Source: Gryllotalpicola protaetiae (lineage in GTDB: Bacteria > Actinomycetota > Actinomycetes > Actinomycetales > Microbacteriaceae). From it: DNA of 64,000 bases. The stretch is taken from positions 1,302,001-1,366,000 of the forward strand of contig NZ_CP032624.1 of NCBI RefSeq assembly GCF_003627055.1, in the 5' to 3' direction. The first letter of the stretch is position 1. Each line of letters starts with the position of its first letter. Below are positions 1 through 64,000 of the stretch, piece after piece. The translations under genes and the position numbers were made by a program. The notes below the pieces were generated by a model that saw only the letters and a program-made list of their open reading frames with translations, was not told the DNA's origin and did no database searches.

Positions 1-54
1 ATCACATTGCACGCGCGACTTCGCGCGTTCACAGAGGTGAGGTTTCATTGACTT

Positions 55-630
55 GTGCTGGAAGAAGTCGAAACGCCCGCTCCGGCCACCCGGCCGCGGC
101 AGCGCGCGCTCATGCGCTGGGTCGCCGCCGCGGTCAGCGCGATCGTGATCGTCGCTCTTGCTGGGCTTCCCGTCTACGTCTTCCCGCGCACCGACAGGCC
201 CGAGAAGGCCGACGCCATCGTCGTGCTGGGCCCGGCGACGACGCAGCGCATGGCCCTCGGCACCCGGCTGATGCGCGAGGGCTACGCCTCGCATCTGTAC
301 GTCTCAGCGCCGAAGAACATGCGCATGTATGACCCCTGCTTCAACGCCGACACCAGCTGCTTCAGCCCGGAGCCCACGACGACCCGCGGCGAGGCGCGCT
401 TCACCCTCGACGAGGCGCGTGTGAACGGCTGGTCGCGCGTGATCGTGATCACGGGCGGGTTCCACGTCAGCCGAGCGCGGTTCATCTTCGACCGCTGCAG
501 CGGCGTCGACCCGATCATGCTCGGCGCCGACGAGCCGCGCAACGCGTACGGCTGGGTGTATCAGTACGCCTATCAGACGGCCGGCTTCGTCAAGGCCGTG
601 ATCGTCGGCTGCGCGGGCCCCACGCCGTAG
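55..630 (+). CDS. YdcF/SanA-like (DUF218) membrane-anchored protein
   Basis: 191 aa. One N-terminal hydrophobic segment (about residues 20-40, following RQRALMRW) is followed by a DUF218-type domain starting at ADAIVVLGPAT, with the later motif VIVITGGFHVSRARFIFDR. Family members (YdcF, SanA, ElyC) are small envelope proteins linked to cell-wall stress or vancomycin sensitivity; the reaction is not settled. GTG at 55 is the first in-frame start after a stop at 49-51. A GAGGTGAGG stretch lies at 34-42, slightly far upstream. The gene converges on the TetR gene with a 13-bp gap. The fold assignment is fairly safe; the role is not. Confidence 0.8.
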   Translation: MLEEVETPAPATRPRQRALMRWVAAAVSAIVIVALAGLPVYVFPRTDRPEKADAIVVLGPATTQRMALGTRLMREGYASHLYVSAPKNMRMYDPCFNADTSCFSPEPTTTRGEARFTLDEARVNGWSRVIVITGGFHVSRARFIFDRCSGVDPIMLGADEPRNAYGWVYQYAYQTAGFVKAVIVGCAGPTP

Positions 631-643
631 CGGCTCTTTCGCG

Positions 644-1204
644 TCAAGCGGCGAGTGCGCGCAACTCGGCGAGCACAGCGACGGCGAGTTCGCCGAGGTC
701 GGATTCCTCGCCGAGAGCGACCCAGCGCGCGAACGCCTGGTGGAACGACACCGTCGCGAGTTCCGCGGCGAGCGCGGCCGTCGCGGCCGAGACGCCGCGA
801 CCAGCCAGTGCGGCGGCGACCGCTTCGGTGAGATGCAGGCGCTTCACCTGCTCGCGCTCCTGCAGAGCCGGGTTCGCGTCGATGACCGCCGCGCGGCGGC
901 GGGCGTACGGATGCCTGCCCTCGAACCACTTGCCCGCCGCGCGCAGCGCCGCGGTGATCGCGTCGAGGGGGCTCGCGTCGGCGGGGGCGGCGGCCACGGC
1001 ATCCGTGAACACCGCGTTGTACTCGATCGGGTCGCCGAACAGCACCTCGCGCTTGTCGCTGTACTGCCGGAAGAAGGTGCGCTCGGTGAGCCCCGCACGG
1101 GCCGCGATATCAGCCACCGTCGTCGCCTCGTAGCCGCGCTCGAGGAACAGTCCGAGCGCCGCATCTGCGAGGCGCTGGCGCGCGCCCGGCTCCCAACGAC
1201 CCAT
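644..1204 (-). CDS. TetR/AcrR-family transcriptional regulator
   Basis: 186 aa. N-terminal HTH around residues 8-55 (RLADAALGLFLERGYEATTVADIAARAGLTERTFFRQYSDK in overlapping pieces), then a helical ligand-binding region typical in length for TetR. It is transcribed away from the NAD(P)-epimerase gene at 1295, and a palindrome lies between them at 1232-1257. It therefore probably represses itself and that gene. The ATG at 1204 is only 6 nt after a TAGAAT hexamer (1216-1211 on the minus strand), suggesting a leaderless mRNA. The inducer is unknown. Confidence 0.9.
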   Translation of the reverse strand: MGRWEPGARQRLADAALGLFLERGYEATTVADIAARAGLTERTFFRQYSDKREVLFGDPIEYNAVFTDAVAAAPADASPLDAITAALRAAGKWFEGRHPYARRRAAVIDANPALQEREQVKRLHLTEAVAAALAGRGVSAATAALAAELATVSFHQAFARWVALGEESDLGELAVAVLAELRALAA

Positions 1205-1231
1205 GCCTCGATTCTAGGCGATGACAGCCAC

Positions 1232-1257
1232 TGACATGGCGTGATACCGTCATGTCA
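1232..1257. promoter_or_regulatory. Palindromic operator between TetR and epimerase genes
   Basis: TGACATG at 1232-1238 faces CATGTCA at 1251-1257, with additional matched positions between the arms. Related half-sites (TGACA, TGTCA, TGTGACA) flank it at 1221-1266. It overlaps where the -35 of the TetR promoter should be and sits upstream of the epimerase RBS, as expected for a TetR operator controlling both genes. The binding protein is inferred. Confidence 0.7.
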
Positions 1258-1294
1258 GACTGTGACATCGGCGCAGCCTGATCTGGAGGAAGTC

Positions 1295-2196
1295 ATGAAG
1301 GTTTTCGTCACCGGAGCGAGCGGCCACATCGGGCAGCTCGCGACCGCAGAGCTGATCACGGCAGGCCACGACGTGGTCGGCATGGCGCGCTCGGATGCCG
1401 GCGCCGAGCGCGTCTCGGCACTCGGCGCGACGCCGCTGCGCGCGACACTCGCCGAGCCCGCCCGCGTGGCTGAGGCGGCGGCCGGCGCCGACGCGGTGGT
1501 CCACCTCGCGTTCAGCCACGACTTCGAGAACTTCGCCAAGAACGCCGACGACGAGCGCACGGTGCTCGCGGCGATCGCTGACGCCCTAGAGGGCAGCGGG
1601 AAGCCGCTGCTCGCGGCCTCTGGCACGGCCTTCATCGCCGTCGAGCCCGGTGGCCCGGCCGTCACGGAGGAGCAACGCGCCGACCCCGCGCTCTCGCACA
1701 ACCCGCGCGTGCCGATGGAGAACTGGCTGCTCGAGCTGCCCGCCCGCGGCATCCGTGCGACGCCGGTGCGATTCTCGCCCACCGTGCACGGCCCGACCGA
1801 CCTGCACGGGTTCATCCCGGCGCTGATCGGGCTCGCGCGCGAGGTCGGCTTCTCGGGCTACGTCGGCGACGGCGCGAACCTCTGGCCGGCCGTGCACAAC
1901 GTCGACGCCGCGCGACTGATCGCGCTCGGCCTCGAGAAGGCCCCGGGCGGGACCCCGCTGCACGCCGTCGCCGAGGAGGGCATCGCCTACCGTGACATCG
2001 CGGAGGCGATCGGCCGCGGTGCCGGCGTTCCGACGAAGCGGCTCACCCGTGAGGAAGCCGCCGCCCTCGGGTTCTTCGGAACCTTCATGGCGGTGAACAA
2101 CCCCGCGTCGAGCTCGTGGACGCGCGAGGTCACGGGCTGGGTTCCCCGCGAGAACGGCCTGCTCGAGGACCTCGCCGAAGGGTTCTACTTCAGCCG

Positions 2197-2200
<4 letters not shown>
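1295..2200 (+). CDS. NAD(P)-dependent epimerase/dehydratase (extended SDR)
   Basis: 301 aa from the ATG at 1295, chosen because GGAGGA (1285-1290) precedes it and the Rossmann motif MKVFVTGASGHIGQ begins there. The ORF extends further upstream without a ribosome site. The TGxxGxxG dinucleotide-binding loop is at residues 7-14. A classical YxxxK is not obvious, as in atypical NmrA-like or nucleoside-diphosphate-sugar epimerase relatives. It is divergent from a TetR gene, so it is probably an inducible oxidoreductase. Its stop TAA overlaps the recQ stop on the other strand. The substrate is not predictable. Confidence 0.87.
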
Positions 2201-4080
<1,880 letters not shown>

Positions 4081-4138
4081 GCGCCCCAGAGTAATGAAGT
4101 CCTCCGACACTCAGCGGCGCGCCCCTAGTCTTGTGGAT

Positions 4139-4729
4139 ATGGACCGTCGGCAGCAGCGCGCCCTTCGTGGCGCAGGCGCTGCCGCGCTCGCGGTCTTCGT
4201 CGCGGCGTTCTTCCACGTCGCGGGCGGCGGCGCCGCGCCGAGCCCGCTCGCGCTCGGCGCCAGCTTCGTGCTCGCCGCCCCGGCCTGCGTTCTGCTCGCC
4301 GGCCGCCGCCCGGCGCTCTGGCGCCTCGCGCTCTCGGTCGCACTCAGTCAATTCGCCCTCCACTTCCTGTTCGGGCTCGGGCAGCCGAGCGATGTGCGCT
4401 TCGACGGCGACACGGCGATGGCCGGCATGCCCGGCATGCGCCTCGACGTCGCGGGTGGCGCTGGCGCGGCGGCCACGTCGTCGATGTGGGCGGGGCACGT
4501 CGCGGCTGCGCTGGTCACGATCGTCGCGATCCGACATGGCGAGAACCTGCTGCGGCGGATGCTTGAGCTCGCCGTCCGCTTCGTCGTGCGCGCCATCAGC
4601 CTGAGCTCGGTGCTCGTGTCGCCGCGGCGGCTGGTCGCCGCGCGCCGCGCGCTTCCCGCTGTGTTGGCGCCGCAGTTCCTCTCAGGCGCCTGGTCGCATC
4701 GCGGCCCCCCGGTTCGATTCGCCCTCTGA
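4139..4729 (+). CDS. Putative multi-pass membrane protein, first gene of copper operon
   Basis: 196 aa with about four hydrophobic segments (near residues 10-28, 35-53, 60-78 and 118-137) and a Met/Gly-rich loop containing MAGMPGM followed by a histidine-bearing segment SMWAGHVAAALV. I do not recognise a named family. It is immediately upstream of ycnI-like and copC-like genes (32 bp gap), so a role in copper handling is inferred from context and the Met-rich loop. A TAGTCT hexamer at 4126-4131 is 7 nt before the ATG, suggesting a leaderless mRNA. The promoter region is shared with divergent recQ. Confidence 0.75.
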   Translation: MDRRQQRALRGAGAAALAVFVAAFFHVAGGGAAPSPLALGASFVLAAPACVLLAGRRPALWRLALSVALSQFALHFLFGLGQPSDVRFDGDTAMAGMPGMRLDVAGGAGAAATSSMWAGHVAAALVTIVAIRHGENLLRRMLELAVRFVVRAISLSSVLVSPRRLVAARRALPAVLAPQFLSGAWSHRGPPVRFAL

Positions 4730-4761
4730 CCAGCGAATCCGAACCGAAAGAACGCATACAG

Positions 4762-5478
4762 ATGAACAGACGCTTCACCCTGCGCGCCGTCGCGGCCATC
4801 GTGGCCGGCGCCGCACTCGCCATCGCCGCACCCCTTGCGGCCAGCGCCCACGTGCGCATCGACCCCACGACCGCCGCGGCCGGCGGGTACTCCTACGTCA
4901 GCTTCCGTGTGCCGACCGAGTCGGCCACGGCCAGCACGGTCGGCCTCACGATCAACCTGCCGACCGACACCCCCTTCACCTCGGTGAGCTACCAGGCCGT
5001 GCCCGGCTGGACCGCGCAGGTCACCACCGGCACGCTTCCTAAGCCCGTGACGATCGGCGGGACCTCGGTCACGACCGCGCCCACCTCGGTCACGTTCACC
5101 GCGACCGGCAGCGGCATCGCACCCGGTCAGTTCGGCATCTTCACGCTGTCGCTCGGCAAGGTGCCCGACACAGGCAAGGTGCTGCTGCCCGCGACGCAGA
5201 CGTATTCGGACGGCTCGGTCGTGAAGTGGGACCAGCCGACGCCCGCGAGCGGCGACGAGCCGGAGCACCCCGCGCCGACGCTCTACATCAACGATGCGCC
5301 GCCCGCCGGCGACTCGTCGATCGTGAGCACGACCTCCGCGCCGGACGCCTCGGCCGCGGCATCCGACCACCAGGGTCTCGACACAGCCGCCCTCGTGGTC
5401 GGCTTCGCCGGCCTGGTGGTCGGCGCGGCGGGCCTCATCGTGGCGGTCGTCGCGCTGACGCGGAAGCGCGCCTCATGA
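4762..5478 (+). CDS. ycnI: YcnI-family (DUF1775) copper-associated protein
   Basis: 238 aa. Signal peptide (MNRRFTLRAVAAIVAGAALA...) with a cleavage-type ASA just before HVRIDPTTAAAGGYSYVSFRVP. A histidine at or near the mature N-terminus, as here, is the copper ligand described for YcnI proteins. The DUF1775 domain covers about residues 28-170. After a Pro/Ser-rich linker, a C-terminal TM helix (LVVGFAGLVVGAAGLIVAVVAL) and basic tail RKRAS anchor it. The stop overlaps the start of the copC-like gene (ATGA), so translation is coupled. It faces the outside of the cell. Confidence 0.9.
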   Translation: MNRRFTLRAVAAIVAGAALAIAAPLAASAHVRIDPTTAAAGGYSYVSFRVPTESATASTVGLTINLPTDTPFTSVSYQAVPGWTAQVTTGTLPKPVTIGGTSVTTAPTSVTFTATGSGIAPGQFGIFTLSLGKVPDTGKVLLPATQTYSDGSVVKWDQPTPASGDEPEHPAPTLYINDAPPAGDSSIVSTTSAPDASAAASDHQGLDTAALVVGFAGLVVGAAGLIVAVVALTRKRAS

Positions 5479-6122
5479 CGCGCGCATCGAGAAGTGCCGA
5501 AACGCGGGAATCGCCCCGGCTGAAGCGCGTTTCGGCGCTTCTCGGCGCGGCAGCAGCAGTGCTCGGGGCGGCGGCGCTCGCGCTGCTGCCCGCGGGCGCG
5601 GCCAGCGCGCACGACTACCTCGTGAGCAGCAGCCCCGCCGCTAACTCGACCGTCACGGCCGCGACCCCGCAGATCACGCTCACCTTCGACGACATCGTGC
5701 TCGACGACGGCGGGCACGGCGCGCTCGTGCAGGTGACAGATGCCGCAGGCCGCAACTTCGAGACCGACTGCGCGAGCGTCGAGGCCCGCAACGTCACGGT
5801 TCCCGTGGCACTCGGCGCCCCCGGCACCTACCGCGTCACCTGGCAGATCGTCTCGGCCGACGGGCACCCGGTGAGCGACTCGATCCAGTTCACGTACAGC
5901 GGGCCGAAGGCCGGCGACGGCCGTGAGGGGCCGATCGCGAAGTGCGGCGCGACGGTCACGGCCCCGGCGGCCCAGGCGACGGATGCCCCCGCGCAGGCAT
6001 CCGTCTCGAAATCGGTCGTGCTGATCATCTCGGTCGCGGGCGGCGTCGTGGTGCTCGCCGTCATCGCCGTGGTGCTCGTCATCGTGCTGAGCAGGCGGAG
6101 GAGCGGGCAGAGGGGGGAATAA
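5475..6122 (+). CDS. copC: CopC-domain copper-binding protein, membrane anchored
   Basis: 215 aa from the ATG overlapping the ycnI stop. The signal peptide ends in ASA, followed by HDYLVSSSPAANSTVTAAPQITLTFDD-type CopC sequence. The mature N-terminal His and the later SADGHPVSDSIQFTYSG motif match the His and Asp-x-His Cu(II) ligands of CopC. A C-terminal TM helix (VVLIISVAGGVVVLAVIAVVLVIVL) is followed by SRRR. It probably receives or delivers copper outside the membrane together with YcnI. No CopD/YcnJ partner is adjacent; the upstream small membrane protein may substitute. Confidence 0.9.
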   Translation: MTRASRSAETRESPRLKRVSALLGAAAAVLGAAALALLPAGAASAHDYLVSSSPAANSTVTAATPQITLTFDDIVLDDGGHGALVQVTDAAGRNFETDCASVEARNVTVPVALGAPGTYRVTWQIVSADGHPVSDSIQFTYSGPKAGDGREGPIAKCGATVTAPAAQATDAPAQASVSKSVVLIISVAGGVVVLAVIAVVLVIVLSRRRSGQRGE

Positions 6123-6143
6123 AGACGCGCACAGCTGAGCTAT

Positions 6144-6169
6144 AGTTAGTTAGCACACTACAACTAACT
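6144..6169. promoter_or_regulatory. MarR-type operator upstream of MFS pump
   Basis: AGTTAGTT at 6144-6151 and AACTAACT at 6162-6169 form perfect 8-bp inverted arms with a 10-bp spacer. The run is conspicuously AT-rich in this GC-rich DNA and lies 22 bp before the GTG of the MFS gene. Palindromes of this size are typical of MarR-family sites, and a MarR gene is the next gene in the operon, so autorepression is likely. Confidence 0.75.
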
Positions 6170-6190
6170 GCTTCTGGGGGCTCTCCCGTC

Positions 6191-7954
6191 GTGTCCAACA
6201 CTCTGTTCAGCAAGGACCACCCGCGCTACAAGTGGGTCGCGCTCAGCAACACCACGCTCGGCATCCTGATGGCCACCATCAACTCGTCGATCGTGATCAT
6301 CTCGCTGCCCGCGATCTTCACCGGCATCCACATCAACCCGCTCGACCCGGCGAACGTCAGCTATCTGCTGTGGATCCTGATGGGCTACCTGCTCGTCACC
6401 GCCGTGCTGGTGGTCACCTTCGGGCGCCTCGGCGACATGTTCGGGCGCGTGCGCATCTACAACCTCGGGTTCGTGGTGTTCACGATCGGGTCGATCGCGC
6501 TGGCGTTCAACCCGCTCGCGGGCGGACACGGCGCGATGTGGCTGATCATCTGGCGGTTCGTGCAGGGCATCGGCGGCGCCATGCTGTTCAGCAACTCGAC
6601 GGCGATCATCACGGATGCCTTCCCGGCGAACCGCCGCGGCATGGCCCTCGGCATCAACCAGGTCGCGGCGATCGCCGGCTCGTTCATCGGCCTGCTGATC
6701 GGCGGTCTGCTCGCGAACCTGAGCTGGCACGTCGGAACCCTCGACGTCGAGTGGGTGTTCCTCGTCTCGGTGCCCGTCGGCATCATCGGCACGATCTGGT
6801 CGTACGTCTCGCTGCACGAGGTCGGCGCGACGTCGGCCGGGAAGATGGACTGGTGGGGCAACGCCCTGTTCGCCATCGGCCTCGCCTCGCTGCTCACGGC
6901 GATCACCTACGGCATCCAGCCCTACGGCACCTCGACAGAGGGCTGGGGCAACCCCTGGGTGCTCACCGGCCTCATCGGCGGCGCGGTCGTGCTGGTGGTC
7001 TTCGTGTTCGTCGAGCTCGCGCAGAAGTCGCCGATGTTCGAGATGCGCCTCTTCCGGATCCGTTCGTTCGCGATGGCGATGCTCGCCGGCCTGCTTTCGT
7101 CGATCGGCCGCGGCGGCATGCAGTTCATGCTGATCATCTGGCTGCAGGGCATCTGGCTGCCGCTGCACGGCGTCGCCTATGACAAGACGCCGCTGATGGC
7201 CGGGTTCGCGATGCTTCCGATCACGATCGGATTCCTGATCTCGGGCCCCCTCTCCGGCACGATCTCCGACCGGGTCGGCCCCCGCCTGTTCGCGACCACC
7301 GGCCTGCTGGTCGTCGCCGCGACCTTCGTGCTGCTGATCGTGCTGCCGATCGACTTCACCTACTGGCAGTTCGCGCTCATCACCTTCTTCAACGGCATCG
7401 GCTCCGGCATGTTCGCGGCGCCGAACCGCGCGGCGATCATGAACTCGGTGCCCGCCAACATGCGCGGCTCGGCATCGGGCATGGCCGGCACGGTGCAGAA
7501 CTCGGGCACGAGCCTCTCGATGGGCATCTTCTTCTCGCTGCTCATCGCCGGCCTGTCCTCGTCGCTGCCGAAGGCGCTGTTCTCGGGCCTCACCGCCCAG
7601 GGCGTGTCGACGCAGGTCGCGACGAACATCTCGCACCTTCCCCCGGTGTCGAGCGTGTTCGCCGCCTTCCTCGGCTACAACCCGATGGACACCCTGCTGG
7701 GCTCGGGCGGGCTCGACATCCTGAAGACCCTGCCGGAGGCCGCGCACAAGACGCTCATCGGCAACGAGTTCTTCCCGCACCTCATCTCGGGCGCGTTCCA
7801 CGACGGCCTCGTCGTCGTGTTCATCGCCGCGGCCGCGATGTCTGTCATCGCTGCTGTCGCATCGCTGATTCGCGGCAAGCATTACGTTCACGAGCTGCAG
7901 GTCGTGGAAGAATCCATCGAAATGCACGAGGCCGAACCCGTGAAGGCCTCCTGA
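6191..7954 (+). CDS. MFS drug:H+ antiporter, DHA2 (14-TMS) type
   Basis: 587 aa. It begins YKWVALSNTTLGILMATINSSIVIISLPAIF, the TM1 signature of DHA2 transporters (position usually D-x-T/S-I-V). The antiporter-type loop GRLGDMFGRVRIYNLGF follows TM2/3. Length and hydrophobicity agree with 14 TM helices, plus a C-terminal extracytoplasmic loop around residues 440-530. GTG 6191 is preceded by GGGGGCTC. The neighbouring downstream MarR gene (8 bp gap) and the upstream palindrome point to inducible efflux of a toxic compound. Substrate unknown. Confidence 0.9.
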   Translation: MSNTLFSKDHPRYKWVALSNTTLGILMATINSSIVIISLPAIFTGIHINPLDPANVSYLLWILMGYLLVTAVLVVTFGRLGDMFGRVRIYNLGFVVFTIGSIALAFNPLAGGHGAMWLIIWRFVQGIGGAMLFSNSTAIITDAFPANRRGMALGINQVAAIAGSFIGLLIGGLLANLSWHVGTLDVEWVFLVSVPVGIIGTIWSYVSLHEVGATSAGKMDWWGNALFAIGLASLLTAITYGIQPYGTSTEGWGNPWVLTGLIGGAVVLVVFVFVELAQKSPMFEMRLFRIRSFAMAMLAGLLSSIGRGGMQFMLIIWLQGIWLPLHGVAYDKTPLMAGFAMLPITIGFLISGPLSGTISDRVGPRLFATTGLLVVAATFVLLIVLPIDFTYWQFALITFFNGIGSGMFAAPNRAAIMNSVPANMRGSASGMAGTVQNSGTSLSMGIFFSLLIAGLSSSLPKALFSGLTAQGVSTQVATNISHLPPVSSVFAAFLGYNPMDTLLGSGGLDILKTLPEAAHKTLIGNEFFPHLISGAFHDGLVVVFIAAAAMSVIAAVASLIRGKHYVHELQVVEESIEMHEAEPVKAS

Positions 7955-7962
7955 TCGAAAGC

Positions 7963-8436
7963 GTGGAGATGGCCCGGACGGATCAGACCGCAAGCCCGAG
8001 CACCGCGTTGCCCGAGCCGACCGAGAACGACTTCGCCACCCGGCTCGCCGTCGCGATCGGTCGGATCAACCGCCGCATTCGGCCCACGCGCGACGGCATC
8101 AGCCATGGGCTGGTGTCGGCGCTCGGCAGCGTCGTGCGGGTCGGCGAGATCCGCCCGGGCGATCTCGCCCGCCTCGAGGCGGTCGCCGCCCCGACCATGA
8201 CCCGGCTGGTCGCCGACCTCGAGGCGCGCGGGCTGGTCACCCGGAAGCCCGATCCGACCGACGGCCGCTCGTTCTTCGTCGTCGCGACCGACGCGGGAAT
8301 CGACGCGATCCGGCGCGCCCGCTTCGAGCGCGCAGAGCGCGTCGCCGCACTGCTCGACGGGCTGCCGCCCGAGCAGCTCGCTGCGGTCAAGGCGGCGATC
8401 GACGGGCTCGAGACGGTGTCGCAGAGCGCGGTCTGA
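7963..8436 (+). CDS. MarR-family transcriptional regulator
   Basis: 157 aa. The wHTH lies in residues 55-115: IRPGDLARLEAVAAPTMTRLVADLEARGLVTRKPDPTDGRSFFVVATDAG, including the wing motif DPTDGR. Flanking helices form the dimer interface. It is co-transcribed with the MFS pump (8 bp after its stop). GTG 7963 or ATG 7969 could be the start. It probably represses the operon through the inverted repeat at 6144-6169 and responds to a pump substrate. Confidence 0.9.
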   Translation: MEMARTDQTASPSTALPEPTENDFATRLAVAIGRINRRIRPTRDGISHGLVSALGSVVRVGEIRPGDLARLEAVAAPTMTRLVADLEARGLVTRKPDPTDGRSFFVVATDAGIDAIRRARFERAERVAALLDGLPPEQLAAVKAAIDGLETVSQSAV

Positions 8437-8468
8437 CCCGGCCCCGTGAGGAGCCGCTTGCCGCGCCC

Positions 8469-11054
8469 TTACAGCGTGATCGTCACCGTCTGGCCCGGGT
8501 CGCGGGCGTCGGACGCCGCGCGGATCGTGTAGACGCCCGACGGCGTGATCCACTGCTGAGCGGCGACGCTCCACACCTGGAAGGCACGGCGCGGGATGCG
8601 CAGCGTGACGGCCACGACCCGGCCCGCGAGCACCTCCTGCGCGGCGTGGCCCACCAGCCACCGGGCTGGTCGGTCCCAGCCGCCATCGCCGTCGCCATCC
8701 CTCGGACCCGACAGATAGAACTGCACGACGCCACGCGCATCACGCTCGCCGTCGTTGGTCAGCGCGACGGTGACGGGCAGGGCGTCGTCCGCGCCCCACT
8801 CCTCTGCGGCGATCGGAACGCCGAGCTTCCACACCGAATAGCCGAGGCCGAACCCGAAGGGACGCGCGGGCACCCGGCCGAGCCGCTCCCAGCCGCGATA
8901 GCCGACGTGCACGCCCTCTGTGTACTCGACGACCCCGTCGACCGGCAGAGCGTGCGGGACCGGGACGTCCGCCTCGGCTGCGGGCAGCGTCCAGGGCAGG
9001 CGCCCGCTCGGCTCGGTCGCACCGGTGAGCGCGTCGGCGAGGCCGTTGCCGGCCTCCTGCCCGGGCAGCCACCACCACAGCGTCGCGGGCACCTCGTCGA
9101 GCCACGGCAGGATCACGGGAGCGCCCGCGTTCACGACCACGACCGTGCGGGGGTTCGCGGCGGCGACGCGGCGCACGAGCTCGTCCTGCCGGCCGGGCAG
9201 CGCGAGGCTCTGCCGGTCCCAGCCCTCTGACTCGACCTCTTCATTGGTGCCGATGATCACGACCGCGACGTCGGCGGCGGATGCCGCGGCGATGGCCGCC
9301 TCGAGGTCGACATCGTCGGTGCTTGTCTGTTCGCCCGTCCCCGCTGGGCGAACCCGCGAATTCGCCGTCGTGGCCACCGAATTCGCTGGCGCCACCTCGG
9401 AGTCGTGCCGCAGTTCGAACCGCACGAAGCGGCTGTACGCACCGGCATCCACCACCTGGCATTCGACCGAGATCTCGACGACCCGGGTCTCGCCCTCTGC
9501 CACCTCGAACACGGCGCTCGGGCCGGCGGGGTGGTTGGCCGACGAGTTCAGGATCACGTTGGAGTCGGCGAAATCGCCGGATTCGCTGACGAGCTCGCCG
9601 TCGAACCACGCCGTGTGGATGCCGACCAGACCCACCTCGACCCGATGCGCACCCGGCTCGCCGAGCGTCACGCGAGCGGTCACGCGCGCCGCCTGCGCGC
9701 CCGCGACGATGCCGCGGTTCCAGCCCTCGCTCGCGGCGATCACCTGGGGCTCGCCGACCGCGCCGCCGTCGGCGTCGAGGAGCTCGAGGGTATAGCCCGG
9801 CGTGCCATCGGCCGTCGTCACGAGCTCCGGGTCGATCACGTGCGCGAAGCGGCGCGATGCCACGCCGCGGTGGACCGTCACCTCGGCGTCGGGGAACGCC
9901 TCGCGCAGGCCTGCCTCGGGAGTGACGAGGTACGGCGCGTTGACGAACGCGCTGCCGCCGCCCTGCACGAACGGCTCGACGGCGTTCGGTCCGATCAGCG
10001 CGATTCTCGAGACCTCTGCCGGGTCGAGCGGCAGCAGCTCGCTCTCATTGCGCAGCACGACGGATGCTCGCGCGACGGCTTCCCGCAGCAGCGCCGCCGC
10101 CTCCGCTGGTCGAGCGTTCGACGCCTGGGACGTCTCGAGACCATCGCCCTCACGCGGCTCGGCTCGAGACGCGCCTTCTGCGCTCTTCAGCGAGCGGGGC
10201 TCTTCTGCGGCGGGATCGTGGAGCTTGCCGACGCGCTTCGCCAGTCTCAGCAGGCGCACGACCTTGTCGTCGATGACTGACTCCGGCACGTCGCCCGTAG
10301 CGACGGCGGCGAGCAGCTTCTGCTCCCACGGGCCGCCGGGGCCAGGCATCACGAGGTCGAGCCCGCCGAGGGCCGACTCGATCGTGGTCTTCGTCGCGAG
10401 CCAGTCTGAGACGACGACGCCGTCGAAGCCCCACTCGCCCTTGAGCACGTCGTTGATCAGGTATCCGTGATCGGTGGCCTGCGCGATCTCGCCGCCTGCC
10501 TCGACGCGGTTGTAGGCGGCCATGATCGACCACGCGCCCGCCTTTTTGACCGCGGCCTCAAACGGGGCGAGGTACACCTCGCGCAGAGCCTGTTCGGGAA
10601 TCCGCGCCAGGTATTCGGTGCGCTCGGTCTCCGACTCGTTGCCGACGAAGTGCTTGACGCACACGCCGACGCCCTCGGCCTGCACTGCCTTCACGAACGC
10701 GACCATCGTGTCGACGGTCAACGCGGGGTCTTCGCTGTAGGTCTCGAAGTGACGGCCGCCGACCGGCGTCCGCTGGATGTTCACGATCGGCGCGAGCACC
10801 ACGTCGATGCCGAGGCGCTTCGCCTCGTGCCCGATCAACGTGCCGAGGCGCGCGGTGAGCTCGAGATCCCACGTCGCCGCGACCGCGGTCGGGTTGGGCA
10901 GCTGCGCGGCGACCGGCGGCGGGTCGGCGACGCCACGGATGCCGATGGGGCCGTCACTGAGCGCCATCGGCTCGACGCCGAGGCTTTCGACCGCATAGGT
11001 GGTGAATGAGGTCTCACCGGTCAGCAGGCGGACCTTCTCTTCGAGCGACGGCAC
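8469..11054 (-). CDS. Glycoside hydrolase family 3 beta-glycosidase
   Basis: 861 aa, no signal peptide, hence cytoplasmic. GH3 N-terminal barrel residues 1-280 contain KHFVGNESETERTEY and the nucleophile motif GFDGVVVSDWLAT (Asp in SDW). The (alpha/beta)6 sandwich begins near LREAVARASVVLRNESELLPL. A PA14-like insertion (GYTLELLDADGG...) and a C-terminal fibronectin-III-like domain (VPIAAEEWGADDALPVTVALTNDGE) follow. Two low-complexity in-frame inserts coincide with palindromic DNA (see repeats at 9329 and 10106). It is last in the ABC importer operon (89 bp after the ATPase gene), so it probably hydrolyses imported beta-linked oligosaccharides. Confidence 0.92.
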   Translation of the reverse strand: MPSLEEKVRLLTGETSFTTYAVESLGVEPMALSDGPIGIRGVADPPPVAAQLPNPTAVAATWDLELTARLGTLIGHEAKRLGIDVVLAPIVNIQRTPVGGRHFETYSEDPALTVDTMVAFVKAVQAEGVGVCVKHFVGNESETERTEYLARIPEQALREVYLAPFEAAVKKAGAWSIMAAYNRVEAGGEIAQATDHGYLINDVLKGEWGFDGVVVSDWLATKTTIESALGGLDLVMPGPGGPWEQKLLAAVATGDVPESVIDDKVVRLLRLAKRVGKLHDPAAEEPRSLKSAEGASRAEPREGDGLETSQASNARPAEAAALLREAVARASVVLRNESELLPLDPAEVSRIALIGPNAVEPFVQGGGSAFVNAPYLVTPEAGLREAFPDAEVTVHRGVASRRFAHVIDPELVTTADGTPGYTLELLDADGGAVGEPQVIAASEGWNRGIVAGAQAARVTARVTLGEPGAHRVEVGLVGIHTAWFDGELVSESGDFADSNVILNSSANHPAGPSAVFEVAEGETRVVEISVECQVVDAGAYSRFVRFELRHDSEVAPANSVATTANSRVRPAGTGEQTSTDDVDLEAAIAAASAADVAVVIIGTNEEVESEGWDRQSLALPGRQDELVRRVAAANPRTVVVVNAGAPVILPWLDEVPATLWWWLPGQEAGNGLADALTGATEPSGRLPWTLPAAEADVPVPHALPVDGVVEYTEGVHVGYRGWERLGRVPARPFGFGLGYSVWKLGVPIAAEEWGADDALPVTVALTNDGERDARGVVQFYLSGPRDGDGDGGWDRPARWLVGHAAQEVLAGRVVAVTLRIPRRAFQVWSVAAQQWITPSGVYTIRAASDARDPGQTVTITL
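9329..9394. repeat. Palindromic segment inside GH3 gene, copy 1
   Basis: GTTCGCCC (9329-9336) and GGGCGAAC (9346-9353) are 8-bp inverted arms, followed by two direct GAATTCGC words about 20 bp apart. In the GH3 protein this encodes a Ser/Thr/Ala-rich stretch (VATTANSRVRPAGTGEQTS) that has no counterpart in the usual GH3 fold at this point. It looks like a small repeat element tolerated in frame. Confidence 0.45.
10106..10170. repeat. Palindromic segment inside GH3 gene, copy 2
   Basis: CTGGTCGAGCG (10106-10116), GTCTCGAGAC (10132-10141) and GGCTCGAGAC (10161-10170) resemble pieces of an intergenic CTGGTCGAG...GTCTCGAGACC repeat that I associate with Microbacteriaceae (recollection, not verified here). 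In the protein the element encodes an unstructured insert (SRAEPREGDGLETSQASNAR) between the barrel and the sandwich domain. Confidence 0.5.
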
Positions 11055-11143
11055 GGATACTCCAAGTTGTTGAGGGGCGCCGAGCGCCGATGGGCCGGTT
11101 ACACATTAACCGGTCGAGTTCGTAGAGGACGGCCCGATGGCGA

Positions 11144-12208
11144 TCAGAATCGGAGGGCAGACATCCCCAGTTCGACCGGAACGCGCACGTCAGGGTCGGA
11201 ATGCAGCCAGCACGCCACGCGGCGTTCGGGGCCGTCGTCCGGCACGTCCGTCGGGGTGAGCGCCGGGACATCAGTGCGGCAGCGGTCCATCACAAAGGGG
11301 CATCGCGGCGCGTAGCGACAGCCGGCCGGTAGCGCCTGCAGGTCGGGCGGCGACCCCGCGATCCCGGTCATCGCGCGTCGCGGACCGTGCAGCGGCGGGA
11401 ATGACCGCAGCAGTCCCTGCGTGTACGGGTGCCGCGGGGCGCGGTAGAGCGACTCCGCTGTGCCTTCTTCGACGATCTCACCGGCGTACATGATCGCGAT
11501 GCGATCCGCGATCTCGATCAGCAGCGACACATCGTGCGTGATGAAGACGACTGCGAAGCCCAGTTTCTTGCGCAGCTCGACGATCTCCTCGACGATCTGG
11601 CGCTGCATCACAACGTCAAGGGCGGTAGTGGGCTCGTCCATGATGAGAACACGCGGTTCGAGCGCGAGCGCCATCGCGATCATGACGCGCTGCCGCATGC
11701 CGCCGGAGAGCTGATGCGGGAAGTCGCGCAGGCGAGCGGGATCGATGCCCACAAGGGTCATAAGCTCGCGGGCCCGCTCCTCTCGGCGGGCGCGTCCCCA
11801 GTCGGGCCGATGCGCGCTGATGGCGTCGGTGATCTGGCGGCCGATACGGTAGACGGGGTTCAAGGAGTTCATCGCGCCCTGGAATACGAGCGCCGTGTCC
11901 TCCCAGCGATTGGCACGCAGCTCTCGGTCGCCGAGTTGCAGAAGGTCGACGGGCTCGCCGTCGCGCGGGTGGTACATCACTCGGCCGCCCGAGATGAGCC
12001 CAGGGGGCGGCAGCAAGCGCGTGGCTGCGTAGACCAGGGTCGACTTGCCACAGCCGGACTCACCCGCCAGCCCGAGCACCTCGCCCTCGTGCAGGGTGAG
12101 ATCCACCCCACGGAGCGCGTGCACCCGGTTTTCGCCATAGCCGTAGTCGGCCTTCAGCCCCCGGATCTCGAGGACCGGCGCATCGGTCGCCGTGCTGGAT
12201 TGGGTCAT
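11144..12208 (-). CDS. Oligopeptide/oligosaccharide ABC transporter ATPase (DppD-like)
   Basis: 354 aa. Walker A GESGCGKSTL, Q-loop, signature LSGGMRQRVMIAMAL, Walker B RVLIMDEPTTALDV, and the C-terminal oligo_HPY region with cysteines (LPAGCRYAPRCPFVMDRCR) typical of DppD/OppD. ATG 12208 overlaps the preceding permease stop (ATGA), fixing the start. It pairs with the ATPase at 14198-15322 to energise import. Because GH3 follows and a secreted polysaccharide-binding protein is nearby, the cargo is more likely an oligosaccharide than a peptide (inference). Confidence 0.92.
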   Translation of the reverse strand: MTQSSTATDAPVLEIRGLKADYGYGENRVHALRGVDLTLHEGEVLGLAGESGCGKSTLVYAATRLLPPPGLISGGRVMYHPRDGEPVDLLQLGDRELRANRWEDTALVFQGAMNSLNPVYRIGRQITDAISAHRPDWGRARREERARELMTLVGIDPARLRDFPHQLSGGMRQRVMIAMALALEPRVLIMDEPTTALDVVMQRQIVEEIVELRKKLGFAVVFITHDVSLLIEIADRIAIMYAGEIVEEGTAESLYRAPRHPYTQGLLRSFPPLHGPRRAMTGIAGSPPDLQALPAGCRYAPRCPFVMDRCRTDVPALTPTDVPDDGPERRVACWLHSDPDVRVPVELGMSALRF

Positions 12209-13221
12209 GCGGAGACCTCCTCGGTCGAAGTCGGCGCCGCGTAGGCGGCCCGGTCGACAGCGGTGAACCCGATGCGGGGGCGGATGCCTCGACGGCGCAG
12301 CGCTCGCGCACTGAGACCCGCCGCGCGCAGACGCGGGTTCACGAACTCGTCGATGCCGAAGTTGATGAGCGTGAGGGCCATGCCGAGCAATGCGATAAGC
12401 AAACCTGCCGGCACGAACCACCACCACGCACCGCGAGCCAGCGCCTGGTTCGATTGCGCCCAGTACAGCACGGTTCCCCAACTCCAATCGGACGACGACG
12501 TCACGCCGATGAAGGCGAGCGTGGTTTGAGTCAGCACGGCGAACGTCACCGTCGAGATGAAACTCGACGCGATGATCGCGGTGAGGTTCGGCAGAGTCTC
12601 GAACCAGACGATGCGCCACGTGGACTCACCATTCGCCCGCGCGGCCTCGATGAAGTCGCGGCCACGCAGAGACAGCGTCTGCGATCGCAGCACTCGTGCG
12701 CCCCACGCCCAGCCGGTGAACGCGAGCACGACGGCGATCAGGATGTTCCCGGCATCAGGCACCTGGCCCGTCACGATGATGATCAGCGGCAGAGCCGGGA
12801 TGACGAGGAAGATGTTGGCGAGTGCGGAGAGGATCTCGTCGGCGATGCCGCCGAGGAATCCGGCGCTCACGCCGACCAGCACCGCGAGCGCGGTTGCCAA
12901 CACTCCTGCGAGCAGGCCGACGATCATCACCCCGCGGGTGCCCACGAGCAACTGCGACAGGATGTCGCGGCCGAGGTGGTCGGTGCCCAGCGGGTGCGCT
13001 GCGCTCGGGTGAGCGAGGAGTTCGGTGGTGATCTTGTTCGGATCATGAGGAGCGATCCACGGGCCGACCACGGCGAGCACCACGAACACAGCGAGGATGA
13101 TGAGCCCGGTGACGGCTTTGCCGTTCCGCAGCGACGGGAAGCGTGCGGCCTGGCGGACGGGCGGCGTTGCCTCCTCCGCGGCCAGCGTGGCCTCCGGCAC
13201 GAGAGCGGGTGCGGTTGACAT
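12205..13221 (-). CDS. ABC transporter permease, DppC-like
   Basis: 338 aa. Starts [13 protein letters not shown] with a variable cytoplasmic N-terminus, then TM1 (AVTGLIILAVFVVLAVVGPWIAP) followed by the DppC hallmark HPLGTDHLGRDILSQLLVGTR. Five or six TM helices in all. The EAA coupling loop is in FIEAARANGESTWRIVWFETLPN. The start ATG overlaps the DppB stop by one base (TGATG) and the stop overlaps the DppD start, so all four transporter genes are translationally coupled. Confidence 0.92.
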   Translation of the reverse strand: MSTAPALVPEATLAAEEATPPVRQAARFPSLRNGKAVTGLIILAVFVVLAVVGPWIAPHDPNKITTELLAHPSAAHPLGTDHLGRDILSQLLVGTRGVMIVGLLAGVLATALAVLVGVSAGFLGGIADEILSALANIFLVIPALPLIIIVTGQVPDAGNILIAVVLAFTGWAWGARVLRSQTLSLRGRDFIEAARANGESTWRIVWFETLPNLTAIIASSFISTVTFAVLTQTTLAFIGVTSSSDWSWGTVLYWAQSNQALARGAWWWFVPAGLLIALLGMALTLINFGIDEFVNPRLRAAGLSARALRRRGIRPRIGFTAVDRAAYAAPTSTEEVSA

Positions 13222-14201
13222 CAGGCCTCCTGACGAGTACGCGGGTCGAGGAAGACGTAGACGGCGTCGGCGATGACGTTCGCAATCAGCACCGAGATGG
13301 TGATGACCAGGAAGACGCCCTGCATCAGTGGGTAGTCCTTTGCGCCGATCGCCTGGAAGAGCGAGTAGCCGATGCCGGGGTACGAGAAGACGAGCTCCAT
13401 CACGAGCGTTCCCGAGACGACGAACCCGAGCGAGAGCGCGAAGCCCGAAACCTGAGGCAGGATCGCGTTCCGCGCCGCGTACCCGAACATCACAACGCGC
13501 TCGGGCAGGCCCTTCGCCTGCGCGACCGTCACATAGTCCTCGCTGGTGACCGTGACCATCATGTTCCGCATTCCGAGGATCCACCCGGCGATCGATGAGA
13601 GCACCACCGTGATGCCCGGCAGCACGGCGTGGTACAGCACCGAGCCGATGAACTCGAAGCTCAACGAGGGCACGAGACCGCCGTCATACCCGCCGCCGGC
13701 GGGGAAGACCTGCCAGGTGACCGCAAAGATCGCGATCACGATGAGCCCCAGCCAGAAGTAGGGCACCGATGAGAAGAAGGTCGTGACGGGCAGGATCCCG
13801 TCGAGCCAACTGCCACGCCGCCAGCCGATGAAGGTGCCGGCGAGGGTCCCCAGCACGACCGAGATCAAAGTGGCGACGCCGACCAGTCCGATCGTCCACG
13901 GCAGCGCCTGACCGATCACCTCTGAGACCGGAGTCGGGAAGAAGGCAAAGGACAGTCCGAGGTTGCCATGGAAGAGCTGCCCCCAGTACTGCAGGTATTG
14001 CTGCCAGAGGCTGGTGTGTTTGTCGAGGCCGAACAGCACATAGAGCGAATGGATCGCGCTCGTCGACAGCTGGCCATGGAATTTGTTGATGAGCGACTGA
14101 ACGGGGTCTCCCGGGATGATGCGCGGGATGAAGAAGTTGATCGTCACCGCGGCCCACGCGGTGACGACATAGAAGACCAGTCGACGGATGAAGAACTTCA
14201 T
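13221..14201 (-). CDS. ABC transporter permease, DppB-like
   Basis: 326 aa. N-terminus [35 protein letters not shown] is the DppB/OppB signature (TM1 then PGDP). Six TM helices. The coupling loop is [27 protein letters not shown]. It forms the membrane channel with the DppC-like permease. The start ATG overlaps the upstream ATPase stop (ATGA). Confidence 0.93.
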
Positions 14202-15322
14202 TCGGCCGCCCCCTCGGCCGGGACGGTCAGCATCGCACGCGCATCGCCGAGCTGCGGAATCTCGGCGCCGGCAGGAACGAGCGCCCGCGTCTCAGCGGAC
14301 GCGTCTGCGTAGCCCCAGCAGGCGACCCGTCGCCCCGGCGCGACCTGGGCGAGCGGCGGCAGCGTCTCACACAGGCTCGTGGCAAACGGGCACCGTGGGC
14401 GGAAGCGACAGCCTTCCGGCGGCCGCACCATGCTGGGCGGCTCACCATGCGCTCCTGTCGGGCCACGGTCGATGAAGCGGTCTGGGTCAGGGGCAGAGTT
14501 GATGAGCAACTGCGTGTAGGGGTGCGCCGGGTCCTGTGTGACGGACTCGCTGTCGCCGCTCTCGACGACGCGACCGGCGTACATCACGTTGATGCGGTCG
14601 GCGAAGTAGCGCGCGGATGCGATGTCATGCGTGATGTAGAGGAGCGCGATGCCGAAGCGGTCGCGCAGGTCGCGCAGCAGATTGAGGATGCCGACGCGGA
14701 TCGAGACGTCGAGCATGGAGATCGGCTCATCTGCGAGCAGCACTTCGGGGTTTGCGGCGAGAGACCGCGCGATGACGACACGCTGCCGCTGGCCACCGGA
14801 GAGCTCATGCGGGTACTTGTCGAGGTACCGCTCAGGGTTCAGTTGCACTTGGTCGAGCAGCTCGGCAAGCTCCTGCTCGAGCTCGGTTCCGCGCAGAGCG
14901 TGCCGGTGGATTCGCAAAGCCCTGGTCAGCACGTAGCGGACGGTGTGCACCGGATTGAGCGATGCGAACGGGTCCTGGAAAATCATCTGCACCCGGCGGG
15001 CGTAGCCGCGGAAGGCCCTGCCCCGTTGGGCTGTGACCCGCCGGCCGCGAAGCAGCACCTCCCCGCGGGTCTGCGGGTACAGGCGCGCGAGCAGGCGTGC
15101 CACCGTGGACTTGCCGGAGCCCGACTCACCAACCAGGGCGACCACCTCGCCCGCGTGCAACTCCAGATCCAGGTCGTCGACAGCGTGCACGACCGCGCCG
15201 CGGGCACCCAGCCCGCGCACGGCGAAATGCTTGGTCAGGCCAGCTGCAGCGAGTACGGCCCCTCCGGCTTCTCTCGTGGAGTTATCCGCCGCGGGGGCGG
15301 GCGGCTCGTGCGTCGTCGTCAC
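14198..15322 (-). CDS. Oligopeptide/oligosaccharide ABC transporter ATPase (DppF-like)
   Basis: 374 aa. Walker [11 protein letters not shown], signature [15 protein letters not shown], Walker [15 protein letters not shown], and the C-terminal oligo_HPY motif with cysteines ([19 protein letters not shown]). It lies first after the binding-protein gene (67 bp gap) and before the DppB-like permease. SBP-F-B-C-D order with a terminal glycosidase is unusual for peptide operons but compatible with the oligosaccharide-importing members of this ABC subfamily. Confidence 0.92.
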
Positions 15323-15389
15323 GGATTCGCTCTTTTCTGGTCGAGGGCGTGCGCGGGGGCGGTAGTGCCGACCCCGCGCACGCGTGGCG

Positions 15390-17060
15390 TCAGTTGGCCG
15401 GCTTGAGCTTGGTCAGGATGTACGCCACATTGGCCACCGTCGGCTGCGGGTTGGCGTATGCGTTGTCGTCAGACGGCCACCCCGTGTAGTACTTCGACGA
15501 GTATTCGGCGCCTGCAGGGCGCGCATCCATCGCAATCGCGGGCACGTCGTCGACGAAGATCTTCTCGATCTTGGCGAGCGCTGCCTGGCGCCCTGCGTCG
15601 TCCGTCGCGTCCGTGTACTCCTTGAAGGCCGCCGCGGCGTCAGGATTCTGGTAGCGGCCGTAATTCCACACCGCGTCCTTGCCGGGAGCCACGTAGTACG
15701 CGGGGTCGAAGATGTTCGAGTACATCTCCCACGGGGTGACTCCGGCGTTGGTCCAATGCAGGGTCGCCTGGAAGTCACCGGTGTTGACCGCGGCGGTCCA
15801 TGCGTCCGCGGTCGGTGTCTCAACCTTGGCGGTGATGCCGATCTGCTTGGCCGAGTCCGCGATCAGCTGAAGCCCGCTGTCATAGTCGTTCCAGCCGGCC
15901 GGGTCTTGCAGCGTGAACGTGACCGGCTTTCCGTCTTTGCCGATCAGCTGGTCGCCGTCGTAGCTGTACCCTGCATCCGTCAGCACCTTCTTGGCGCCGG
16001 CCACGTCGACCTTGTAGTTCTGACCCTTGTACTCAGAGTCGATGAACGACTCCCCTGCCGGCGTGGGTATGCCGGTGACGTTGGTCAGCTCCGGGAAGAT
16101 ACCGGATTCAGCGACCTTGCTCTCCTTCTCGCGGTCGACGGCCAGGCTCAGGGCCTTGCGCACCGCCACGTCGTTGAACGGTGCCGTCTGCGTGTTGAGA
16201 TACAGCGCGTCGATGCCGAGGCCGGCAGGGAAGAACGCGTGGTTGTTCGCCTTGTCCTTGGCTTCGTAGACGTTCTGGTAGTCGGCAATGAAGGTCCAGC
16301 CCCATTGCGCCGCACCGGTCGCCAGCGCCGTGGTCAAGGTGTCGTTGCCGGAGTACGAGGTGTACCGAAGCTCGGGAACGGCGAGCTTCCCGCCCCAGTA
16401 GTCTTTGTTCGCGTCCAGGGTGACAGCCTGGTTCGTCCAGCTCTTGAGCACGTAGGGGCCGGTGCCTACTGGCTTCTGGTTGAGGTCCTTCGTGGGGTCG
16501 CTGATGTTCTTCCAAATGTGCTCGGGAACGATGAACAGCTGCAGCGCCTTGATCTGGTTCACAAATTGGCCCGTGGTGAAGTTGACCGTGACCGTGTCGC
16601 CGTCGGTCGTGATGTCACCGTAGGGCAGGCCCTCTGAGTTGAGCGCCGGGTTGTCCTTGCGCAACTGCAGCGAGTAGGCGATGTCCGCAGCGGTGAACGG
16701 CTTGCCATCCGACCATTTCACGCCGTCGCGAGCCGTGAGCTTGAGCTGGGTGTAGTCGGTGTTCCACTCCCAGGACTTGGCGAGCCACGGCACCGGCTTG
16801 TTCGCCGGGCGGGTGTCGTTGACCTGGGCGAGCGGCTCGTAGATCGCGAAGGCGTAGCCGAGCGAGCGAGCGGCAGAGGTGTTCAGGAACGGATTCGAAT
16901 TGTTGGTCTGGGGGCCGTTCGGCATGCCGATGGTGAGGGCGTGCGAGCCTCCGCCAGACGCTGAGCCGGTCGAGCCGCTCGACGAGCAGCCCGTCAGGGC
17001 GAGTGATGCGGCAGCGATCACGCCGAGGGCGAGTGCGGCCAACCTCATGGGGCGTTTCAC
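15390..17060 (-). CDS. Extracellular solute-binding lipoprotein, family 5 (DppA-like)
   Basis: 556 aa. Lipoprotein signal ([21 protein letters not shown], lipobox LTGC) then a Ser/Gly linker and an SBP_bac_5 fold: [25 protein letters not shown] and [12 protein letters not shown] are family motifs. GTG 17060 is chosen because AAGGAGG is 8 nt upstream; an in-frame TTG at 17066 would be too close. It captures the substrate of the downstream ABC importer. It is divergent from a TetR gene, and a palindrome at 17182-17203 lies in the shared promoter. Confidence 0.92.
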
Positions 17061-17181
17061 AGTCAATGCCTCCTTGCAGAGCGGAAACGTGGGCGGCGTG
17101 CGCCCGAATCAGTGGTGGGGCCGCGGGCCGTCCGACACCTTCGCAGCGATCGGCGTTGACCCGCGTTCCGACTCTAGCGAT

Positions 17182-17203
17182 ACTTACTAACGTGTCAGTA
17201 AGT
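17182..17203. promoter_or_regulatory. Putative TetR operator between importer operon and tetR
   Basis: ACTTACT (17182-17188) faces AGTAAGT (17197-17203) with an 8-bp centre that is itself partly symmetric. It lies 121 bp upstream of the binding-protein GTG and 53 bp upstream of the tetR ATG, in the only AT-richer part of the spacer. It is the probable binding site for the adjacent TetR protein, controlling both directions. Confidence 0.68.
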
Positions 17204-17256
17204 CTTTTCCATCACGTTTCCGTAACGAGCGCCGCAGAAGTGGGAGGATCCCCACT

Positions 17257-17904
17257 ATGAGTTCCTTCTCGCCCGAACCGCGCGTCGCAGCTGCCGCGGA
17301 TCGGGTGCAGAAGCCACAGGCCAGGACGGCCGAGACCCGGCGTCGTATCCTCTCGGCCGCGACCACGGTCTTCGGTGCCAAGGGCTACAACAAGGGCTCG
17401 CTGATCGAGATCGCGGAGCTCGCCGGCATGACCCATGCCGGCGTCCTTCACCATTTCGGGTCGAAGGACAATCTGCTGATCGCCGTGCTCGAGTACCGCG
17501 ACGACGAAGACGTCGCCCACCTGGAGCGCCATCAGGCGCCGACCGGCGACGAGTTGCTTCGCCACATGCTCGGAACGGTGCGGCTGAACCTGACGCGGGC
17601 AGGCCTTGTGCAGGCGTACGCGGTGCTCTCGGCCGAGTCGGTCACCGATTCGCACCCAGCCGCCGCGTTCTTTCGCAGCCGATTCGACGGCCTGCGCCGA
17701 ATGATCGCGGACGCCTACGCAACCGTCGCGCCAGAAGGCACCACGGAGGAGCGGCTGCTCGCCGCCGCCTCCGCCACCATCGCCGTCATGGACGGGCTCC
17801 AGGTGCAATGGCTGCACGACGAGACCGTCGACATGCCGGAGGCCGTCGAGGCCACGATCGTCGGGCTCATCGCCTGGCTGAGAGGGGCTGCGCAGCCCCT
17901 CTGA
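17257..17904 (+). CDS. TetR-family regulator of the glycan locus
   Basis: 215 aa. HTH at residues 24-70 (TAETRRRILSAATTVFGAKGYNKGSLIEIAELAGMTHAGVLHHFGSK in pieces). C-terminal ligand domain with a tryptophan-bearing last helix. GGGAGGATC precedes the ATG. It sits between the divergent importer operon and the co-oriented secreted beta-helix protein (26 bp gap), so it is the likely sensor for a glycan breakdown product. Its last codons are encoded by a perfect hairpin (17881-17902). Confidence 0.9.
   Translation: MSSFSPEPRVAAAADRVQKPQARTAETRRRILSAATTVFGAKGYNKGSLIEIAELAGMTHAGVLHHFGSKDNLLIAVLEYRDDEDVAHLERHQAPTGDELLRHMLGTVRLNLTRAGLVQAYAVLSAESVTDSHPAAAFFRSRFDGLRRMIADAYATVAPEGTTEERLLAAASATIAVMDGLQVQWLHDETVDMPEAVEATIVGLIAWLRGAAQPL
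17881..17902 (+). terminator. Perfect inverted repeat in the last codons of tetR
   Basis: AGAGGGGCTGC (17881-17891) is immediately followed by its exact reverse complement GCAGCCCCTCT (17892-17902). The palindrome encodes the final residues RGAAQPL and reaches to the stop codon. No T-run follows. It could attenuate transcription or stabilise mRNA between tetR and the downstream secreted protein gene, 28 bp away. Confidence 0.5.
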
Positions 17905-17930
17905 CCAATCGCAGTTCAAAGGAGAACAGC

Positions 17931-20636
17931 GTGAAACCTCGCGCTCGCACGCGCATCAAGGGGACGGCTCTACTCGCAGCGGCATTGCTCGTTGCGTCAG
18001 GAGTCGGCCTCGCGGCATCCGCCGCACAAGCAGACCCGACCACCTGCGGCACGACCGATGTCGCCGCGGGCAAGGTCGCCACCGCATCGAGTGTGAACGG
18101 CAGCAACGTCGCGGCGAACGCTGTCGACGGCAACTCGGGAACCCGATGGGAGAGCGCGCAGGGGCACGACCCTGAATGGATCCAGGTGGACCTCGGCTCG
18201 AGCCAGGGCATCTGCTCGGTGACGCTCAACTGGGAGGCGGCGGGGGCGAAGGACTTCACCATCTCGACCTCGCAAAACAGCCAGGACTTCACCCAGGTCT
18301 ACAGCGGCACGAACGCCACGGCCGGTGTGCACACCGTCACGTTCGACCAGCCGGTGAGCGGCCGATTCCTGCGGGTCACCGGCACGTCGCGGCTGCTGCC
18401 CTACGGATACTCGCTGTTCGACCTCAACGTGTACACGACCGGGCCCGACGGCAACGACCAGGCGTTGCAGCCGAAGGCGTGCGCGGGTGGCACGACGGGC
18501 GGCAAGGTGCCGACCAACCCGGGCTTCGGGTCGAACGTGACGATCATCGACCCGAGCTGGCCGGTCTCCAAGATCAACCAGGCGCTCGCGGCCGCGGGTG
18601 GCGAGGGCGAGTTCTCAACGAACCGTCACGCCGTGCTCTTCCTGCCGGGCACCTACGGCTGCGCCGACGGAACCGACGGCTCGAACGCCACCTTCCAGCA
18701 GTACATCGACGGTGACACCGGCTCGTACGCCGACCTTGTCAACGGCGCCGTTGGCTACTACGAGCAGGTGGCCGGCCTCGGCGCGTCGCCCGACGACGTC
18801 ACGCTGAACGGTGCGATCCACTCCGACGGCCAGGCGAGCCACCAGGCGATGCCGTGGGCCGGCGGTGAGAGCGCGCTGACCAACTTCTGGCGTTCGCTGT
18901 CGAACGTGAAGATCAACCCGATCCAGAAGGCGACCGATGCCGACATCGCGAGCGCGAACTACAACGCGAGCGACTTCCCCGGCGCCGTTGGCGGCAACTT
19001 CCCCGAGGGCAACGCACCCGCGGGCCAGCTGACCTGGGCGGTCTCGCAGGCCGCGCCGCTGCGCCGCGTCGACGTCGCCGGCAACCTCTCGCTGTTCCCG
19101 GCCTACGGCGGCTACTCGAGCGGCGGCTACCTCGCCAACTCGAAGGTTTCCGGCCAGGTGATCTCGGGCTCGCAGCAGCAGTGGTACACCCGCGATTCGT
19201 CGATCGGCTCGTGGAACGGCAGCGTCTGGAACATGACCTTCAGCGGTGTGCAGGGCGCCCCGGCCCAGTCGTTCCCGACTCCGCCGTACACGACGCTGCC
19301 GACGACGCCCGATACGCGGGACGCTCCGTTCCTCTATGTCACCGGCAACCAGTACAAGGTGTTCGTGCCCAAGGCCGGTACGAACACGAGCGGTGTGAAC
19401 TGGTCGACGGATGCCTCAGCCGGCCGCTCCCTGCCCATCAGCTCGTTCTTCATCGCACGCCCAAGCGACTCGGTGCAGAAGATCAACCAGGCGCTGGCCT
19501 CCGGCAAGAACCTGCTGCTCACACCGGGCGAGTACCGGTACGCGCAGGCGATCCAGGTGACCCGGCCCGACACCGTCGTGCTCGGCCTCGGCCTGCCGAC
19601 CCTCGTTCCGACGAACGGCAAGGCAGCGCTGCAGACCTCGGACGTCAACGGCGTCGTGATCTCCGGCATCACCGTCGACGCCGGGGCGAAGCTCTCGCCG
19701 TCGCTCATCGAGATCGGCGACAGCCACGGGAACGGGCACAGCCCGGCATCCGCCAGCGACCCGACAACGCTCATCGACGTGTTCGTGCGCGTCGGCGGGG
19801 CCGAGCCGGGCAAGACGGACACGGCGATCGTCGTGAACAGCGACCACGTCATCCTCGATGACATCTGGTCGTGGCGCGCCGACCACGGCGCCGGGGTCGG
19901 GTGGACGCAGAACACCGCGAACACCGGCCTCGAGGTCAACGGCGACGACGTGACCGCGCTCGGGCTGTTCGTCGAGCACTACCAGAAGAACCAGGTGGTG
20001 TGGAACGGCGAAGGCGGCACGACGGTCTTCTATCAGAGCGAGCTGCCCTACGACGTGCCGAACCAGGCCGCCTGGACGGACCGCTCAGGTGGGGCATCCC
20101 GCAACGGCTATGCGTCGTACCGGGTCGCCGACTCGGTGCGCACGCACACCGCGTACGGCCTCGGCGTCTACTCCTATTTCAACCAGGGGCTGGACATCGT
20201 CGAGGATTCCGCGATCCAGGCGCCGACGCGGTCGGGGGTGCAGTTCGTCGACATGGTGACGCGCTTCCTCAACGGCAACGGCTCGATCACGCACGTGATC
20301 GACGGCGCCGGCGCCGGGGTGCGTCTGGCTGCTGCCGGGGAGGACGCGAACGCGGTCGAGACCGCCTACCTCGCGGCCTACCCCGGGGCGGACAAGACGC
20401 CGCCAGTGGTCACCGCGACGCTGGCCAGGAACGGGTTCGTCACGCTGACGGCGACGGATGACTTCGCCGCACCGGTGACGGTCCTGTACCGCATCGACGA
20501 CGGGCCGCTCGGCCCGCAGTCAGGCTGGCAGCCGTACACGCACCCGGTCCGTATCAGCGGTGCCGACGTGCTCGACTACCTCGCCCTCGACCAGGCCGGG
20601 AACGCGTCGGCGCCGGGCTCGATCTCGGCGAAGTAA
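17931..20636 (+). CDS. Secreted F5/8 type C plus beta-helix carbohydrate-active protein
   Basis: 901 aa. A Sec signal peptide (ends ASAAQA) is followed by a galactose-binding-like F5/8C (CBM32-type) domain at about residues 40-175 (NAVDGNSGTRWESAQGHDPEWIQVDLGS...GRFLRVTGT). Then comes a long right-handed beta-helix region (GH55/pectate-lyase-like, residues about 200-820, with INQALA repeats). A C-terminal OmpL47-like module follows (YRIDDGPLGPQSGWQPYTHPVRISGADVLDYLALDQAGN). GTG 17931 follows AAAGGAGA. Probable extracellular polysaccharide-binding hydrolase or lyase supplying the divergent importer. I cannot name the reaction. Confidence 0.82.
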   Translation: MKPRARTRIKGTALLAAALLVASGVGLAASAAQADPTTCGTTDVAAGKVATASSVNGSNVAANAVDGNSGTRWESAQGHDPEWIQVDLGSSQGICSVTLNWEAAGAKDFTISTSQNSQDFTQVYSGTNATAGVHTVTFDQPVSGRFLRVTGTSRLLPYGYSLFDLNVYTTGPDGNDQALQPKACAGGTTGGKVPTNPGFGSNVTIIDPSWPVSKINQALAAAGGEGEFSTNRHAVLFLPGTYGCADGTDGSNATFQQYIDGDTGSYADLVNGAVGYYEQVAGLGASPDDVTLNGAIHSDGQASHQAMPWAGGESALTNFWRSLSNVKINPIQKATDADIASANYNASDFPGAVGGNFPEGNAPAGQLTWAVSQAAPLRRVDVAGNLSLFPAYGGYSSGGYLANSKVSGQVISGSQQQWYTRDSSIGSWNGSVWNMTFSGVQGAPAQSFPTPPYTTLPTTPDTRDAPFLYVTGNQYKVFVPKAGTNTSGVNWSTDASAGRSLPISSFFIARPSDSVQKINQALASGKNLLLTPGEYRYAQAIQVTRPDTVVLGLGLPTLVPTNGKAALQTSDVNGVVISGITVDAGAKLSPSLIEIGDSHGNGHSPASASDPTTLIDVFVRVGGAEPGKTDTAIVVNSDHVILDDIWSWRADHGAGVGWTQNTANTGLEVNGDDVTALGLFVEHYQKNQVVWNGEGGTTVFYQSELPYDVPNQAAWTDRSGGASRNGYASYRVADSVRTHTAYGLGVYSYFNQGLDIVEDSAIQAPTRSGVQFVDMVTRFLNGNGSITHVIDGAGAGVRLAAAGEDANAVETAYLAAYPGADKTPPVVTATLARNGFVTLTATDDFAAPVTVLYRIDDGPLGPQSGWQPYTHPVRISGADVLDYLALDQAGNASAPGSISAK

Positions 20637-20641
20637 CGCCT

Positions 20642-20705
20642 GCGCGGGTGAAACGACCGTTCCGCGGGAGAAACTCCTCCCGCGGACACGGCGTTTCACC
20701 CGCGC
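20642..20705. repeat. Nested palindrome, GCGGGTGAAAC family, copy A
   Basis: Outer arms GCGCGGGTGAAACG (20642-20655) and its exact complement (20692-20705). Inner arms TCCGCGGGA (20661-20669) and TCCCGCGGA (20678-20686). It fills most of the convergent gap between the beta-helix protein gene and the DEAD helicase gene. No T-tract on either side. Same family as copies at 22985, 41627 and 55134. Confidence 0.85.
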
Positions 20706-20717
20706 TCGCCTCGATTG

Positions 20718-22805
20718 CTACTCGGCGGTGCCGTTCGCGAGGTCGGCGAGCAGCACATCGCCGGGACGCACCTCCGACCACTCCGCGGTGATCTCGGCGC
20801 GCTCGAGCAGGCCCTCGATGCGGCGCGTGCGGCCGCGCGACGTGAGCATCACGACCGTGCCCGTCTTCCCGGCGCGGCCAGTGCGGCCCGAGCGGTGCAG
20901 GTAGGTCTTGTACTCGTCGGGCGCGTCCGCCTGGATCACGAGATCGATGTCATCGACGTGGATGCCGCGGGCGGCGACGTCCGTCGCGACCAGAACATTC
21001 ACACGGCCCTTCGTGAGCTTCTCGAGGTTGCGCGTGCGCTTGGCCTGGTTGAGGTCGCCGTGCAGAGCGACGGCCGCGATGCCTTCGTCCTCGAGGCCGT
21101 TCGCGACGTCCTCCGCGTAGCTGCGCGTGCGCGTGAAGACCAGCGTCTTCCCGCCGCGGTCGACGAGCTCGCGGATGACCTCGAGCTTCTCGCGGTGGTC
21201 GATGACGAGCACACGGTGCTCGATGGTGCCCGAGGCCTGGTCCTCGCCGGCGACCTCGTGAACGGCCGGGTCGATCAGGAACTCGTTGACGAGCGCCGCC
21301 ACACCGGTGTCGAGGGTCGCAGAGAAGAGCAGCTTCTGGCCGCCGTCGGCCGTGTGGCGCAGGATCGTCTGCACCGGCTCGAGGAAGCCGAGGTCGCACA
21401 TGTGGTCCGCCTCGTCGAGCACCGTCACACGCACCTCGGAGAGGTCGAGGCGGCCCTGCTCGAGAAGATCGAGGATGCGACCGGGGGTGCCGATGACGAT
21501 GTCGACGCCGCGCTCGAGCGCGACGACCTGCGAGCGCTGCGGAACGCCGCCGTAGATCTGGGTCGTGAAGAGGCCGACGGAGCGGGCGATCGGCTGCACC
21601 GTGCGGTCGATCTGCAGAGCGAGCTCGCGCGTCGGCGCGAGGATCAACGCGCGAGGCGCGCGACCGAACTGGCGCTTGCTGCGCTTGCCCGACTGGATCT
21701 CCGCCGAGCCTGAACGCAGCAGCCCCTCGACCACGGGCGCGCCGAAGGCGATGGTCTTGCCGGAGCCGGTGCGCCCGCGGCCGAGCACGTCGCGGCCGGC
21801 GAGCACGTCGGGGATCGTCGCCGCCTGGATCGGGAACGGGCTCTCGGCGCCCATGTCGCCCAGTGCGCGCACGATGCCCTGGCCGAGGCCGAGATCTGCG
21901 AAGGTCGTGCCCTCGACGTCGCCGGCCTGGGTCGCCTGGGCGGTCAGACGCTCGAGCACGACGTCGTCCTGCGGGGTGAACGAAGCCTTCTTCTGGGCGT
22001 CGCCATAGAAGTCGGAGGTGCGGCTGTCGCGACGCGGACGGTCGCTCTGCTCGAAGCGGCGCGGGCTGCGGTCGTCACGGTCGAAATGACGCGGGCGGTC
22101 GGTGCGGTCGCGCTCGAAGCGGTTGGAGCGTTCGAAGCGGCGCTCACCGCGGTCGAAGCGCTCGTTGTTCTCGAAGCGGCGGGCGGGGCGCTGGTCGCCG
22201 TCGAAACGGCGCGCGGGACGATCGGTGCGATCGAAATCACGAGCCGGGCGATCGCTGCGGTCGAAGCTGCGCGCAGGGCGGTCATCCCGATCGAAACGGC
22301 GCGGAGCGCGGTCGTCCCGATCGAAGCTGCGCGCGGGCCGGTCGTCCCGATCGAAGCTGCGCGCGGGCCGGTCGTCAGAACGGCGCGGTGCGCGGTCATC
22401 GCGGCCGAAACGACGCGAGCCGCGGTCGTCCCGATCGAAGCCACGCGCGGGGCGGTCGTCGAAGCTGCGCGGCGCACGCTCGTCGCGGTCGCGACGCTCG
22501 GGGTTCGCGCGGTCGAAGCGGCGCTCACCCCGATTGTGCTCGCGCTCGCGGTCGAAACGATCGAGCCGTTCGAAGCGCTGCGGGCGGTCGGACTCGCGAC
22601 GGTCGGCCGAGTGGCCGCGCGCAACGCGCGTCTCGGACGACCAGCGGGTCTTCTTCTGCGGGGCATCCGACTCGGACTCGGGCTTGTACCCGCGGTGGCC
22701 GGGGCTGCGCGAGCCGGGCTTCGGCTTCTTGGCACGCGAATAGGAGGAATTCGGCTCGAAGTTCTTGGGCGCGCGGCTGCCACCGCGCTTCTCGTTCTTG
22801 GGCAT
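20718..22805 (-). CDS. DEAD-box ATP-dependent RNA helicase with Arg/Asp-rich N-terminal repeat
   Basis: 695 aa from the ATG of MPKNEKRGG. Residues about 60-290 are a disordered stretch of roughly 10-residue repeats of the type R-x-F-D-R-D-D-R-P-A. The helicase core follows: Q-motif FADLGLGQGIVRALGDMGAESPFPIQ, motif I GRTGSGKT, PTRELA, DEAD in VLDEADHMCDLGF, SAT in FSATL, and HRSGRTGRAG. It remodels RNA (ribosome assembly or decay, cold adaptation in relatives). In most actinobacterial relatives the basic tail is C-terminal or shorter. The upstream ORF could extend to 22901, but the extension lacks family resemblance. Confidence 0.92.
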   Translation of the reverse strand: MPKNEKRGGSRAPKNFEPNSSYSRAKKPKPGSRSPGHRGYKPESESDAPQKKTRWSSETRVARGHSADRRESDRPQRFERLDRFDREREHNRGERRFDRANPERRDRDERAPRSFDDRPARGFDRDDRGSRRFGRDDRAPRRSDDRPARSFDRDDRPARSFDRDDRAPRRFDRDDRPARSFDRSDRPARDFDRTDRPARRFDGDQRPARRFENNERFDRGERRFERSNRFERDRTDRPRHFDRDDRSPRRFEQSDRPRRDSRTSDFYGDAQKKASFTPQDDVVLERLTAQATQAGDVEGTTFADLGLGQGIVRALGDMGAESPFPIQAATIPDVLAGRDVLGRGRTGSGKTIAFGAPVVEGLLRSGSAEIQSGKRSKRQFGRAPRALILAPTRELALQIDRTVQPIARSVGLFTTQIYGGVPQRSQVVALERGVDIVIGTPGRILDLLEQGRLDLSEVRVTVLDEADHMCDLGFLEPVQTILRHTADGGQKLLFSATLDTGVAALVNEFLIDPAVHEVAGEDQASGTIEHRVLVIDHREKLEVIRELVDRGGKTLVFTRTRSYAEDVANGLEDEGIAAVALHGDLNQAKRTRNLEKLTKGRVNVLVATDVAARGIHVDDIDLVIQADAPDEYKTYLHRSGRTGRAGKTGTVVMLTSRGRTRRIEGLLERAEITAEWSEVRPGDVLLADLANGTAE

Positions 22806-23142
22806 GGAGAAGCCACTGCTTTCTGAAGTTGTGCATGAGTCAGAGCCCGCTCTGCGACGAGGTCCGGGAGCACGAATCGCTCCTACCGGCGCCTCTGACA
22901 TACATACTTTGGGTTGCCCACACTGGGCACATCAGAAAGCCGACCTGACCAGGCTACGGCACCGGCCTGAGAGCCCGCCGCGCGGCGTGCGCGGGTGAAA
23001 CGTCGCGTCCGCGGGCGGAAGATCGCCCGCGGAACTGCCGTTTCACCCGCGCACGCGGCCGTAGGCCCCAAACGGGTGTCCCAACTACCCGCCCACCCGT
23101 GCTTATGATCTGCGGGTTACACAGCAACGGGAGACGCCACCA
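22806..23142. promoter_or_regulatory. 337-bp divergent promoter region, helicase / esterase
   Basis: The longest gene-free stretch. It contains the helicase 5' leader, an inverted repeat TGCCCA (22915-22920) / TGGGCA (22924-22929), nested palindrome copy B (22985-23056), a second inverted repeat ACGGGTG (23072-23078) / CACCCGT (23094-23100), and a good -10 hexamer TATGAT (23104-23109) for the esterase gene. No ORF in it has convincing codon use. A long leader on an RNA helicase gene is compatible with post-transcriptional control. Confidence 0.6.
22985..23056. repeat. Nested palindrome, GCGGGTGAAAC family, copy B
   Basis: The longest copy: 18-bp perfect outer arms (22985-23002 and 23039-23056) around a 10-bp inner stem TCCGCGGGCG (23008-23017) / CGCCCGCGGA (23024-23033) with a 6-nt loop. 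Unlike the other copies it lies between divergent genes, about 90 bp upstream of the esterase start. Confidence 0.88.
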
Positions 23143-24081
23143 GTGGCCACGCACTTCTCACCGGCGTGGCACCGTCTCCGCAATCGGGGGCGCGCCCTCG
23201 CCGCCATGTCAGCACTCGCGCTGACCGCCGCGCTCGCGGCATGCTCTGCGACGGATGCAGCGCCGACCGCAGCCGGCGCGCATGCCGCCCCCGCGGCGGT
23301 GGCGCACAGCGCCGCGCCGGCCGGGGTCGTCGTCACAGCCGACGTGCCCTACGCCGGCACCGCCGACCGTGCGCAGCAGCTGGATGTCTGCGCTCCGACC
23401 GCGACCGGGAAGCCGCGCCCCGCGGTTCTGCTGATTCACGGCGGCGGCTGGCATTCCGGCGACAAGTCGACAGTGCAGGACACGTGCGAGTGGCTCGCCA
23501 AGTCCGGCTTCGTCACCTTCAACATCGACTACCGCCTCTGGCCGACGGCGCGCTACCCCGCGCAGCCCGACGACGCGCTCGCCGCGCTGCGCTTCCTGCG
23601 CGCGCCCGCCACCGTGCGCCACTACGAGATCGACCCGACCCGCCTGGGGGTCTTCGGCGGCTCTGCCGGCGGCAACCTCGCGGCAACGCTCGCGACGCAC
23701 GACAGCGGCCTGAAGGCGCTCGTCGACCTCTCGGGCCCCATGGACCTGACCGCTGGTCAACTGACGGCCCGGCAGGACCCGCGGCTGACGGCGGATGAGA
23801 CCGGATACCTGAACTGCCCGTCGCTCGCACGCTGCCCGTCGGCGCCGATGGCGTCTCCGCTGCTCGCGGTGAGCGCGGCCACCCCGCCGACGTTCATCGG
23901 ACAGGCATCCGTCGACTTCGTGCCCCGCGAGCAGGGCGACGCGTTCGCTGCCGCGCTGAAGAAAGCGGGCGTGCCGGTCACCGTCGAGGTGACCCAGGGC
24001 AAGCTGCACTCCTTCGGCGTGCTCACTCCGCGCATGCAGGCGGCCATCGCCGGTTTCCTGCACCGCCAGCTCGGCGAATAG
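23143..24081 (+). CDS. Alpha/beta-hydrolase esterase lipoprotein
   Basis: 312 aa. Lipoprotein-type signal with lipobox LAAC (ALTAALAACSATDA), then an alpha/beta-hydrolase fold of the carboxylesterase/BD-FAE type: oxyanion motif HGGGWHSGDKS, nucleophile elbow GVFGGSAGGNLA (Ser), and a C-terminal His in KLHSFGVL. It lies 43 bp upstream of a GH10 xylanase lipoprotein in the same direction, so an acetyl- or feruloyl-xylan esterase role is plausible (inference). GTG start with GGGAG 10-14 nt upstream; an alternative start at the next Met would shorten the signal. Confidence 0.87.
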   Translation: MATHFSPAWHRLRNRGRALAAMSALALTAALAACSATDAAPTAAGAHAAPAAVAHSAAPAGVVVTADVPYAGTADRAQQLDVCAPTATGKPRPAVLLIHGGGWHSGDKSTVQDTCEWLAKSGFVTFNIDYRLWPTARYPAQPDDALAALRFLRAPATVRHYEIDPTRLGVFGGSAGGNLAATLATHDSGLKALVDLSGPMDLTAGQLTARQDPRLTADETGYLNCPSLARCPSAPMASPLLAVSAATPPTFIGQASVDFVPREQGDAFAAALKKAGVPVTVEVTQGKLHSFGVLTPRMQAAIAGFLHRQLGE

Positions 24082-24124
24082 GGTAGGCCGACCCCACCGT
24101 CCGACAGCACGAAGGAGTGCCGCC

Positions 24125-25225
24125 GTGAACCGCCGCGCCCAGACCCTCGCCCGCGCCACCGTCGCCCTGCTCGCCGTGGCGGCACTCGCCGGGCTCGCGG
24201 GGTGCACTTCGCAGCCCGCGGCGACGGCGCCGCAGGCATCCGCCGCCCCACTGCGCACCATCGCCGAGAAGTCTGGTCTGCGCGTCGGCGTCGCCGTCGA
24301 CACCGACAGGCTGTCGGACAGCGCGTACGCGAAGCTCACTGCCCAGCAGTTCTCGACCGTGACGCCCGAGAACGCCATGAAATGGGAGGTCGTCGAGCCG
24401 AAGCAGGGCCAGTACGACTGGTCGGCCGCAGACAAGCTCGTCGACTTCGCGCAGGCGCACGGACAGCTCGTGCGCGGCCACAATCTGGTCTGGTACTCGC
24501 AGCTGCCGCAATGGCTCACCGACGAGGCGCCGAGCCTCACCGCCGACCAGTTGAGCGCGATCCTGCAGAAGCACATCACCGACGAGGTCACGCACTTCAC
24601 CGGCAAGATCTGGCAGTGGGATGTCGTGAACGAGGCGTTCGACGACAGCGGGAACCTGCGCGACAACATCTGGATCGAGAAGCTCGGGCCCGACTACATC
24701 GCCGACGCGTTCCGCTGGGCGCACGCCGCCGACCCTGACGCGAAGCTGTTCCTCAACGACTACGGCATCGAGACCGACGGGCTCAAGTCGCAGGCCGAGT
24801 ACGACTTCGTGAAGCAGCTCGTCGCGCAGGGCGTGCCGATCGACGGCGTCGGCTTCGAGACGCACCTCGACGCCGACGACCCCGAGCAGGATCTGCAGAC
24901 CGTCATGACGCAGTACGCGAAGCTCGGCATCGACGTCGCGATCACCGAGGCCGACGTGAAGGCGCGCACCCCCGTCAGCAAGATCGACAAGACGATTCAG
25001 AGCTCGATGTTCGCCGACTCGATGAGCGCGTGCCTCGCGGTGAAGCAGTGCATCTCCTACACGCTGTGGGACTTGGACGACAAGGATTCCTGGATCCCGC
25101 AGTACTTCCCCGGAGAGGGCGGCGCGACGCTCTACGACGATGAGCTGAAGCCGAAGCCGCAGTACGTCGCGCTGCAGCAGGCGCTGGCGAAGGGCGTCAA
25201 GACCGCGCCCCCGCGCAGCAAGTAA
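24125..25225 (+). CDS. Endo-1,4-beta-xylanase, GH10, lipoprotein
   Basis: 366 aa. Signal peptide with lipobox LAGC (residues about 20-30), then a single GH10 TIM barrel with no carbohydrate-binding module. Family motifs: STVTPENAMKWEVVEP, RGHNLVWYSQLPQWL, acid/base Glu in WQWDVVNEAFDD, and nucleophile Glu in DVAITEADV (usually ITELD, so the Leu position is Ala here). Retaining endo-xylanase displayed on the cell surface. GAAGGAG precedes GTG 24125. With the esterase it forms a two-gene xylan-attack unit. Confidence 0.94.
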   Translation: MNRRAQTLARATVALLAVAALAGLAGCTSQPAATAPQASAAPLRTIAEKSGLRVGVAVDTDRLSDSAYAKLTAQQFSTVTPENAMKWEVVEPKQGQYDWSAADKLVDFAQAHGQLVRGHNLVWYSQLPQWLTDEAPSLTADQLSAILQKHITDEVTHFTGKIWQWDVVNEAFDDSGNLRDNIWIEKLGPDYIADAFRWAHAADPDAKLFLNDYGIETDGLKSQAEYDFVKQLVAQGVPIDGVGFETHLDADDPEQDLQTVMTQYAKLGIDVAITEADVKARTPVSKIDKTIQSSMFADSMSACLAVKQCISYTLWDLDDKDSWIPQYFPGEGGATLYDDELKPKPQYVALQQALAKGVKTAPPRSK

Positions 25226-25231
25226 GCGCCA

Positions 25232-25301
25232 TCCGCGCGATACGGCCAACGCCGCGCGGTCCGCACGTACACAGCGCGCGGACGCGACCGTATCGCGCGG
25301 A
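25232..25301. repeat. Nested palindrome in convergent gap, variant E
   Basis: Outer arms TCCGCGCGATACGG (25232-25245) and CCGTATCGCGCGGA (25288-25301), 14 bp and perfect. Inner arms CCGCGCG (25252-25258) and CGCGCGG (25275-25281). The layout matches the GCGGGTGAAAC family but the sequence differs. It fills the gap between the convergent GH10 and RND genes. Confidence 0.8.
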
Positions 25302-25306
25302 CGGAA

Positions 25307-28300
25307 CTAGTTGGTCACCGCCGCGCGACGCGCGAGCCGACGCTCGCGCGCGCCCTCGACGAGGTTGTACAGCGTCGGCAGCACGACCAGCGTCAGCACC
25401 GTCGACGAAACGAGCCCGCCGATCACCACGATCGCGAGCGGCTGCGAGATGAACGAGCCATGCCCCGTGATGCCGAGCGCCATGGGCGTGAGCGCGCAGA
25501 TCGTGGCGAGCGCGGTCATCAGGATGGGGCGCAGACGCCGAGAGGCTCCGTGCGCGACGGCCTCCGGCACAGGCATCCCCCGTTCTCGATATTGGTTCAC
25601 GAGGTCGACGAGCACGATCGCGTTCGTCACCACGATGCCGATCAGCATCAGCACGCCGATGAGCGAGGCGACGCCGAGCGGGACGCCCGAGACGAGCTGC
25701 AGCAGGATCGCGCCGGTCGCGGCGAACGGCACAGAGACGAGCAGCAGCAGCGGCTGCCGCAGCGACTTGAACGTCGCGACCATGACGATGTAGACGATCA
25801 GGATCGCCGCGAGCAGCGCGAGCCCCAGCTGCGAGAACGCCTGCGACTGGCTCTGCTGCACACCGCCGAGGGTCGCGGTCGCACCGGTCGGCAGGTGCAC
25901 CGCGGCGAGCGCGGTGTTGACGTCGCGGTTCGCCTGGGTGAGGTCCTGGCTGGCGGGCGTCGCCGTGATCGTCGCGCTGCGCTGGCCCTTGACGGTCGTG
26001 ACCTTGGTCGGGCCGGTCGACTGATGCACGTCGGCGAGGTCGCTGAGCGCCACGGGGCCCGTCGCCGTCGGCACCTGCAGCGCCTTCAGCTGATCGACCG
26101 TCGTCGGCGCATCGGGGTTGTCGAGGTAGATCTTGAGCGTCGTCTGGTCGATGGCGATCGTGCCGATCTGCGTCGGCTGCATCGACTGCGAGACGAGCTG
26201 GCTGAGCGCGACCTCGGTGAGGCCCGCCTGCGCGGCCTTCGCACGGTCGACGTCGACGGCGATGTACGGCAGGTCGGCCGACAGCCCGCTGCTCACCTGG
26301 GTGAGGGAGTGATAGCCGTCCAGCTTCTTGACGAGCGCGTCGGATGCCTGCTGCAGACTCTCGTCGTTCGGCGCCGTCACGTCGATCTCGATGTCGCTGG
26401 AGCCACCGAGGCCCTGACTCGACGCGAGCTGCACGGTGCCGACGTCATGCAGGGTCTTCAGTTCGTCCTTGATCGTGTTCTGCAGGGCGACCTGGTCTGC
26501 GCTCGCGTCCGTGGTGACCGAGAAGGTCGTGCCGCTTCCGCCGCCGCCGAACGCGTCGGCGATCGCGCTGCCGCTGCCCCCCACCGAGGTCTGCACGATC
26601 TCGACTCCCTTCGTGTCGCGCAGCAGCTTCTCGACGGGCTTCGATGCGTCGTTCTTGGCGTCGAGGCTCGCGCCGGGCGGCAGGGTCTGGTTGACGGTGA
26701 GCGTGTTCTGGCCGCTGTCGCCGAGGAAGTTCGTGGTGAGCAGCGGGCCGAGCGCGACGGTGCCGACGAGCACCCCGACCGCGATGAGCACGGTGACGCC
26801 GGAGTGGCGCAGCGTCCACCGGATGATCGGCAGGTAGCCCCGCTGCAGCCGGGTCGGGTGCTCGAGCTCGTCGGTTCTTCCCGCCTCGATCTGCTCGTCG
26901 ATCGCGGCGCGACTTCCGGGCTTGAGCTTGGGGGGCCGCACGAACCAGTAGGCGAGCACAGGCACGATCGTGAGCGCGACCAGCAGCGACGCGAGCAGCG
27001 CGATCGTGACCGTCAGCGCGAACGGACGGAACAGCTCACCCGTGACATCGCCGACGAAGGCGATCGGAGCGAACACCGCGACGGTCGTGATGGTCGACGC
27101 CGTGATCGCGCCGGCCACCTCGCGCACGGCCTTCACCACAGTCGCGGCCCGGTCGGCGCCCGGCACGAGATGTCGCTTGATGTTCTCGATGACGACGATC
27201 GAGTCGTCGACCACGCGCCCGATCGCGATCGTCAGGCCGCCGAGCGTGATGATGTTCAGCGTGTAGTCGCTCGCCCACATCACGATGAAGGTGATGAGCA
27301 CGCTCGTCGGAATCGAGATCGCGGTCACGATCGTCGACCGCACCGAGAGCAGGAAGACCAGGATCACGATCACCGCGAATCCGAGGCCGAGCAGGCCCTC
27401 TTCTGCCAGCGACGAGATCGACTGCGTGATGAACGGCGCCTGATCGAACACGGTGGTGAGCTTGACGTCGCCGCCGAGCTTGTCCTTGAGGTCGGGAATG
27501 AGCTTCTTGACCCCGTCTGAGACCGCGACGGTGTTGGCCGCTGGCAGCTTGGTGACGGCGATCGTGAGCGCGGGTTCGCCGTTCACGCGCGAGAGCGTGG
27601 TGGTCGGGTCGGTATCAAGGGCGACGGATGCCACGTCGCCGATGGTCTTCGGCTGAACAGCCGCGGGCGCCGCCAGCGGCAGACCGGGTCGGCCCGAGGC
27701 ATCCGCCCCCTGCCCTGAAATCAGCGGCAGTCCCGTGATGTCGTCGACCGACCCGAGCTGCGAGCCGGCCTGCACGGTCAGCGTCTGCGCGCCCTGCGTG
27801 AGCTGGCCGGCGCCGACGAGCACGCCGTTCTGCTGCAGCGCGCTCGTGATCGCCTGTGTGCTCAGCCCGGCGGCGGCAAGCTTCGCGCTGTCAGGTGTGA
27901 TCGTCACCCGCTGGCCGGCGAGGCCGATGAGCTGGGCGTCGTCGACCCCGTCGACCTTCTTGATCTCGGGCAGCACGAGGCGCGTGATGTCGTCGCCGAG
28001 CTTGGCCGTGTCTTCCGTGCCGGTCGCCGCGATCTGGATGACGGGCAGATCGTCGAGGCTCGCGCTGATCACCTGGGGCGTGACGTTGGCGGGCAACGCC
28101 GACGAGATCTGGTTGATCGCCTGGTTGAGCTTCTGCTCGGCCGTGTCGAGGTTGGTGCCGTAATTGAACTGCGCCGTGATCAGCGACTGGTTGGTCGAGC
28201 TGACCGCCGACGTCTGATCGAGGCCCGGCACACCCTGGATCGCCGTCTCGATCGGCGTGCTGACGTCGTTCGAGACCACCGCCGGGCTCGCGCCGGGGTA

Positions 28301-28453
28301 CGTCGTCAGGATCGCGAGCTGCGGGAACTGCACAGAGGGGATCAGTTCCTGCTTGAGATTCGTCAGCGCAAAGCCTCCGAAGACCGCGGCGCAGATCGTG
28401 ATGAGGGCGATGAGCGCGCGGTTCTTCATGCTCAGGACGGCGAGACGATGCAT
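25307..28453 (-). CDS. RND-family efflux transporter (AcrB/SwrC-like)
   Basis: 1048 aa, the normal length for HAE-type RND pumps: 12 TM helices and two large extracytoplasmic loops. N-terminus MHRLAVLSMKNRALIALITICAAVFGGFAL. The TM4 motif region is GLTIAIGRVVDDSIVVIENIKRHL, and a second symmetric copy is GIVVTNAIVLVDLVNQYRERG. In a monoderm it works without an outer-membrane channel; SwrC in Bacillus exports surfactin. It is divergent from the DUF4097-PadR operon across a 141-bp spacer holding PadR-type palindromes, so PadR may control it too. Confidence 0.92.
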   Translation of the reverse strand: MHRLAVLSMKNRALIALITICAAVFGGFALTNLKQELIPSVQFPQLAILTTYPGASPAVVSNDVSTPIETAIQGVPGLDQTSAVSSTNQSLITAQFNYGTNLDTAEQKLNQAINQISSALPANVTPQVISASLDDLPVIQIAATGTEDTAKLGDDITRLVLPEIKKVDGVDDAQLIGLAGQRVTITPDSAKLAAAGLSTQAITSALQQNGVLVGAGQLTQGAQTLTVQAGSQLGSVDDITGLPLISGQGADASGRPGLPLAAPAAVQPKTIGDVASVALDTDPTTTLSRVNGEPALTIAVTKLPAANTVAVSDGVKKLIPDLKDKLGGDVKLTTVFDQAPFITQSISSLAEEGLLGLGFAVIVILVFLLSVRSTIVTAISIPTSVLITFIVMWASDYTLNIITLGGLTIAIGRVVDDSIVVIENIKRHLVPGADRAATVVKAVREVAGAITASTITTVAVFAPIAFVGDVTGELFRPFALTVTIALLASLLVALTIVPVLAYWFVRPPKLKPGSRAAIDEQIEAGRTDELEHPTRLQRGYLPIIRWTLRHSGVTVLIAVGVLVGTVALGPLLTTNFLGDSGQNTLTVNQTLPPGASLDAKNDASKPVEKLLRDTKGVEIVQTSVGGSGSAIADAFGGGGSGTTFSVTTDASADQVALQNTIKDELKTLHDVGTVQLASSQGLGGSSDIEIDVTAPNDESLQQASDALVKKLDGYHSLTQVSSGLSADLPYIAVDVDRAKAAQAGLTEVALSQLVSQSMQPTQIGTIAIDQTTLKIYLDNPDAPTTVDQLKALQVPTATGPVALSDLADVHQSTGPTKVTTVKGQRSATITATPASQDLTQANRDVNTALAAVHLPTGATATLGGVQQSQSQAFSQLGLALLAAILIVYIVMVATFKSLRQPLLLLVSVPFAATGAILLQLVSGVPLGVASLIGVLMLIGIVVTNAIVLVDLVNQYRERGMPVPEAVAHGASRRLRPILMTALATICALTPMALGITGHGSFISQPLAIVVIGGLVSSTVLTLVVLPTLYNLVEGARERRLARRAAVTN

Positions 28454-28480
28454 GCGTGCATCCTGTCAGCGAGAGATAAC

Positions 28481-28496
28481 GCGCACCTGGGTGCGC
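28481..28496. promoter_or_regulatory. Inverted repeat upstream of RND gene
   Basis: GCGCACC (28481-28487) and GGTGCGC (28490-28496), 7-bp arms with a 2-bp centre, about 28 bp before the RND start codon. It could be an operator or an mRNA leader hairpin. Function unknown. Confidence 0.4.
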
Positions 28497-28525
28497 GGGA
28501 CCGCCTCGCAGGGGTGGAACCGGCA

Positions 28526-28585
28526 TTGCAAACGCGATATATCGTGTTATTCTGATCCTGCAGCGTTCGAGATATATCGCGTTTG
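28526..28585 (+). promoter_or_regulatory. Promoter with twin PadR-type operators for DUF4097-padR
   Basis: TTGCAA (28526-28531), a 16-bp spacer and TATTCT (28548-28553) form a plausible promoter. The 15-bp arm CAAACGCGATATATC (28529-28543) falls in its spacer, and the exact complement lies at 28571-28585. Each arm contains GATATATC. ATAT-centred dyads are typical of PadR regulators, and a PadR is encoded by the second gene of the operon. Binding would block the polymerase directly. Confidence 0.75.
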
Positions 28586-28594
28586 GAGTGCGAA

Positions 28595-29440
28595 ATGCCC
28601 GAAGAGAAGTGGCTCGTCAACCCGGGCCAGTCGAAGACCGTCGACATCGACGGCATCACGTCCGTCAAGATCAGCCTGATCGGCGGTCAGGTCGACGTCA
28701 TCGGCCACGACGAGCCGACCACCCGCGTCGAGGTCTCCGCCGTCACCGGCAAGGACATCAAGATCACCACCGAGAACGGCCGCCTCGAGATCGACCACCC
28801 CCAGCTGCGCTGGGACAACTTCATCGACGTCTTCCGCAGTTGGCAGGGCCGCGCGCGCGCCGACGTGAGCGTCCTGGTGCCGCGCAACGTCGCCCTCAAG
28901 CTCGGCACGGTCAGCGGCCACGCCCTGGTCTCGGGCCTCATCAGCGACGCCCGCCTCAGCACGGTGAACGGCGACCTCACCGCCGACACTCTCGTCGGCA
29001 ACGTCGAGCTCAATGCCGTCTCCGGCGAGCTGGCGGTTCAGAACCACCTCGGCGCCGTCAAGGCGAACACGGTCAGCGGCGACGTCACCGCGAGCGGCAC
29101 GCTCAGCCGGGTCACGGTCGACGGCGTGAGCGGCAACGTCTTCCTCGATGTGCGCGGGATTCCCGACACGATCCGCCACAACACGGTGAGCGGCGACCTC
29201 ACGCTGCGCCTCGACGGCGACGCGCCTGCCCGCTTCCGCGTCAACACGGTGTCCGGCGTGCTGCAGGTCGACAACTCCATCTACCGCGGCGCGGGCGCCC
29301 GCAACTTCGACTACCAGGACGGCCCGCTCGACAAGCTCTGGATCGACGTGAACGCCAACTCCGTGAGCGGCAACCTCTCCGTCGTCCGGCGCGCAGCGTC
29401 CACCGGCGCACCGGACGACGCGCCCAAGGCCACCGCATGA
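28595..29440 (+). CDS. DUF4097-family beta-repeat protein
   Basis: 281 aa, no signal peptide. Repeating motif xVSGxVxxxxL / TVNGDLTAD every ~20 residues (GTVSGHALVSGLISDARL, NAVSGELAV, NTVSGDVTASG, GVSGNVFLDV, NTVSGDLTL, NSVSGNLSV) gives a putative parallel beta-helix of the DUF4097 type. Function unknown; genes of this type are often paired with PadR regulators, as here (ATGA overlap). ATG 28595 is preceded by GGAG at 28585-28588. Confidence 0.85.
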   Translation: MPEEKWLVNPGQSKTVDIDGITSVKISLIGGQVDVIGHDEPTTRVEVSAVTGKDIKITTENGRLEIDHPQLRWDNFIDVFRSWQGRARADVSVLVPRNVALKLGTVSGHALVSGLISDARLSTVNGDLTADTLVGNVELNAVSGELAVQNHLGAVKANTVSGDVTASGTLSRVTVDGVSGNVFLDVRGIPDTIRHNTVSGDLTLRLDGDAPARFRVNTVSGVLQVDNSIYRGAGARNFDYQDGPLDKLWIDVNANSVSGNLSVVRRAASTGAPDDAPKATA

Positions 29441-30066
29441 CGCCCCCGGTCTTCAGCCACGGCAGCCTCCGCCTCTACCTGCTCAGCCTGCTCGAAGAGG
29501 CGCCGAAGCACGGCTACGAGCTCATCCAGGCGCTCGAGGCCCGCTTCGGCGGCACCTACAGCCCGAGCGCGGGCACCATCTATCCGCGGCTCTCGAAGCT
29601 GGAAGAAGAGGGCCTGGTCACCAAGACCACGCAGGGCCGCAAGACGGTCTATGAGATCACGGATGCGGGCAGGGAAGAGCTCACAGCACGAGAGGCCGAG
29701 CTCCGCGACATCGAAGCCGAGGTCACCGACTCCGTGCGCCGCCTGGCCGACGAGGTGCGCCAGGGCGTCAACGACGCCCTGAAGTCCCTGCGCGCCGACC
29801 TGGCGAGCGCCGCGCGCGAGTCGAAGGAGCACGCGAAGCCAGGCGATTTCCAGGCCGGTCCACAGAACCTCAACGTCGACGCACAGGTGCATTCGCGCTT
29901 CGCGCTGCGCGAGGCAGAGCTCGCCCTCAACGAGTTCCGCCAGCAGCTGCGCAGCGAGCTGCGGGCGGTGGCGGCCAAGGGCGAGCTGACGGATGCCGCG
30001 GTCGGCCGCCTGCGCGCCGAGCTCGCGCGCCTGCGGGCGGATGTTCTGCAGGTGATACACCGCTGA
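29437..30066 (+). CDS. PadR-family transcriptional regulator
   Basis: 209 aa. N-terminal winged helix (residues 5-85): FSHGSLRLYLLSLLEEAPKHGYELIQALEARFGGTYSPSAGTIYPRLSKLEEEGLV in pieces, the canonical PadR signature. A long helical C-terminal region rich in Glu/Arg, probably coiled-coil, follows. It starts within the DUF4097 stop codon. Likely binds the GATATATC palindromes upstream of its operon and may also repress the divergent RND pump. Confidence 0.93.
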   Translation: MTPPVFSHGSLRLYLLSLLEEAPKHGYELIQALEARFGGTYSPSAGTIYPRLSKLEEEGLVTKTTQGRKTVYEITDAGREELTAREAELRDIEAEVTDSVRRLADEVRQGVNDALKSLRADLASAARESKEHAKPGDFQAGPQNLNVDAQVHSRFALREAELALNEFRQQLRSELRAVAAKGELTDAAVGRLRAELARLRADVLQVIHR

Positions 30067-30106
30067 ACACCTGCTTAGAGGTGTCCCGAGATCGCGGCGC
30101 GCGGTT

Positions 30107-30134
30107 TTGACAGGTGTTTGGCGGGTATTAGAGT
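30107..30134 (+). promoter_or_regulatory. Promoter of kimA-like gene, leaderless
   Basis: TTGACA (30107-30112), a 16-bp spacer and TAGAGT (30129-30134) form a near-consensus sigma-70-type promoter. The GTG start is 8 nt beyond the -10, so the transcript would begin at or next to the start codon. Confidence 0.75.
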
Positions 30135-30142
30135 TGCCGCTC

Positions 30143-32356
30143 GTGACAAACGAGGCTAAGACCTCAACCACCGAGGCCTTCTCTGCCAAACGCTGGTTGA
30201 TCGGTGAGCCATTGGCGAGCGAGAAGCTCGAGGGCCAGCTGCTGCCGAAGCGTCTTGCGCTACCCATCTTCGCCTCCGACGCGCTGTCCTCCGTGGCGTA
30301 CGGCCCGCAGGAGCTCATGCTGATCCTGCTCGCGGGCGGGGTGTCGTTCCTGGCGTTCTCCCCGTGGATCGCCCTCGCGGTCGTCGTCGTCCTCGTCACC
30401 GTCGTCGCCTCGTACCGCCAGCTGATCAGGGCCTACCCGTCGGGCGGCGGCGACTTCGAGGTCGCGCACAAGAACCTCGGCGAGAAGGCCGGCCTCATCG
30501 TGGCCGCCGCCCTGCTCACGGACTACGTGCTGACGGTCGCCGTGTCGGTCGCCTCCGGCGTCGACAACATCATCTCCGCCGCGCCGATGCTCCACGAGTT
30601 CCGGGTCGAGCTCTCCATCGTCTTCGTCGCCCTCATCGCGGTCGCGAACCTGCGCGGCGTGCGCGAGGCGAGCAAGGCCTTCGCGATTCCGACGTACGTC
30701 TTCGCCGCCAGCATCGCCGTCATGGTGATCACGGCCCTGGTCCGCACCGCCGCGGGGCACGCCCCGGTCGCGGAATCCGCCGGCTACTCGGTCGCCCATG
30801 TCGAGCAGCTCACGCAGGCCGGGCTGATCCTGCTGCTGCTGCGCGCGTTCGCGAGCGGCTGCTCGGCACTGACCGGCGTCGAGGCGATCGCGAACGGCGT
30901 GCAGGCGTTCCGCGTGCCGAAGATCCGCAACGCGCGCACCACCCTGCTGATGCTCGGCGGCATCGCCGTCACGCTGTTCGTCGGCCTCGTGATCACCGGC
31001 CTCATCGCGCATGTGCACTACGCGCAGAACCCGTGCGACCTCGTCGGCTTCGCGCACTGCACGACCGAGCCGCAGCGCAGCCTCATCGCGCAGATCGCGG
31101 CGGCGACCTTCGGCAACAACTCCGTGCTGTTCTTCGTGGTGCAGGCGGCGACGGCGATCGTCCTGCTGCTGGCGGCGAACACCGCGTTCAATGGGTTCCC
31201 GCTGCTGACCTACGTGCTCGCGAAGGACTCGTACGCGCCGAAGGCGCTCAGCACCCGCGGCGACCGGCTCGTCTTCTCGAACGGCGTCGTCGGCCTCGCG
31301 CTCGCGGCGATCGTGCTGCTGGTGATCTACCAGGCGAACCTGTCGAACCTGATCCAGCTGTACATCATCGGCGTCTTCGTCTCGTTCACCCTCGGTCAGT
31401 CGGGCATGGTGCGGCACTGGCTGCGACTGCTTCGAGACGGCAAGGAGGGGGCCGGATTCCGCACGCAGGACGGCGAGCTGATGAACCGCGGCTCGATCAT
31501 CCGCAGCCTGAGCATCAACATGTTCGGCGCGATCCTCACGGCATCCGTTCTCATCGTCGTCACCATCACGAAGTTCACGCACGGCGCCTGGATCGTGTTC
31601 ATCATCATGCCGGTGCTGTGGCTGCTGATGCTCGGCGTGAACCGCTACTACCGCGACGTCGAGAAGGAGGTCGAGGTCGACGCCGGCACGACCTACGGCT
31701 CAACCGGCGACCACGCGATCGTGCTCGTCGGGAAGATGCAGAAGCCGGCGCTCAAGGCGCTCGACTACGCGATCGCGGCGAAGCACGACTCGATCGAGGC
31801 CGTGCACATCGTCGTCGACGCCGAGTCGACCGATCGGCTCAAACAGCAGTGGAAGGACATGAACATCCATGTCCCGCTGACGCTGATCGACTCGCCGTAC
31901 CGCGACTACGCGACCCCCCTCGCGAAGTACATCAAGAAGCGCCGCGAGTTCTGCGGGTCTGAGGTCGTGACGGTCTACCTGCCGCAGTACATCGTGGGTC
32001 ACTGGTGGGAGCAGATCCTGCACAACCACCGTGCCCGGCGCATCAGCCGCGAGCTGATGCTCGTGCACGGTGTCGTGATCGCGCTCGTGCCGTGGCTGCT
32101 CGACTCCTCCGAGCTCATCTACGGGCGCCGGTCGCGCCCGCTGCCCGGCCAGGACCGCCGCGGCGAGCCGCCGCGCCGCATGCCGGCGCGCAGCCCCGGA
32201 GCGTCGACCCCGGCTGCTCGCGCCGCTGCCGCCGCCGAGGCGATCGCCGCGGCGAACGCCGAGGTGCGAGGCAGCGAGGCGACAGCGCCGGTGGCGACGC
32301 AGCCGGGCGACGGCGAGGTGCGAGAGCCTGCCATCACCGCACAGCCGAAGCGCTAG
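30143..32356 (+). CDS. KimA-like potassium/amino-acid permease (APC superfamily)
   Basis: 737 aa. The N-terminus AKRWLIGEPLASEKLEGQLLPKRLALPIFASDALSSVAYG matches the KimA (YdaO) signature, notably SDALSSVAYG. About 12 TM helices to residue ~485, then a cytoplasmic USP-like domain (HAIVLVGKMQKPALKALDYAIAAKHDSIEAVHIVVD). KimA is a high-affinity K+ importer inhibited by c-di-AMP binding at this domain. A ~70-residue Pro/Ala/Arg-rich tail is extra. GTG 30143 follows a TTGACA/TAGAGT promoter with no room for a leader. The stop overlaps the convergent AHSA1 stop (CTAG). Specificity for K+ is inferred from similarity. Confidence 0.82.
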   Translation: MTNEAKTSTTEAFSAKRWLIGEPLASEKLEGQLLPKRLALPIFASDALSSVAYGPQELMLILLAGGVSFLAFSPWIALAVVVVLVTVVASYRQLIRAYPSGGGDFEVAHKNLGEKAGLIVAAALLTDYVLTVAVSVASGVDNIISAAPMLHEFRVELSIVFVALIAVANLRGVREASKAFAIPTYVFAASIAVMVITALVRTAAGHAPVAESAGYSVAHVEQLTQAGLILLLLRAFASGCSALTGVEAIANGVQAFRVPKIRNARTTLLMLGGIAVTLFVGLVITGLIAHVHYAQNPCDLVGFAHCTTEPQRSLIAQIAAATFGNNSVLFFVVQAATAIVLLLAANTAFNGFPLLTYVLAKDSYAPKALSTRGDRLVFSNGVVGLALAAIVLLVIYQANLSNLIQLYIIGVFVSFTLGQSGMVRHWLRLLRDGKEGAGFRTQDGELMNRGSIIRSLSINMFGAILTASVLIVVTITKFTHGAWIVFIIMPVLWLLMLGVNRYYRDVEKEVEVDAGTTYGSTGDHAIVLVGKMQKPALKALDYAIAAKHDSIEAVHIVVDAESTDRLKQQWKDMNIHVPLTLIDSPYRDYATPLAKYIKKRREFCGSEVVTVYLPQYIVGHWWEQILHNHRARRISRELMLVHGVVIALVPWLLDSSELIYGRRSRPLPGQDRRGEPPRRMPARSPGASTPAARAAAAAEAIAAANAEVRGSEATAPVATQPGDGEVREPAITAQPKR

Positions 32357-32796
32357 TCGAACTCGGCGACGCGCACGTCGTGCGGCGACGGGGTCCCTTT
32401 CCCCGTCTCAACGAGCCTCTTGAGACTCATGAGGTAGCTCGCCCACTTCGTGCTGCAGTGGTGCATGAACTCGACGGGCTCGGCCCATCCGCGATGGGCG
32501 AAGAGCAACACCGTCCAGTCGCCGTCGACGCGAAGCCGCCACTCGATGGTCGTGTCGATCCACTCGGCGGGGCCGCCTGTGACCAGCCATGTCACACGCT
32601 CATTCGGCACGGCCTCGATGACCTTCAGGTCGAAGCCGCCCGGCGGGAAGCGGAACACGATCGTGCCGCCGAGACCGGCGTCGCCCGTCGTGTCCTCCGT
32701 CCACCAGCCGGCGAGGCCGTCGATGGTGGTGAGCGCGTCGTACACCGACTCCGGCTCAATCCGCTCGACCGCGATGCGGTGCAGGATGTCGACCAT
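32353..32796 (-). CDS. AHSA1/SRPBCC-domain protein
   Basis: 147 aa, a single START/Bet v 1-like fold: ILHRIAVERIEPESVYDALTTIDGLAGWWTEDTTGD...PNERVTWLVTG...TTIEWRL. The WW after the first helix is typical of AHSA1-type members. Third gene of an AHSA1-ArsR-AHSA1 operon (12 bp after arsR). Ligand unknown. Confidence 0.87.
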   Translation of the reverse strand: MVDILHRIAVERIEPESVYDALTTIDGLAGWWTEDTTGDAGLGGTIVFRFPPGGFDLKVIEAVPNERVTWLVTGGPAEWIDTTIEWRLRVDGDWTVLLFAHRGWAEPVEFMHHCSTKWASYLMSLKRLVETGKGTPSPHDVRVAEFD

Positions 32797-32808
32797 GGCC
32801 GCCCTCCC

Positions 32809-33153
32809 CTAGCTCTTCTTCGTCTGACGCTGGATCGCCTCGGCGATCCGCTTGATGCGGGCAAGTCGGGCATCCCACGCCGCGCCCACGGCGGCGAGCT
32901 GCGCGACCGCGCGCGCGAACTGGGCCGCGTCGATCTCGTAATGCCGCTCGCGTCCGCTCACCGTGCCGTGCACGAGCCCGGCCTGGTCGAGCACTCCGAG
33001 GTGCTTCGCGACGGCCTGCCTGGTGACGGGCAGGCGTTCGCTGAGCGAGGTCGACGTGCCGGCGCCCTCGAGGAGCAGGTCGAGGATGCGGCGGCGGGTC
33101 GGGTCGCCGAGGGCGGACCAGAGCTCGTCGTCGATGGCCGCCGCGGTGGTCAT
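32809..33153 (-). CDS. ArsR-family regulator
   Basis: 114 aa. The wHTH fills the protein: DDELWSALGDPTRRRILDLLLEGAGTSTSLSERLPVTRQAVAKHLGVLDQAGLV, wing GRERHYEID. No metal-binding CxC motif in helix 5, so it is of the non-metal type commonly found with SRPBCC proteins. The ATG overlaps the stop of the preceding SRPBCC gene (ATGA). Likely binds the two GCAAC-5-GTTGC dyads upstream of the operon. Confidence 0.9.
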   Translation of the reverse strand: MTTAAAIDDELWSALGDPTRRRILDLLLEGAGTSTSLSERLPVTRQAVAKHLGVLDQAGLVHGTVSGRERHYEIDAAQFARAVAQLAAVGAAWDARLARIKRIAEAIQRQTKKS

Positions 33154-33629
33154 GAGGCGCTCCGCAAGGACGCGGTGTACGGGGCGAGCTTCGGCAGGAA
33201 GAGGTTCCAGCCGGACACGTGGTCCTTGAAAAGCGACTCCGTCGCCGCGGCGTCCCAGCCGAGCTCACGGAAGCCGGTCTCGACGAACTTCACCGTGGTG
33301 CCCTCGCCCGTCGGCACGAGCTCGAAGGTGACGAGCATCGAGTTGCCCGGGGCGCCCTGCGCGCCGACCGGCTGGGTCCAGCGGAACGAGAAGCTCCGCG
33401 GCCGATCGAGGTCGACGACCGTGAAGCCCTGCACCTTCACGCCGTTGCCGCGGTCGCCGAAGGTGATCGATCCGGTGCTGCCCGGACGCGGCTCGTAGTC
33501 GGCCTCGTCCGGCCACCACTGCGCCACATGCTCCGGCATGCTGATGACGTCGAACACGATCTCGGGCGAGGCATCGATGTAGAGCTCGCGCCTGATCTCG
33601 CCGAGTTCGGCGCTGTCGAAGATGTCCAC
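33150..33629 (-). CDS. AHSA1/SRPBCC-domain protein
   Basis: 159 aa: IRRELYIDASPEIVFDVISMPEHVAQWWPDEADYEPRPGSTGSITFG...RSFSFRWTQPVG...MLVTFELVPTGEGTTVKFVETGF. GTG 33629 is chosen because AGGAGG lies 5 nt upstream; an in-frame TTG at 33644 would place the RBS inside the gene. First gene of the operon with ArsR. Function of such pairs is generally unknown. Confidence 0.87.
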   Translation of the reverse strand: MDIFDSAELGEIRRELYIDASPEIVFDVISMPEHVAQWWPDEADYEPRPGSTGSITFGDRGNGVKVQGFTVVDLDRPRSFSFRWTQPVGAQGAPGNSMLVTFELVPTGEGTTVKFVETGFRELGWDAAATESLFKDHVSGWNLFLPKLAPYTASLRSAS

Positions 33630-33639
33630 ATGATCCTCC

Positions 33640-33656
33640 TGCAACTATCGGTTGCA
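33640..33656. promoter_or_regulatory. ArsR-type operator, proximal
   Basis: TGCAAC (33640-33645) and GTTGCA (33651-33656) with a 5-bp centre. It overlaps the RBS region of the AHSA1-ArsR operon. Same half-sites as the dyad 45 bp further upstream. Confidence 0.75.
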
Positions 33657-33684
33657 GGTCAGAGTAGGCCGCCTTCGCGATTAA

Positions 33685-33701
33685 CGCAACCAATTGTTGC
33701 G
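33685..33701. promoter_or_regulatory. ArsR-type operator, distal
   Basis: CGCAAC (33685-33690) and GTTGCG (33696-33701) around an AT-rich centre CAATT. Together with the proximal site this gives two dyads whose starts are 45 bp apart, about four helical turns, upstream of the AHSA1-ArsR operon. Confidence 0.75.
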
Positions 33702-33763
33702 CCAATCGCAGCCTGCGCCGATTCATCGAGACCGGTCGAGGGCGGGCGTTCCGAGCTGCGGGC

Positions 33764-34795
33764 CTACCCGACGAGGCCGAGCGCGAGGCCCGGCTCGCGC
33801 ATGATCACGTCGGGAACGATGAGGCGGTGGCTGCGCGGGTCGTCCGCCTCGCTGCGACCGACGAGGTCGAGAAGCTCGAGCGCGGCAGACGCGACCTCGT
33901 CGACGCGCTGGTCGATGCTCGAGAAGCCGATCGCCGCGGCGATCGGAGTGTTGTCGAAGCCCACGACGCGCAGGCTCCCGCGGGTCTCGATGAGCGCGCC
34001 GAGCGCAAGTGTGTCGCTGGCCGCGATCACGGCGTCGAGATCGGATGCCTGCTCCAGCAGCCGCCTCGTCGCAGCGCGCGCCGCGCCGACGGATTCCTCG
34101 GATTCGACGGTGAGCGCCGCCCGGGAGGCCGCGTCGACACCCGCCGCGGTGACGGCCTCGGCCCAGCCAGCTCGGCGCTCGTCGCCCGAGCCGGAGCCGG
34201 CCGGCCAGCCGAGGAAGCCGACCCTGCGGCATCCGTCGGCCTCAAGCCGTCGCACCGCCTCCGCGACACCCGCACGCCCGTCGACGTCGACCCAGAAGTG
34301 CAGCGGGTCGGCGAGGTCGGCGATGCCCCATGGCCGGCCAAAGGTCACGAAGGGCTGGCCGCGCTCGATCAGCCATTCGGTGCGCGGGTCGCCGTAGTAC
34401 GTCGACGCAAGCACGAACGCGTCGACGACGGCGCCGTCGACGAGGCGCTGGAACTGGCGGATCTCGTCGTCCGCGTCGGTCGCCGTGTAGAGCATCACGG
34501 TGAGCCCGCGGGCCTCGGCGCGCTCGGTGAGGGCGTGCAGGAAGCGGTCGAGCACGGCGCCGGAGATGCCGCCGGCGAACGGGTCGAGGCGCACGGCGAT
34601 CGTCGAGGCGCGGCGGGTGCGCAGCCGGCGCGCCGACGCATGCGGGCGGTAGCCGAGCTCGGCGATCGCCTCGGCGACCCGTGCCCGCGTGGCCTCACGC
34701 ACGATCCCCGGCGAGTTCAGCACGTTCGAGACGGTCTGGCGGGACACGCCGGCCGCGTGAGCGACGTCGCTGACAGTCGGCAATCGCCTCGGCAT
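33764..34795 (-). CDS. LacI-family transcriptional regulator
   Basis: 343 aa. HTH LPTVSDVAHAAGVSRQTVSNVLNSPGIVREATRARV with hinge region SARRLRTRRAS, then a periplasmic-binding-protein-like effector domain. GGGAGG lies upstream of the ATG. It is divergent from a sugar ABC operon whose promoter contains a 16-bp perfect palindrome, so it is the operon's repressor, released by a sugar (probably an alpha- or beta-glucoside). Confidence 0.93.
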   Translation of the reverse strand: MPRRLPTVSDVAHAAGVSRQTVSNVLNSPGIVREATRARVAEAIAELGYRPHASARRLRTRRASTIAVRLDPFAGGISGAVLDRFLHALTERAEARGLTVMLYTATDADDEIRQFQRLVDGAVVDAFVLASTYYGDPRTEWLIERGQPFVTFGRPWGIADLADPLHFWVDVDGRAGVAEAVRRLEADGCRRVGFLGWPAGSGSGDERRAGWAEAVTAAGVDAASRAALTVESEESVGAARAATRRLLEQASDLDAVIAASDTLALGALIETRGSLRVVGFDNTPIAAAIGFSSIDQRVDEVASAALELLDLVGRSEADDPRSHRLIVPDVIMREPGLALGLVG

Positions 34796-34845
34796 CCGCG
34801 CCTCCCTTACGTGATCACAAGCGGGTCACTGTCCCCCGAAAGGGG

Positions 34846-34873
34846 TTGACAGCGGCATCCGTGCGCGTAATCG
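34846..34873 (+). promoter_or_regulatory. Promoter of sugar ABC operon
   Basis: TTGACA at 34846-34851, 16-bp spacer, TAATCG at 34868-34873. The LacI palindrome begins 13 bp downstream, around the expected transcription start. The -10 is weak at its last position. Confidence 0.6.
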
Positions 34874-34885
34874 TTGTCCTACCTT

Positions 34886-34901
34886 ATTTGATCGATCAAA
34901 T
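34886..34901. promoter_or_regulatory. LacI-family operator
   Basis: ATTTGATCGATCAAAT is a perfect 16-bp palindrome with the central CG typical of LacI/GalR operators. It is placed just downstream of the -10 of the sugar ABC operon and about 90 bp from the divergent LacI gene. Confidence 0.85.
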
Positions 34902-34968
34902 TGTGCAATGACGCGGGTTTAGATCGTTCAAAGGGCGCATCGATGGGGATGTCAGAGGGAGTGGCTCG

Positions 34969-36240
34969 ATGATCAGAAGACTCACCCGCACCGTGCTCAT
35001 GGGCTCGGTCGCCGCAGCGGCGGCGTTCGCCTTGGCCGGCTGCGGCTCAGGTTTCGGCGGCAACAGCAACGGCGGCGGCAACTCGTCGGGAAGCGGCGGC
35101 CTCACCTCGTCGAAAGACCCGCTGACCGTGCTCATCGGCTCGAGCGGCGACGCCGAGACCGCGGCGGTCACGTCGGCCGTCGCCGACTGGTCGTCGAGCT
35201 CGGGCACCAAGGCGACCGTCATCCCCGCGAGCAACCTCGACCAGCAGCTCGCCCAGGGCTTCGCAGCGAAGAAGCCGGCCGACGTGTTCTACCTCTCGAC
35301 GGGTTCGCTGCCGGGCTACGCGGCCAACGGCTCGCTGCTCGCCTACGGCAGCAAGCTTCCGAGTTCGCTCACGAGCGACTTCTACCCGTCGCTCGTCAAG
35401 AACTTCACCTACGACGGCAAGCTCTACTGCGCACCCAAGGACTTCTCGACGCTGCAGCTGATCGTCAACACCGATGACTGGCAGGCGGCAGGGCTGACGG
35501 ATGCCGACTATCCGAAGACCTGGGACCAGCTGAGCGCCGACGCGAAGAAGCTCACGAGCGGCAGCACCACGGGCCTCGTGGTCTCTGGCCAGTACGAGCG
35601 CCTCGGCGCGTTTATGGTCGAGGCCGGCGGCAATCTGACGAACGCCGACAGCACGAAGGTGACGGCGAACAGCCAGGCGAACGTCGACGCGCTGACCTAT
35701 GCGCAGGGTCTGCTCAAGGACGGCTCGATGAAGTTCGCGGCGGACGTCGGGGCGGGCTGGGGCGGCGAGGCGTTCGGCAAGAACCTCGGCGCGATGACGA
35801 TCGAGGGGAACTGGATCTCGGGCGCGATGTCCTCCGACTACCCGAGCGTGCACTACAAGGTCGTGCCGCTGCCCGCCGGCCCGAAGGGCATGGGCACCCT
35901 GCAGTTCACGAACTGCTGGGGCATCGCGGCCGACAGCCCGAACCAGAAGGCGGCCCTCGCGCTCGTCGAGAAGCTCACCTCGAAGGACGACCAGCTGGCG
36001 TTCGCCAAGGCGTTCGGCGTGATGCCGTCGATCCAGTCGGCCGCCTCGGAGTGGAAGCAGGAGTTCCCGCAGTACGCGCCGTTCCTCGACGCGTCCGACT
36101 ACGCACAGGGCACGCCGACGCTCAAGGGCGTGGCCAACGTGATCACCGACCTCGACGGGAAGATCGCCCAGCTCAAGACGACCGATCCGAAGACGATCCT
36201 CGACTCGGCCCAGAGCAATCTGCAGGCGCTGCTCAAGTGA
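34969..36240 (+). CDS. Sugar ABC transporter substrate-binding lipoprotein
   Basis: 423 aa. Lipoprotein signal with lipobox LAGC, Gly/Ser/Asn linker, then a family 1 (MalE-type) binding fold: VFYLSTGSLPGYAANGSLLAY, LYCAPKDFSTLQLIVNTDDWQAAGL and GKNLGAMTIEGNWISGAM. Binds a mono- or oligosaccharide for the two permeases that follow. GGGAG lies 12-16 nt upstream of the ATG. The stop overlaps the next start (GTGA). Confidence 0.93.
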   Translation: MIRRLTRTVLMGSVAAAAAFALAGCGSGFGGNSNGGGNSSGSGGLTSSKDPLTVLIGSSGDAETAAVTSAVADWSSSSGTKATVIPASNLDQQLAQGFAAKKPADVFYLSTGSLPGYAANGSLLAYGSKLPSSLTSDFYPSLVKNFTYDGKLYCAPKDFSTLQLIVNTDDWQAAGLTDADYPKTWDQLSADAKKLTSGSTTGLVVSGQYERLGAFMVEAGGNLTNADSTKVTANSQANVDALTYAQGLLKDGSMKFAADVGAGWGGEAFGKNLGAMTIEGNWISGAMSSDYPSVHYKVVPLPAGPKGMGTLQFTNCWGIAADSPNQKAALALVEKLTSKDDQLAFAKAFGVMPSIQSAASEWKQEFPQYAPFLDASDYAQGTPTLKGVANVITDLDGKIAQLKTTDPKTILDSAQSNLQALLK

Positions 36241-37340
36241 CCGACGTCGCACGGCGGCGCGGCACCATCCGCCAGGGCGAGGCCGCCTCCGGCTGGCTGT
36301 TCACCGCACCGGTGCTCGCGCTGCTCGCACTGTTCCTCGTCATCCCGATCCTGATGGCCCTCTGGGTCAGCTTCTCCGACTGGGGCGGCCGGGGCAGCCC
36401 GTTCGCCGCCGGCGTGCACTTCGTCGGCCTGAAGAACTACGAGACGATCACGCGCGGCGGCGGCCTCGCCGAGCAGAACTTCGGGCAGTCGCTGCGCAAC
36501 AACCTCTGGTACGTGATCCTCGTGGTGCCGATCCAGACGACGATCGCGCTCGTGCTGGCATCCCTCGTCAACAGTCAGCGGCTCAAGGGCAGGGGCTTCT
36601 TCCGCACCGCGTTCTACTTCCCCTCGGTCACGAGCTCCGTCGCCATCACCGTGTTGTGGCTGTTCCTGTTCAACACGACCGGCGCCGTCAACAAGGTGCT
36701 GTCATGGGTCGGCATCCACGGCCCCAACTGGTTCAACGAGCCGCAGGGTGTGCTGCACGCAATCCTCGGCGCGTTCGGCGCCACGAACGGACCGGGCGCA
36801 CTGGTGAACCACGGATTCCTCGGGGTCAGCTGGTGGGACTGGCTGGCCGGCCCGTCATGGGCGATGAGCGCGCTGATCCTGCTGGCGGTGTTCACGACCT
36901 CCGGCACCTTCATGCTGCTGTTCCTCGCCGCACTGCAGAACCTCTCCGGCGACCTGCAGGAGGCCGCGATGGTCGACGGCGCGAACGCGTGGGAGCGGTT
37001 CACGCGCATCACCCTGCCGCAGCTGCGCCCGACGCTGTTCACGGTGGTCACGCTGGGGCTGATCGGCTGCTGGCAGGTGTTCGACCAGGTCTATGTCGCG
37101 ACCGACGGCGGGCCGGACGGCACGACGCTGACACCCGCGTTCCTTTCCTACCAGGCATCCTTCATCAACCAGGACTGGGGGCAGGGTGCCGCGATCGCCT
37201 TCATCCTGTTCGTGATCATCGTCGTGTTCACCCTGATCCAGCGCTGGGTGCTGCGCGAGCGCGCCGTGTCGAAGCGCCGACGGCTCAACCCCGTGCCGGC
37301 GAAGGTCGCCGGCCTGCCCGTCGGAGAGGTCGAGCGATGA
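36237..37340 (+). CDS. Sugar ABC transporter permease (MalF-like)
   Basis: 367 aa. Six TM helices; a binding-protein-dependent transport domain with the EAA loop EAAMVDGANAWERFTRITLPQLRPTLF. The GTG start overlaps the binding-protein stop. A longer periplasmic-side insert between TM3 and TM4 (residues about 155-200) contains a Trp-rich loop. No ATPase is encoded in this operon, so a shared MsiK-type ATPase encoded elsewhere is expected. Confidence 0.92.
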   Translation: MTDVARRRGTIRQGEAASGWLFTAPVLALLALFLVIPILMALWVSFSDWGGRGSPFAAGVHFVGLKNYETITRGGGLAEQNFGQSLRNNLWYVILVVPIQTTIALVLASLVNSQRLKGRGFFRTAFYFPSVTSSVAITVLWLFLFNTTGAVNKVLSWVGIHGPNWFNEPQGVLHAILGAFGATNGPGALVNHGFLGVSWWDWLAGPSWAMSALILLAVFTTSGTFMLLFLAALQNLSGDLQEAAMVDGANAWERFTRITLPQLRPTLFTVVTLGLIGCWQVFDQVYVATDGGPDGTTLTPAFLSYQASFINQDWGQGAAIAFILFVIIVVFTLIQRWVLRERAVSKRRRLNPVPAKVAGLPVGEVER

Positions 37341-38185
37341 GGCCGCGCCGCTGGACGACCGGCCGCATGGCGGCGCAATCGACGCTGTACGCGGTGCTGG
37401 TCGTGCTCGCCCTGGTGTACATCTTCCCGTTCCTGATCCAGATCGCGACGACGTTCAAGACGGACCCCGATGCCGCGGCCAACCCGCTGTCGCTGGTCCC
37501 GAACCCGTTCAGCCTCGCGGCGATCAACAAGCTGTTCACGAACTCGGATTTCCCGCTGTGGTTCCTCAACTCGGCGATCGTCACGGTGTTCGTCACGATC
37601 GGGCGCGTTCTGTTCGACTCGCTCGCGGGCTACGCGCTCGCGCGGCTGCACTTCCGCGGGCGCAACATCATCTTCGCGGGGCTCGTCGCGGTCATGGCAG
37701 TGCCCAACGTAGTGCTGCTCATCCCGAAGTTCCTTGTGCTCAACCAGCTGAGCATCTATGACTCGTACGTGGGCCTGATCGTGCCGCTCATGACCGACGC
37801 GGCGGGCGTGTTCATCATGAAGGGGTTCTTCGAGTCGATCCCGGTCGCGGTGGAAGAGGCGGCCCGCATCGACGGCGCCGGAACCTTCCGGCTGTTCTGG
37901 TCGGTTGTGCTGCCGATGGCGCAGCCGGCGCTCGTGACGATCGTCATCCTGTCGTTCCAGGGGTCGTGGAACGAGTTCTCGCACTTCGTCGTCGCCGCGC
38001 AGAATCCCGCGCTGACCACGCTCACGAAGGGCGTCGCCACGCTCGCGAGCGGCTCGCTCGGCTCGGGCACGCAGTACCCGCTCAAGCTCGCGGCCGCGAT
38101 GATCATGACGATCCCGGTCGCCGTCATGTTCTTCATCTTCCAGAAGCGCATCATGAACCAGAGCGAGGGAGCGGTGAAAGAGTGA
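37337..38185 (+). CDS. Sugar ABC transporter permease (MalG-like)
   Basis: 282 aa. TM1 STLYAVLVVLALVYIFPFLIQIATTFKT, EAA loop VEEAARIDGAGTFRLFWSVVLPMAQPAL, C-terminus FIFQKRIMNQSEGAVKE close to the usual FQRYFVxGLxxGAVKG. The start overlaps the MalF stop (ATGA). Partner of the preceding permease. Confidence 0.93.
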   Translation: MRPRRWTTGRMAAQSTLYAVLVVLALVYIFPFLIQIATTFKTDPDAAANPLSLVPNPFSLAAINKLFTNSDFPLWFLNSAIVTVFVTIGRVLFDSLAGYALARLHFRGRNIIFAGLVAVMAVPNVVLLIPKFLVLNQLSIYDSYVGLIVPLMTDAAGVFIMKGFFESIPVAVEEAARIDGAGTFRLFWSVVLPMAQPALVTIVILSFQGSWNEFSHFVVAAQNPALTTLTKGVATLASGSLGSGTQYPLKLAAAMIMTIPVAVMFFIFQKRIMNQSEGAVKE

Positions 38186-40083
38186 CGGACCCCCAGGCAT
38201 CCGCCCAACGCCCGCAGCCGCTGCTGCATACCGCGTTCTCGGTCATGCGCGCGCCCACCCAGGCGTGGTCGGACGCGCTCGGGGACATGGGGGCGCTGCC
38301 GGTGCACGGCCTGTACCACTCGAACACACGCGTCATCGACCGGCTTTCGTTCGAGATCGAGGGCCACGTGCTCGAGAACCTGCGCGTCCTCGAGGACGAC
38401 GCACGGCACACCACCTTCACGCTTCTGCTGCGCGGGCTTCCGGGCGAGCGGGCCGATCCGCGCTTCCGCGTCGAACGCGCCCGCAGCGTCGAGGGCGGGC
38501 TGATGAGCGAGTCGATCACCTTCACCTCGGGGCTGGCCGCCCCGCAGCGCCTCACCGCGGTCCTGCGGCTGCACGCGGATTTCACGCCGATCCACCTGGT
38601 GAAGGACGGTCTGAGGCGCGACGACGCCGTCGCCGACTCGGTGACGAGCGACGAGAGCGGCACGGTCGCGACGTGGAGCGACGATGGCGTCAGTCTGCGC
38701 GTCACCGCACCCGGCGCGAGCGTGAGAGAGACGGATGCCGGGCTCGAGCTGCGCTGGCAGCTCGACGTGCCCGCGGGGAGCGCGCCCACGATCGGGTGGA
38801 CGGCCGAGCTCGACGACGAACGCGCGGTCGTGCAGGCCGCGCCGGACGACCCCGGATGGGACCCAGAGGCGGTGCCGGCGTTCGACCTTCGGGTGCGCCG
38901 CTGGGTCGACCGCGCACTCACCGACCTCGCCGCGCTGCGGGTCACGCTGCACGACCAGGACGAGCCGTTCCTCGCGGCCGGCGCACCGTGGTTCCTGACC
39001 CTGTTCGGGCGCGACGCCCTCTGGGCCGCACAGTTCATGCTGCCGCTCGACCCGCAGCTCGCCCTCTCGACGCTGCGCTCGCTCGCGCAGCTCCAGGGGA
39101 CCGCAGTGAACCCGCACACGGCCGAGCAGCCGGGCAAGATCATGCACGAGCTGCGACCGACGGCGCTCGAGCTGCCACAGCAGAAGATCATGCTGCCGCC
39201 GCTGTACTACGGCACGATCGACGCGACCCCGCTGTGGATCGTGCTGCTGCGCGACACGTGGCGGGCGGGCGTCTCCGGCGCCGAGATCACGGCGCTGCTG
39301 CCGAACCTGCGCGCGGCCCTCGAGTGGATGCGCGACTACGCCACCGGTGACGACGGATTCCTGCGCTACATCGACGAGTCGGGGCGGGGGCTCTCCAACC
39401 AGGGCTGGAAGGACTCGGACGACTCGATCCAGTGGCACGACGGGCGGTTGGCAGAGGGGCCGATCGCGCTGTGCGAGGTGCAGGGCTACGCCTACGCGGC
39501 GGCGATCGCCGGCGCCGAGCTGCTCGAGAGCTTCGGCGAGCAGGGGGGCGAGGAGTGGCGGTCGTGGGCGACGGCGTTGCGAACCCGCTTCAACGAGGCG
39601 TTCTGGGTGCCGTCGCCCGACGGGGACTACCCGGCGATCGCGCTCGACGCCCACGGCGACCGCGTCGACTCGGTGGCGAGCAACATGGGGCACCTGCTCG
39701 GTACGGGCATCGTCTCGCCGAAGCAGGCCGCGCTGATCGCGCGGCGGCTGCTGTCGCCGGAGCTGCACTCCGGCTTCGGGCTGCGGACGATGTCGACGGC
39801 GGATGCCGGCTACTGGCCGCTCAGCTACCACGGCGGCTCGGTGTGGGCGCACGACACGGCGATCGCCGTGCTGGGGCTCGCACGAGAGGGGTTCAGGCGC
39901 GAGGCGCGCGAGCTCGCCGACGGGCTGATCAGCGCCGCGATCCGCCTGGGGTTCCGGATGCCTGAGCTGCACTCCGGCGACGAGAGGCGCGGCACCGAGA
40001 GCCCGGTGCCCTACCCCGCGGCGTGCCGCCCTCAGGCCTGGTCGGCCGCCGCGGCGATAGCGATCGCCTTCGCGATTCGCTAG
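38182..40083 (+). CDS. Glycogen-debranching-like / MGH1-type glycoside hydrolase
   Basis: 633 aa, cytoplasmic. An N-terminal GDE-type beta-domain (residues 10-220: MGALPVHGLYHSNTRVIDRLSFEIEG) precedes an (alpha/alpha)6 barrel with LFGRDALWAAQFMLPLDP, GLSNQGWKDSDDSIQW and SVWAHDTAIAVLGLAREG, motifs shared by amylo-alpha-1,6-glucosidase and mannosylglycerate-hydrolase relatives. Candidate acids are the Asp in GRDA and the Asp pair in DSDD. The GTG start overlaps the permease stop, so it acts on the imported sugar. The stop overlaps the convergent monooxygenase stop. Confidence 0.85.
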   Translation: MTDPQASAQRPQPLLHTAFSVMRAPTQAWSDALGDMGALPVHGLYHSNTRVIDRLSFEIEGHVLENLRVLEDDARHTTFTLLLRGLPGERADPRFRVERARSVEGGLMSESITFTSGLAAPQRLTAVLRLHADFTPIHLVKDGLRRDDAVADSVTSDESGTVATWSDDGVSLRVTAPGASVRETDAGLELRWQLDVPAGSAPTIGWTAELDDERAVVQAAPDDPGWDPEAVPAFDLRVRRWVDRALTDLAALRVTLHDQDEPFLAAGAPWFLTLFGRDALWAAQFMLPLDPQLALSTLRSLAQLQGTAVNPHTAEQPGKIMHELRPTALELPQQKIMLPPLYYGTIDATPLWIVLLRDTWRAGVSGAEITALLPNLRAALEWMRDYATGDDGFLRYIDESGRGLSNQGWKDSDDSIQWHDGRLAEGPIALCEVQGYAYAAAIAGAELLESFGEQGGEEWRSWATALRTRFNEAFWVPSPDGDYPAIALDAHGDRVDSVASNMGHLLGTGIVSPKQAALIARRLLSPELHSGFGLRTMSTADAGYWPLSYHGGSVWAHDTAIAVLGLAREGFRREARELADGLISAAIRLGFRMPELHSGDERRGTESPVPYPAACRPQAWSAAAAIAIAFAIR

Positions 40084-41180
40084 AGCGAGGCGATCACCTG
40101 ACGGGCGACGGCACGACCGGCGCGGCTCGCGCCGATCGTGGAGGCCTGGGGTCCATAGCCGGCGAGGAATATACGGGGGTCTGACTCCACCGCGCCGTTC
40201 GCGACGGTCACTCCGCCGCCGATGTTGTGCAGCCGCAGCGGCGCGAGGTGGCGCAGCTCCGGCCGGAATCCGGTCGCCCAGATGATCGCGTCGGCGCGGG
40301 TGAACGAGCCGTCCGGCCAGCGCACGCCGTCGCGCTCGACGCGCGTGAACATCGGCCGGGCGACCAGCACGCCGCGCTCGATGCCGGCGGCGATGCGACG
40401 CGTCTTCGCGACGCCGGTGCCGTGCACGATGCTCGGCAGCGGCTTCCCGGCGCGCGCCGCCGCGTCCTGCTCGGCGACGGCGCGCACGCCGCCCTCCATG
40501 CTGAGCTTCTCGTCGTCGTTGAACTCGACCGGCCGTCTGGTGGCCCAGGCGAGCCGGTCTGCGACGCCCTCCAGCTCGAGCAGGAATCCGATCGCACTCG
40601 TGCCGCCGCCGACGACGACGACGGACTTGCCGCGGAAGTGCTCTGCCGAGGTGTAGGTGTTGGTCGCGAACTGCTCGCCGGCGAAGTCGCGGATTCCCGG
40701 CACGTACGGCACGAACGGCGTGCGCCAGGTGCCGCTCGCATTCACGACGAGCCGGGTGACGACCTCTTCCCGGTAGTCGGGGTCGAACTCGTCGGGCACA
40801 CGCGCGTTGACGACGAGATCGGCGCCGCGGTTGAACACGCTCATCACCTCGACGGGCCGGAACACGTTCAGCCCGTAATGCTCCTCATACGCCCGGTAGT
40901 ACTCCTCGACGACGTCTTTCGCCGGCCGGTGGTGGTCGGCGGTCGCGAAGGAGACGCCCAGTTCGTCCATGCCGGGCAGGTCGGCGACGCGGTGCGCGCT
41001 GCCCAGCGTGAGCGCCTCCCAGCGGTGCTGCCAGGCGCCGCCCGTGGTCGGCCCGCGGTCGACGACGACGAAGTCGACGCCCGGTTCCAGCTGGAAGCGC
41101 TTCAGGAAATAGGCCACCGAGAGACCCGCCTGACCGGCCCCGACGACAACCACCTGCGTGTGGGTCGGCAAGTGTCGCAC
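40080..41180 (-). CDS. Flavin-containing monooxygenase-like FAD/NAD(P) oxidoreductase
   Basis: 366 aa. FAD-binding GxGxxG in VVVVGAGQAGLSVAYFLKR, NAD(P)-binding second motif in SVVVVGGGTSAIGFLLEL, and ATG motif IIWATGFRPELRHL. Class B-like flavoprotein fold; oxygenation of an N, S or carbonyl substrate is possible. I place the start at GTG 41180, directly before the first beta-strand; the ORF extends 19 codons further to 41237. Regulation is not visible. Confidence 0.87.
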   Translation of the reverse strand: MRHLPTHTQVVVVGAGQAGLSVAYFLKRFQLEPGVDFVVVDRGPTTGGAWQHRWEALTLGSAHRVADLPGMDELGVSFATADHHRPAKDVVEEYYRAYEEHYGLNVFRPVEVMSVFNRGADLVVNARVPDEFDPDYREEVVTRLVVNASGTWRTPFVPYVPGIRDFAGEQFATNTYTSAEHFRGKSVVVVGGGTSAIGFLLELEGVADRLAWATRRPVEFNDDEKLSMEGGVRAVAEQDAAARAGKPLPSIVHGTGVAKTRRIAAGIERGVLVARPMFTRVERDGVRWPDGSFTRADAIIWATGFRPELRHLAPLRLHNIGGGVTVANGAVESDPRIFLAGYGPQASTIGASRAGRAVARQVIASL

Positions 41181-41321
41181 GGGGCATCCAGGAAAATGAA
41201 GAGGGCGTGCAGGGCAAGGGCGGGCAGGGCGCCTCATGCTAAACTACCCGCTAGATTTCATCTCTGTTTGCGCCGGGTGGCAACACCCTCAACCCGGCCC
41301 GTCATCGTAAGGGGGTCTCGC

Positions 41322-41540
41322 ATGGGGCGTGGCCGTCAGAAGGCAAAGCACACCAAGATCGCCCGCGAGCTGAAGTCCTACAGCCCGGACGTGAACTACG
41401 CCGCACTGGAGCGCGAGCTTGGTAGCCACACGTCCGAAGAGGACCAGTACGCGGCCTGGGCCGACTACGAGCCCGAAGGCTCTGAGGCCGAAGAAGAAGA
41501 AGAAGACGAGTATCAGGCTCGGCAGCCGAAGGGCGCCTGA
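41322..41540 (+). CDS. DUF3073 family protein
   Basis: 72 aa. N-terminal basic motif MGRGRQKAKHTKIARELKSYSPDVNY is the DUF3073 signature, followed by an acidic Glu-rich tail. Small conserved actinobacterial protein of unknown function, which I recall near purF-purM in several genomes (not verifiable here). In this window purM is 5 kb away on the other strand. AAGGGGG lies upstream of the ATG. A possible -10 (TAAACT, 41240-41245) implies an ~70-nt leader. Confidence 0.9.
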   Translation: MGRGRQKAKHTKIARELKSYSPDVNYAALERELGSHTSEEDQYAAWADYEPEGSEAEEEEEDEYQARQPKGA

Positions 41541-41564
41541 GCGGCTTCTCGCGTAGACCTGCGT

Positions 41565-41593
41565 CGCCCCGCCTCTCACAAGGAGGCGGGGCG
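41565..41593 (+). terminator. Intrinsic terminator after DUF3073 gene
   Basis: Perfect 11-bp stem CGCCCCGCCTC (41565-41575) / GAGGCGGGGCG (41583-41593) with a 7-nt loop, then ATTTG. The short T-run makes it the most conventional rho-independent terminator in the window. Confidence 0.8.
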
Positions 41594-41626
41594 ATTTGCG
41601 TGTCAGGGTGCGACGCGCCGCCGACG

Positions 41627-41696
41627 TGTGCGCGGGTGAAACACCGTGTCCGCGAGCGACGTTTCTCCCGCGCAGGAGTGATTTCACCCGCGCACA
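41627..41696. repeat. Nested palindrome, GCGGGTGAAAC family, copy C
   Basis: Outer arms TGTGCGCGGGTGAAA (41627-41641) and its exact complement (41682-41696), 15 bp. The inner part is degenerate (CGCGAGCGACGTTTCTCCCGCG-like) and contains an extra inverted word GTTTCTCCCGCGCA. It lies between the DUF3073 terminator and the end of the convergent response-regulator gene. Confidence 0.8.
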
Positions 41697-41720
41697 TGGG
41701 CGGGCGGAGCAGACAGATGG

Positions 41721-42338
41721 TTACAGCAACCAGCCCTGCGCAGCGGCGGTCGCCGCGGCATCCGCCCTGTTCCGCGCGCCCGTCTTGCCGATCGCGGCGG
41801 ACAGGTGGTTGCGCACCGTGCCCGGCGACAGGTGCAACTCGCCGGCGATCTCATCGACCGAGCCGCCGCGGGCGGCGACGCGCAGCACCTCGGTCTCACG
41901 CTGAGTGAGCGGCGACGCGCCCGAGGCGAGGGACTCGGCGGCGAGCGCGGGGTCGACCACGCGCAGCCCCTGCGCGACCCGGCGCACCGCGTCGGCCAGC
42001 CGCTCGGCAGGCGTGTCCTTGACCACGAACCCTGACGCGCCGGCCTCCATCGCGCGCCGCAGGTAGCCGGGCCGGCCGAAAGTCGTGACGATGAGCGAGC
42101 GACAGCCGGGCAGCTCGGCCCGCAGCTGAGCAGCCACCGCGAGCCCGTCGAGGCCGGGCATCTCGACGTCGAGCAGCGCGACCTGCGCCTGCGAGGCGCG
42201 GGCGGCGGCGAGCACCTCGTCGCCGCGACCGAGTTGCGCCACGACGTCGAGGTCGGGCTCGAGCTCCAGCAGCGCGGCGAGAGCGCCGCGCACGAGCGCC
42301 TGGTCGTCGGCGAGCAGCAGTCGGATCGGCTCGGTCAT
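41721..42338 (-). CDS. NarL/LuxR-family response regulator
   Basis: 205 aa. Receiver domain residues 1-120: acidic pocket DDQ, phospho-Asp in VALLDVEMPGLDG, Lys in FVVKDTPAERL. C-terminal LuxR HTH: LTQRETEVLRVAARGGSVDEIAGELHLSPGTVRNHLS. The start overlaps the kinase stop by one base (TGATG). Last gene of an ABC-permease-kinase-regulator operon; it probably controls that operon. Confidence 0.93.
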   Translation of the reverse strand: MTEPIRLLLADDQALVRGALAALLELEPDLDVVAQLGRGDEVLAAARASQAQVALLDVEMPGLDGLAVAAQLRAELPGCRSLIVTTFGRPGYLRRAMEAGASGFVVKDTPAERLADAVRRVAQGLRVVDPALAAESLASGASPLTQRETEVLRVAARGGSVDEIAGELHLSPGTVRNHLSAAIGKTGARNRADAAATAAAQGWLL

Positions 42339-43468
42339 CACTCCCCCGCCTTCACGCTCACGACGGTACCGTGCGGCTCCGCCGCCGTCACGGAGAGCAC
42401 GGCGCCGGCCGCGGCCGCCCGCTGGGCGAGCCCGGCGAGGCCGCTGCCCGAATGCATGCCGCTGGAGGCATCCGTTCCCACCCCCGCCGGCCCGGCACCC
42501 CCACCGACCCCGTCGTCGACGATGATGACCGCGTCGGCGCGCAGCTCGATCGTGCAGTGCGAGGCATGCGCGTGCCGCACCACGTTGGTGACCGACTCGC
42601 GCACCGCCCACGCGAACAGCTCGCGCAAGGGCGCGGCTGCCACGTCGCCCGACACCGGAACAGCCGCCTCGACCTCGGCCGCGGCGAGCGCTGCGCGCGC
42701 GGCCGCGAGCTCAGTGTTGAGATCCATCTCGCGGTAGCCCGCGATCGAGGCGCGCAGGTCGGAGAGCGCTCCGCGGGTGAGCCGTTCGATGTCGGCGAGT
42801 TCGGCCTTCGTGCGCTCGACGTCACGGTCGGCCAGGCGACCCGCCAGCTCGGACTTCACGGTCACCACCGTGAGCGTGTGACCCAGCACATCATGCAGGT
42901 CACGGGTGAACCGGGCGCGCTCCTCGGCGACGGCGAGCCGCGCGATCTCGCCCTGGGCTGCCTGCAGCCGCTCGTTCGCCATGCGCAGCTGCGAGATGCC
43001 GAGCAGCATCGCCGAGACCGAGATGCCGAGCAGGATCGCGTACCAGTCCTGCGAGAGATCGCCGCCGATGAAGAGCACGACGAGTTGCGCGGCTGCGATG
43101 CCGAAGATCCAGAACGCGACGTCGAGCCCGTTGACGAACGCGACGGCGGCGGCACAGCTCACGTAGATGCCCATCCACGCGGTGTAGACGCCGAGGAACG
43201 GGAACAGCGTGCAGATCAGCGCCGCGTACCCCAGCAGCCACAGGTGCCTGCCGCTCCGCGGTGACCCCCAGCTCAGCACCGGCACGAACAGCAGCCCGGC
43301 GGCGATGAGCAGCAGGATGACCGTCACCGCGACCTTCGGCCCGAGCGAACCGCTCGAGCCCCACGCCGCCCACACCGGGATGATCACGTAGAGCGCGCCG
43401 AAGCCGGCGCCGGGGTACCAGCGCACGGCACCCCGGCTGCCCAGGCGGACGCGCGCGGACTCACGCAC
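42338..43468 (-). CDS. Sensor histidine kinase, HisKA_3 type
   Basis: 376 aa from GTG 43468 (the ORF runs 16 codons further up without family resemblance). Five to six TM helices in residues 20-150 and no large extracellular domain. HisKA_3 phospho-acceptor His in FTRDLHDVLGHTLTVVTVKSEL, then HATPase_c with N-box RESVTNVVRHAHAS and G-box DDGVGGG...GSGLAGL. DesK/LiaS-like membrane-sensing architecture. It overlaps the upstream permease end by 8 bp. Confidence 0.9.
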   Translation of the reverse strand: MRESARVRLGSRGAVRWYPGAGFGALYVIIPVWAAWGSSGSLGPKVAVTVILLLIAAGLLFVPVLSWGSPRSGRHLWLLGYAALICTLFPFLGVYTAWMGIYVSCAAAVAFVNGLDVAFWIFGIAAAQLVVLFIGGDLSQDWYAILLGISVSAMLLGISQLRMANERLQAAQGEIARLAVAEERARFTRDLHDVLGHTLTVVTVKSELAGRLADRDVERTKAELADIERLTRGALSDLRASIAGYREMDLNTELAAARAALAAAEVEAAVPVSGDVAAAPLRELFAWAVRESVTNVVRHAHASHCTIELRADAVIIVDDGVGGGAGPAGVGTDASSGMHSGSGLAGLAQRAAAAGAVLSVTAAEPHGTVVSVKAGE

Positions 43469-44201
43469 GCGCGGCGTCCCTGCGGTACCTCCACGAGATG
43501 AAGACGACCAGCACAACGGTCCAGGCGAGCAGCACCATCGCGGGCTGCATCAGCTGTCCCTGAGCGCTCGCGCCCATGTCGCCGAGGCGGTTCAGCCAGT
43601 ACGAGGGAACGGCCTTCGCGGCATCCGTCACCCAGCTCGGCATGATCTGCAGCGGCACCCACAGTCCGCCGAGAATCGCGAGCCCGAAGAACACCGCCAT
43701 GAACAGCGGCTGCGCGAACTGCGGCCTCGCGAACTGGCCGATCATGATCGCGATGAGGGTGAAGGGCAGGATGCCCGCCCACAGCCCCAGCGCCGACAGG
43801 ACCCACCCGCCTAGAGACACCGCGGGGTGGAAGGTCGCGGCGGAGATCACGAAGATCAGCACGATGCTGAGCAGCGCAGCCGCCATCGCGGCGACGACCT
43901 TCGAGACGAGGTAGCCGGTGCCGGACAGCGGGGTGATGCGCAGCTGCCGGTTCCACCCGATCGAGCGCTCCGTGACGATCACGAAGGCCTGGCCGAGAGC
44001 GGCCATCATGCCGCCGTACGCGCCCATCTGCACCGTCGTGACCATCGCCCACGGCAGGCGCGTGACGGGGTCGATGCCCGCCGTGCCGTACGCGTTGGCG
44101 AAGATGAGCAGCATCACGACGGGGATCGCGAGCGAGAAGATGAGCGAGCGCACGTTCTTCAGCTGGCGCCAGCTCTCCATGGCGAGGTAGCGGGTCTTCA
44201 T
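43461..44201 (-). CDS. ABC-2 type exporter permease
   Basis: 246 aa with six TM helices (first near residues 20-38, LIFSLAIPVVMLLIFANAYG). ABC-2 motif region includes ERSIGWNRQLRITPLSGTGYLVSKV. The start overlaps the ATPase stop (ATGA). Probably exports a drug, peptide or lipid with the upstream ATPase; such exporters beside DesK-type kinases often respond to envelope stress. Confidence 0.9.
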   Translation of the reverse strand: MKTRYLAMESWRQLKNVRSLIFSLAIPVVMLLIFANAYGTAGIDPVTRLPWAMVTTVQMGAYGGMMAALGQAFVIVTERSIGWNRQLRITPLSGTGYLVSKVVAAMAAALLSIVLIFVISAATFHPAVSLGGWVLSALGLWAGILPFTLIAIMIGQFARPQFAQPLFMAVFFGLAILGGLWVPLQIMPSWVTDAAKAVPSYWLNRLGDMGASAQGQLMQPAMVLLAWTVVLVVFISWRYRRDAARA

Positions 44202-45103
44202 CGGAGCGCCTCTGCTTCCGTCAGCGCGAGGAACGCGTCGTCCATGCTGCGCGCGGCGACCTCGATGTCGCGCAGCTCCGGGTAGCGCCCGAGCAGCGCG
44301 CGCAGGGTGCGGTCGGAGTCGGCTGCGGCGAGTGCGAGGCGATCGCCACGCAGTTCGAGTGCCGTGACACCGGGCAGAGAGCGGATGCTTGCGGCATCCG
44401 CCTCGCTCACGCTCGGCAGCGTCGCCCTGATCGTGCGGCCGGAGACGACCGCCTTCACCTGCGCGGGCGTGCCGTCGGCGACGACGCGACCGGCGCGCAG
44501 CATGACGATGCGGTCGGCGAAGGTGTCCGCCTCGTCGAGGTAGTGCGTTGCGAAGACCACCGTGCGGCCCTCGTCGGTGAGCCCGCGCATCGACTCCCAG
44601 AAGGTGCGGCGCGCCTCGACGTCCATCGCGGCGGTCGGCTCGTCGAGCAGCAGCAGCTCGGGGTTCGAGACGATCGCGACGGCGAAGCGGGCGCGCTGCG
44701 TCTGCCCGCCCGACAGCTTCGCGACCTTCTGGTCGGCGATCTCGGTGCAGCGCGCGCGGCGCAGCGCCTCGTCGACGGACAGCGGCGTGCGGTGCACGGC
44801 GGCGATCAGGGCGACGGATTCCCGGACGGTGGCCGTCGGCAGGAGGGCGCCGCCCTGCAGCATCGCGCCGACCCAGCCGGCGACGATCGCGTCGCGCGGG
44901 GTGCCGCCGAAGAGCTGCGCGGTGCCGGCGGTCGGGGTCGAGAGGCCCAGCGCCAGGTCGATGGTGGTCGACTTGCCTGCGCCGTTCGGGCCGAGCAGCG
45001 CGACGACCTCGCCGCGGCGGATGGTCAGGTCGACGCAGTCGACCGCAGTGATGCGGCCGAAGGTCTTCCTGAGGCCGCTGAGTTCGATGACGCGTTCGTT
45101 CAC
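44198..45103 (-). CDS. ABC exporter ATP-binding protein
   Basis: 301 aa from GTG 45103. Walker A LLGPNGAGKSTTIDLALGL, signature LSGGQTQRARFAVAI, Walker B LLLLDEPTAAMDV, H-loop VFATHYLDEAD. CcmA/NatA-type single ATPase. An ATG at 45130 is also possible, but the shorter start agrees with the family and lies 7 nt after a CACTCT hexamer. First gene of the exporter/two-component operon. A CGTGAC/GTCACG palindrome lies ~60 bp upstream. Confidence 0.92.
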   Translation of the reverse strand: MNERVIELSGLRKTFGRITAVDCVDLTIRRGEVVALLGPNGAGKSTTIDLALGLSTPTAGTAQLFGGTPRDAIVAGWVGAMLQGGALLPTATVRESVALIAAVHRTPLSVDEALRRARCTEIADQKVAKLSGGQTQRARFAVAIVSNPELLLLDEPTAAMDVEARRTFWESMRGLTDEGRTVVFATHYLDEADTFADRIVMLRAGRVVADGTPAQVKAVVSGRTIRATLPSVSEADAASIRSLPGVTALELRGDRLALAAADSDRTLRALLGRYPELRDIEVAARSMDDAFLALTEAEALR

Positions 45104-45160
45104 GTTTCCCAGAGTGCCCGGGGCAGGCATTCGTCGCCATCGCTCACGTCAGGAAATCAC

Positions 45161-45176
45161 CGTGACATCCGTCACG
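45161..45176. promoter_or_regulatory. Inverted repeat between ABC exporter operon and DHFR-like gene
   Basis: CGTGAC (45161-45166) and GTCACG (45171-45176) with a 4-bp centre in the 93-bp divergent spacer. It is a candidate site for the operon's own response regulator, or a leader element of the DHFR-like gene (start 20 bp downstream). Confidence 0.5.
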
Positions 45177-45196
45177 TGCCGCGCGACCATGTGCGC

Positions 45197-45784
45197 ATGG
45201 CACTGATCTATTCCGCGATCGGATCGCTCGACGGGTTCATCGAAGACGCATCGGGCGACTTCCAGTGGGCGGCGCCCGACGAGGAGCTGATGGCGCACGT
45301 CACCGAGGCGAACGCGCCGATCGGCACCTATCTCTACGGCCGGCGCATGTACGGCGTGATGCGGTACTGGGAAGACGAGCCCGCCGATTCTGAGCCGCTC
45401 GACCACGTCTGGGCGGCGCAGTGGCGGGCGGCCGCCAAGATCGTCTTCTCGCGCACGCTCACCGAGGTTGCCGGGCCGCGCACCTCGATCGTGCGCGACT
45501 TCGACGCAGGCGCCGTGCGCGCGCTGATCGATGAGGCGGAGACGGATGTGACGATCGGCGGCCCCGAGCTCGCCGGCCTCGCGCTCGCCGCCGGCCTCGT
45601 CGACGAGCTGCAGTTCTACGCGCAGCCGGTGGTCGTCGGCGGCGGCAAGCCGTGGCTGCCCGCGGGTGTCGGGCTCGAGCTCGAGCTGCTCGAGCACCAT
45701 CGCTTCGGCAGCGGCGCGCTCTTCCTGCGCTACCGCGTCGCGAGCGTGTCGCGGGTGGCCTCGACGAGGAACCTGCGCGAGTAA
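45197..45784 (+). CDS. Dihydrofolate reductase/RibD C-terminal-like reductase
   Basis: 195 aa. RibD_C fold: MALIYSAIGSLDGFIED start, GRRMYGVMRYWED, KIVFSRTLTEV, DVTIGGPELAGLALAAGLVDELQFYAQPVVVGGGKPWL. This family reduces pterin- or pyrimidine-like substrates with NADPH; members named YwjB/YyaP have no known role. ATG chosen at the conserved N-terminus. The last 55 bp overlap the convergent methyltransferase gene. Confidence 0.88.
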   Translation: MALIYSAIGSLDGFIEDASGDFQWAAPDEELMAHVTEANAPIGTYLYGRRMYGVMRYWEDEPADSEPLDHVWAAQWRAAAKIVFSRTLTEVAGPRTSIVRDFDAGAVRALIDEAETDVTIGGPELAGLALAAGLVDELQFYAQPVVVGGGKPWLPAGVGLELELLEHHRFGSGALFLRYRVASVSRVASTRNLRE

Positions 45785-46512
45785 CTCGTGAACGAGCCGT
45801 TGGCCTCGATCAGCGTGTGCATACGCGCGAGTTCGGGGCGGTACTTCTCGACCGTGAAGCCCGGCACGGTCCACAGCACCTTGCGCAGGAAGTAGACGAC
45901 TGCGCCGACGTCGAAGAACTCGACCTTGGTGACCGCCTCTTCGAGCCGGGTGATCTCGAGCCCTGCCTCGGCGGTGCGCTGCCTGATGACGGCCTCGTGC
46001 CCGTGGTCCTCGTGGGCGTCGTCCTGTGGGCCGAGGAAGAACTCGTACAGCTTCCGGTTCGTTCCCCAGCCGATCAGCTGGGCCAGAAAGGTGCCGCCCG
46101 GCTCGAGGACGCGGGCGATCTCGTCCCACGGCACACCGTACGGGTGCCGCGCGAGCACCAGGTCGAACGCCGCGTCGCCGAAGGGCAGCGGGTCGGTGCC
46201 CGCCGCGTTCGAGACCTGCCCGCCGAACGGCGCGAGCCGCGCGCGGGCGATGGCGAGATTGGGCGGCCACTCCTCGGTCGCGGCGACCGTCTGCGGTGCG
46301 GATGCCGCGTTCCCCAGCGCCTCTGCATAGACCTCGGCCCCGCCGGTCTGCACATCGAGGCTCGCGTGCGCGCGGCCGAGCCGGTCGGCCGCGAGCCTCG
46401 CGTACCCCCACGGCGGCCGCTCTTCCGTCGCCCGCCCCTCGAACCACGAGAAGTCCCACCCCTCGGTGGGCTCGGCCGCCCCTTCGGCGACGAGCGCCTC
46501 GAACTCAGGCAT
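45730..46512 (-). CDS. Class I SAM-dependent methyltransferase
   Basis: 260 aa from the ATG of MPEFEALVAEG. Motif I is divergent (ASLDVQTGGAEVYAEAL), motif II/III PLPFGDAAFDLVLARHPYGVPWDEIARVLEPGGTFLAQLIGW is typical of Methyltransf_11. It begins 8 bp inside the end of purM, so it is cotranscribed with purM, and overlaps the convergent DHFR-like gene by 55 bp. Substrate unknown. Confidence 0.87.
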   Translation of the reverse strand: MPEFEALVAEGAAEPTEGWDFSWFEGRATEERPPWGYARLAADRLGRAHASLDVQTGGAEVYAEALGNAASAPQTVAATEEWPPNLAIARARLAPFGGQVSNAAGTDPLPFGDAAFDLVLARHPYGVPWDEIARVLEPGGTFLAQLIGWGTNRKLYEFFLGPQDDAHEDHGHEAVIRQRTAEAGLEITRLEEAVTKVEFFDVGAVVYFLRKVLWTVPGFTVEKYRPELARMHTLIEANGSFTSYSRRFLVEATRDTLATR

Positions 46513-47611
46513 ACGTGCCGACGAGGCGCACCGCGCCGCCGTCGACGCCCTTGGCGCCTTGCTCGAAGCCGGCGAAGTCACGCTCCTGCGTCGACACCGT
46601 GCCGGCGACCCACGCCGGGATGCCGTCGAGCGCGAGCTTCGACACGATGGCGTCGACGGCACTCGGCGCGACGACGGCGAAGAATCCGATGCCCAGATTC
46701 CACGTGCCCTCTGCCGACTCGAGCGAGTTGCCCGCGATCTCGGAAAGCACCCGGAACACGGGCGACGGCGACCACGAAGCGCGGTCGAGCTCGGCCCACG
46801 AGCCGCGCGGCAGCACGCGCGCGAGGTTGGCCGCGATGCCGCCGCCGGTCACGTGCGAAAGCGAGTGAACGGATGCCGAGAGCTGCGGGTCTGCGAGCAG
46901 GCGCAGCAACGGCGCGGTGTACAGGCGGGTCGGCTCGAGCAGGGCCTCGCCCCAGGTGGTGCCGAGCTCGGCGCTCTGGTCGGTGTAGGAGATGCCGGCC
47001 TGGCTCAGGATGTGCCGCACCAGCGAGTAGCCGTTCGAGTGCAGCCCCGACGATCCGAGAGCGAGCACGACGTCGCCGTTCTGCACCCGATCGCCGCCGA
47101 GCACGGCATCGGCCTCGACGGCCCCGACGGCCGCCCCCGCCACGTCGTAGTCCTCTGGCCCGAGCAGGCCCGGGTGCTCGGCCGTCTCGCCGCCGACGAG
47201 GGCGGTGCGCGTCTCGGAGCAGGCGCGGGCGATGCCGGCGACGATGTCGGCGATGCGCGTCGGCACGACCTTGCCGCAGGCGATGTAGTCGGTCATGAAC
47301 AGCGGCCGCGCGCCGACGACGACGATGTCGTCGACGACCATGCCGACGAGATCCTGCCCGATGGTGTCGTGCTTGTCGATCGCCTGCGCGATCGCGACCT
47401 TCGTGCCGACGCCGTCGGTCGAGGTCGCGAGCAGCGGGCGCGTGAACGGCTTGAGGAACGACACGTCGAACAGACCGGCGAAGCCGCCGACGCCGCCGAG
47501 CACCTCGGGGCCGTGGGTCTTGCCGACGGCGGACTTCATCAGCTCGACGGCGAGGTCACCCGCCGCGGTGTCGACCCCGGCCTGGCGGTACGTGCTGCTC
47601 GAATCGCTCAC
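46505..47611 (-). CDS. purM: Phosphoribosylformylglycinamidine cyclo-ligase
   Basis: 368 aa. AIR synthase: converts FGAM to AIR with ATP, step 5 of purine synthesis. Motifs LLATSTDGVGTKVAIAQAIDKHDTIGQDLVGMVVDDI, HPGLLGPEDYDVAG and LGSSGLHSNGYSLVR. GTG 47611 lies 6 nt after a TACCCT hexamer (47623-47618), suggesting a leaderless mRNA. Opposite in strand to purF and separated from it by an MFS gene, which differs from the common purF-purM order. Confidence 0.96.
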   Translation of the reverse strand: MSDSSSTYRQAGVDTAAGDLAVELMKSAVGKTHGPEVLGGVGGFAGLFDVSFLKPFTRPLLATSTDGVGTKVAIAQAIDKHDTIGQDLVGMVVDDIVVVGARPLFMTDYIACGKVVPTRIADIVAGIARACSETRTALVGGETAEHPGLLGPEDYDVAGAAVGAVEADAVLGGDRVQNGDVVLALGSSGLHSNGYSLVRHILSQAGISYTDQSAELGTTWGEALLEPTRLYTAPLLRLLADPQLSASVHSLSHVTGGGIAANLARVLPRGSWAELDRASWSPSPVFRVLSEIAGNSLESAEGTWNLGIGFFAVVAPSAVDAIVSKLALDGIPAWVAGTVSTQERDFAGFEQGAKGVDGGAVRLVGTYA

Positions 47612-47727
47612 GACTCAAGGGTACCGAGCGCCCGCTGGCGATTCGGCCTGCGTAACGCTTGGCAGGCTGCCGGACACTACCTGATGTGACGGATGCCTGA
47701 CCTCGATCGCGCCCTGCTGCGCCGCGG

Positions 47728-48930
47728 TCACGCCGACGCGGCGAGCTGTTCGCGGTGCCGCCGGTCGAGGCGCTCGGTCGCGAAGACCAGCAGCACGAAC
47801 AATGCGACCCCCGCGCCGACGAGCGCCACGCCCTGCCACCCGGCCACGTGATAGACGAACGGCGCGAGCAGCGACCCGGTCGCCCCGCCGAGGAAGTTCA
47901 CGAAGATGTAGGCGCTGTTGATGCGGCCCCGGGCTTCGGGATCGATGCCGAAGATGATCCGCTGCCCGGCGACCTGGTTCGCCTGCGTCGCCGCATCGAT
48001 CAGCACAGCGGCACCCACGAGCGGCACCAGCGCCTGCACGGCCACCGCCCAGTCGGTGACGAGGAACATCGCCGCCATCAGTGCGAACACCACCCCGGTG
48101 ACGGCGCGCGCGTGACCACGGTCGCCGAGCCGCCCGCTGATGGGCGCGGCCAGCGCGCCGCCCGCCCCGGCGAGCGCGAACAGCGCGATCTGGAACTGGT
48201 TGAACTCGAAGGTACCGTGCAGCATGAGCGGCGCGCACGTCCAGAAGAAGTTGAACGCGCCGAACGCGAGCGCCTGGTAGAGGGCGCGTCGCTGCAGAAC
48301 GCGCGACCGGCCCAGGAATCCGAACGTCGAAGACAGCAGCCGGCCATAGCCGATGCCTGACTCGGGCTTGCGCGTCGGCAGCGTGAACCAGAGCACCACC
48401 CACAGCGCCGCGATCAGCACCGCCGCGATCGCGAACACCCACCGCCAGCCGAGCAGCCCGGTGACGAAGTTCGCGTACGGCCGCGACAGCATGATGCCCG
48501 CGAGCAGTCCGCCCATCACGTCGCCGATGACCCGCCCGCGCTGCTCGACGGGGGCGAGATGGGTCGCGAGCGGCAGCACCACCTGCGCGCCCACAGACAC
48601 CACACCGACGACGAAGGATGCCGCGAGGAACGTCGCCACGTTCGGCGCCAGCGCGACGCCGACGAGCCCGACGACCGCGATCGCCGTGGTGACGAGCACG
48701 ACGCGGCGGTTCTCGACGAGGTCGCCGAGCGTCGCGATGAACAGCAGCCCGGCCGCGTAGCCGAACTGGATCAGCGTGACCACGAGCCCCTCGGCGCCCG
48801 CCCCGATGCCGAGCTCGGCACTGATCGGCCCGATCGCCGCCTGCGCGAAGTACAGGTTCGCGACCAGCAGGCCGCAGGTGATCGCCATGACGATCGTGAG
48901 GGAGCGGGTGAGAGCGGATGCCGGGGACAT
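47728..48930 (-). CDS. MFS transporter (12 TMS)
   Basis: 400 aa. TM1 LTIVMAITCGLLVANLYFAQAAIGPISAELGI and the loop GDLVENRRVVLVTTAIAVVGL are typical of the YfcJ/arabinose-efflux-like MFS. TM helices alternate through residue 390, ending in RLDRRHREQ. The ATG is chosen as the first Met before TM1; TACCGT lies 8 nt upstream. Divergent from purF. Possibly a nucleobase or drug exporter, but nothing in the sequence settles this. Confidence 0.88.
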   Translation of the reverse strand: MSPASALTRSLTIVMAITCGLLVANLYFAQAAIGPISAELGIGAGAEGLVVTLIQFGYAAGLLFIATLGDLVENRRVVLVTTAIAVVGLVGVALAPNVATFLAASFVVGVVSVGAQVVLPLATHLAPVEQRGRVIGDVMGGLLAGIMLSRPYANFVTGLLGWRWVFAIAAVLIAALWVVLWFTLPTRKPESGIGYGRLLSSTFGFLGRSRVLQRRALYQALAFGAFNFFWTCAPLMLHGTFEFNQFQIALFALAGAGGALAAPISGRLGDRGHARAVTGVVFALMAAMFLVTDWAVAVQALVPLVGAAVLIDAATQANQVAGQRIIFGIDPEARGRINSAYIFVNFLGGATGSLLAPFVYHVAGWQGVALVGAGVALFVLLVFATERLDRRHREQLAASA

Positions 48931-49042
48931 TGCCTTCAACGGTAGGCGACCTCCGCTCAGCGATCCGTGATCACCCATGTGGGAAACTGGACACGCCCGG
49001 ATCCCGGGACCAGCACCCACGACAAATGGAGACCGCTTAGGC

Positions 49043-50506
49043 ATGTGCGGCATCGTCGGAATCGTCTCAACTGAACCGGCCAACCAGCAGATCTACGACA
49101 GCCTGCTGCTCCTCCAGCACCGCGGCCAGGATTCCACGGGCATCGCCACCGCGAACGGCAGCATGTTCCACATGCACAAGGCCCGCGGCCAAGTGCGCGA
49201 GGCGTTCCGCACCCGCGACATGCGCTCGCTGCTCGGGAACATGGGCGTCGGGCACGTGCGCTACGTCACCAAGGGCGACGCCGAGAACGAGCGCGAGTCG
49301 CAGCCGTTCTACGTGAACGCGCCCTACGGCATCATCCTCGTGCACAACGGCAACCTCACGAACACCCGCGAGCTGACCGAAGACCTGTTCCGCATCGACC
49401 GCCGTCACATGAACTCGACGAGCGACACCGAGATGCTCGTGAACGTGCTCGCCACCGAGCTCGAGGGGCAGATCTCGGGCCGCGAGCTGACGCCGGATCA
49501 GGTGTTCGCCGCGGTGTCGCAGGTGCACGAGCGCGTCGAGGGCTCGTATGCGACCATCGCGATGATCGCGGGGCACGGGCTCTTGGCGTTCCGCGACCCG
49601 TGGGGCATCCGCCCGCTGATCCTCGGCCGCCGCACGGCGGCCGGCGGCGACCGCGACGAGTGGATCGTCGCCAGCGAGTCGCTCGTGCTCGAAGCCGGTG
49701 AGTACGAGGTCGTGCGCGACGTCGCCCCCGGTGAGGCCGTCTACATCACCCTCGAGGGCGAGCTCTACTCGCAGCAGTGCGCGCGCTCGCCGCGGCTCGT
49801 GCCGTGCTCGTTCGAGTACGTCTACCTCGCCCGCCCCGACTCGATCATGAACGGCATCTCGGTGTACGAGGCGCGCCTGCGCCTCGGCGACCGCCTCGCC
49901 GACACGGTCGCACGGTACGCGCCCGCCGGCGACGTCGACGTCGTCATGCCGATCCCCGACTCGTCGCGGCCCGCCGCCATGAACGTGGCGCAGAAGCTCG
50001 GCGTCGAGTACCGCGAGGGGTTCTACAAGAACCGCTACGTCGGCCGCACCTTCATCATGCCGGGGCAGGCGCAGCGCAAGCGCTCCGTGCGGCAGAAACT
50101 GAACGCGATGTCGACGGAATTCCGCGGCAAGAACGTCCTCATCATCGACGACTCGATCGTGCGCGGCACGACCTCGAAGGAGATCGTCGACATGGCCCGC
50201 CACGCGGGCGCCAACAAGGTGACGTTCGCCTCGGCCGCCCCGCCCGTGCGCTACCCGCACGTGTACGGCATCAACATGCCGTCACGGAAGGAGCTCGTCG
50301 CCTCCGGCCGCTCGATCTCCGAGATCGCGACGCTGCTCGGCGCCGACAACCTGATCTACCAGACGGTCGACGACATGAAGTCGGCCATTCTCGAGGGACA
50401 GAGCACGATCTCGGACCTCGAGATGAGCTGCTTCACCGGCGAGTACATCACCGGCACCGTCACCGACGAGTACCTCGCCTGGGTCGAGAAGACCCAGCTC
50501 AGCTGA
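49043..50506 (+). CDS. purF: Amidophosphoribosyltransferase
   Basis: 487 aa. Catalyses the first committed step of purine synthesis. N-terminal nucleophile Cys2 directly after Met (MCGIVGIVSTEPANQQ), so no propeptide, followed by LLLLQHRGQDSTGIATANG. C-terminal PRTase with the PRPP loop VLIIDDSIVRGTTSKEIV. Bacillus-type FeS cysteines are possible around QQCARSPRLVPCSFEYVY, by position. GGAG at 49029-49032 precedes ATG 49043. Confidence 0.97.
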   Translation: MCGIVGIVSTEPANQQIYDSLLLLQHRGQDSTGIATANGSMFHMHKARGQVREAFRTRDMRSLLGNMGVGHVRYVTKGDAENERESQPFYVNAPYGIILVHNGNLTNTRELTEDLFRIDRRHMNSTSDTEMLVNVLATELEGQISGRELTPDQVFAAVSQVHERVEGSYATIAMIAGHGLLAFRDPWGIRPLILGRRTAAGGDRDEWIVASESLVLEAGEYEVVRDVAPGEAVYITLEGELYSQQCARSPRLVPCSFEYVYLARPDSIMNGISVYEARLRLGDRLADTVARYAPAGDVDVVMPIPDSSRPAAMNVAQKLGVEYREGFYKNRYVGRTFIMPGQAQRKRSVRQKLNAMSTEFRGKNVLIIDDSIVRGTTSKEIVDMARHAGANKVTFASAAPPVRYPHVYGINMPSRKELVASGRSISEIATLLGADNLIYQTVDDMKSAILEGQSTISDLEMSCFTGEYITGTVTDEYLAWVEKTQLS

Positions 50507-50539
50507 TCGGACGCGGCGAGAGGCACGTCCCTTTCGCCG

Positions 50540-50640
50540 CATTTCGATGAGGGCACCATTTCTTGCCCCGATGCCACCATTGGTGCCCTGACGGCACCAA
50601 TGGTGGCGTGGCGCTCAAGAGTGGTGCGCTCATCGAAATG
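50540..50640. repeat. Three-level nested hairpin in purF convergent gap, variant F
   Basis: Outer CATTTCGATGAG (50540-50551) / CTCATCGAAATG (50629-50640). Middle GCACCATTTCTTG (50553-50565) / CAAGAGTGGTGC (50616-50627), imperfect. Inner GCCACCATTGGTGCC (50573-50587) / its exact complement (50593-50607) with loop CTGAC. The inner arm is itself a near-palindrome. No T-tract. It sits between purF and the convergent membrane-protein gene. Confidence 0.85.
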
Positions 50641-50679
50641 GAGTCGCGACGGCACGCGCCCGCGCGACGTGCAGTCCGG

Positions 50680-51054
50680 CTAGCGGTCTTTCGGCTTGCC
50701 CGTGATCTTCTGGGCTTCGACGAGACGGATGCTGCGGCGCGAGACGCGCTCGGCGATGAGCGCGATCACCGCGCCGAGCGCCAGGCCGAAGGCGACCGAG
50801 ATGAGCAGCGCGAAGCCGTAGACGGTGCCGCGACTGTACGTCGCGGTCTCGGCGTCGTAGGGGAGCGAGAAGGTGATGATCGTGATCGCGATGCCGGCGA
50901 GCACCGCGAACAGGATCATGAAGTTCCAGTAGTTCGGCGTGCGGCGCACCTCGACGAGCGTCGGTTCCGCGGTCTCTTCGACCTCGAAGGTCGGCTCGAC
51001 CTGCGCCTCGGGCTCGAACTCGGGCTCGGGGGTGTCGGGGCGCTCGTCGGTCAC
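50680..51054 (-). CDS. Small membrane protein
   Basis: 124 aa. An acidic Pro/Glu-rich N-terminus (residues 1-38) is followed by two TM helices (FMILFAVLAGIAITIITFSL and VYGFALLISVAFGLALGAVIALIAERV) and a basic C-terminus. I do not recognise a named family with certainty. It follows the sterol-carrier-family gene by 4 bp, in an operon. GTG 51054 is the only start that fits this spacing. Confidence 0.75.
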   Translation of the reverse strand: MTDERPDTPEPEFEPEAQVEPTFEVEETAEPTLVEVRRTPNYWNFMILFAVLAGIAITIITFSLPYDAETATYSRGTVYGFALLISVAFGLALGAVIALIAERVSRRSIRLVEAQKITGKPKDR

Positions 51055-51058
51055 CCGA

Positions 51059-51463
51059 TCATTCTCCCAAGTCGAAGCTGTGCGGCAGCACGGGGACGAG
51101 GTCGTCGAGCGTCGCGCGCGTGCCCGACGCCGACACGCGCGCGGCGTCGACGGCATCGGCCCAGCTGAGACGACCGGCCGCGAGGGCGACCCAGGTCGCG
51201 GCATCCGTCTCGATCACATTCGGTGGCGTGCCGCGCGTGTGCCGCGGGCCCTCGACCACCTGCACCGCGCCGAACGGGGGCACGCGCACCTCGACCGTGT
51301 GGCCGGGCGCCTTCTCTTCGAGCAGCTGCAGCAGGTAGCGCACCGCGGTCGCCAGGGTGTCGCGCGCGCCGGCGGGCGCAGCGCCCTCGGGGGCGGTCGT
51401 CTCGTTCAGCACTGCCTTGACTGCTGCGAGCCCGGTCGCATCGTCGATTCCCCGCTTCGCCAC
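51059..51463 (-). CDS. Bacterial sterol-carrier-family (SCP-like) protein
   Basis: 134 aa, MAKRGIDDATGLAAVKAVLNE start; SCP-like core VEVRVPPFGAVQVVEGPRHTRGTPPNVIETDAATWVALAAGRLSW. Members of this family bind lipids by analogy, but the actinobacterial ones are uncharacterised; the gene is commonly found beside purF/purD. Start GTG 51463 is 39 bp from the divergent purD start, so the promoters overlap. Confidence 0.85.
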   Translation of the reverse strand: MAKRGIDDATGLAAVKAVLNETTAPEGAAPAGARDTLATAVRYLLQLLEEKAPGHTVEVRVPPFGAVQVVEGPRHTRGTPPNVIETDAATWVALAAGRLSWADAVDAARVSASGTRATLDDLVPVLPHSFDLGE

Positions 51464-51502
51464 GACAGAAGTCTCCCACCGGGCCGTCGGTACGCTTGAC
51501 AG

Positions 51503-52789
51503 GTGAAGATTCTCGTCCTCGGTTCCGGCGCGCGCGAGCACGCGATCATCACCAGTCTGCTGTCGGAGAGCGAGCAGCACGACATCGTCGCCGCCCCGGG
51601 GAACGCCGGCATCGCGCGCCAGGTGCGCACCGTCGAGCTCGACCCGAGTGACCCGATCGCGGTCACCGAGTACGCCGTCGACAACCGGGTCGAGCTGGTC
51701 GTCATCGGCCCTGAGGCCCCGCTGATCGCCGGCGTTGCCGACCCGCTGCGCGAGCGTGGCATCGCCGTGTTCGGGCCGTCGAAGGCCGCGGCGCAGCTCG
51801 AGGGCTCGAAGACCTTCGCCAAGCGCATCATGGAGGCCGCAGGCGTCCCGACCGGCCGCGCCGAGCTGGCCGGCACCATCGCCGAGGTCGAGAAGACCAT
51901 CGACGAATTCGGCGCCCCCTACGTCATCAAGGCCGACGGTCTCGCCGCGGGCAAGGGCGTGCTGGTCACCTCCGATCGCGCAGCCGCCGTCGACCATGCC
52001 GACTACTGGCTCGAGCACGGGCCGGTGCTCATCGAGGAGTTCCTCGACGGGCCCGAGGTCTCGCTCTTCCTCTTCAGCGACGGCCACGACGTGCTGCCGC
52101 TCACCCCCGCGCAGGACTTCAAGCGACTGCTCGACGGCGACGGCGGCCCGAACACCGGCGGCATGGGCGCCTACTCGCCGCTGCCGTGGCTCGCCGAGGG
52201 CTTCGTCGACGAGGTCATCGACACGGTCGCCCTGCCGACCGTGCGTCGCCTCGAGTCCGAGGGCACCCCGTTCATCGGCCTGCTGTACTGCGGCCTCGTC
52301 ATCACCTCGAAGGGCGTGCGCGTCATCGAGTTCAACGCGCGCTTCGGCGACCCCGAGACCCAGGTCGTGCTCGCGCGCCTCGTGACGCCGCTGTCGCAGC
52401 TGCTGTTCGCCTCGGCGACCGGCGGCCTGGCCGCCCTGCCGCGGCCCGAGTTCGCGCTCGACGTCGCGATCACGGTCGTGATCGCGAGCGAGGGCTACCC
52501 GGAGAAGTCGCTCACCGGCCGCCAGATCACCGGCATCGAGGCGGCTGAGGCGGTGCCCGAGGTCACGGTGCTGCACGCCGCGACCGACATCGCATCGCTG
52601 ACGGATGCCGTGGACGCCGGCACCTGGACCTCCGTCGGCCTCGTGGCCACCGGCGGTCGCGTGCTGTCGGTCGTCGCGCTCGGCTCCGACTTCGCCGAGG
52701 CGCGCGAGCGCGTCTACGAAGCCGTCGGCAAGATCGGCCTGGAGGGCTCGCAGCACCGCACCGACATCGCCGCGCGCGTCGCGGGCTGA
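51503..52789 (+). CDS. purD: Phosphoribosylamine-glycine ligase
   Basis: 428 aa. GAR synthetase, step 2 of purine synthesis. N-domain MKILVLGSGAREHAI, ATP-grasp segments YVIKADGLAAGKGVLV, DGGPNTGGMGAYSPLPWL and VIEFNARFGDPETQVVL. GTG 51503 follows TACGCT (51491-51496) by 6 nt, suggesting a leaderless mRNA. A stem-loop (52793-52821) begins 3 bp after the stop. Confidence 0.97.
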   Translation: MKILVLGSGAREHAIITSLLSESEQHDIVAAPGNAGIARQVRTVELDPSDPIAVTEYAVDNRVELVVIGPEAPLIAGVADPLRERGIAVFGPSKAAAQLEGSKTFAKRIMEAAGVPTGRAELAGTIAEVEKTIDEFGAPYVIKADGLAAGKGVLVTSDRAAAVDHADYWLEHGPVLIEEFLDGPEVSLFLFSDGHDVLPLTPAQDFKRLLDGDGGPNTGGMGAYSPLPWLAEGFVDEVIDTVALPTVRRLESEGTPFIGLLYCGLVITSKGVRVIEFNARFGDPETQVVLARLVTPLSQLLFASATGGLAALPRPEFALDVAITVVIASEGYPEKSLTGRQITGIEAAEAVPEVTVLHAATDIASLTDAVDAGTWTSVGLVATGGRVLSVVALGSDFAEARERVYEAVGKIGLEGSQHRTDIAARVAG

Positions 52790-52792
52790 TCG

Positions 52793-52821
52793 CCGCAACT
52801 CACTCGAGGGGTGAGTTGCGG
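52793..52821. terminator. Stem-loop between purD and convergent alditol oxidase
   Basis: Perfect 11-bp stem CCGCAACTCAC (52793-52803) / GTGAGTTGCGG (52811-52821), loop TCGAGGG. There is no T-run, so it would act as an I-shaped terminator or a 3'-end stabiliser. It is the simplest member of the palindromes found in convergent gaps. Confidence 0.65.
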
Positions 52822-52876
52822 TCGCCCGGCGTCGATCGAGGCGGCCCGAACTGCACCCTCGGCGCAGTGGCGAAGG

Positions 52877-54151
52877 CTAGAGACCCAGGCGGCGCGTGTA
52901 CGCGTTGCGGAAGACTCCGCGCGGGTCGTACTTCTGCACCAACGCGGCGAAGTCCGCGAAGCGCGGGTACAGGGCCGGGATGCGCGCGGCATCCGTGTAG
53001 ACCTTGCCCCAGTGCGGGCGCGCACCGAAGCGGGCCAGCGTCGCCTCGAGCAGGGCGCTCGCCGTCTCGACCGCGGCCTGCTCGCGCTTCCACGTGAAGT
53101 GGAAGGCGATGGCGCCATCCGCCCACTCGTCGTCGCCGCTCGAGTACGCGGTCGACAGCCACAGGCCGTCCGCTGCGATCGCGCGGAGCTCGCTGATCAG
53201 CAGCAGCGGGGTGACGTTCGCGGTGAGCTCCCGCACGGCGGCGACCGCGGCCTGCGCGTGGCGCCGAGGCAGCAGGTACTCCGTCTGGATCTCCTCGCCG
53301 GCGCTCGGCTGGAAGTCCAGCTTGAAGTGCGCGAGCCGCTCGTGCCATGAGCCCGCGACGCCGAACTGCTCGGTGGTCGCGGCGGCATCTGCCGCGGCGA
53401 TCATGTGCACTTTGTGCAGGGCGGGCGTTGCACCCAGTTCGCGAACGGATGCCTCGACCGAGGGCGCGGCGACGGCGGCCTTCACCCAGAGCTGGTTGAT
53501 CGACGACGGCGACCAGTCGGTGAACACGCTCACGCTGTAGGCGAGGTCGAGCGCTTCGGAGACGCGCTCGTATGGCACGCCGAGGTAGATCGTCTGCGCG
53601 ATCTCGAACGTCGGCACGATGTCGAGCTCGAGCTCGGTGACGATGCCGAGCGACCCGAACGCGACGACGGCGCCGTCGAAGTCGGCGTCACCGCGACGCA
53701 GCGTGACCAGCGACCCCGAGCCGTCGACGAAGGTGAGGGCGGCGACGACGCTCGACAGGTTGCCGTTGCGCGAGCCCGAGCCGTGGGTCGCGGTCGCGAC
53801 CGCACCCGCGACCGAGATGTGCGGCAGCGACGCGAGGTTGTGCAGCGCCCAGCCCTCTGCGGCGAGCGCGAGCGCGAGGTCGCCGTAGCGCAGCCCGCCC
53901 GCGACGGTCACGACCCGACGCTCGGCGTCGATCTCGATCTTCGCGGGCAGTTCGGCGAGGTTCACGAGGGTGCCGCTGTCGCCCGGGTCCGCGACGTCGT
54001 TGAAGGTGTGCCGCGTGCCGAGGGCGCGAACGGGCGAAGCATCCGTCGCCGCCGTGACCAGCTCTTGCACCTCACCGGCCGTGCGCGGCCTCGCGATCTT
54101 GGGCGCGCGATACGCGTAGTTGGCTGACCAGTTGACTTCGTCGTGTGCCAC
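52877..54151 (-). CDS. Alditol (xylitol) oxidase, FAD-dependent
   Basis: 424 aa. Closely follows Streptomyces AldO: NWSANYAYRAPKIARPRT, RALGTRHTFNDVADPGDSG (His that carries covalent FAD in AldO), NLASLPHISVAGAVATATHGSGSRNGNLSSVV, YSVSVFTDW, TEQFGVAGSWHERLAHFKLDFQPSAG and ARPHWGKVYT. Oxidises polyols such as xylitol or sorbitol with O2, giving an aldose and H2O2. GTG 54151 is 5 nt after AAGGAG; an in-frame GTG at 54157 lies inside that site. Single gene, divergent from purC. Confidence 0.9.
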   Translation of the reverse strand: MAHDEVNWSANYAYRAPKIARPRTAGEVQELVTAATDASPVRALGTRHTFNDVADPGDSGTLVNLAELPAKIEIDAERRVVTVAGGLRYGDLALALAAEGWALHNLASLPHISVAGAVATATHGSGSRNGNLSSVVAALTFVDGSGSLVTLRRGDADFDGAVVAFGSLGIVTELELDIVPTFEIAQTIYLGVPYERVSEALDLAYSVSVFTDWSPSSINQLWVKAAVAAPSVEASVRELGATPALHKVHMIAAADAAATTEQFGVAGSWHERLAHFKLDFQPSAGEEIQTEYLLPRRHAQAAVAAVRELTANVTPLLLISELRAIAADGLWLSTAYSSGDDEWADGAIAFHFTWKREQAAVETASALLEATLARFGARPHWGKVYTDAARIPALYPRFADFAALVQKYDPRGVFRNAYTRRLGL

Positions 54152-54232
54152 GAGCACTCCTTTGTTGCCGTTCCCTACATATTAGCGGTCGAACGGATGC
54201 CTGGCACCAGGCCCCTTGTTAAGATTGGGTCT

Positions 54233-55111
54233 GTGACTGCTCAGGTGCTGCCCGGCTGGACCCACGCGTACTCGGGGAAAGTGCGGGACCTCTACGTCCC
54301 TGAGGGCACAACCGACGCCGACGCGCCAGAGCTGCTCGTCGTCGCGAGCGACCGGGTGAGCGCGTTCGACTTCGTGCTCGCGCCCGGCATTCCGGGCAAG
54401 GGCGAGCTGCTCACCACGCTCTCGAACTGGTGGTTCTCGCAGCTCGCCGACGTGCCGAACCACCTCGTGCCGGGCGGCGGGGCGCGCATCCCCAGCGAGG
54501 TCGCCGGGCGCGCGATGCTCGTGAAGCCGCTCGAGATGTTCCCGATCGAGTGCGTCGTGCGCGGCTTCATCACCGGCAGCGGCTGGGCCGAGTACCAGGA
54601 GTCGCAGTCGGTCACCGGCATCCCGCTGCCCGCCGGCCTGCGCAACGGCGACCGGCTGCCCGCGCCGATCTTCACGCCCGCATGGAAGGCGCCGCAGGGC
54701 GAGCACGACGAGAACATCACGTTCGACCGCATGGTCGAGCTCGTGGGCGAGCCCGCGGCGGTCGCGCTGCGCGAGCTGTCGCTCAAGATCTACACGGACG
54801 CCGCGGCGAAGGCCGAGACGCAGGGCCTCATCGTCGCCGACACGAAGTTCGAGTTCGGAAGCGACACCGACGGTGTCATCACCCTCGCCGACGAGGTGCT
54901 CACCCCTGATTCCTCCCGCTACTGGGATCTCGCGACCTGGAACGCCGGTGCCACCCCCGACGAGCGCATGGCGAGCTTCGACAAGCAGATCGTGCGCGAC
55001 TGGCTCGCCGCCAACTGGGACAGGCAGGGCACGCCGCCCGAGCTGCCCCCCGTGATCGTGGCGCAGACCGCGGCGCGCTATGCCGAGCTCATCGAGCGGC
55101 TCGCGGCTTAG
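54233..55111 (+). CDS. purC: Phosphoribosylaminoimidazole-succinocarboxamide synthase
   Basis: 292 aa. SAICAR synthetase: WTHAYSGKVRDLYVPEG, LLVVASDRVSAFDFVLAPGIPGKGELLT, MFPIECVVRGFITGSGWAEYQ, GLIVADTKFEFG, DEVLTPDSSRYW. The GTG is 7 nt after TAAGAT (54220-54225) without an SD, again fitting a leaderless transcript. An upstream in-frame extension to 54143 is not supported. Confidence 0.96.
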   Translation: MTAQVLPGWTHAYSGKVRDLYVPEGTTDADAPELLVVASDRVSAFDFVLAPGIPGKGELLTTLSNWWFSQLADVPNHLVPGGGARIPSEVAGRAMLVKPLEMFPIECVVRGFITGSGWAEYQESQSVTGIPLPAGLRNGDRLPAPIFTPAWKAPQGEHDENITFDRMVELVGEPAAVALRELSLKIYTDAAAKAETQGLIVADTKFEFGSDTDGVITLADEVLTPDSSRYWDLATWNAGATPDERMASFDKQIVRDWLAANWDRQGTPPELPPVIVAQTAARYAELIERLAA

Positions 55112-55133
55112 CGCGCGTCAAGCGTCATCCGCA

Positions 55134-55199
55134 TGCGCGGGTGAAAGCGCGTGTCCGCGGGTGAAACGACGACCGCGGAAGCGTCGTTTCACCCGCGCA
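55134..55199. repeat. Nested palindrome, GCGGGTGAAAC family, copy D
   Basis: Outer arms TGCGCGGGTGAAA (55134-55146) / its complement (55187-55199). Inner stem TCCGCGG (55154-55160) / CCGCGGA (55173-55179). A second left word CGGGTGAAACGACG (55159-55172) can pair instead with CGTCGTTTCACCCG (55182-55195), so two exclusive hairpins share one right arm. It lies in the purC / MFS convergent gap. Confidence 0.85.
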
Positions 55200-55222
55200 C
55201 GCAAGATCTCCAACGAAGAGCG

Positions 55223-56767
55223 CTACTCGGCGACCACCTGGGGCGCGGGCTGCGCCTCCGCAGGGGCGTCGGCCGGGGCGGCGCCGCGCAGGTGGGTCGG
55301 CTTCACGAAGAAGGCTGCGCATACCGCGGCGATGATGATCACGGATGCCGGCAGGATCAGCGTCTCGCTCATGGCGTTGGTGAACGCGTCGCGCAGGAAC
55401 TCGGGCAGCTGCGTCGAGTTCGACGAGATGAGGCTGCCGCCCGTGGTCTTGCTGCCCGGGGGCAGCGCCTTCTGGATCTCGGCGGAGATACGGCTCGTCA
55501 TCAGCGCTGCGAGTGCCGACGAGCCGATCACCGAGCCGACCTGGCGGGTCGTGTTGAACACGCCGGAACCGGCGCCCGCCGCGCGCTGCGGCAGGTTGCG
55601 GTTCGCGGTCGTCGCGATCGGGCCCCACATGAACGCCGAGCCGAGACCCATGACCGCCGAGGGGATGAGCAGGAGCGGCCAGGCGATCGTCGGCGAGATC
55701 ATCGACGAGTAGAGCCAGAGCGCCGCTGCCACGAGCAGGACCCCGGGAACGACGAGCAGGCGCGGGTGCACGCGGTCGGTGAGGCGGCCGGCGATCGGCG
55801 CGAGCACGATCGAGAGGACCGCCGTCGGAACCGTCATGAGCGCCGACTCGGTCGGCGTGAATCCCCGCACGGCCTGGAAGAAGTAGACCAGCGGAATGAA
55901 CATCGCGGTGATCGAGAAGCCGACGGCCGAGATGGCGCCGTTCGCGAGCGAGAAGTTGCGGTCCTTGAAGAGGCTGAGCGGCAGCAGCGGCTCCTTCTTG
56001 TTGACCGCCTGCCACACGACGAAGAGGGCGATGAAGACGATGCCGCCGACGACGGACGCCCAAACCCAGCCGTTCCAGTTGTAGGTGTTGGATTCCTGCA
56101 GGCCGAACACCAGGAAGAAGAGGCCGACGGCCGAGAGGAACACGCCGAGCCAGTCGAAGGTGTGGCTGTGCGTCTCGAGCTTCGGCACGAGGATCGCGGC
56201 GAGCACGAAGGCGACGACGCCGATCGGCACGTTGACGAAGAAGATCCACTCCCAGCCGAGGCCGTCGACGAGCACGCCGCCCAGGATCGGGCCGACGAGC
56301 GTCGCGAAGCCGGCGGTCGCGCCCCAGAGCGCCATCGCCGTGCCGCGCTTCTCGGGCGCGAAAGTGCGGGTGATGACGGCCATCGTCTGCGGCGTCATCA
56401 GGCCGGCGCCGAGGCCCTGCACCGCGCGGGCGATGATCAGGTTGGTGATGCCGGTGCCGGGCAGGTGGTCGGAGAGGCCGCACCACAGCGACGCGAGCGT
56501 GAAGACCACGAGGCCGATGAGGTAGATGTTCTTCGGCCCGAAGCGGTCACCGAGGCGGCCGGTGACGAGCAGTGGGACGGCGTACGTCAGCAGATAGGCG
56601 CTGGTGACCCAGATGACGTTGTTGGTGGTGGTGTTCAGCCCCTCCTGAATGGAAGGGTTCGCGACCGACACGATCGTCGTGTCGATCAGGATCATGAAGA
56701 ATCCGATGACCAGGGCCCAGAGGGCCGGCCACGGTCGGATCTCCTTGGCGGGGTGAGTCGTTGTCAT
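55223..56767 (-). CDS. MFS drug exporter, DHA2 (EmrB/QacA) type
   Basis: 514 aa, 14 TM helices. TM1 signature LVIGFFMILIDTTIVSVANPSI (D-T-T-I-V), motif A GRLGDRFGPKNIYLIGLVVF, motif C in GATAGFATLVGPILGGVLVDGLGWEWIFFVNVPIG. The cytoplasmic C-tail is Ala/Pro-rich. The start overlaps the stop of the upstream PadR gene, so PadR controls this pump. Substrate unknown. Confidence 0.93.
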   Translation of the reverse strand: MTTTHPAKEIRPWPALWALVIGFFMILIDTTIVSVANPSIQEGLNTTTNNVIWVTSAYLLTYAVPLLVTGRLGDRFGPKNIYLIGLVVFTLASLWCGLSDHLPGTGITNLIIARAVQGLGAGLMTPQTMAVITRTFAPEKRGTAMALWGATAGFATLVGPILGGVLVDGLGWEWIFFVNVPIGVVAFVLAAILVPKLETHSHTFDWLGVFLSAVGLFFLVFGLQESNTYNWNGWVWASVVGGIVFIALFVVWQAVNKKEPLLPLSLFKDRNFSLANGAISAVGFSITAMFIPLVYFFQAVRGFTPTESALMTVPTAVLSIVLAPIAGRLTDRVHPRLLVVPGVLLVAAALWLYSSMISPTIAWPLLLIPSAVMGLGSAFMWGPIATTANRNLPQRAAGAGSGVFNTTRQVGSVIGSSALAALMTSRISAEIQKALPPGSKTTGGSLISSNSTQLPEFLRDAFTNAMSETLILPASVIIIAAVCAAFFVKPTHLRGAAPADAPAEAQPAPQVVAE

Positions 56768-57378
56768 TGCTTTACGTCTTTCTGTTCTGAAGTCGTGTGC
56801 GGGCTGGGGCGCGAGGCGTGCTTCTCCTCTTCCCAGTCCAGTGAGCCGGACTCGATGTCGTTCACGACGGACTCGAGCCAGGCGCGCTCGGAGTCGTACT
56901 GCGCGCGCAGGTAGTCGACGTCGAGCCAGTACTTGCGCGGCAGCTCCATGCGGCCGAGGTGCTTCAGCGACTCGGCGATGTAGTCGCGCCGTGCTCCGAG
57001 CTGCTGAAGACGGCGCTTGAGAAGGTTGATCACCGTCTCGCGCGGCAGGTTGTGCGCCTGCGAGATGGCGACGGGGAAGATCGGGAACTCGTACTCGGGC
57101 TCCTCGATGACCGCGGCGATGCGCTCGGCGAGGGCGAGGTTGCCTTTCTCGGTGATCTCGTAGGTGGTGCGCTCCGGCCGGTTGCCCTCGCGGTCGGTGC
57201 CGGTAACGCGCACCAGCCCGAGCTCTTCGAGCTTGTTGACCGTGTGATAGAGCGACCCCGGCCGCACCTTCACGATGCGGTCCTCAGAGCGCTGGATCAG
57301 CGTCTGGTACATCTCGTACGGGTGCATGGGTCGCTCGTTGAGCAGGGCCAGTGCAGCCATCGCCAACGGAGTTATCAC
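56764..57378 (-). CDS. PadR-family regulator of MFS pump
   Basis: 204 aa. Winged helix ITPLAMAALALLNERPMHPYEMYQTLIQRSEDRIVKVRPGSLYHTVNKLEELGLV in pieces, plus the Vir-like C-terminal dimerisation helices (residues 95-185). GTG 57378 lies 6 nt after a good promoter (TTGACA/AATAAT) with a palindrome in its spacer, giving a leaderless autoregulated mRNA. The stop overlaps the MFS start. Confidence 0.92.
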   Translation of the reverse strand: MITPLAMAALALLNERPMHPYEMYQTLIQRSEDRIVKVRPGSLYHTVNKLEELGLVRVTGTDREGNRPERTTYEITEKGNLALAERIAAVIEEPEYEFPIFPVAISQAHNLPRETVINLLKRRLQQLGARRDYIAESLKHLGRMELPRKYWLDVDYLRAQYDSERAWLESVVNDIESGSLDWEEEKHASRPSPHTTSEQKDVKQ

Positions 57379-57384
57379 GCACCG

Positions 57385-57413
57385 ATTATTCCTCGCGGAA
57401 TATTTCGTGTCAA
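57385..57413 (-). promoter_or_regulatory. padR-MFS promoter with operator in spacer
   Basis: On the minus strand TTGACA (57413-57408), a 17-bp spacer and AATAAT (57390-57385). The inverted repeat TATTCC (57387-57392) / GGAATA (57397-57402) overlaps the -10 and spacer, so a bound repressor would exclude polymerase. The start codon is at the expected +1. Confidence 0.78.
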
Positions 57414-57443
57414 CTAACGCCGAGTGAACTCAGCGAGGGCCGG

Positions 57444-57449
57444 TAGAAT
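57444..57449 (+). promoter_or_regulatory. -10 element of purS-purQ
   Basis: GGTAGAATC: the TAGAAT hexamer at 57444-57449 is close to consensus, 39 nt before the purS GTG. No clear -35 is seen 17 bp upstream. The resulting leader contains GGAGAA as RBS. Confidence 0.5.
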
Positions 57450-57488
57450 CCGGATGCAACCGCTCACGCGCACCGGACGGAGAACCAC

Positions 57489-57758
57489 GTGCCCACGATC
57501 GTCGTCGAAGTCATGCCGAAGGCAGAGCTGCTCGACCCCCAGGGCAAGGCGATCGCCGGCGCCCTCGCCCGTACCGGCCGCGGCGAGTTCCAGGTCCGTC
57601 AGGGCAAGCGCTTCGAGCTGACCGTCGACGGCCGCGAGCTCACGCAGGAGCTGCTCGACCAGGTCCGTGAGATCGCCGCAGACATCCTGTCCAACTCCGT
57701 CATCGAAGACGTCGTCGGCGTGCACGTGGTCGGGCGCGAGACGCCAGCGGGGGTCTGA
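57489..57758 (+). CDS. purS: FGAM synthase subunit PurS
   Basis: 89 aa, normal PurS size. PTIVVEVMPKAELLDPQGKAIAGALARTGRGEFQVRQGKRFEL and ILSNSVIEDVVGVHV. Small subunit that channels ammonia between PurQ and PurL in the FGAM synthase complex. GGAGAA precedes GTG 57489. purQ starts 3 bp after its stop. Confidence 0.95.
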   Translation: MPTIVVEVMPKAELLDPQGKAIAGALARTGRGEFQVRQGKRFELTVDGRELTQELLDQVREIAADILSNSVIEDVVGVHVVGRETPAGV

Positions 57759-57761
57759 GCC

Positions 57762-58460
57762 ATGGCCAGGATCGGCGTCGTCACCTTCCCCGGCTCGCTC
57801 GACGAGCGCGACGCGCAGCGCGCGATCCGCCTCGCGGGGGCCGAGCCCGTCGCGCTGTGGCACGGCGACCACGACCTGCAGGGCGTCGACGCGATCGTGC
57901 TGCCCGGCGGCTTCTCGTACGGCGACTACCTGCGCTGCGGCGCCATCGCCGCGCAGTCGCCCCTGATGGCCGAGGTCGTCGCCGCCGCGAACGCCGGCAC
58001 CCCGGTGCTCGGCATCTGCAACGGCTTCCAGATGCTCGTCGAGGCGCACCTGCTGCCCGGCGGCCTGATCCGCAACGACCACGGCAACTTCATCCGCCGC
58101 GACCAGCAGCTTACGGTCGAGAACACCACCACCGCGTGGACGAGCGAGTTCACACAGGGCGAGACGATCACGATCCCGCTCAAGAACGGCGAGGGCGGCT
58201 ACATCGCGGATGCCGAGACGCTGGCCCGCCTCGAGGGCGACGGCCGCGTCGTGTTCCGCTACCAGGGCGTCAACCCGAACGGGTCGCTGAACGACATCGC
58301 CGGCATCACCAACGAGCGCGGCAACGTGGTCGGGCTCATGCCGCACCCCGAGCACGCGGTCGAGCCGGGCTTCGGCCCGAACACGCGCGTGCGCATGCGC
58401 TCGGGCGTCGACGGACTCAAGTTCTTCACGAGCGCGCTGCGCGCACTTCAGGCGGTCTAG
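57762..58460 (+). CDS. purQ: FGAM synthase glutaminase subunit PurQ
   Basis: 232 aa. Class I glutamine amidotransferase: [23 protein letters not shown], nucleophile Cys in [14 protein letters not shown], and the His-x-Glu pair in [15 protein letters not shown]. Releases NH3 for PurL. purL, normally next, is absent; a DHDPS-family gene follows after 21 bp. Confidence 0.96.
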
Positions 58461-58481
58461 CAGGGGGCATAGCCTGGCGAC

Positions 58482-59369
58482 ATGACTGGGCCGTCACGCT
58501 TTCAACTGATCGCAGCGCCCGTCACCGTCTTCGGCGATGACGGCGAACTCGACCTCGGTGCCACGCGCACCCTGTTCGGCTGGCTGCATGAATGCGGCGT
58601 CGACGGCCTGTTCACCCCCGGCACGACGGGCGAGTTCACCGCGCTCGATGACGACGAGCGGTTGCGGGTCATCGAGGCGGCGCTCGAGGAGTTCGGCGCC
58701 GACGACGTCATCGCGCACGTCGGCGGCGCGGCTGCTCGACAGACGATGCGGCTCGCGCAGGCGGCGCAGCGCGCGGGTGCCACGCGGCTTGCGGCGATCA
58801 CGCCCTACTACTTCCCGGCAGGTGATGAGGCCCTGGTCGAGTACGTGAAGCGGGTGACGGATGTTTCGGCCGGAGCATCCGTCTATCTCTATGTCTTCCC
58901 CTCCCGCGCGGTGACGACCGTCGCGCCCGAGGCACTGGCCCGCGTGGCCGAGGTGCCCGGGCTCGTCGGCGCGAAGGTGTCGGGGCTGAGCTTCGCCGAG
59001 AATGAGGCCTATCGCGCGGCCGTGCCCGACGGCTTCGAGCTCTACTCGGGCAACGACGTCGACCTCGTGCGACTCGCGGAGGCCGGGTATGCGGGGGTGG
59101 TCTCGGGCGTCTCGAACGTGTTCCCCGAGCTGTTCGTGCGGGCAGCAAGGGCGGCCAGGTCGGGGCAGGACGACTCCGAGCTCCAGCCCCGCATCGATGC
59201 GGCCGTCGCGGCGACGGGCGCCGCCGACATTGGTCTGCTGAAGGCGGGGCTGACGCGGCGGGGGCTCGAGGCAGGCATCCCGCGCATCTCGATCAACCCG
59301 CCCACCCGCGAGCAGCTGGCCGCCCTCGAGTCGTCCGCCCCTTTCGAGTCCGCACGGCACAGCCTCTGA
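58482..59369 (+). CDS. DHDPS/NAL-family aldolase or lyase
   Basis: 295 aa TIM barrel. GTTGEFTALDDDER substrate-carboxylate loop, Schiff-base Lys in GLVGAKVSGLSF. The usual YNxP tyrosine motif reads YLYVFPS here, so the catalytic Tyr is retained but the context is altered, arguing against a true DapA. It probably cleaves or forms a C-C bond with a 2-keto acid. It follows purQ by 21 bp and may share its transcript. Confidence 0.85.
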   Translation: MTGPSRFQLIAAPVTVFGDDGELDLGATRTLFGWLHECGVDGLFTPGTTGEFTALDDDERLRVIEAALEEFGADDVIAHVGGAAARQTMRLAQAAQRAGATRLAAITPYYFPAGDEALVEYVKRVTDVSAGASVYLYVFPSRAVTTVAPEALARVAEVPGLVGAKVSGLSFAENEAYRAAVPDGFELYSGNDVDLVRLAEAGYAGVVSGVSNVFPELFVRAARAARSGQDDSELQPRIDAAVAATGAADIGLLKAGLTRRGLEAGIPRISINPPTREQLAALESSAPFESARHSL

Positions 59370-59392
59370 GGCCTCGCCACGCGCTGCGACAC

Positions 59393-59415
59393 GTATTACG
59401 CTTGATACGTAATAC
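59393..59415. promoter_or_regulatory. Operator of vapBC
   Basis: GTATTAC (59393-59399) and GTAATAC (59409-59415), 7-bp arms with a 9-bp spacer, ending directly at the AAGGAGG ribosome site. Local AT-richness also makes TAATAC a plausible -10. VapB-VapC complexes autorepress through such dyads. Confidence 0.72.
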
Positions 59416-59426
59416 AAGGAGGCGAC

Positions 59427-59654
59427 ATGCGATTGAACAGCAAGGGCCAGGTGACGATCCCGGCCGCGCTACGGCAGAAGTACGGCTTCCGCGAAGGCGA
59501 TGAAGTCGACGTGGTCGAGGACGGCGCGACGCTCAGAATCGTTCATCGCGACGCCGACCGCAGCCCGGCCGAGCGAGTGATCGCCCGAATGTGGGGCGCC
59601 GCAGGCCCCGGACCGACCACCGACGAGCTGATGGAACTTCTGCGTGGCGAGTGA
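59427..59654 (+). CDS. vapB: AbrB-type antitoxin
   Basis: 75 aa. N-terminal SpoVT/AbrB swapped-hairpin domain MRLNSKGQVTIPAALRQKYGFREGDEVDVVEDGATLRIV. C-terminal region (TTDELMELLRGE) would wrap the toxin. Strong AAGGAGG RBS. The coding end overlaps the toxin start by 11 bp. Confidence 0.93.
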   Translation: MRLNSKGQVTIPAALRQKYGFREGDEVDVVEDGATLRIVHRDADRSPAERVIARMWGAAGPGPTTDELMELLRGE

Positions 59655-60060
59655 GTCGACCCTCGTCGACACGAACGTCCTGGTCGACGTGCTCGGCGCA
59701 GACCCCCAGTGGGGATTCTGGTCGCGGCGAGCTCTGGAATCGGCGATCGAGCGAGGGCCGCTGGTAATCAATCCGATCATCTATGCCGAGGTGTCCGTTC
59801 GCTTCGACTCCATCGAAGGCGTCGAGGCCCAGCTGCCGTCTGACATCTTCATTCGCGAACCCCTGCCGTACTCTGCCGGGTTCCTTGCCGGCAAGGCGTT
59901 CGCTCGCTATCGCGAGGGCGGAGGTGCGCGCTCGTCACCGCTACCGGACTTTTTCATCGGCGCTCACGCCGCTGTGAACGGGCACGCGCTGCTCACGCGC
60001 GACGCGGCTCGCTACCGCACCTATTTCCCACGGGTGAGGATCATCGCCCCTGATCGCTGA
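59644..60060 (+). CDS. vapC: PIN-domain ribonuclease toxin
   Basis: 138 aa. PIN fold with the acidic residues expected: LVDTNVLVDVLGAD, YAEVSVRF (Glu), LPDFFIGAHAAVNGHALLTRDAARYRTYFPRV (two Asp). Mg-dependent RNase of the VapC group, neutralised by the upstream AbrB-type protein. It starts inside the antitoxin gene. A complete, apparently intact type II module. Confidence 0.94.
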   Translation: MASESTLVDTNVLVDVLGADPQWGFWSRRALESAIERGPLVINPIIYAEVSVRFDSIEGVEAQLPSDIFIREPLPYSAGFLAGKAFARYREGGGARSSPLPDFFIGAHAAVNGHALLTRDAARYRTYFPRVRIIAPDR

Positions 60061-60077
60061 ACTGAGACGATGGCACC

Positions 60078-61424
60078 GTGACCAAAAAGCTCGTACTCGG
60101 CGCCTTCGAAGAGTTCACGCCCAGCTTCATCTCGAACGCCTGGCCGCACCCGGCGAGCGACCCCGGCGATTTCGCCTCGCTGGAGTGGTGGCAGCGGTTC
60201 GCCCGCGAGATCGAGGCGGGCGGCTTCGACTTCCTGTTCTTCGCCGACGCGCTCGGCTACCCGATGACCACGGGTGCCGACGGACAGATTCGGATTCCTG
60301 ATGCCGTCGTCCGCGAAGCGGTGCAGTTCCCCGTGCACGACCCGCTGTCGCTGGTGCCGGCGCTCGCGGCATCCGTCGATCGTCTCGGCTTCGTCGTGAC
60401 CGCCTCGACCACGTCGGAGCAGCCGTATCTGCTCGCGCGCCGTTTCGCGACCCTCGACCACCTGACGTCGGGGCGCATCGGCTGGAACATCGTCACGAGC
60501 GACAACCAGCAGGCGCTCGTGAAGCTGCTCGGCCTCGGTGACGTGACCCCGCACGACCGGCGGTACGACCGCGCCGACGAGTTCGTCGACCTCGCCCTGC
60601 GACTGTGGGAGGAGGGCTGGGCCGACGACGCGCTCGTCGTCGACAAGGCGTCGCGCACCTTCACCGACCCGGCGAAAGTGCGGCGAATCACGCACGACGG
60701 CGAGTTCTTCCGGCTCGACGGGCTGTTCCCCGTGACGCCGTCGCCCCAGCGCACGCCGACGCTCTTCCAGGCGGGCACCTCGCCGCGCGGGCTGGACTTC
60801 GCATCGCGGGTGGCCGAGGTGGTGTTCATCCAGGAGCGCGACCTCGAGCGTGCGGCGGCGGTCGTGCGCGGCATCCGCGACCGGTCCGAGGCGCGCGGCC
60901 GCGGGCGCGACGGCATCAAGGTGGTGTCGTCGATCTCGGTCGTGTCGGCTCCGGCATCGGACGAGGCCGCCGAGTTGCGCGCGTCGCTCACCGCGGCGCC
61001 GAGTCGCGACGCGGTGGCCGCGCTGTTCCTCGGCTGGTCAGGGCTCGACCTGACCGGCCTCGATCCCGAGACGCCGATCGACGGGCTCACGACCGAGGTC
61101 GGGCAGACGACGCTGGCCTCCTTCCAGGGGGCGGGGAAGTCGGTGGGACAGGTGCTCGACGAGCTGGCTGCGGGCATCGGCGGTACGAAGGTCACCGGCT
61201 CGTTCGACGAAGCGGCGGCCGAGATCGAGCGGATCGCCGAGATCACCGACGTCGACGGATTCCTGATCGAGCACAGCTTCGGCGGCCTGGCCAGCTACCG
61301 CGACTTCATGACAGAGGTCATGCCGCGTCTGCGCTCGCGCGGGCTGCTACCGGAATCCTCGCGCGGCGGCACGCTGCGCGAGCGCCTCACCGGCGCCGGT
61401 CCGCGGCGAGCGCGGGCCGAGTGA
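60078..61424 (+). CDS. NtaA/SnaA/DszA-family FMNH2-dependent monooxygenase
   Basis: 448 aa luciferase-like barrel. Family motifs FLFFADALGYPM, SEQPYLLARRFATLDHLTSGRIGWNIVTSDNQQA, RYDRADEFVDLALRLWEEGW, PSPQRTPTLFQAGTSPRGLDFASRVAEVVF. Uses reduced FMN from a separate reductase to oxygenate a substrate (nitrilotriacetate, sulfones or similar in relatives). GTG 60078 is 17 bp after vapC. No flavin reductase is adjacent. Confidence 0.92.
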   Translation: MTKKLVLGAFEEFTPSFISNAWPHPASDPGDFASLEWWQRFAREIEAGGFDFLFFADALGYPMTTGADGQIRIPDAVVREAVQFPVHDPLSLVPALAASVDRLGFVVTASTTSEQPYLLARRFATLDHLTSGRIGWNIVTSDNQQALVKLLGLGDVTPHDRRYDRADEFVDLALRLWEEGWADDALVVDKASRTFTDPAKVRRITHDGEFFRLDGLFPVTPSPQRTPTLFQAGTSPRGLDFASRVAEVVFIQERDLERAAAVVRGIRDRSEARGRGRDGIKVVSSISVVSAPASDEAAELRASLTAAPSRDAVAALFLGWSGLDLTGLDPETPIDGLTTEVGQTTLASFQGAGKSVGQVLDELAAGIGGTKVTGSFDEAAAEIERIAEITDVDGFLIEHSFGGLASYRDFMTEVMPRLRSRGLLPESSRGGTLRERLTGAGPRRARAE

Positions 61425-61440
61425 GTCTGGTGCCGCAGCG

Positions 61441-61564
61441 GGTCGTCACTTTGTCACAGAAAGGACTTGTTCGAACTGACTTTTCGACGACTCGCGCGCG
61501 CCCGACCCGGCCGGTCGTCAGTAAGTCACCGAAGTTTGCGCGAGAGGCGAACTTGGTGACGACC
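61441..61564. repeat. Composite inverted/direct repeat in convergent gap, variant G
   Basis: GGTCGTCAC (61441-61449) and GTGACGACC (61556-61564) are outer arms. A second GGTCGTCA at 61513-61520 begins a ~23-nt direct copy of the left end (both continue as GTCAC-x-GAA), and an inverted weaker copy (TTCGACGAC) lies at 61483-61491. Thus four related words in alternating orientation occupy the gap between the monooxygenase and HAD genes. Confidence 0.6.
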
Positions 61565-61586
61565 GGGTGCCGCGCGCGAGGGCCGT

Positions 61587-62480
61587 TCAGGCGAGGCCGA
61601 GCTTCTCGACCCAGTAGCGCAGGAAGATCGCGCCGGCCTCGTCGTGCACGGCGGCGCCCTCGGTGATCACGGGGTAGGGCTTCTCGAGCACGCCGTCCGA
61701 CGGCCGCACATCCACATGCGCGGTCTCGTACCCCGACCCGTGCAGGAAGTCGGCCATCTTGTAGTCGCTGCGCGAGTCGCCGACCGAGCGCCAGCGGTGC
61801 GGCAGCTCGCCGGCCGCGGCGAAGTACTCGAGGGCGCGCTGCGCGCCACGGTCCTTGTCGAGCAGCACCGACTCGATGTCGGTCGAGATGATCGTCGAGT
61901 CGAGCCGGAAGGTCACGCTCCCGTTCACGTCAGGTGCGACCCGCTCGCGGTGATAGACGCCGATGCCGTGGTCGACGAGCACATCGAAAGCGGCACGGTC
62001 GAAGTGGCTCTGCGCCTTGAGATAGACGGATGCCTCCACCTCATGGTTCTGCTCGACCGAGATCATCGCCCGCTTGGTCTCGTCGAAGAACATGGTGTCG
62101 GCGAAGCGGTCGCGCACCAGCATCCGGATGTCAGAGATCAGCGAATCGGACGGCGCGACCGACTCGTCGACCGTAACCGGCGCCATGCCGCCCGGGGTGA
62201 TCGCGGCCCAGGCGCCGCCCTTCTCGAAGACGCCGAACATGCGGGCGCCCGGCCGCTGCAGTGCGTCGGCGAGGCCGTGCGCGAGCAGCTTCTGCACGAC
62301 CTGCTGCTCGATGAACTCGGAGCTGCGGCCCGTGATGAAGGCGACAGGAACGCCCGCGCCGACGAGGGTCACGAGGTCGTCGGCGATGGAGGGGATGGCG
62401 ATGGATCGGGTGACGGGCGAGGCGATCGGTCCGTCGACGTCGAGGAGAAGTCCGAGATCGGGCACGGTCCATTCTCGCAA
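61587..62480 (-). CDS. HAD-superfamily hydrolase
   Basis: 297 aa from TTG 62480 (GTG 62465 is an equally possible start). HAD motif I is LLLDVDGPIASP (DxDG), motif II FITGRSSEF, motif III Lys in LLDKDRGAQRALEYFA, motif IV GDSRSDYKMADFL: a Cof/MPGP-like phosphatase with a type C2 cap. Substrate is probably a phosphosugar (inference from class). Its 5' end faces the CACTG/CAGTG array, the nearest word being 35 bp from TTG 62480. Confidence 0.82.
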   Translation of the reverse strand: MREWTVPDLGLLLDVDGPIASPVTRSIAIPSIADDLVTLVGAGVPVAFITGRSSEFIEQQVVQKLLAHGLADALQRPGARMFGVFEKGGAWAAITPGGMAPVTVDESVAPSDSLISDIRMLVRDRFADTMFFDETKRAMISVEQNHEVEASVYLKAQSHFDRAAFDVLVDHGIGVYHRERVAPDVNGSVTFRLDSTIISTDIESVLLDKDRGAQRALEYFAAAGELPHRWRSVGDSRSDYKMADFLHGSGYETAHVDVRPSDGVLEKPYPVITEGAAVHDEAGAIFLRYWVEKLGLA

Positions 62481-62514
62481 GACGCGGGTGGGCGCTTTTC
62501 CACAGGGTGAGCGT

Positions 62515-62594
62515 CACTGCGCCATCGTCACTGCAGTGCTCACTACAGTGCACTGCAGTGAGCACTGCAGTGCGACTGCACTGCGACTGCACTG
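62515..62594. repeat. CACTG/CAGTG array, distal block of ~11-bp dyads
   Basis: After an isolated TCACTGC at 62514, six 10-bp dyads start at 62529, 62541, 62551, 62563, 62574 and 62585. Three are the perfect palindrome CACTGCAGTG, one is CACTACAGTG, two are GACTGCACTG. Spacing is 10-12 bp, about one helical turn, so all lie on one face of the DNA. Confidence 0.92.
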
Positions 62595-62598
62595 CGTG

Positions 62599-62735
62599 TC
62601 AGTCATCGTCAGTGATGACCGTCAGTGATCATCAGTGATTCGCGTCACTGAAGTGCAGTCATCCGATCAGTGATGTTGAGTGACGGTGGTCACTGAGGTT
62701 CACTGATCGCCGTCAGTTGCCTTCACTGACCGACA
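62599..62735. repeat. CACTG/CAGTG array, proximal block of six 23-bp units
   Basis: Units start at 62599, 62622, 62645, 62667, 62690 and 62713 (lengths 23, 23, 22, 23, 23, 23). Each holds two words of type TCASTGA, 10 bp apart, with the next unit 13 (once 12) bp further. Words begin at 62600, 62610, 62623, 62633, 62646, 62656, 62668, 62678, 62691, 62701, 62714 and 62724; eight of the twelve are exact CACTG/CAGTG. The last unit runs into the RBS of the AlbA_2 gene. Confidence 0.92.
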
Positions 62736-62746
62736 AGGGAGTACCG

Positions 62747-64000
62747 ATGGAGACGAGCCAGGGCCCACTCGATGAGGTCGTGGCTCGGTTGCGCCGTGCG
62801 GGCACCGACCTCACCCAGGTCGAGGTCAAGGCAGCCGCCTTCGGCGTTCCCCGCAGTCTGTGGCCGACCATCAGCTCGTTCAGTAATCGCGACGGTGGGC
62901 TCGTGATCCTCGGACTCGACGAAACGAACGGCTTCGAGCCCGCCGCGGGATTCGATGCGACCAAGGTGCGAGACGCCGTTGCCGAGGCTTTCCGCCCGCG
63001 CTCGGCCCGGGACATCCCGGGGCCACTGACGCCGAGCCCGAGTGGTGTCATCGACATCGCAGATGTCGACGGCGCACCTGTCGTCGTCGTGGACGTCGAG
63101 GAACTGCCCGCCGATCAGCGCCCGTGCTACGTCACGACCCAGGGCATCGAGAACGGCAGCTATCAGCGGGTGGCAGACGGCGATCGCGTGATGGGGCGGT
63201 ACGGCGTCTTCCTCCTGCGGGCGGATGCTGCGCAGCCCAACATCGACGTCGATCCCGTTGACGGAGCCACGAGCGATGATCTGGACGGCGAGCTTGTGGC
63301 TCAGTTCATCGCGCGACTGCGGCGCGTCCGTCCGCGGGCAGTCGCCGGTCTCACGACGGATCTCGATGTGCTCGAACGACTGCGGGTGGTCTCGGGGGAC
63401 CACGTCACGCCGACGCTCGCAGGACTGCTTGCGTTCGGCGCGTACCCGCAGCACTTCTTCCCCCAGGCGATGATCACGCTCAACGTCTATGCGGGGCTCA
63501 CCAAGGACTCGAGCGTTGGCGACGTGCGCATGCTGGACCGAAAGGTGCTCGAGGGGCCGATCCCGATCATGGTCGACGACGCCGTTCGAGCAGTCCTCGC
63601 GAACCTGCAGCATCGGCGGGTCAGCCGGGGCGGCGGGGCGGGCGCGGCCGATGAGCCCGAGATTCCGGTGGATGCCTTGCGTGAAGCCATCGTGAACGCG
63701 GTCACTCACCGTGACTACAGTGCGATGGCGCTCGGCGATCAGGTTCGGCTCGAGCTCTATCCGGACCGGCTCGAGATCCACAACCCCGGCGGCATCTGGG
63801 GTGGTCGCCGGGTCGCCGAACTGTTCGACGGCAGCTCGCGGTCCCGGAACGCCCGACTGGCGACACTGCTCACGGACATCCCGCTGCCGGGCACCGATTA
63901 CACCGTCTCGGAGAACGCCGGCAGTGGCATCCCTCGCATGACCGGTGCCCTCGGGCGCGCTGGTCTGGCCGCACCGCGATTCGATGCCACGCTGACCGGC
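62747..64000 (+). CDS. AlbA_2 (Schlafen-type) ATP-binding protein, 3' end outside window
   Basis: 418 codons visible, still open at the window end. N-terminal AlbA_2/divergent AAA_4 domain (residues 15-130): TQVEVKAAAFGVPRSLWPTISSFSNRDGGLVILGLDE, the usual E-x-K...ISAFANxxGG-x-L-x-x-G-V-D pattern. C-terminal HATPase_c_4-type region: IPVDALREAIVNAVTHRDYSA...LEIHNPGGIWGG...SENAGSGIPRM. Such proteins are annotated as putative transcriptional regulators or ATP-binding proteins; some Schlafen-domain proteins act in RNA cleavage or phage defence. ATG 62747 follows AAGGGAG (62735-62741). The long repeat array directly upstream suggests autoregulation. Confidence 0.87.
   Translation, partial: METSQGPLDEVVARLRRAGTDLTQVEVKAAAFGVPRSLWPTISSFSNRDGGLVILGLDETNGFEPAAGFDATKVRDAVAEAFRPRSARDIPGPLTPSPSGVIDIADVDGAPVVVVDVEELPADQRPCYVTTQGIENGSYQRVADGDRVMGRYGVFLLRADAAQPNIDVDPVDGATSDDLDGELVAQFIARLRRVRPRAVAGLTTDLDVLERLRVVSGDHVTPTLAGLLAFGAYPQHFFPQAMITLNVYAGLTKDSSVGDVRMLDRKVLEGPIPIMVDDAVRAVLANLQHRRVSRGGGAGAADEPEIPVDALREAIVNAVTHRDYSAMALGDQVRLELYPDRLEIHNPGGIWGGRRVAELFDGSSRSRNARLATLLTDIPLPGTDYTVSENAGSGIPRMTGALGRAGLAAPRFDATLTG

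Follow-up and report, generated by a model that had tools for sequence, protein, structure and literature searches.

The window, by which we mean the whole 64,000-nucleotide stretch of DNA analysed here, ends within a gene for a 592-residue protein, and a dense array of CACTG/CAGTG words lies directly in front of that gene. The features of the locus are as follows.

62515 to 62594, no strand assigned: distal block, a lone CACTG at 62515 followed by six 10-bp dyads
62599 to 62615, no strand assigned: proximal unit 1, two TCASTGA-like words 10 bp apart, the first imperfect
62622 to 62638, no strand assigned: proximal unit 2, TCAGTGATCATCAGTGA
62645 to 62661, no strand assigned: proximal unit 3, second word imperfect
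62667 to 62683, no strand assigned: proximal unit 4, second word imperfect, 22 bp after unit 3
62690 to 62706, no strand assigned: proximal unit 5, TCACTGAGGTTCACTGA
62713 to 62729, no strand assigned: proximal unit 6, first word imperfect
62735 to 62741, forward strand: putative ribosome-binding site, RBS-like AAGGGAG, as read from the sequence
62747 to 64000, forward strand, continuing past the window: gene for the 592-residue protein with SLFN_AlbA_2, HATPase_c_4 and C-terminal winged-helix domains (full span L003:2748-4526)
62816 to 63193, forward strand: SLFN_AlbA_2 domain, residues 24-149 (Pfam)
63734 to 64000, forward strand, end beyond the window: HATPase_c_4 domain, residues 330-423 (Pfam)
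L003:4341-4520, forward strand, outside the window: C-terminal winged helix, residues about 532-591 (HTH_IclR match and structure model)

The array holds 18 exact CACTG/CAGTG words in 215 bp (62515-62728), the number an earlier note on this DNA had counted, out of 82 in the 64-kb window; the 64 words outside the array amount to about 0.2 per 215 bp, and the second-densest 215-bp stretch, at 63718, has three. In the proximal block six pairs of TCASTGA-like words start, one-mismatch words included, at 62600/62610, 62623/62633, 62646/62656, 62668/62678, 62691/62701 and 62714/62724, so that the members of each pair lie exactly 10 bp apart with gaps of 13, 13, 12, 13 and 13 bp between pairs, which is the 10/13-bp layout with a single 12 described before. 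The distal block, from 62529 to 62594, consists of 10-bp CACTG-CAGTG dyads every 10-12 bp, three of the six with a mismatch, and is the only part reported by Tandem Repeats Finder (62530-62596). The array stops just 5' of the RBS-like AAGGGAG, with the ATG following at 62747, in line with the statement that it ends at the RBS. The remark that no -35/-10 elements are recognisable inside it agrees with a simple consensus scan of 62300-62800, a type of scan that misses other promoter types, in which neither a sigma-70-like promoter nor a terminator was found. Elsewhere, the window holds at 22158-22500 imperfect tandem repeats whose periods are 30, 60 and 84 bp.

A DNA search of the 3.68-Mb genome returned the array together with its own inverted part and nothing else, and the pattern TCASTGANNNTCASTGA occurs in this genome only at the two perfect units of the array. 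Nine of 299 family genomes contain TCASTGANNNTCASTGA, and its reversed control pattern matches in three. Three of the nine have their matches at an AlbA_2/HATPase gene, and the other six carry single sites away from such a gene; since five of these six genomes lack a family gene at this gene family's threshold of E<=1e-10, while the sixth (G615) has a divergent one elsewhere, we take the six sites as background. One of them lies before what is presumably rpsB and one at a presumed citrate-synthase-like gene. At about position 1501 of L059, three CAGTGA words 10-11 bp apart stand at the start of a putative citrate-synthase-like gene in a genome with no family gene at E<=1e-10, probably by chance.

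The encoded protein matches SLFN_AlbA_2 with 27.4 bits over its first 417 residues and 26.6 bits at full length (Pfam cut-off 25.3), HATPase_c_4 with 67.6 bits (cut-off 26) and HTH_IclR with 24.2 bits (cut-off 22); two orthologues scanned alongside (L006 and L007) gave no HTH match above the cut-off. An AlphaFold2 model of the 592 residues has a mean pLDDT of 71.9 and a pTM of 0.47. The modelled winged helix at 532-591, with block pLDDT values of 82-91, comprises helices 532-544, 549-556 and 560-572 and strands 576-578 and 588-591. In an alignment of 96 family members the acidic residues D/E21 (96/96), E26 (96/96) and E59 (93/96) are kept, which may correspond to the SLFN13/Schlafen RNase triad, as are the ATPase residues E313, N317, G348 and G394 (96/96 each). 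By its domains the protein belongs with the bacterial Schlafens, or COG2865-like AlbA_2 proteins, and is a putative RNase. DIP2311 of Corynebacterium diphtheriae (PDB 3LMM) is the top Foldseek match (E 2.6e-13), followed by the N-terminal domain in 2KYY and, more weakly, by Schlafen N-terminal domains. The same two entries are the sole matches at E<=0.01 in a PDB sequence search; both are only about 17-19% identical to the protein in the Foldseek alignment, and their titles name no DNA target. Against PADLOC the protein gives weak matches, over its middle and ATPase parts, to pAgo and SIR2-Argonaute models. Bacterial Schlafens near BREX loci, as described in the available text of PMC12839542 (which cites the preprint 10.1101/2025.07.24.666596), combine a Schlafen RNase with a minimal histidine-kinase-type ATPase and a wHTH. 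Pfam and the model give the same domain order here, with the acidic and ATPase residues kept. The available portion of PMC12839542 treats those proteins as effectors and makes no mention of operator arrays. The clade studied here shows no clear defence island among the neighbour ORFs scanned.

The gene sits on a 3.65-Mb contig with a HAD-like gene and purL as neighbours, the latter starting 36 bp after its stop (L003:4526-4563), and in the window's genome gene and purL may be co-transcribed. Within the stretches fetched for 15 loci, purL is found in seven, from several genera (the window's own and L012, L013, L014, L015, L018 and L025). No ParA/ParB-type family is among the listed families (25 of 31 and 25 of 27) of 74 neighbour proteins from the 15 loci. 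The option of a plasmid or partition-like site, left open by the earlier note, finds no support in the 3.65-Mb contig, in purL nearby in 7/15 loci or in these neighbours. The defence scan covered 74 of the 101 script-listed neighbour ORFs of the same loci (PADLOC, E<=1e-15). DpdF/BrxH models matched two proteins, a type I specificity subunit was hit once, and PsyrT, mad3 and C3a193 gave single matches. The DpdF/BrxH matches are probably two DEAD-box helicases in Pfam terms, one of them RecQ-like (RQC, RecQ_Zn_bind and HRDC domains, once each). As no clear island emerged among these 74 ORFs, we rejected a defence-island reading for the window's clade.

The same class of words was found in front of the gene in close relatives. 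One scan of named genomes gave 14 relative loci with protein identities of 46-84%, from Gryllotalpicola, Agromyces, three Cryobacterium, Arenivirga, Homoserinibacter, Isoptericola, two Cellulosimicrobium, Xylanimicrobium, Microcella and two MAGs, and all 14 carry WCASTGA-type words 5' of the start codon. By our array score, the excess of repeated 6-mers in 140-bp windows expressed as z against dinucleotide shuffles, 14 of the 15 upstream windows (that of the window's own gene included) exceed z = 3, the remaining one reaching 2.8. Homologues without an array alongside unrelated loci with one, the outcome named beforehand as speaking against a link to this gene, are not what was found: the array is present in 14/14, and stray TCASTGANNNTCASTGA matches are single sites in 6/299 genomes. 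Number and spacing of the words vary. The 10/13 spacing is kept in the nearest relative, L012, and other relatives use 9/12, 10/10, 10/12, 11/11 or 21 bp, so that 10/13 holds for the present array and fails as a fixed signature. Several relatives have five or six words only, and in some the array reaches or overlaps the start codon. L013 has, upstream of its position 4001, a tandem (CAGTG)n run within the array, and from this run it appears that arrays may grow by repeat expansion.

Spacing was further analysed over 25 loci picked as having the CASTG word class. Among these, 130 of 201 adjacent distances measure 9-13 bp and a further 23 measure 21-23 bp; when all distances of at most 70 bp are taken together, 10.5 bp is the strongest of the periods tried (8 to 14). 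C stands at the centre of the word in 96 cases and G in 127. We read the word as TCASTGA, a nearly palindromic 7-mer whose middle position is neutral, as suits a DNA dyad with a neutral axis. The AlbA_2 domains of Schlafens are active on RNA, and TCASTGA words are able to pair with each other, so one may ask whether the words act as 5'-leader hairpins bound by the AlbA_2 domain. We regard this as very improbable. When the central C/G was shuffled within the arrays the mean folding-energy z was -0.22 (24 of 25 arrays, one being without spread; six below -1 and three above 1), so that folding energies were unchanged on average and the hairpin reading found no support; the 10.5-bp phasing points to DNA, and 60000-64000 contains no match to an Rfam family. 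That the array is a simple-repeat expansion with no function, as the look of the distal block and the (CAGTG)n run of L013 could suggest, is a reading to which we give almost no credence, given that 14 relatives retain both the class of word and its position despite differing word number and spacing and that other subfamilies carry arrays of other words.

These other arrays came to light in wider samples. In an order-level sample, 76 of 396 genomes have an AlbA_2-ATPase-winged-helix relative at E<=1e-40. In a first set of 96 loci, called the order set below, 64 upstream windows exceed z = 3 (32 fail), compared with 61 of the 1467 windows taken elsewhere in these loci, and the upstream window ranks first within its locus in 59 of 96, where about six are expected. 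An earlier score based on raw counts gave 64/98 above z = 3, but only 34/98 beat every control window of their locus. The second set comprises 51 loci, all but one from class and phylum searches and including L124 of the window's own family; here 32 upstream windows exceed z = 3 and 19 fail, against 24 of 795 controls. Control windows upstream of neighbouring ORFs pass in 7/86 cases and intergenic ones in 4/42. The words of the subfamilies, read by eye, include TTAAGTGGTAAG, CATGTAG, CTATGAGATAG, CACTCTAGAGTG, AAATGTAACC, TAGCATGCTA and GACAACTTA. L027 and L028 (copies of L016 and L021) and L125, L126 and L148 were dropped as copies, near-identical loci such as L074/L076 and L091/L093 were retained, and ten of 93 order-search matches (partial or duplicate) and two second-set matches were left out. 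Relatives were also found in two plasmid records (E<=1e-20) and 16 phage records (E<=1e-10). Repeated words or a dyad, seen by eye and unscored, stand directly 5' of the start codon in Gordonia phage Eviarto gp38 (L178), Mycobacterium phage Squirty gp31 (L179) and an Acetoanaerobium plasmid (L180). By eye, too, L160, L165 and L180, from two phyla, have alike C-terminal ends (MT-PD-P-SK-like) and alike upstream words, TTGTACTTTT and TTGTATAAAA.

We then compared words with proteins. Words are shared by 4-9% of pairs below 35% protein identity and by 72-83% of pairs above 50%. Same-genome paralogues have a word similarity of at most 0.052 in 13/13 pairs from nine genomes in the first set and of at most 0.1 in 18/20 pairs from nine genomes in the second; the remaining two pairs score 0.149 and, between close relatives, 0.166. 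Against the background in the same identity range (26-44%), in which 323 of 3994 first-set pairs exceed 0.1, the divergence of paralogues in their words is no more than protein distance alone predicts. Words tend to follow the protein lineage and not the genome, which does not appear to set the word, and the use of different words by paralogues speaks against a genome-wide or common host factor. In a quick version of the core-protein tree the CASTG-word loci form nearly one clade (fewest label changes, four), and for this reason they are not independent, shared ancestry explaining much of the association. The exceptions inside the clade are L032/L033 and the subclade L048, L050, L086 and L087, which has other recognition helices and other words, though L048 passes the word threshold.

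These comparisons bear on a reading in which the array is bound by another regulator, encoded elsewhere in the genome, that controls the Schlafen gene. Defence operons can be controlled by a separate regulator, CapK/CapS being an example in the part of the literature available to us. We nonetheless consider such a regulator quite unlikely here: same-genome paralogues differ in their words (31 of 33 pairs at or below 0.1), the word accompanies the gene from genus to genus despite differing neighbours and co-varies with the protein, and an external factor would need to be inherited and to change together with each gene. From this pattern the encoded protein is most likely the reader of the words. 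The earlier suggestion that the array is a site for the encoded AlbA_2/HATPase protein is in this respect borne out by the arrays of relatives and by word-protein covariation; the C-terminal winged helix had gone unnamed in it.

As to which domain reads the words, in a four-domain regression the C-terminal part outweighed the other three domains in 98.5% of the bootstraps over loci for pairs at 35-65% identity, in 97.5% at 40-65% and in 80% at 25-65%, the effect being concentrated in residues 526-592. At a core similarity of 0.35-0.5 word sharing climbs through 8%, 33%, 62% and 83% with rising similarity of the last 100 residues (n = 367, 369, 61 and 6), all eight pairs with core and tail both at 0.25-0.35 share words, and the tail weight was reached by none of 300 label permutations. 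With local-alignment scores HATPase comes second (0.15-0.22 versus 0.21-0.31 for the tail). A different word measure separates the domains less well, HATPase and tail weighing 0.181/0.184, 0.191/0.184 and 0.166/0.170 in the order set (k = 6, 7 and 8), while in the second set AlbA_2 outweighs the tail at k = 6 (0.245/0.125) and roughly matches it at k = 7 and 8; by this measure 0 to 7 of 200 permutations reached the tail weight beside the whole core. With the first measure the second set shows a small tail effect (0.10; 4 of 500 permutations as high), and at core 0.5-0.75 there is no clear rise with the tail (0/16, 21% of 14, 17% of 12 and 12.5% of 8), words being common to one of the eight pairs with core 0.5-0.75 and tail 0.4-0.7. 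A recognition-helix motif, framed after reading the same sequences so that its counts are descriptive only, coincides with the word in 25 first-set loci, with two having the word only, none the motif only and 69 neither; the second-set counts are 0, 1, 0 and 50. The winged helix is the likeliest of the domains to read the words, being the best predictor by the first measure and a less clear one by others. The domain weights obtained with the other word measure and the paralogue background are the reasons that we hold our confidence in the main reading at probable.

That main reading is that the array is probably a private self-operator of a bacterial Schlafen gene, read by the gene's own product and holding down its transcription. 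The words, one or two helical turns apart and on about one face of the DNA, would be read by the encoded protein, most likely via its C-terminal winged helix; several copies would bind next to one another, from the upstream region as far as the start codon, and, once bound, hold down transcription of their own gene. Repression would end when the ATPase domain undergoes a nucleotide-dependent change or when the protein is lost. Cooperativity, the ATP switch and the RNase activity of the protein are parts of this scheme that we infer. Repression fits those relatives in which the array extends up to or over the start codon, and preferring it over activation is a guess, since no promoter was recognised. 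The encoded protein could also bind the array to another end, be it activation, titration or storage, or the holding of an RNase effector in an inactive state until infection. Up to 18 words exceed the need of a simple repressor, the acidic residues of AlbA_2 and the ATPase motifs are conserved, and Schlafens of the same domain make-up occur with BREX loci (PMC12839542, in its available text); set against the short arrays of several relatives and against arrays at or over the start codon, which repression predicts, we deem this unlikely. A further extension, a family-wide and diversifying lock-and-key in which private arrays matched to their own winged helix would, besides acting as operators, dock an RNase effector multimer in an inactive form at its own gene, to be released by infection or a change in ATP, we hold to be rather doubtful.

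In the open-access papers that were searchable we found no description of operator arrays for the AlbA_2-ATPase-winged-helix family and nothing on the control of its genes. We know of no long phased word arrays for WYL-domain regulators, and the AbiEi antitoxin is not known to carry an ATPase or an RNase in its own chain and has few repeats. AbiEi represses its own promoter via several inverted repeats (PMC7319586, available text), as proposed here for the Schlafen, but belongs to a two-gene toxin-antitoxin system, unlike the single-chain Schlafen here. WYL-domain defence regulators, transcriptional regulators tied to phage-defence genes in what is accessible of PMC9122601, are encoded by a separate regulator gene of another family, unlike the encoded Schlafen. 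COG2865 or Schlafen domains have been noted near toxin-antitoxin and abortive-infection genes (PMC7641849 and PMC3710099, in the parts available).

AlbA_2-ATPase-winged-helix proteins are common (76/396 order genomes) and were recently connected to phage defence (PMC12839542, available text). Should every such gene have an operator matched to its product, the targets of many family members on DNA would be readable straight from sequence, and the family would offer a large natural set of protein/word pairs from which to derive a recognition code for winged helices and to build orthogonal switches for laboratory strains. Were the lock-and-key extension true as well, the many private words would keep paralogues in one cell from cross-talk.
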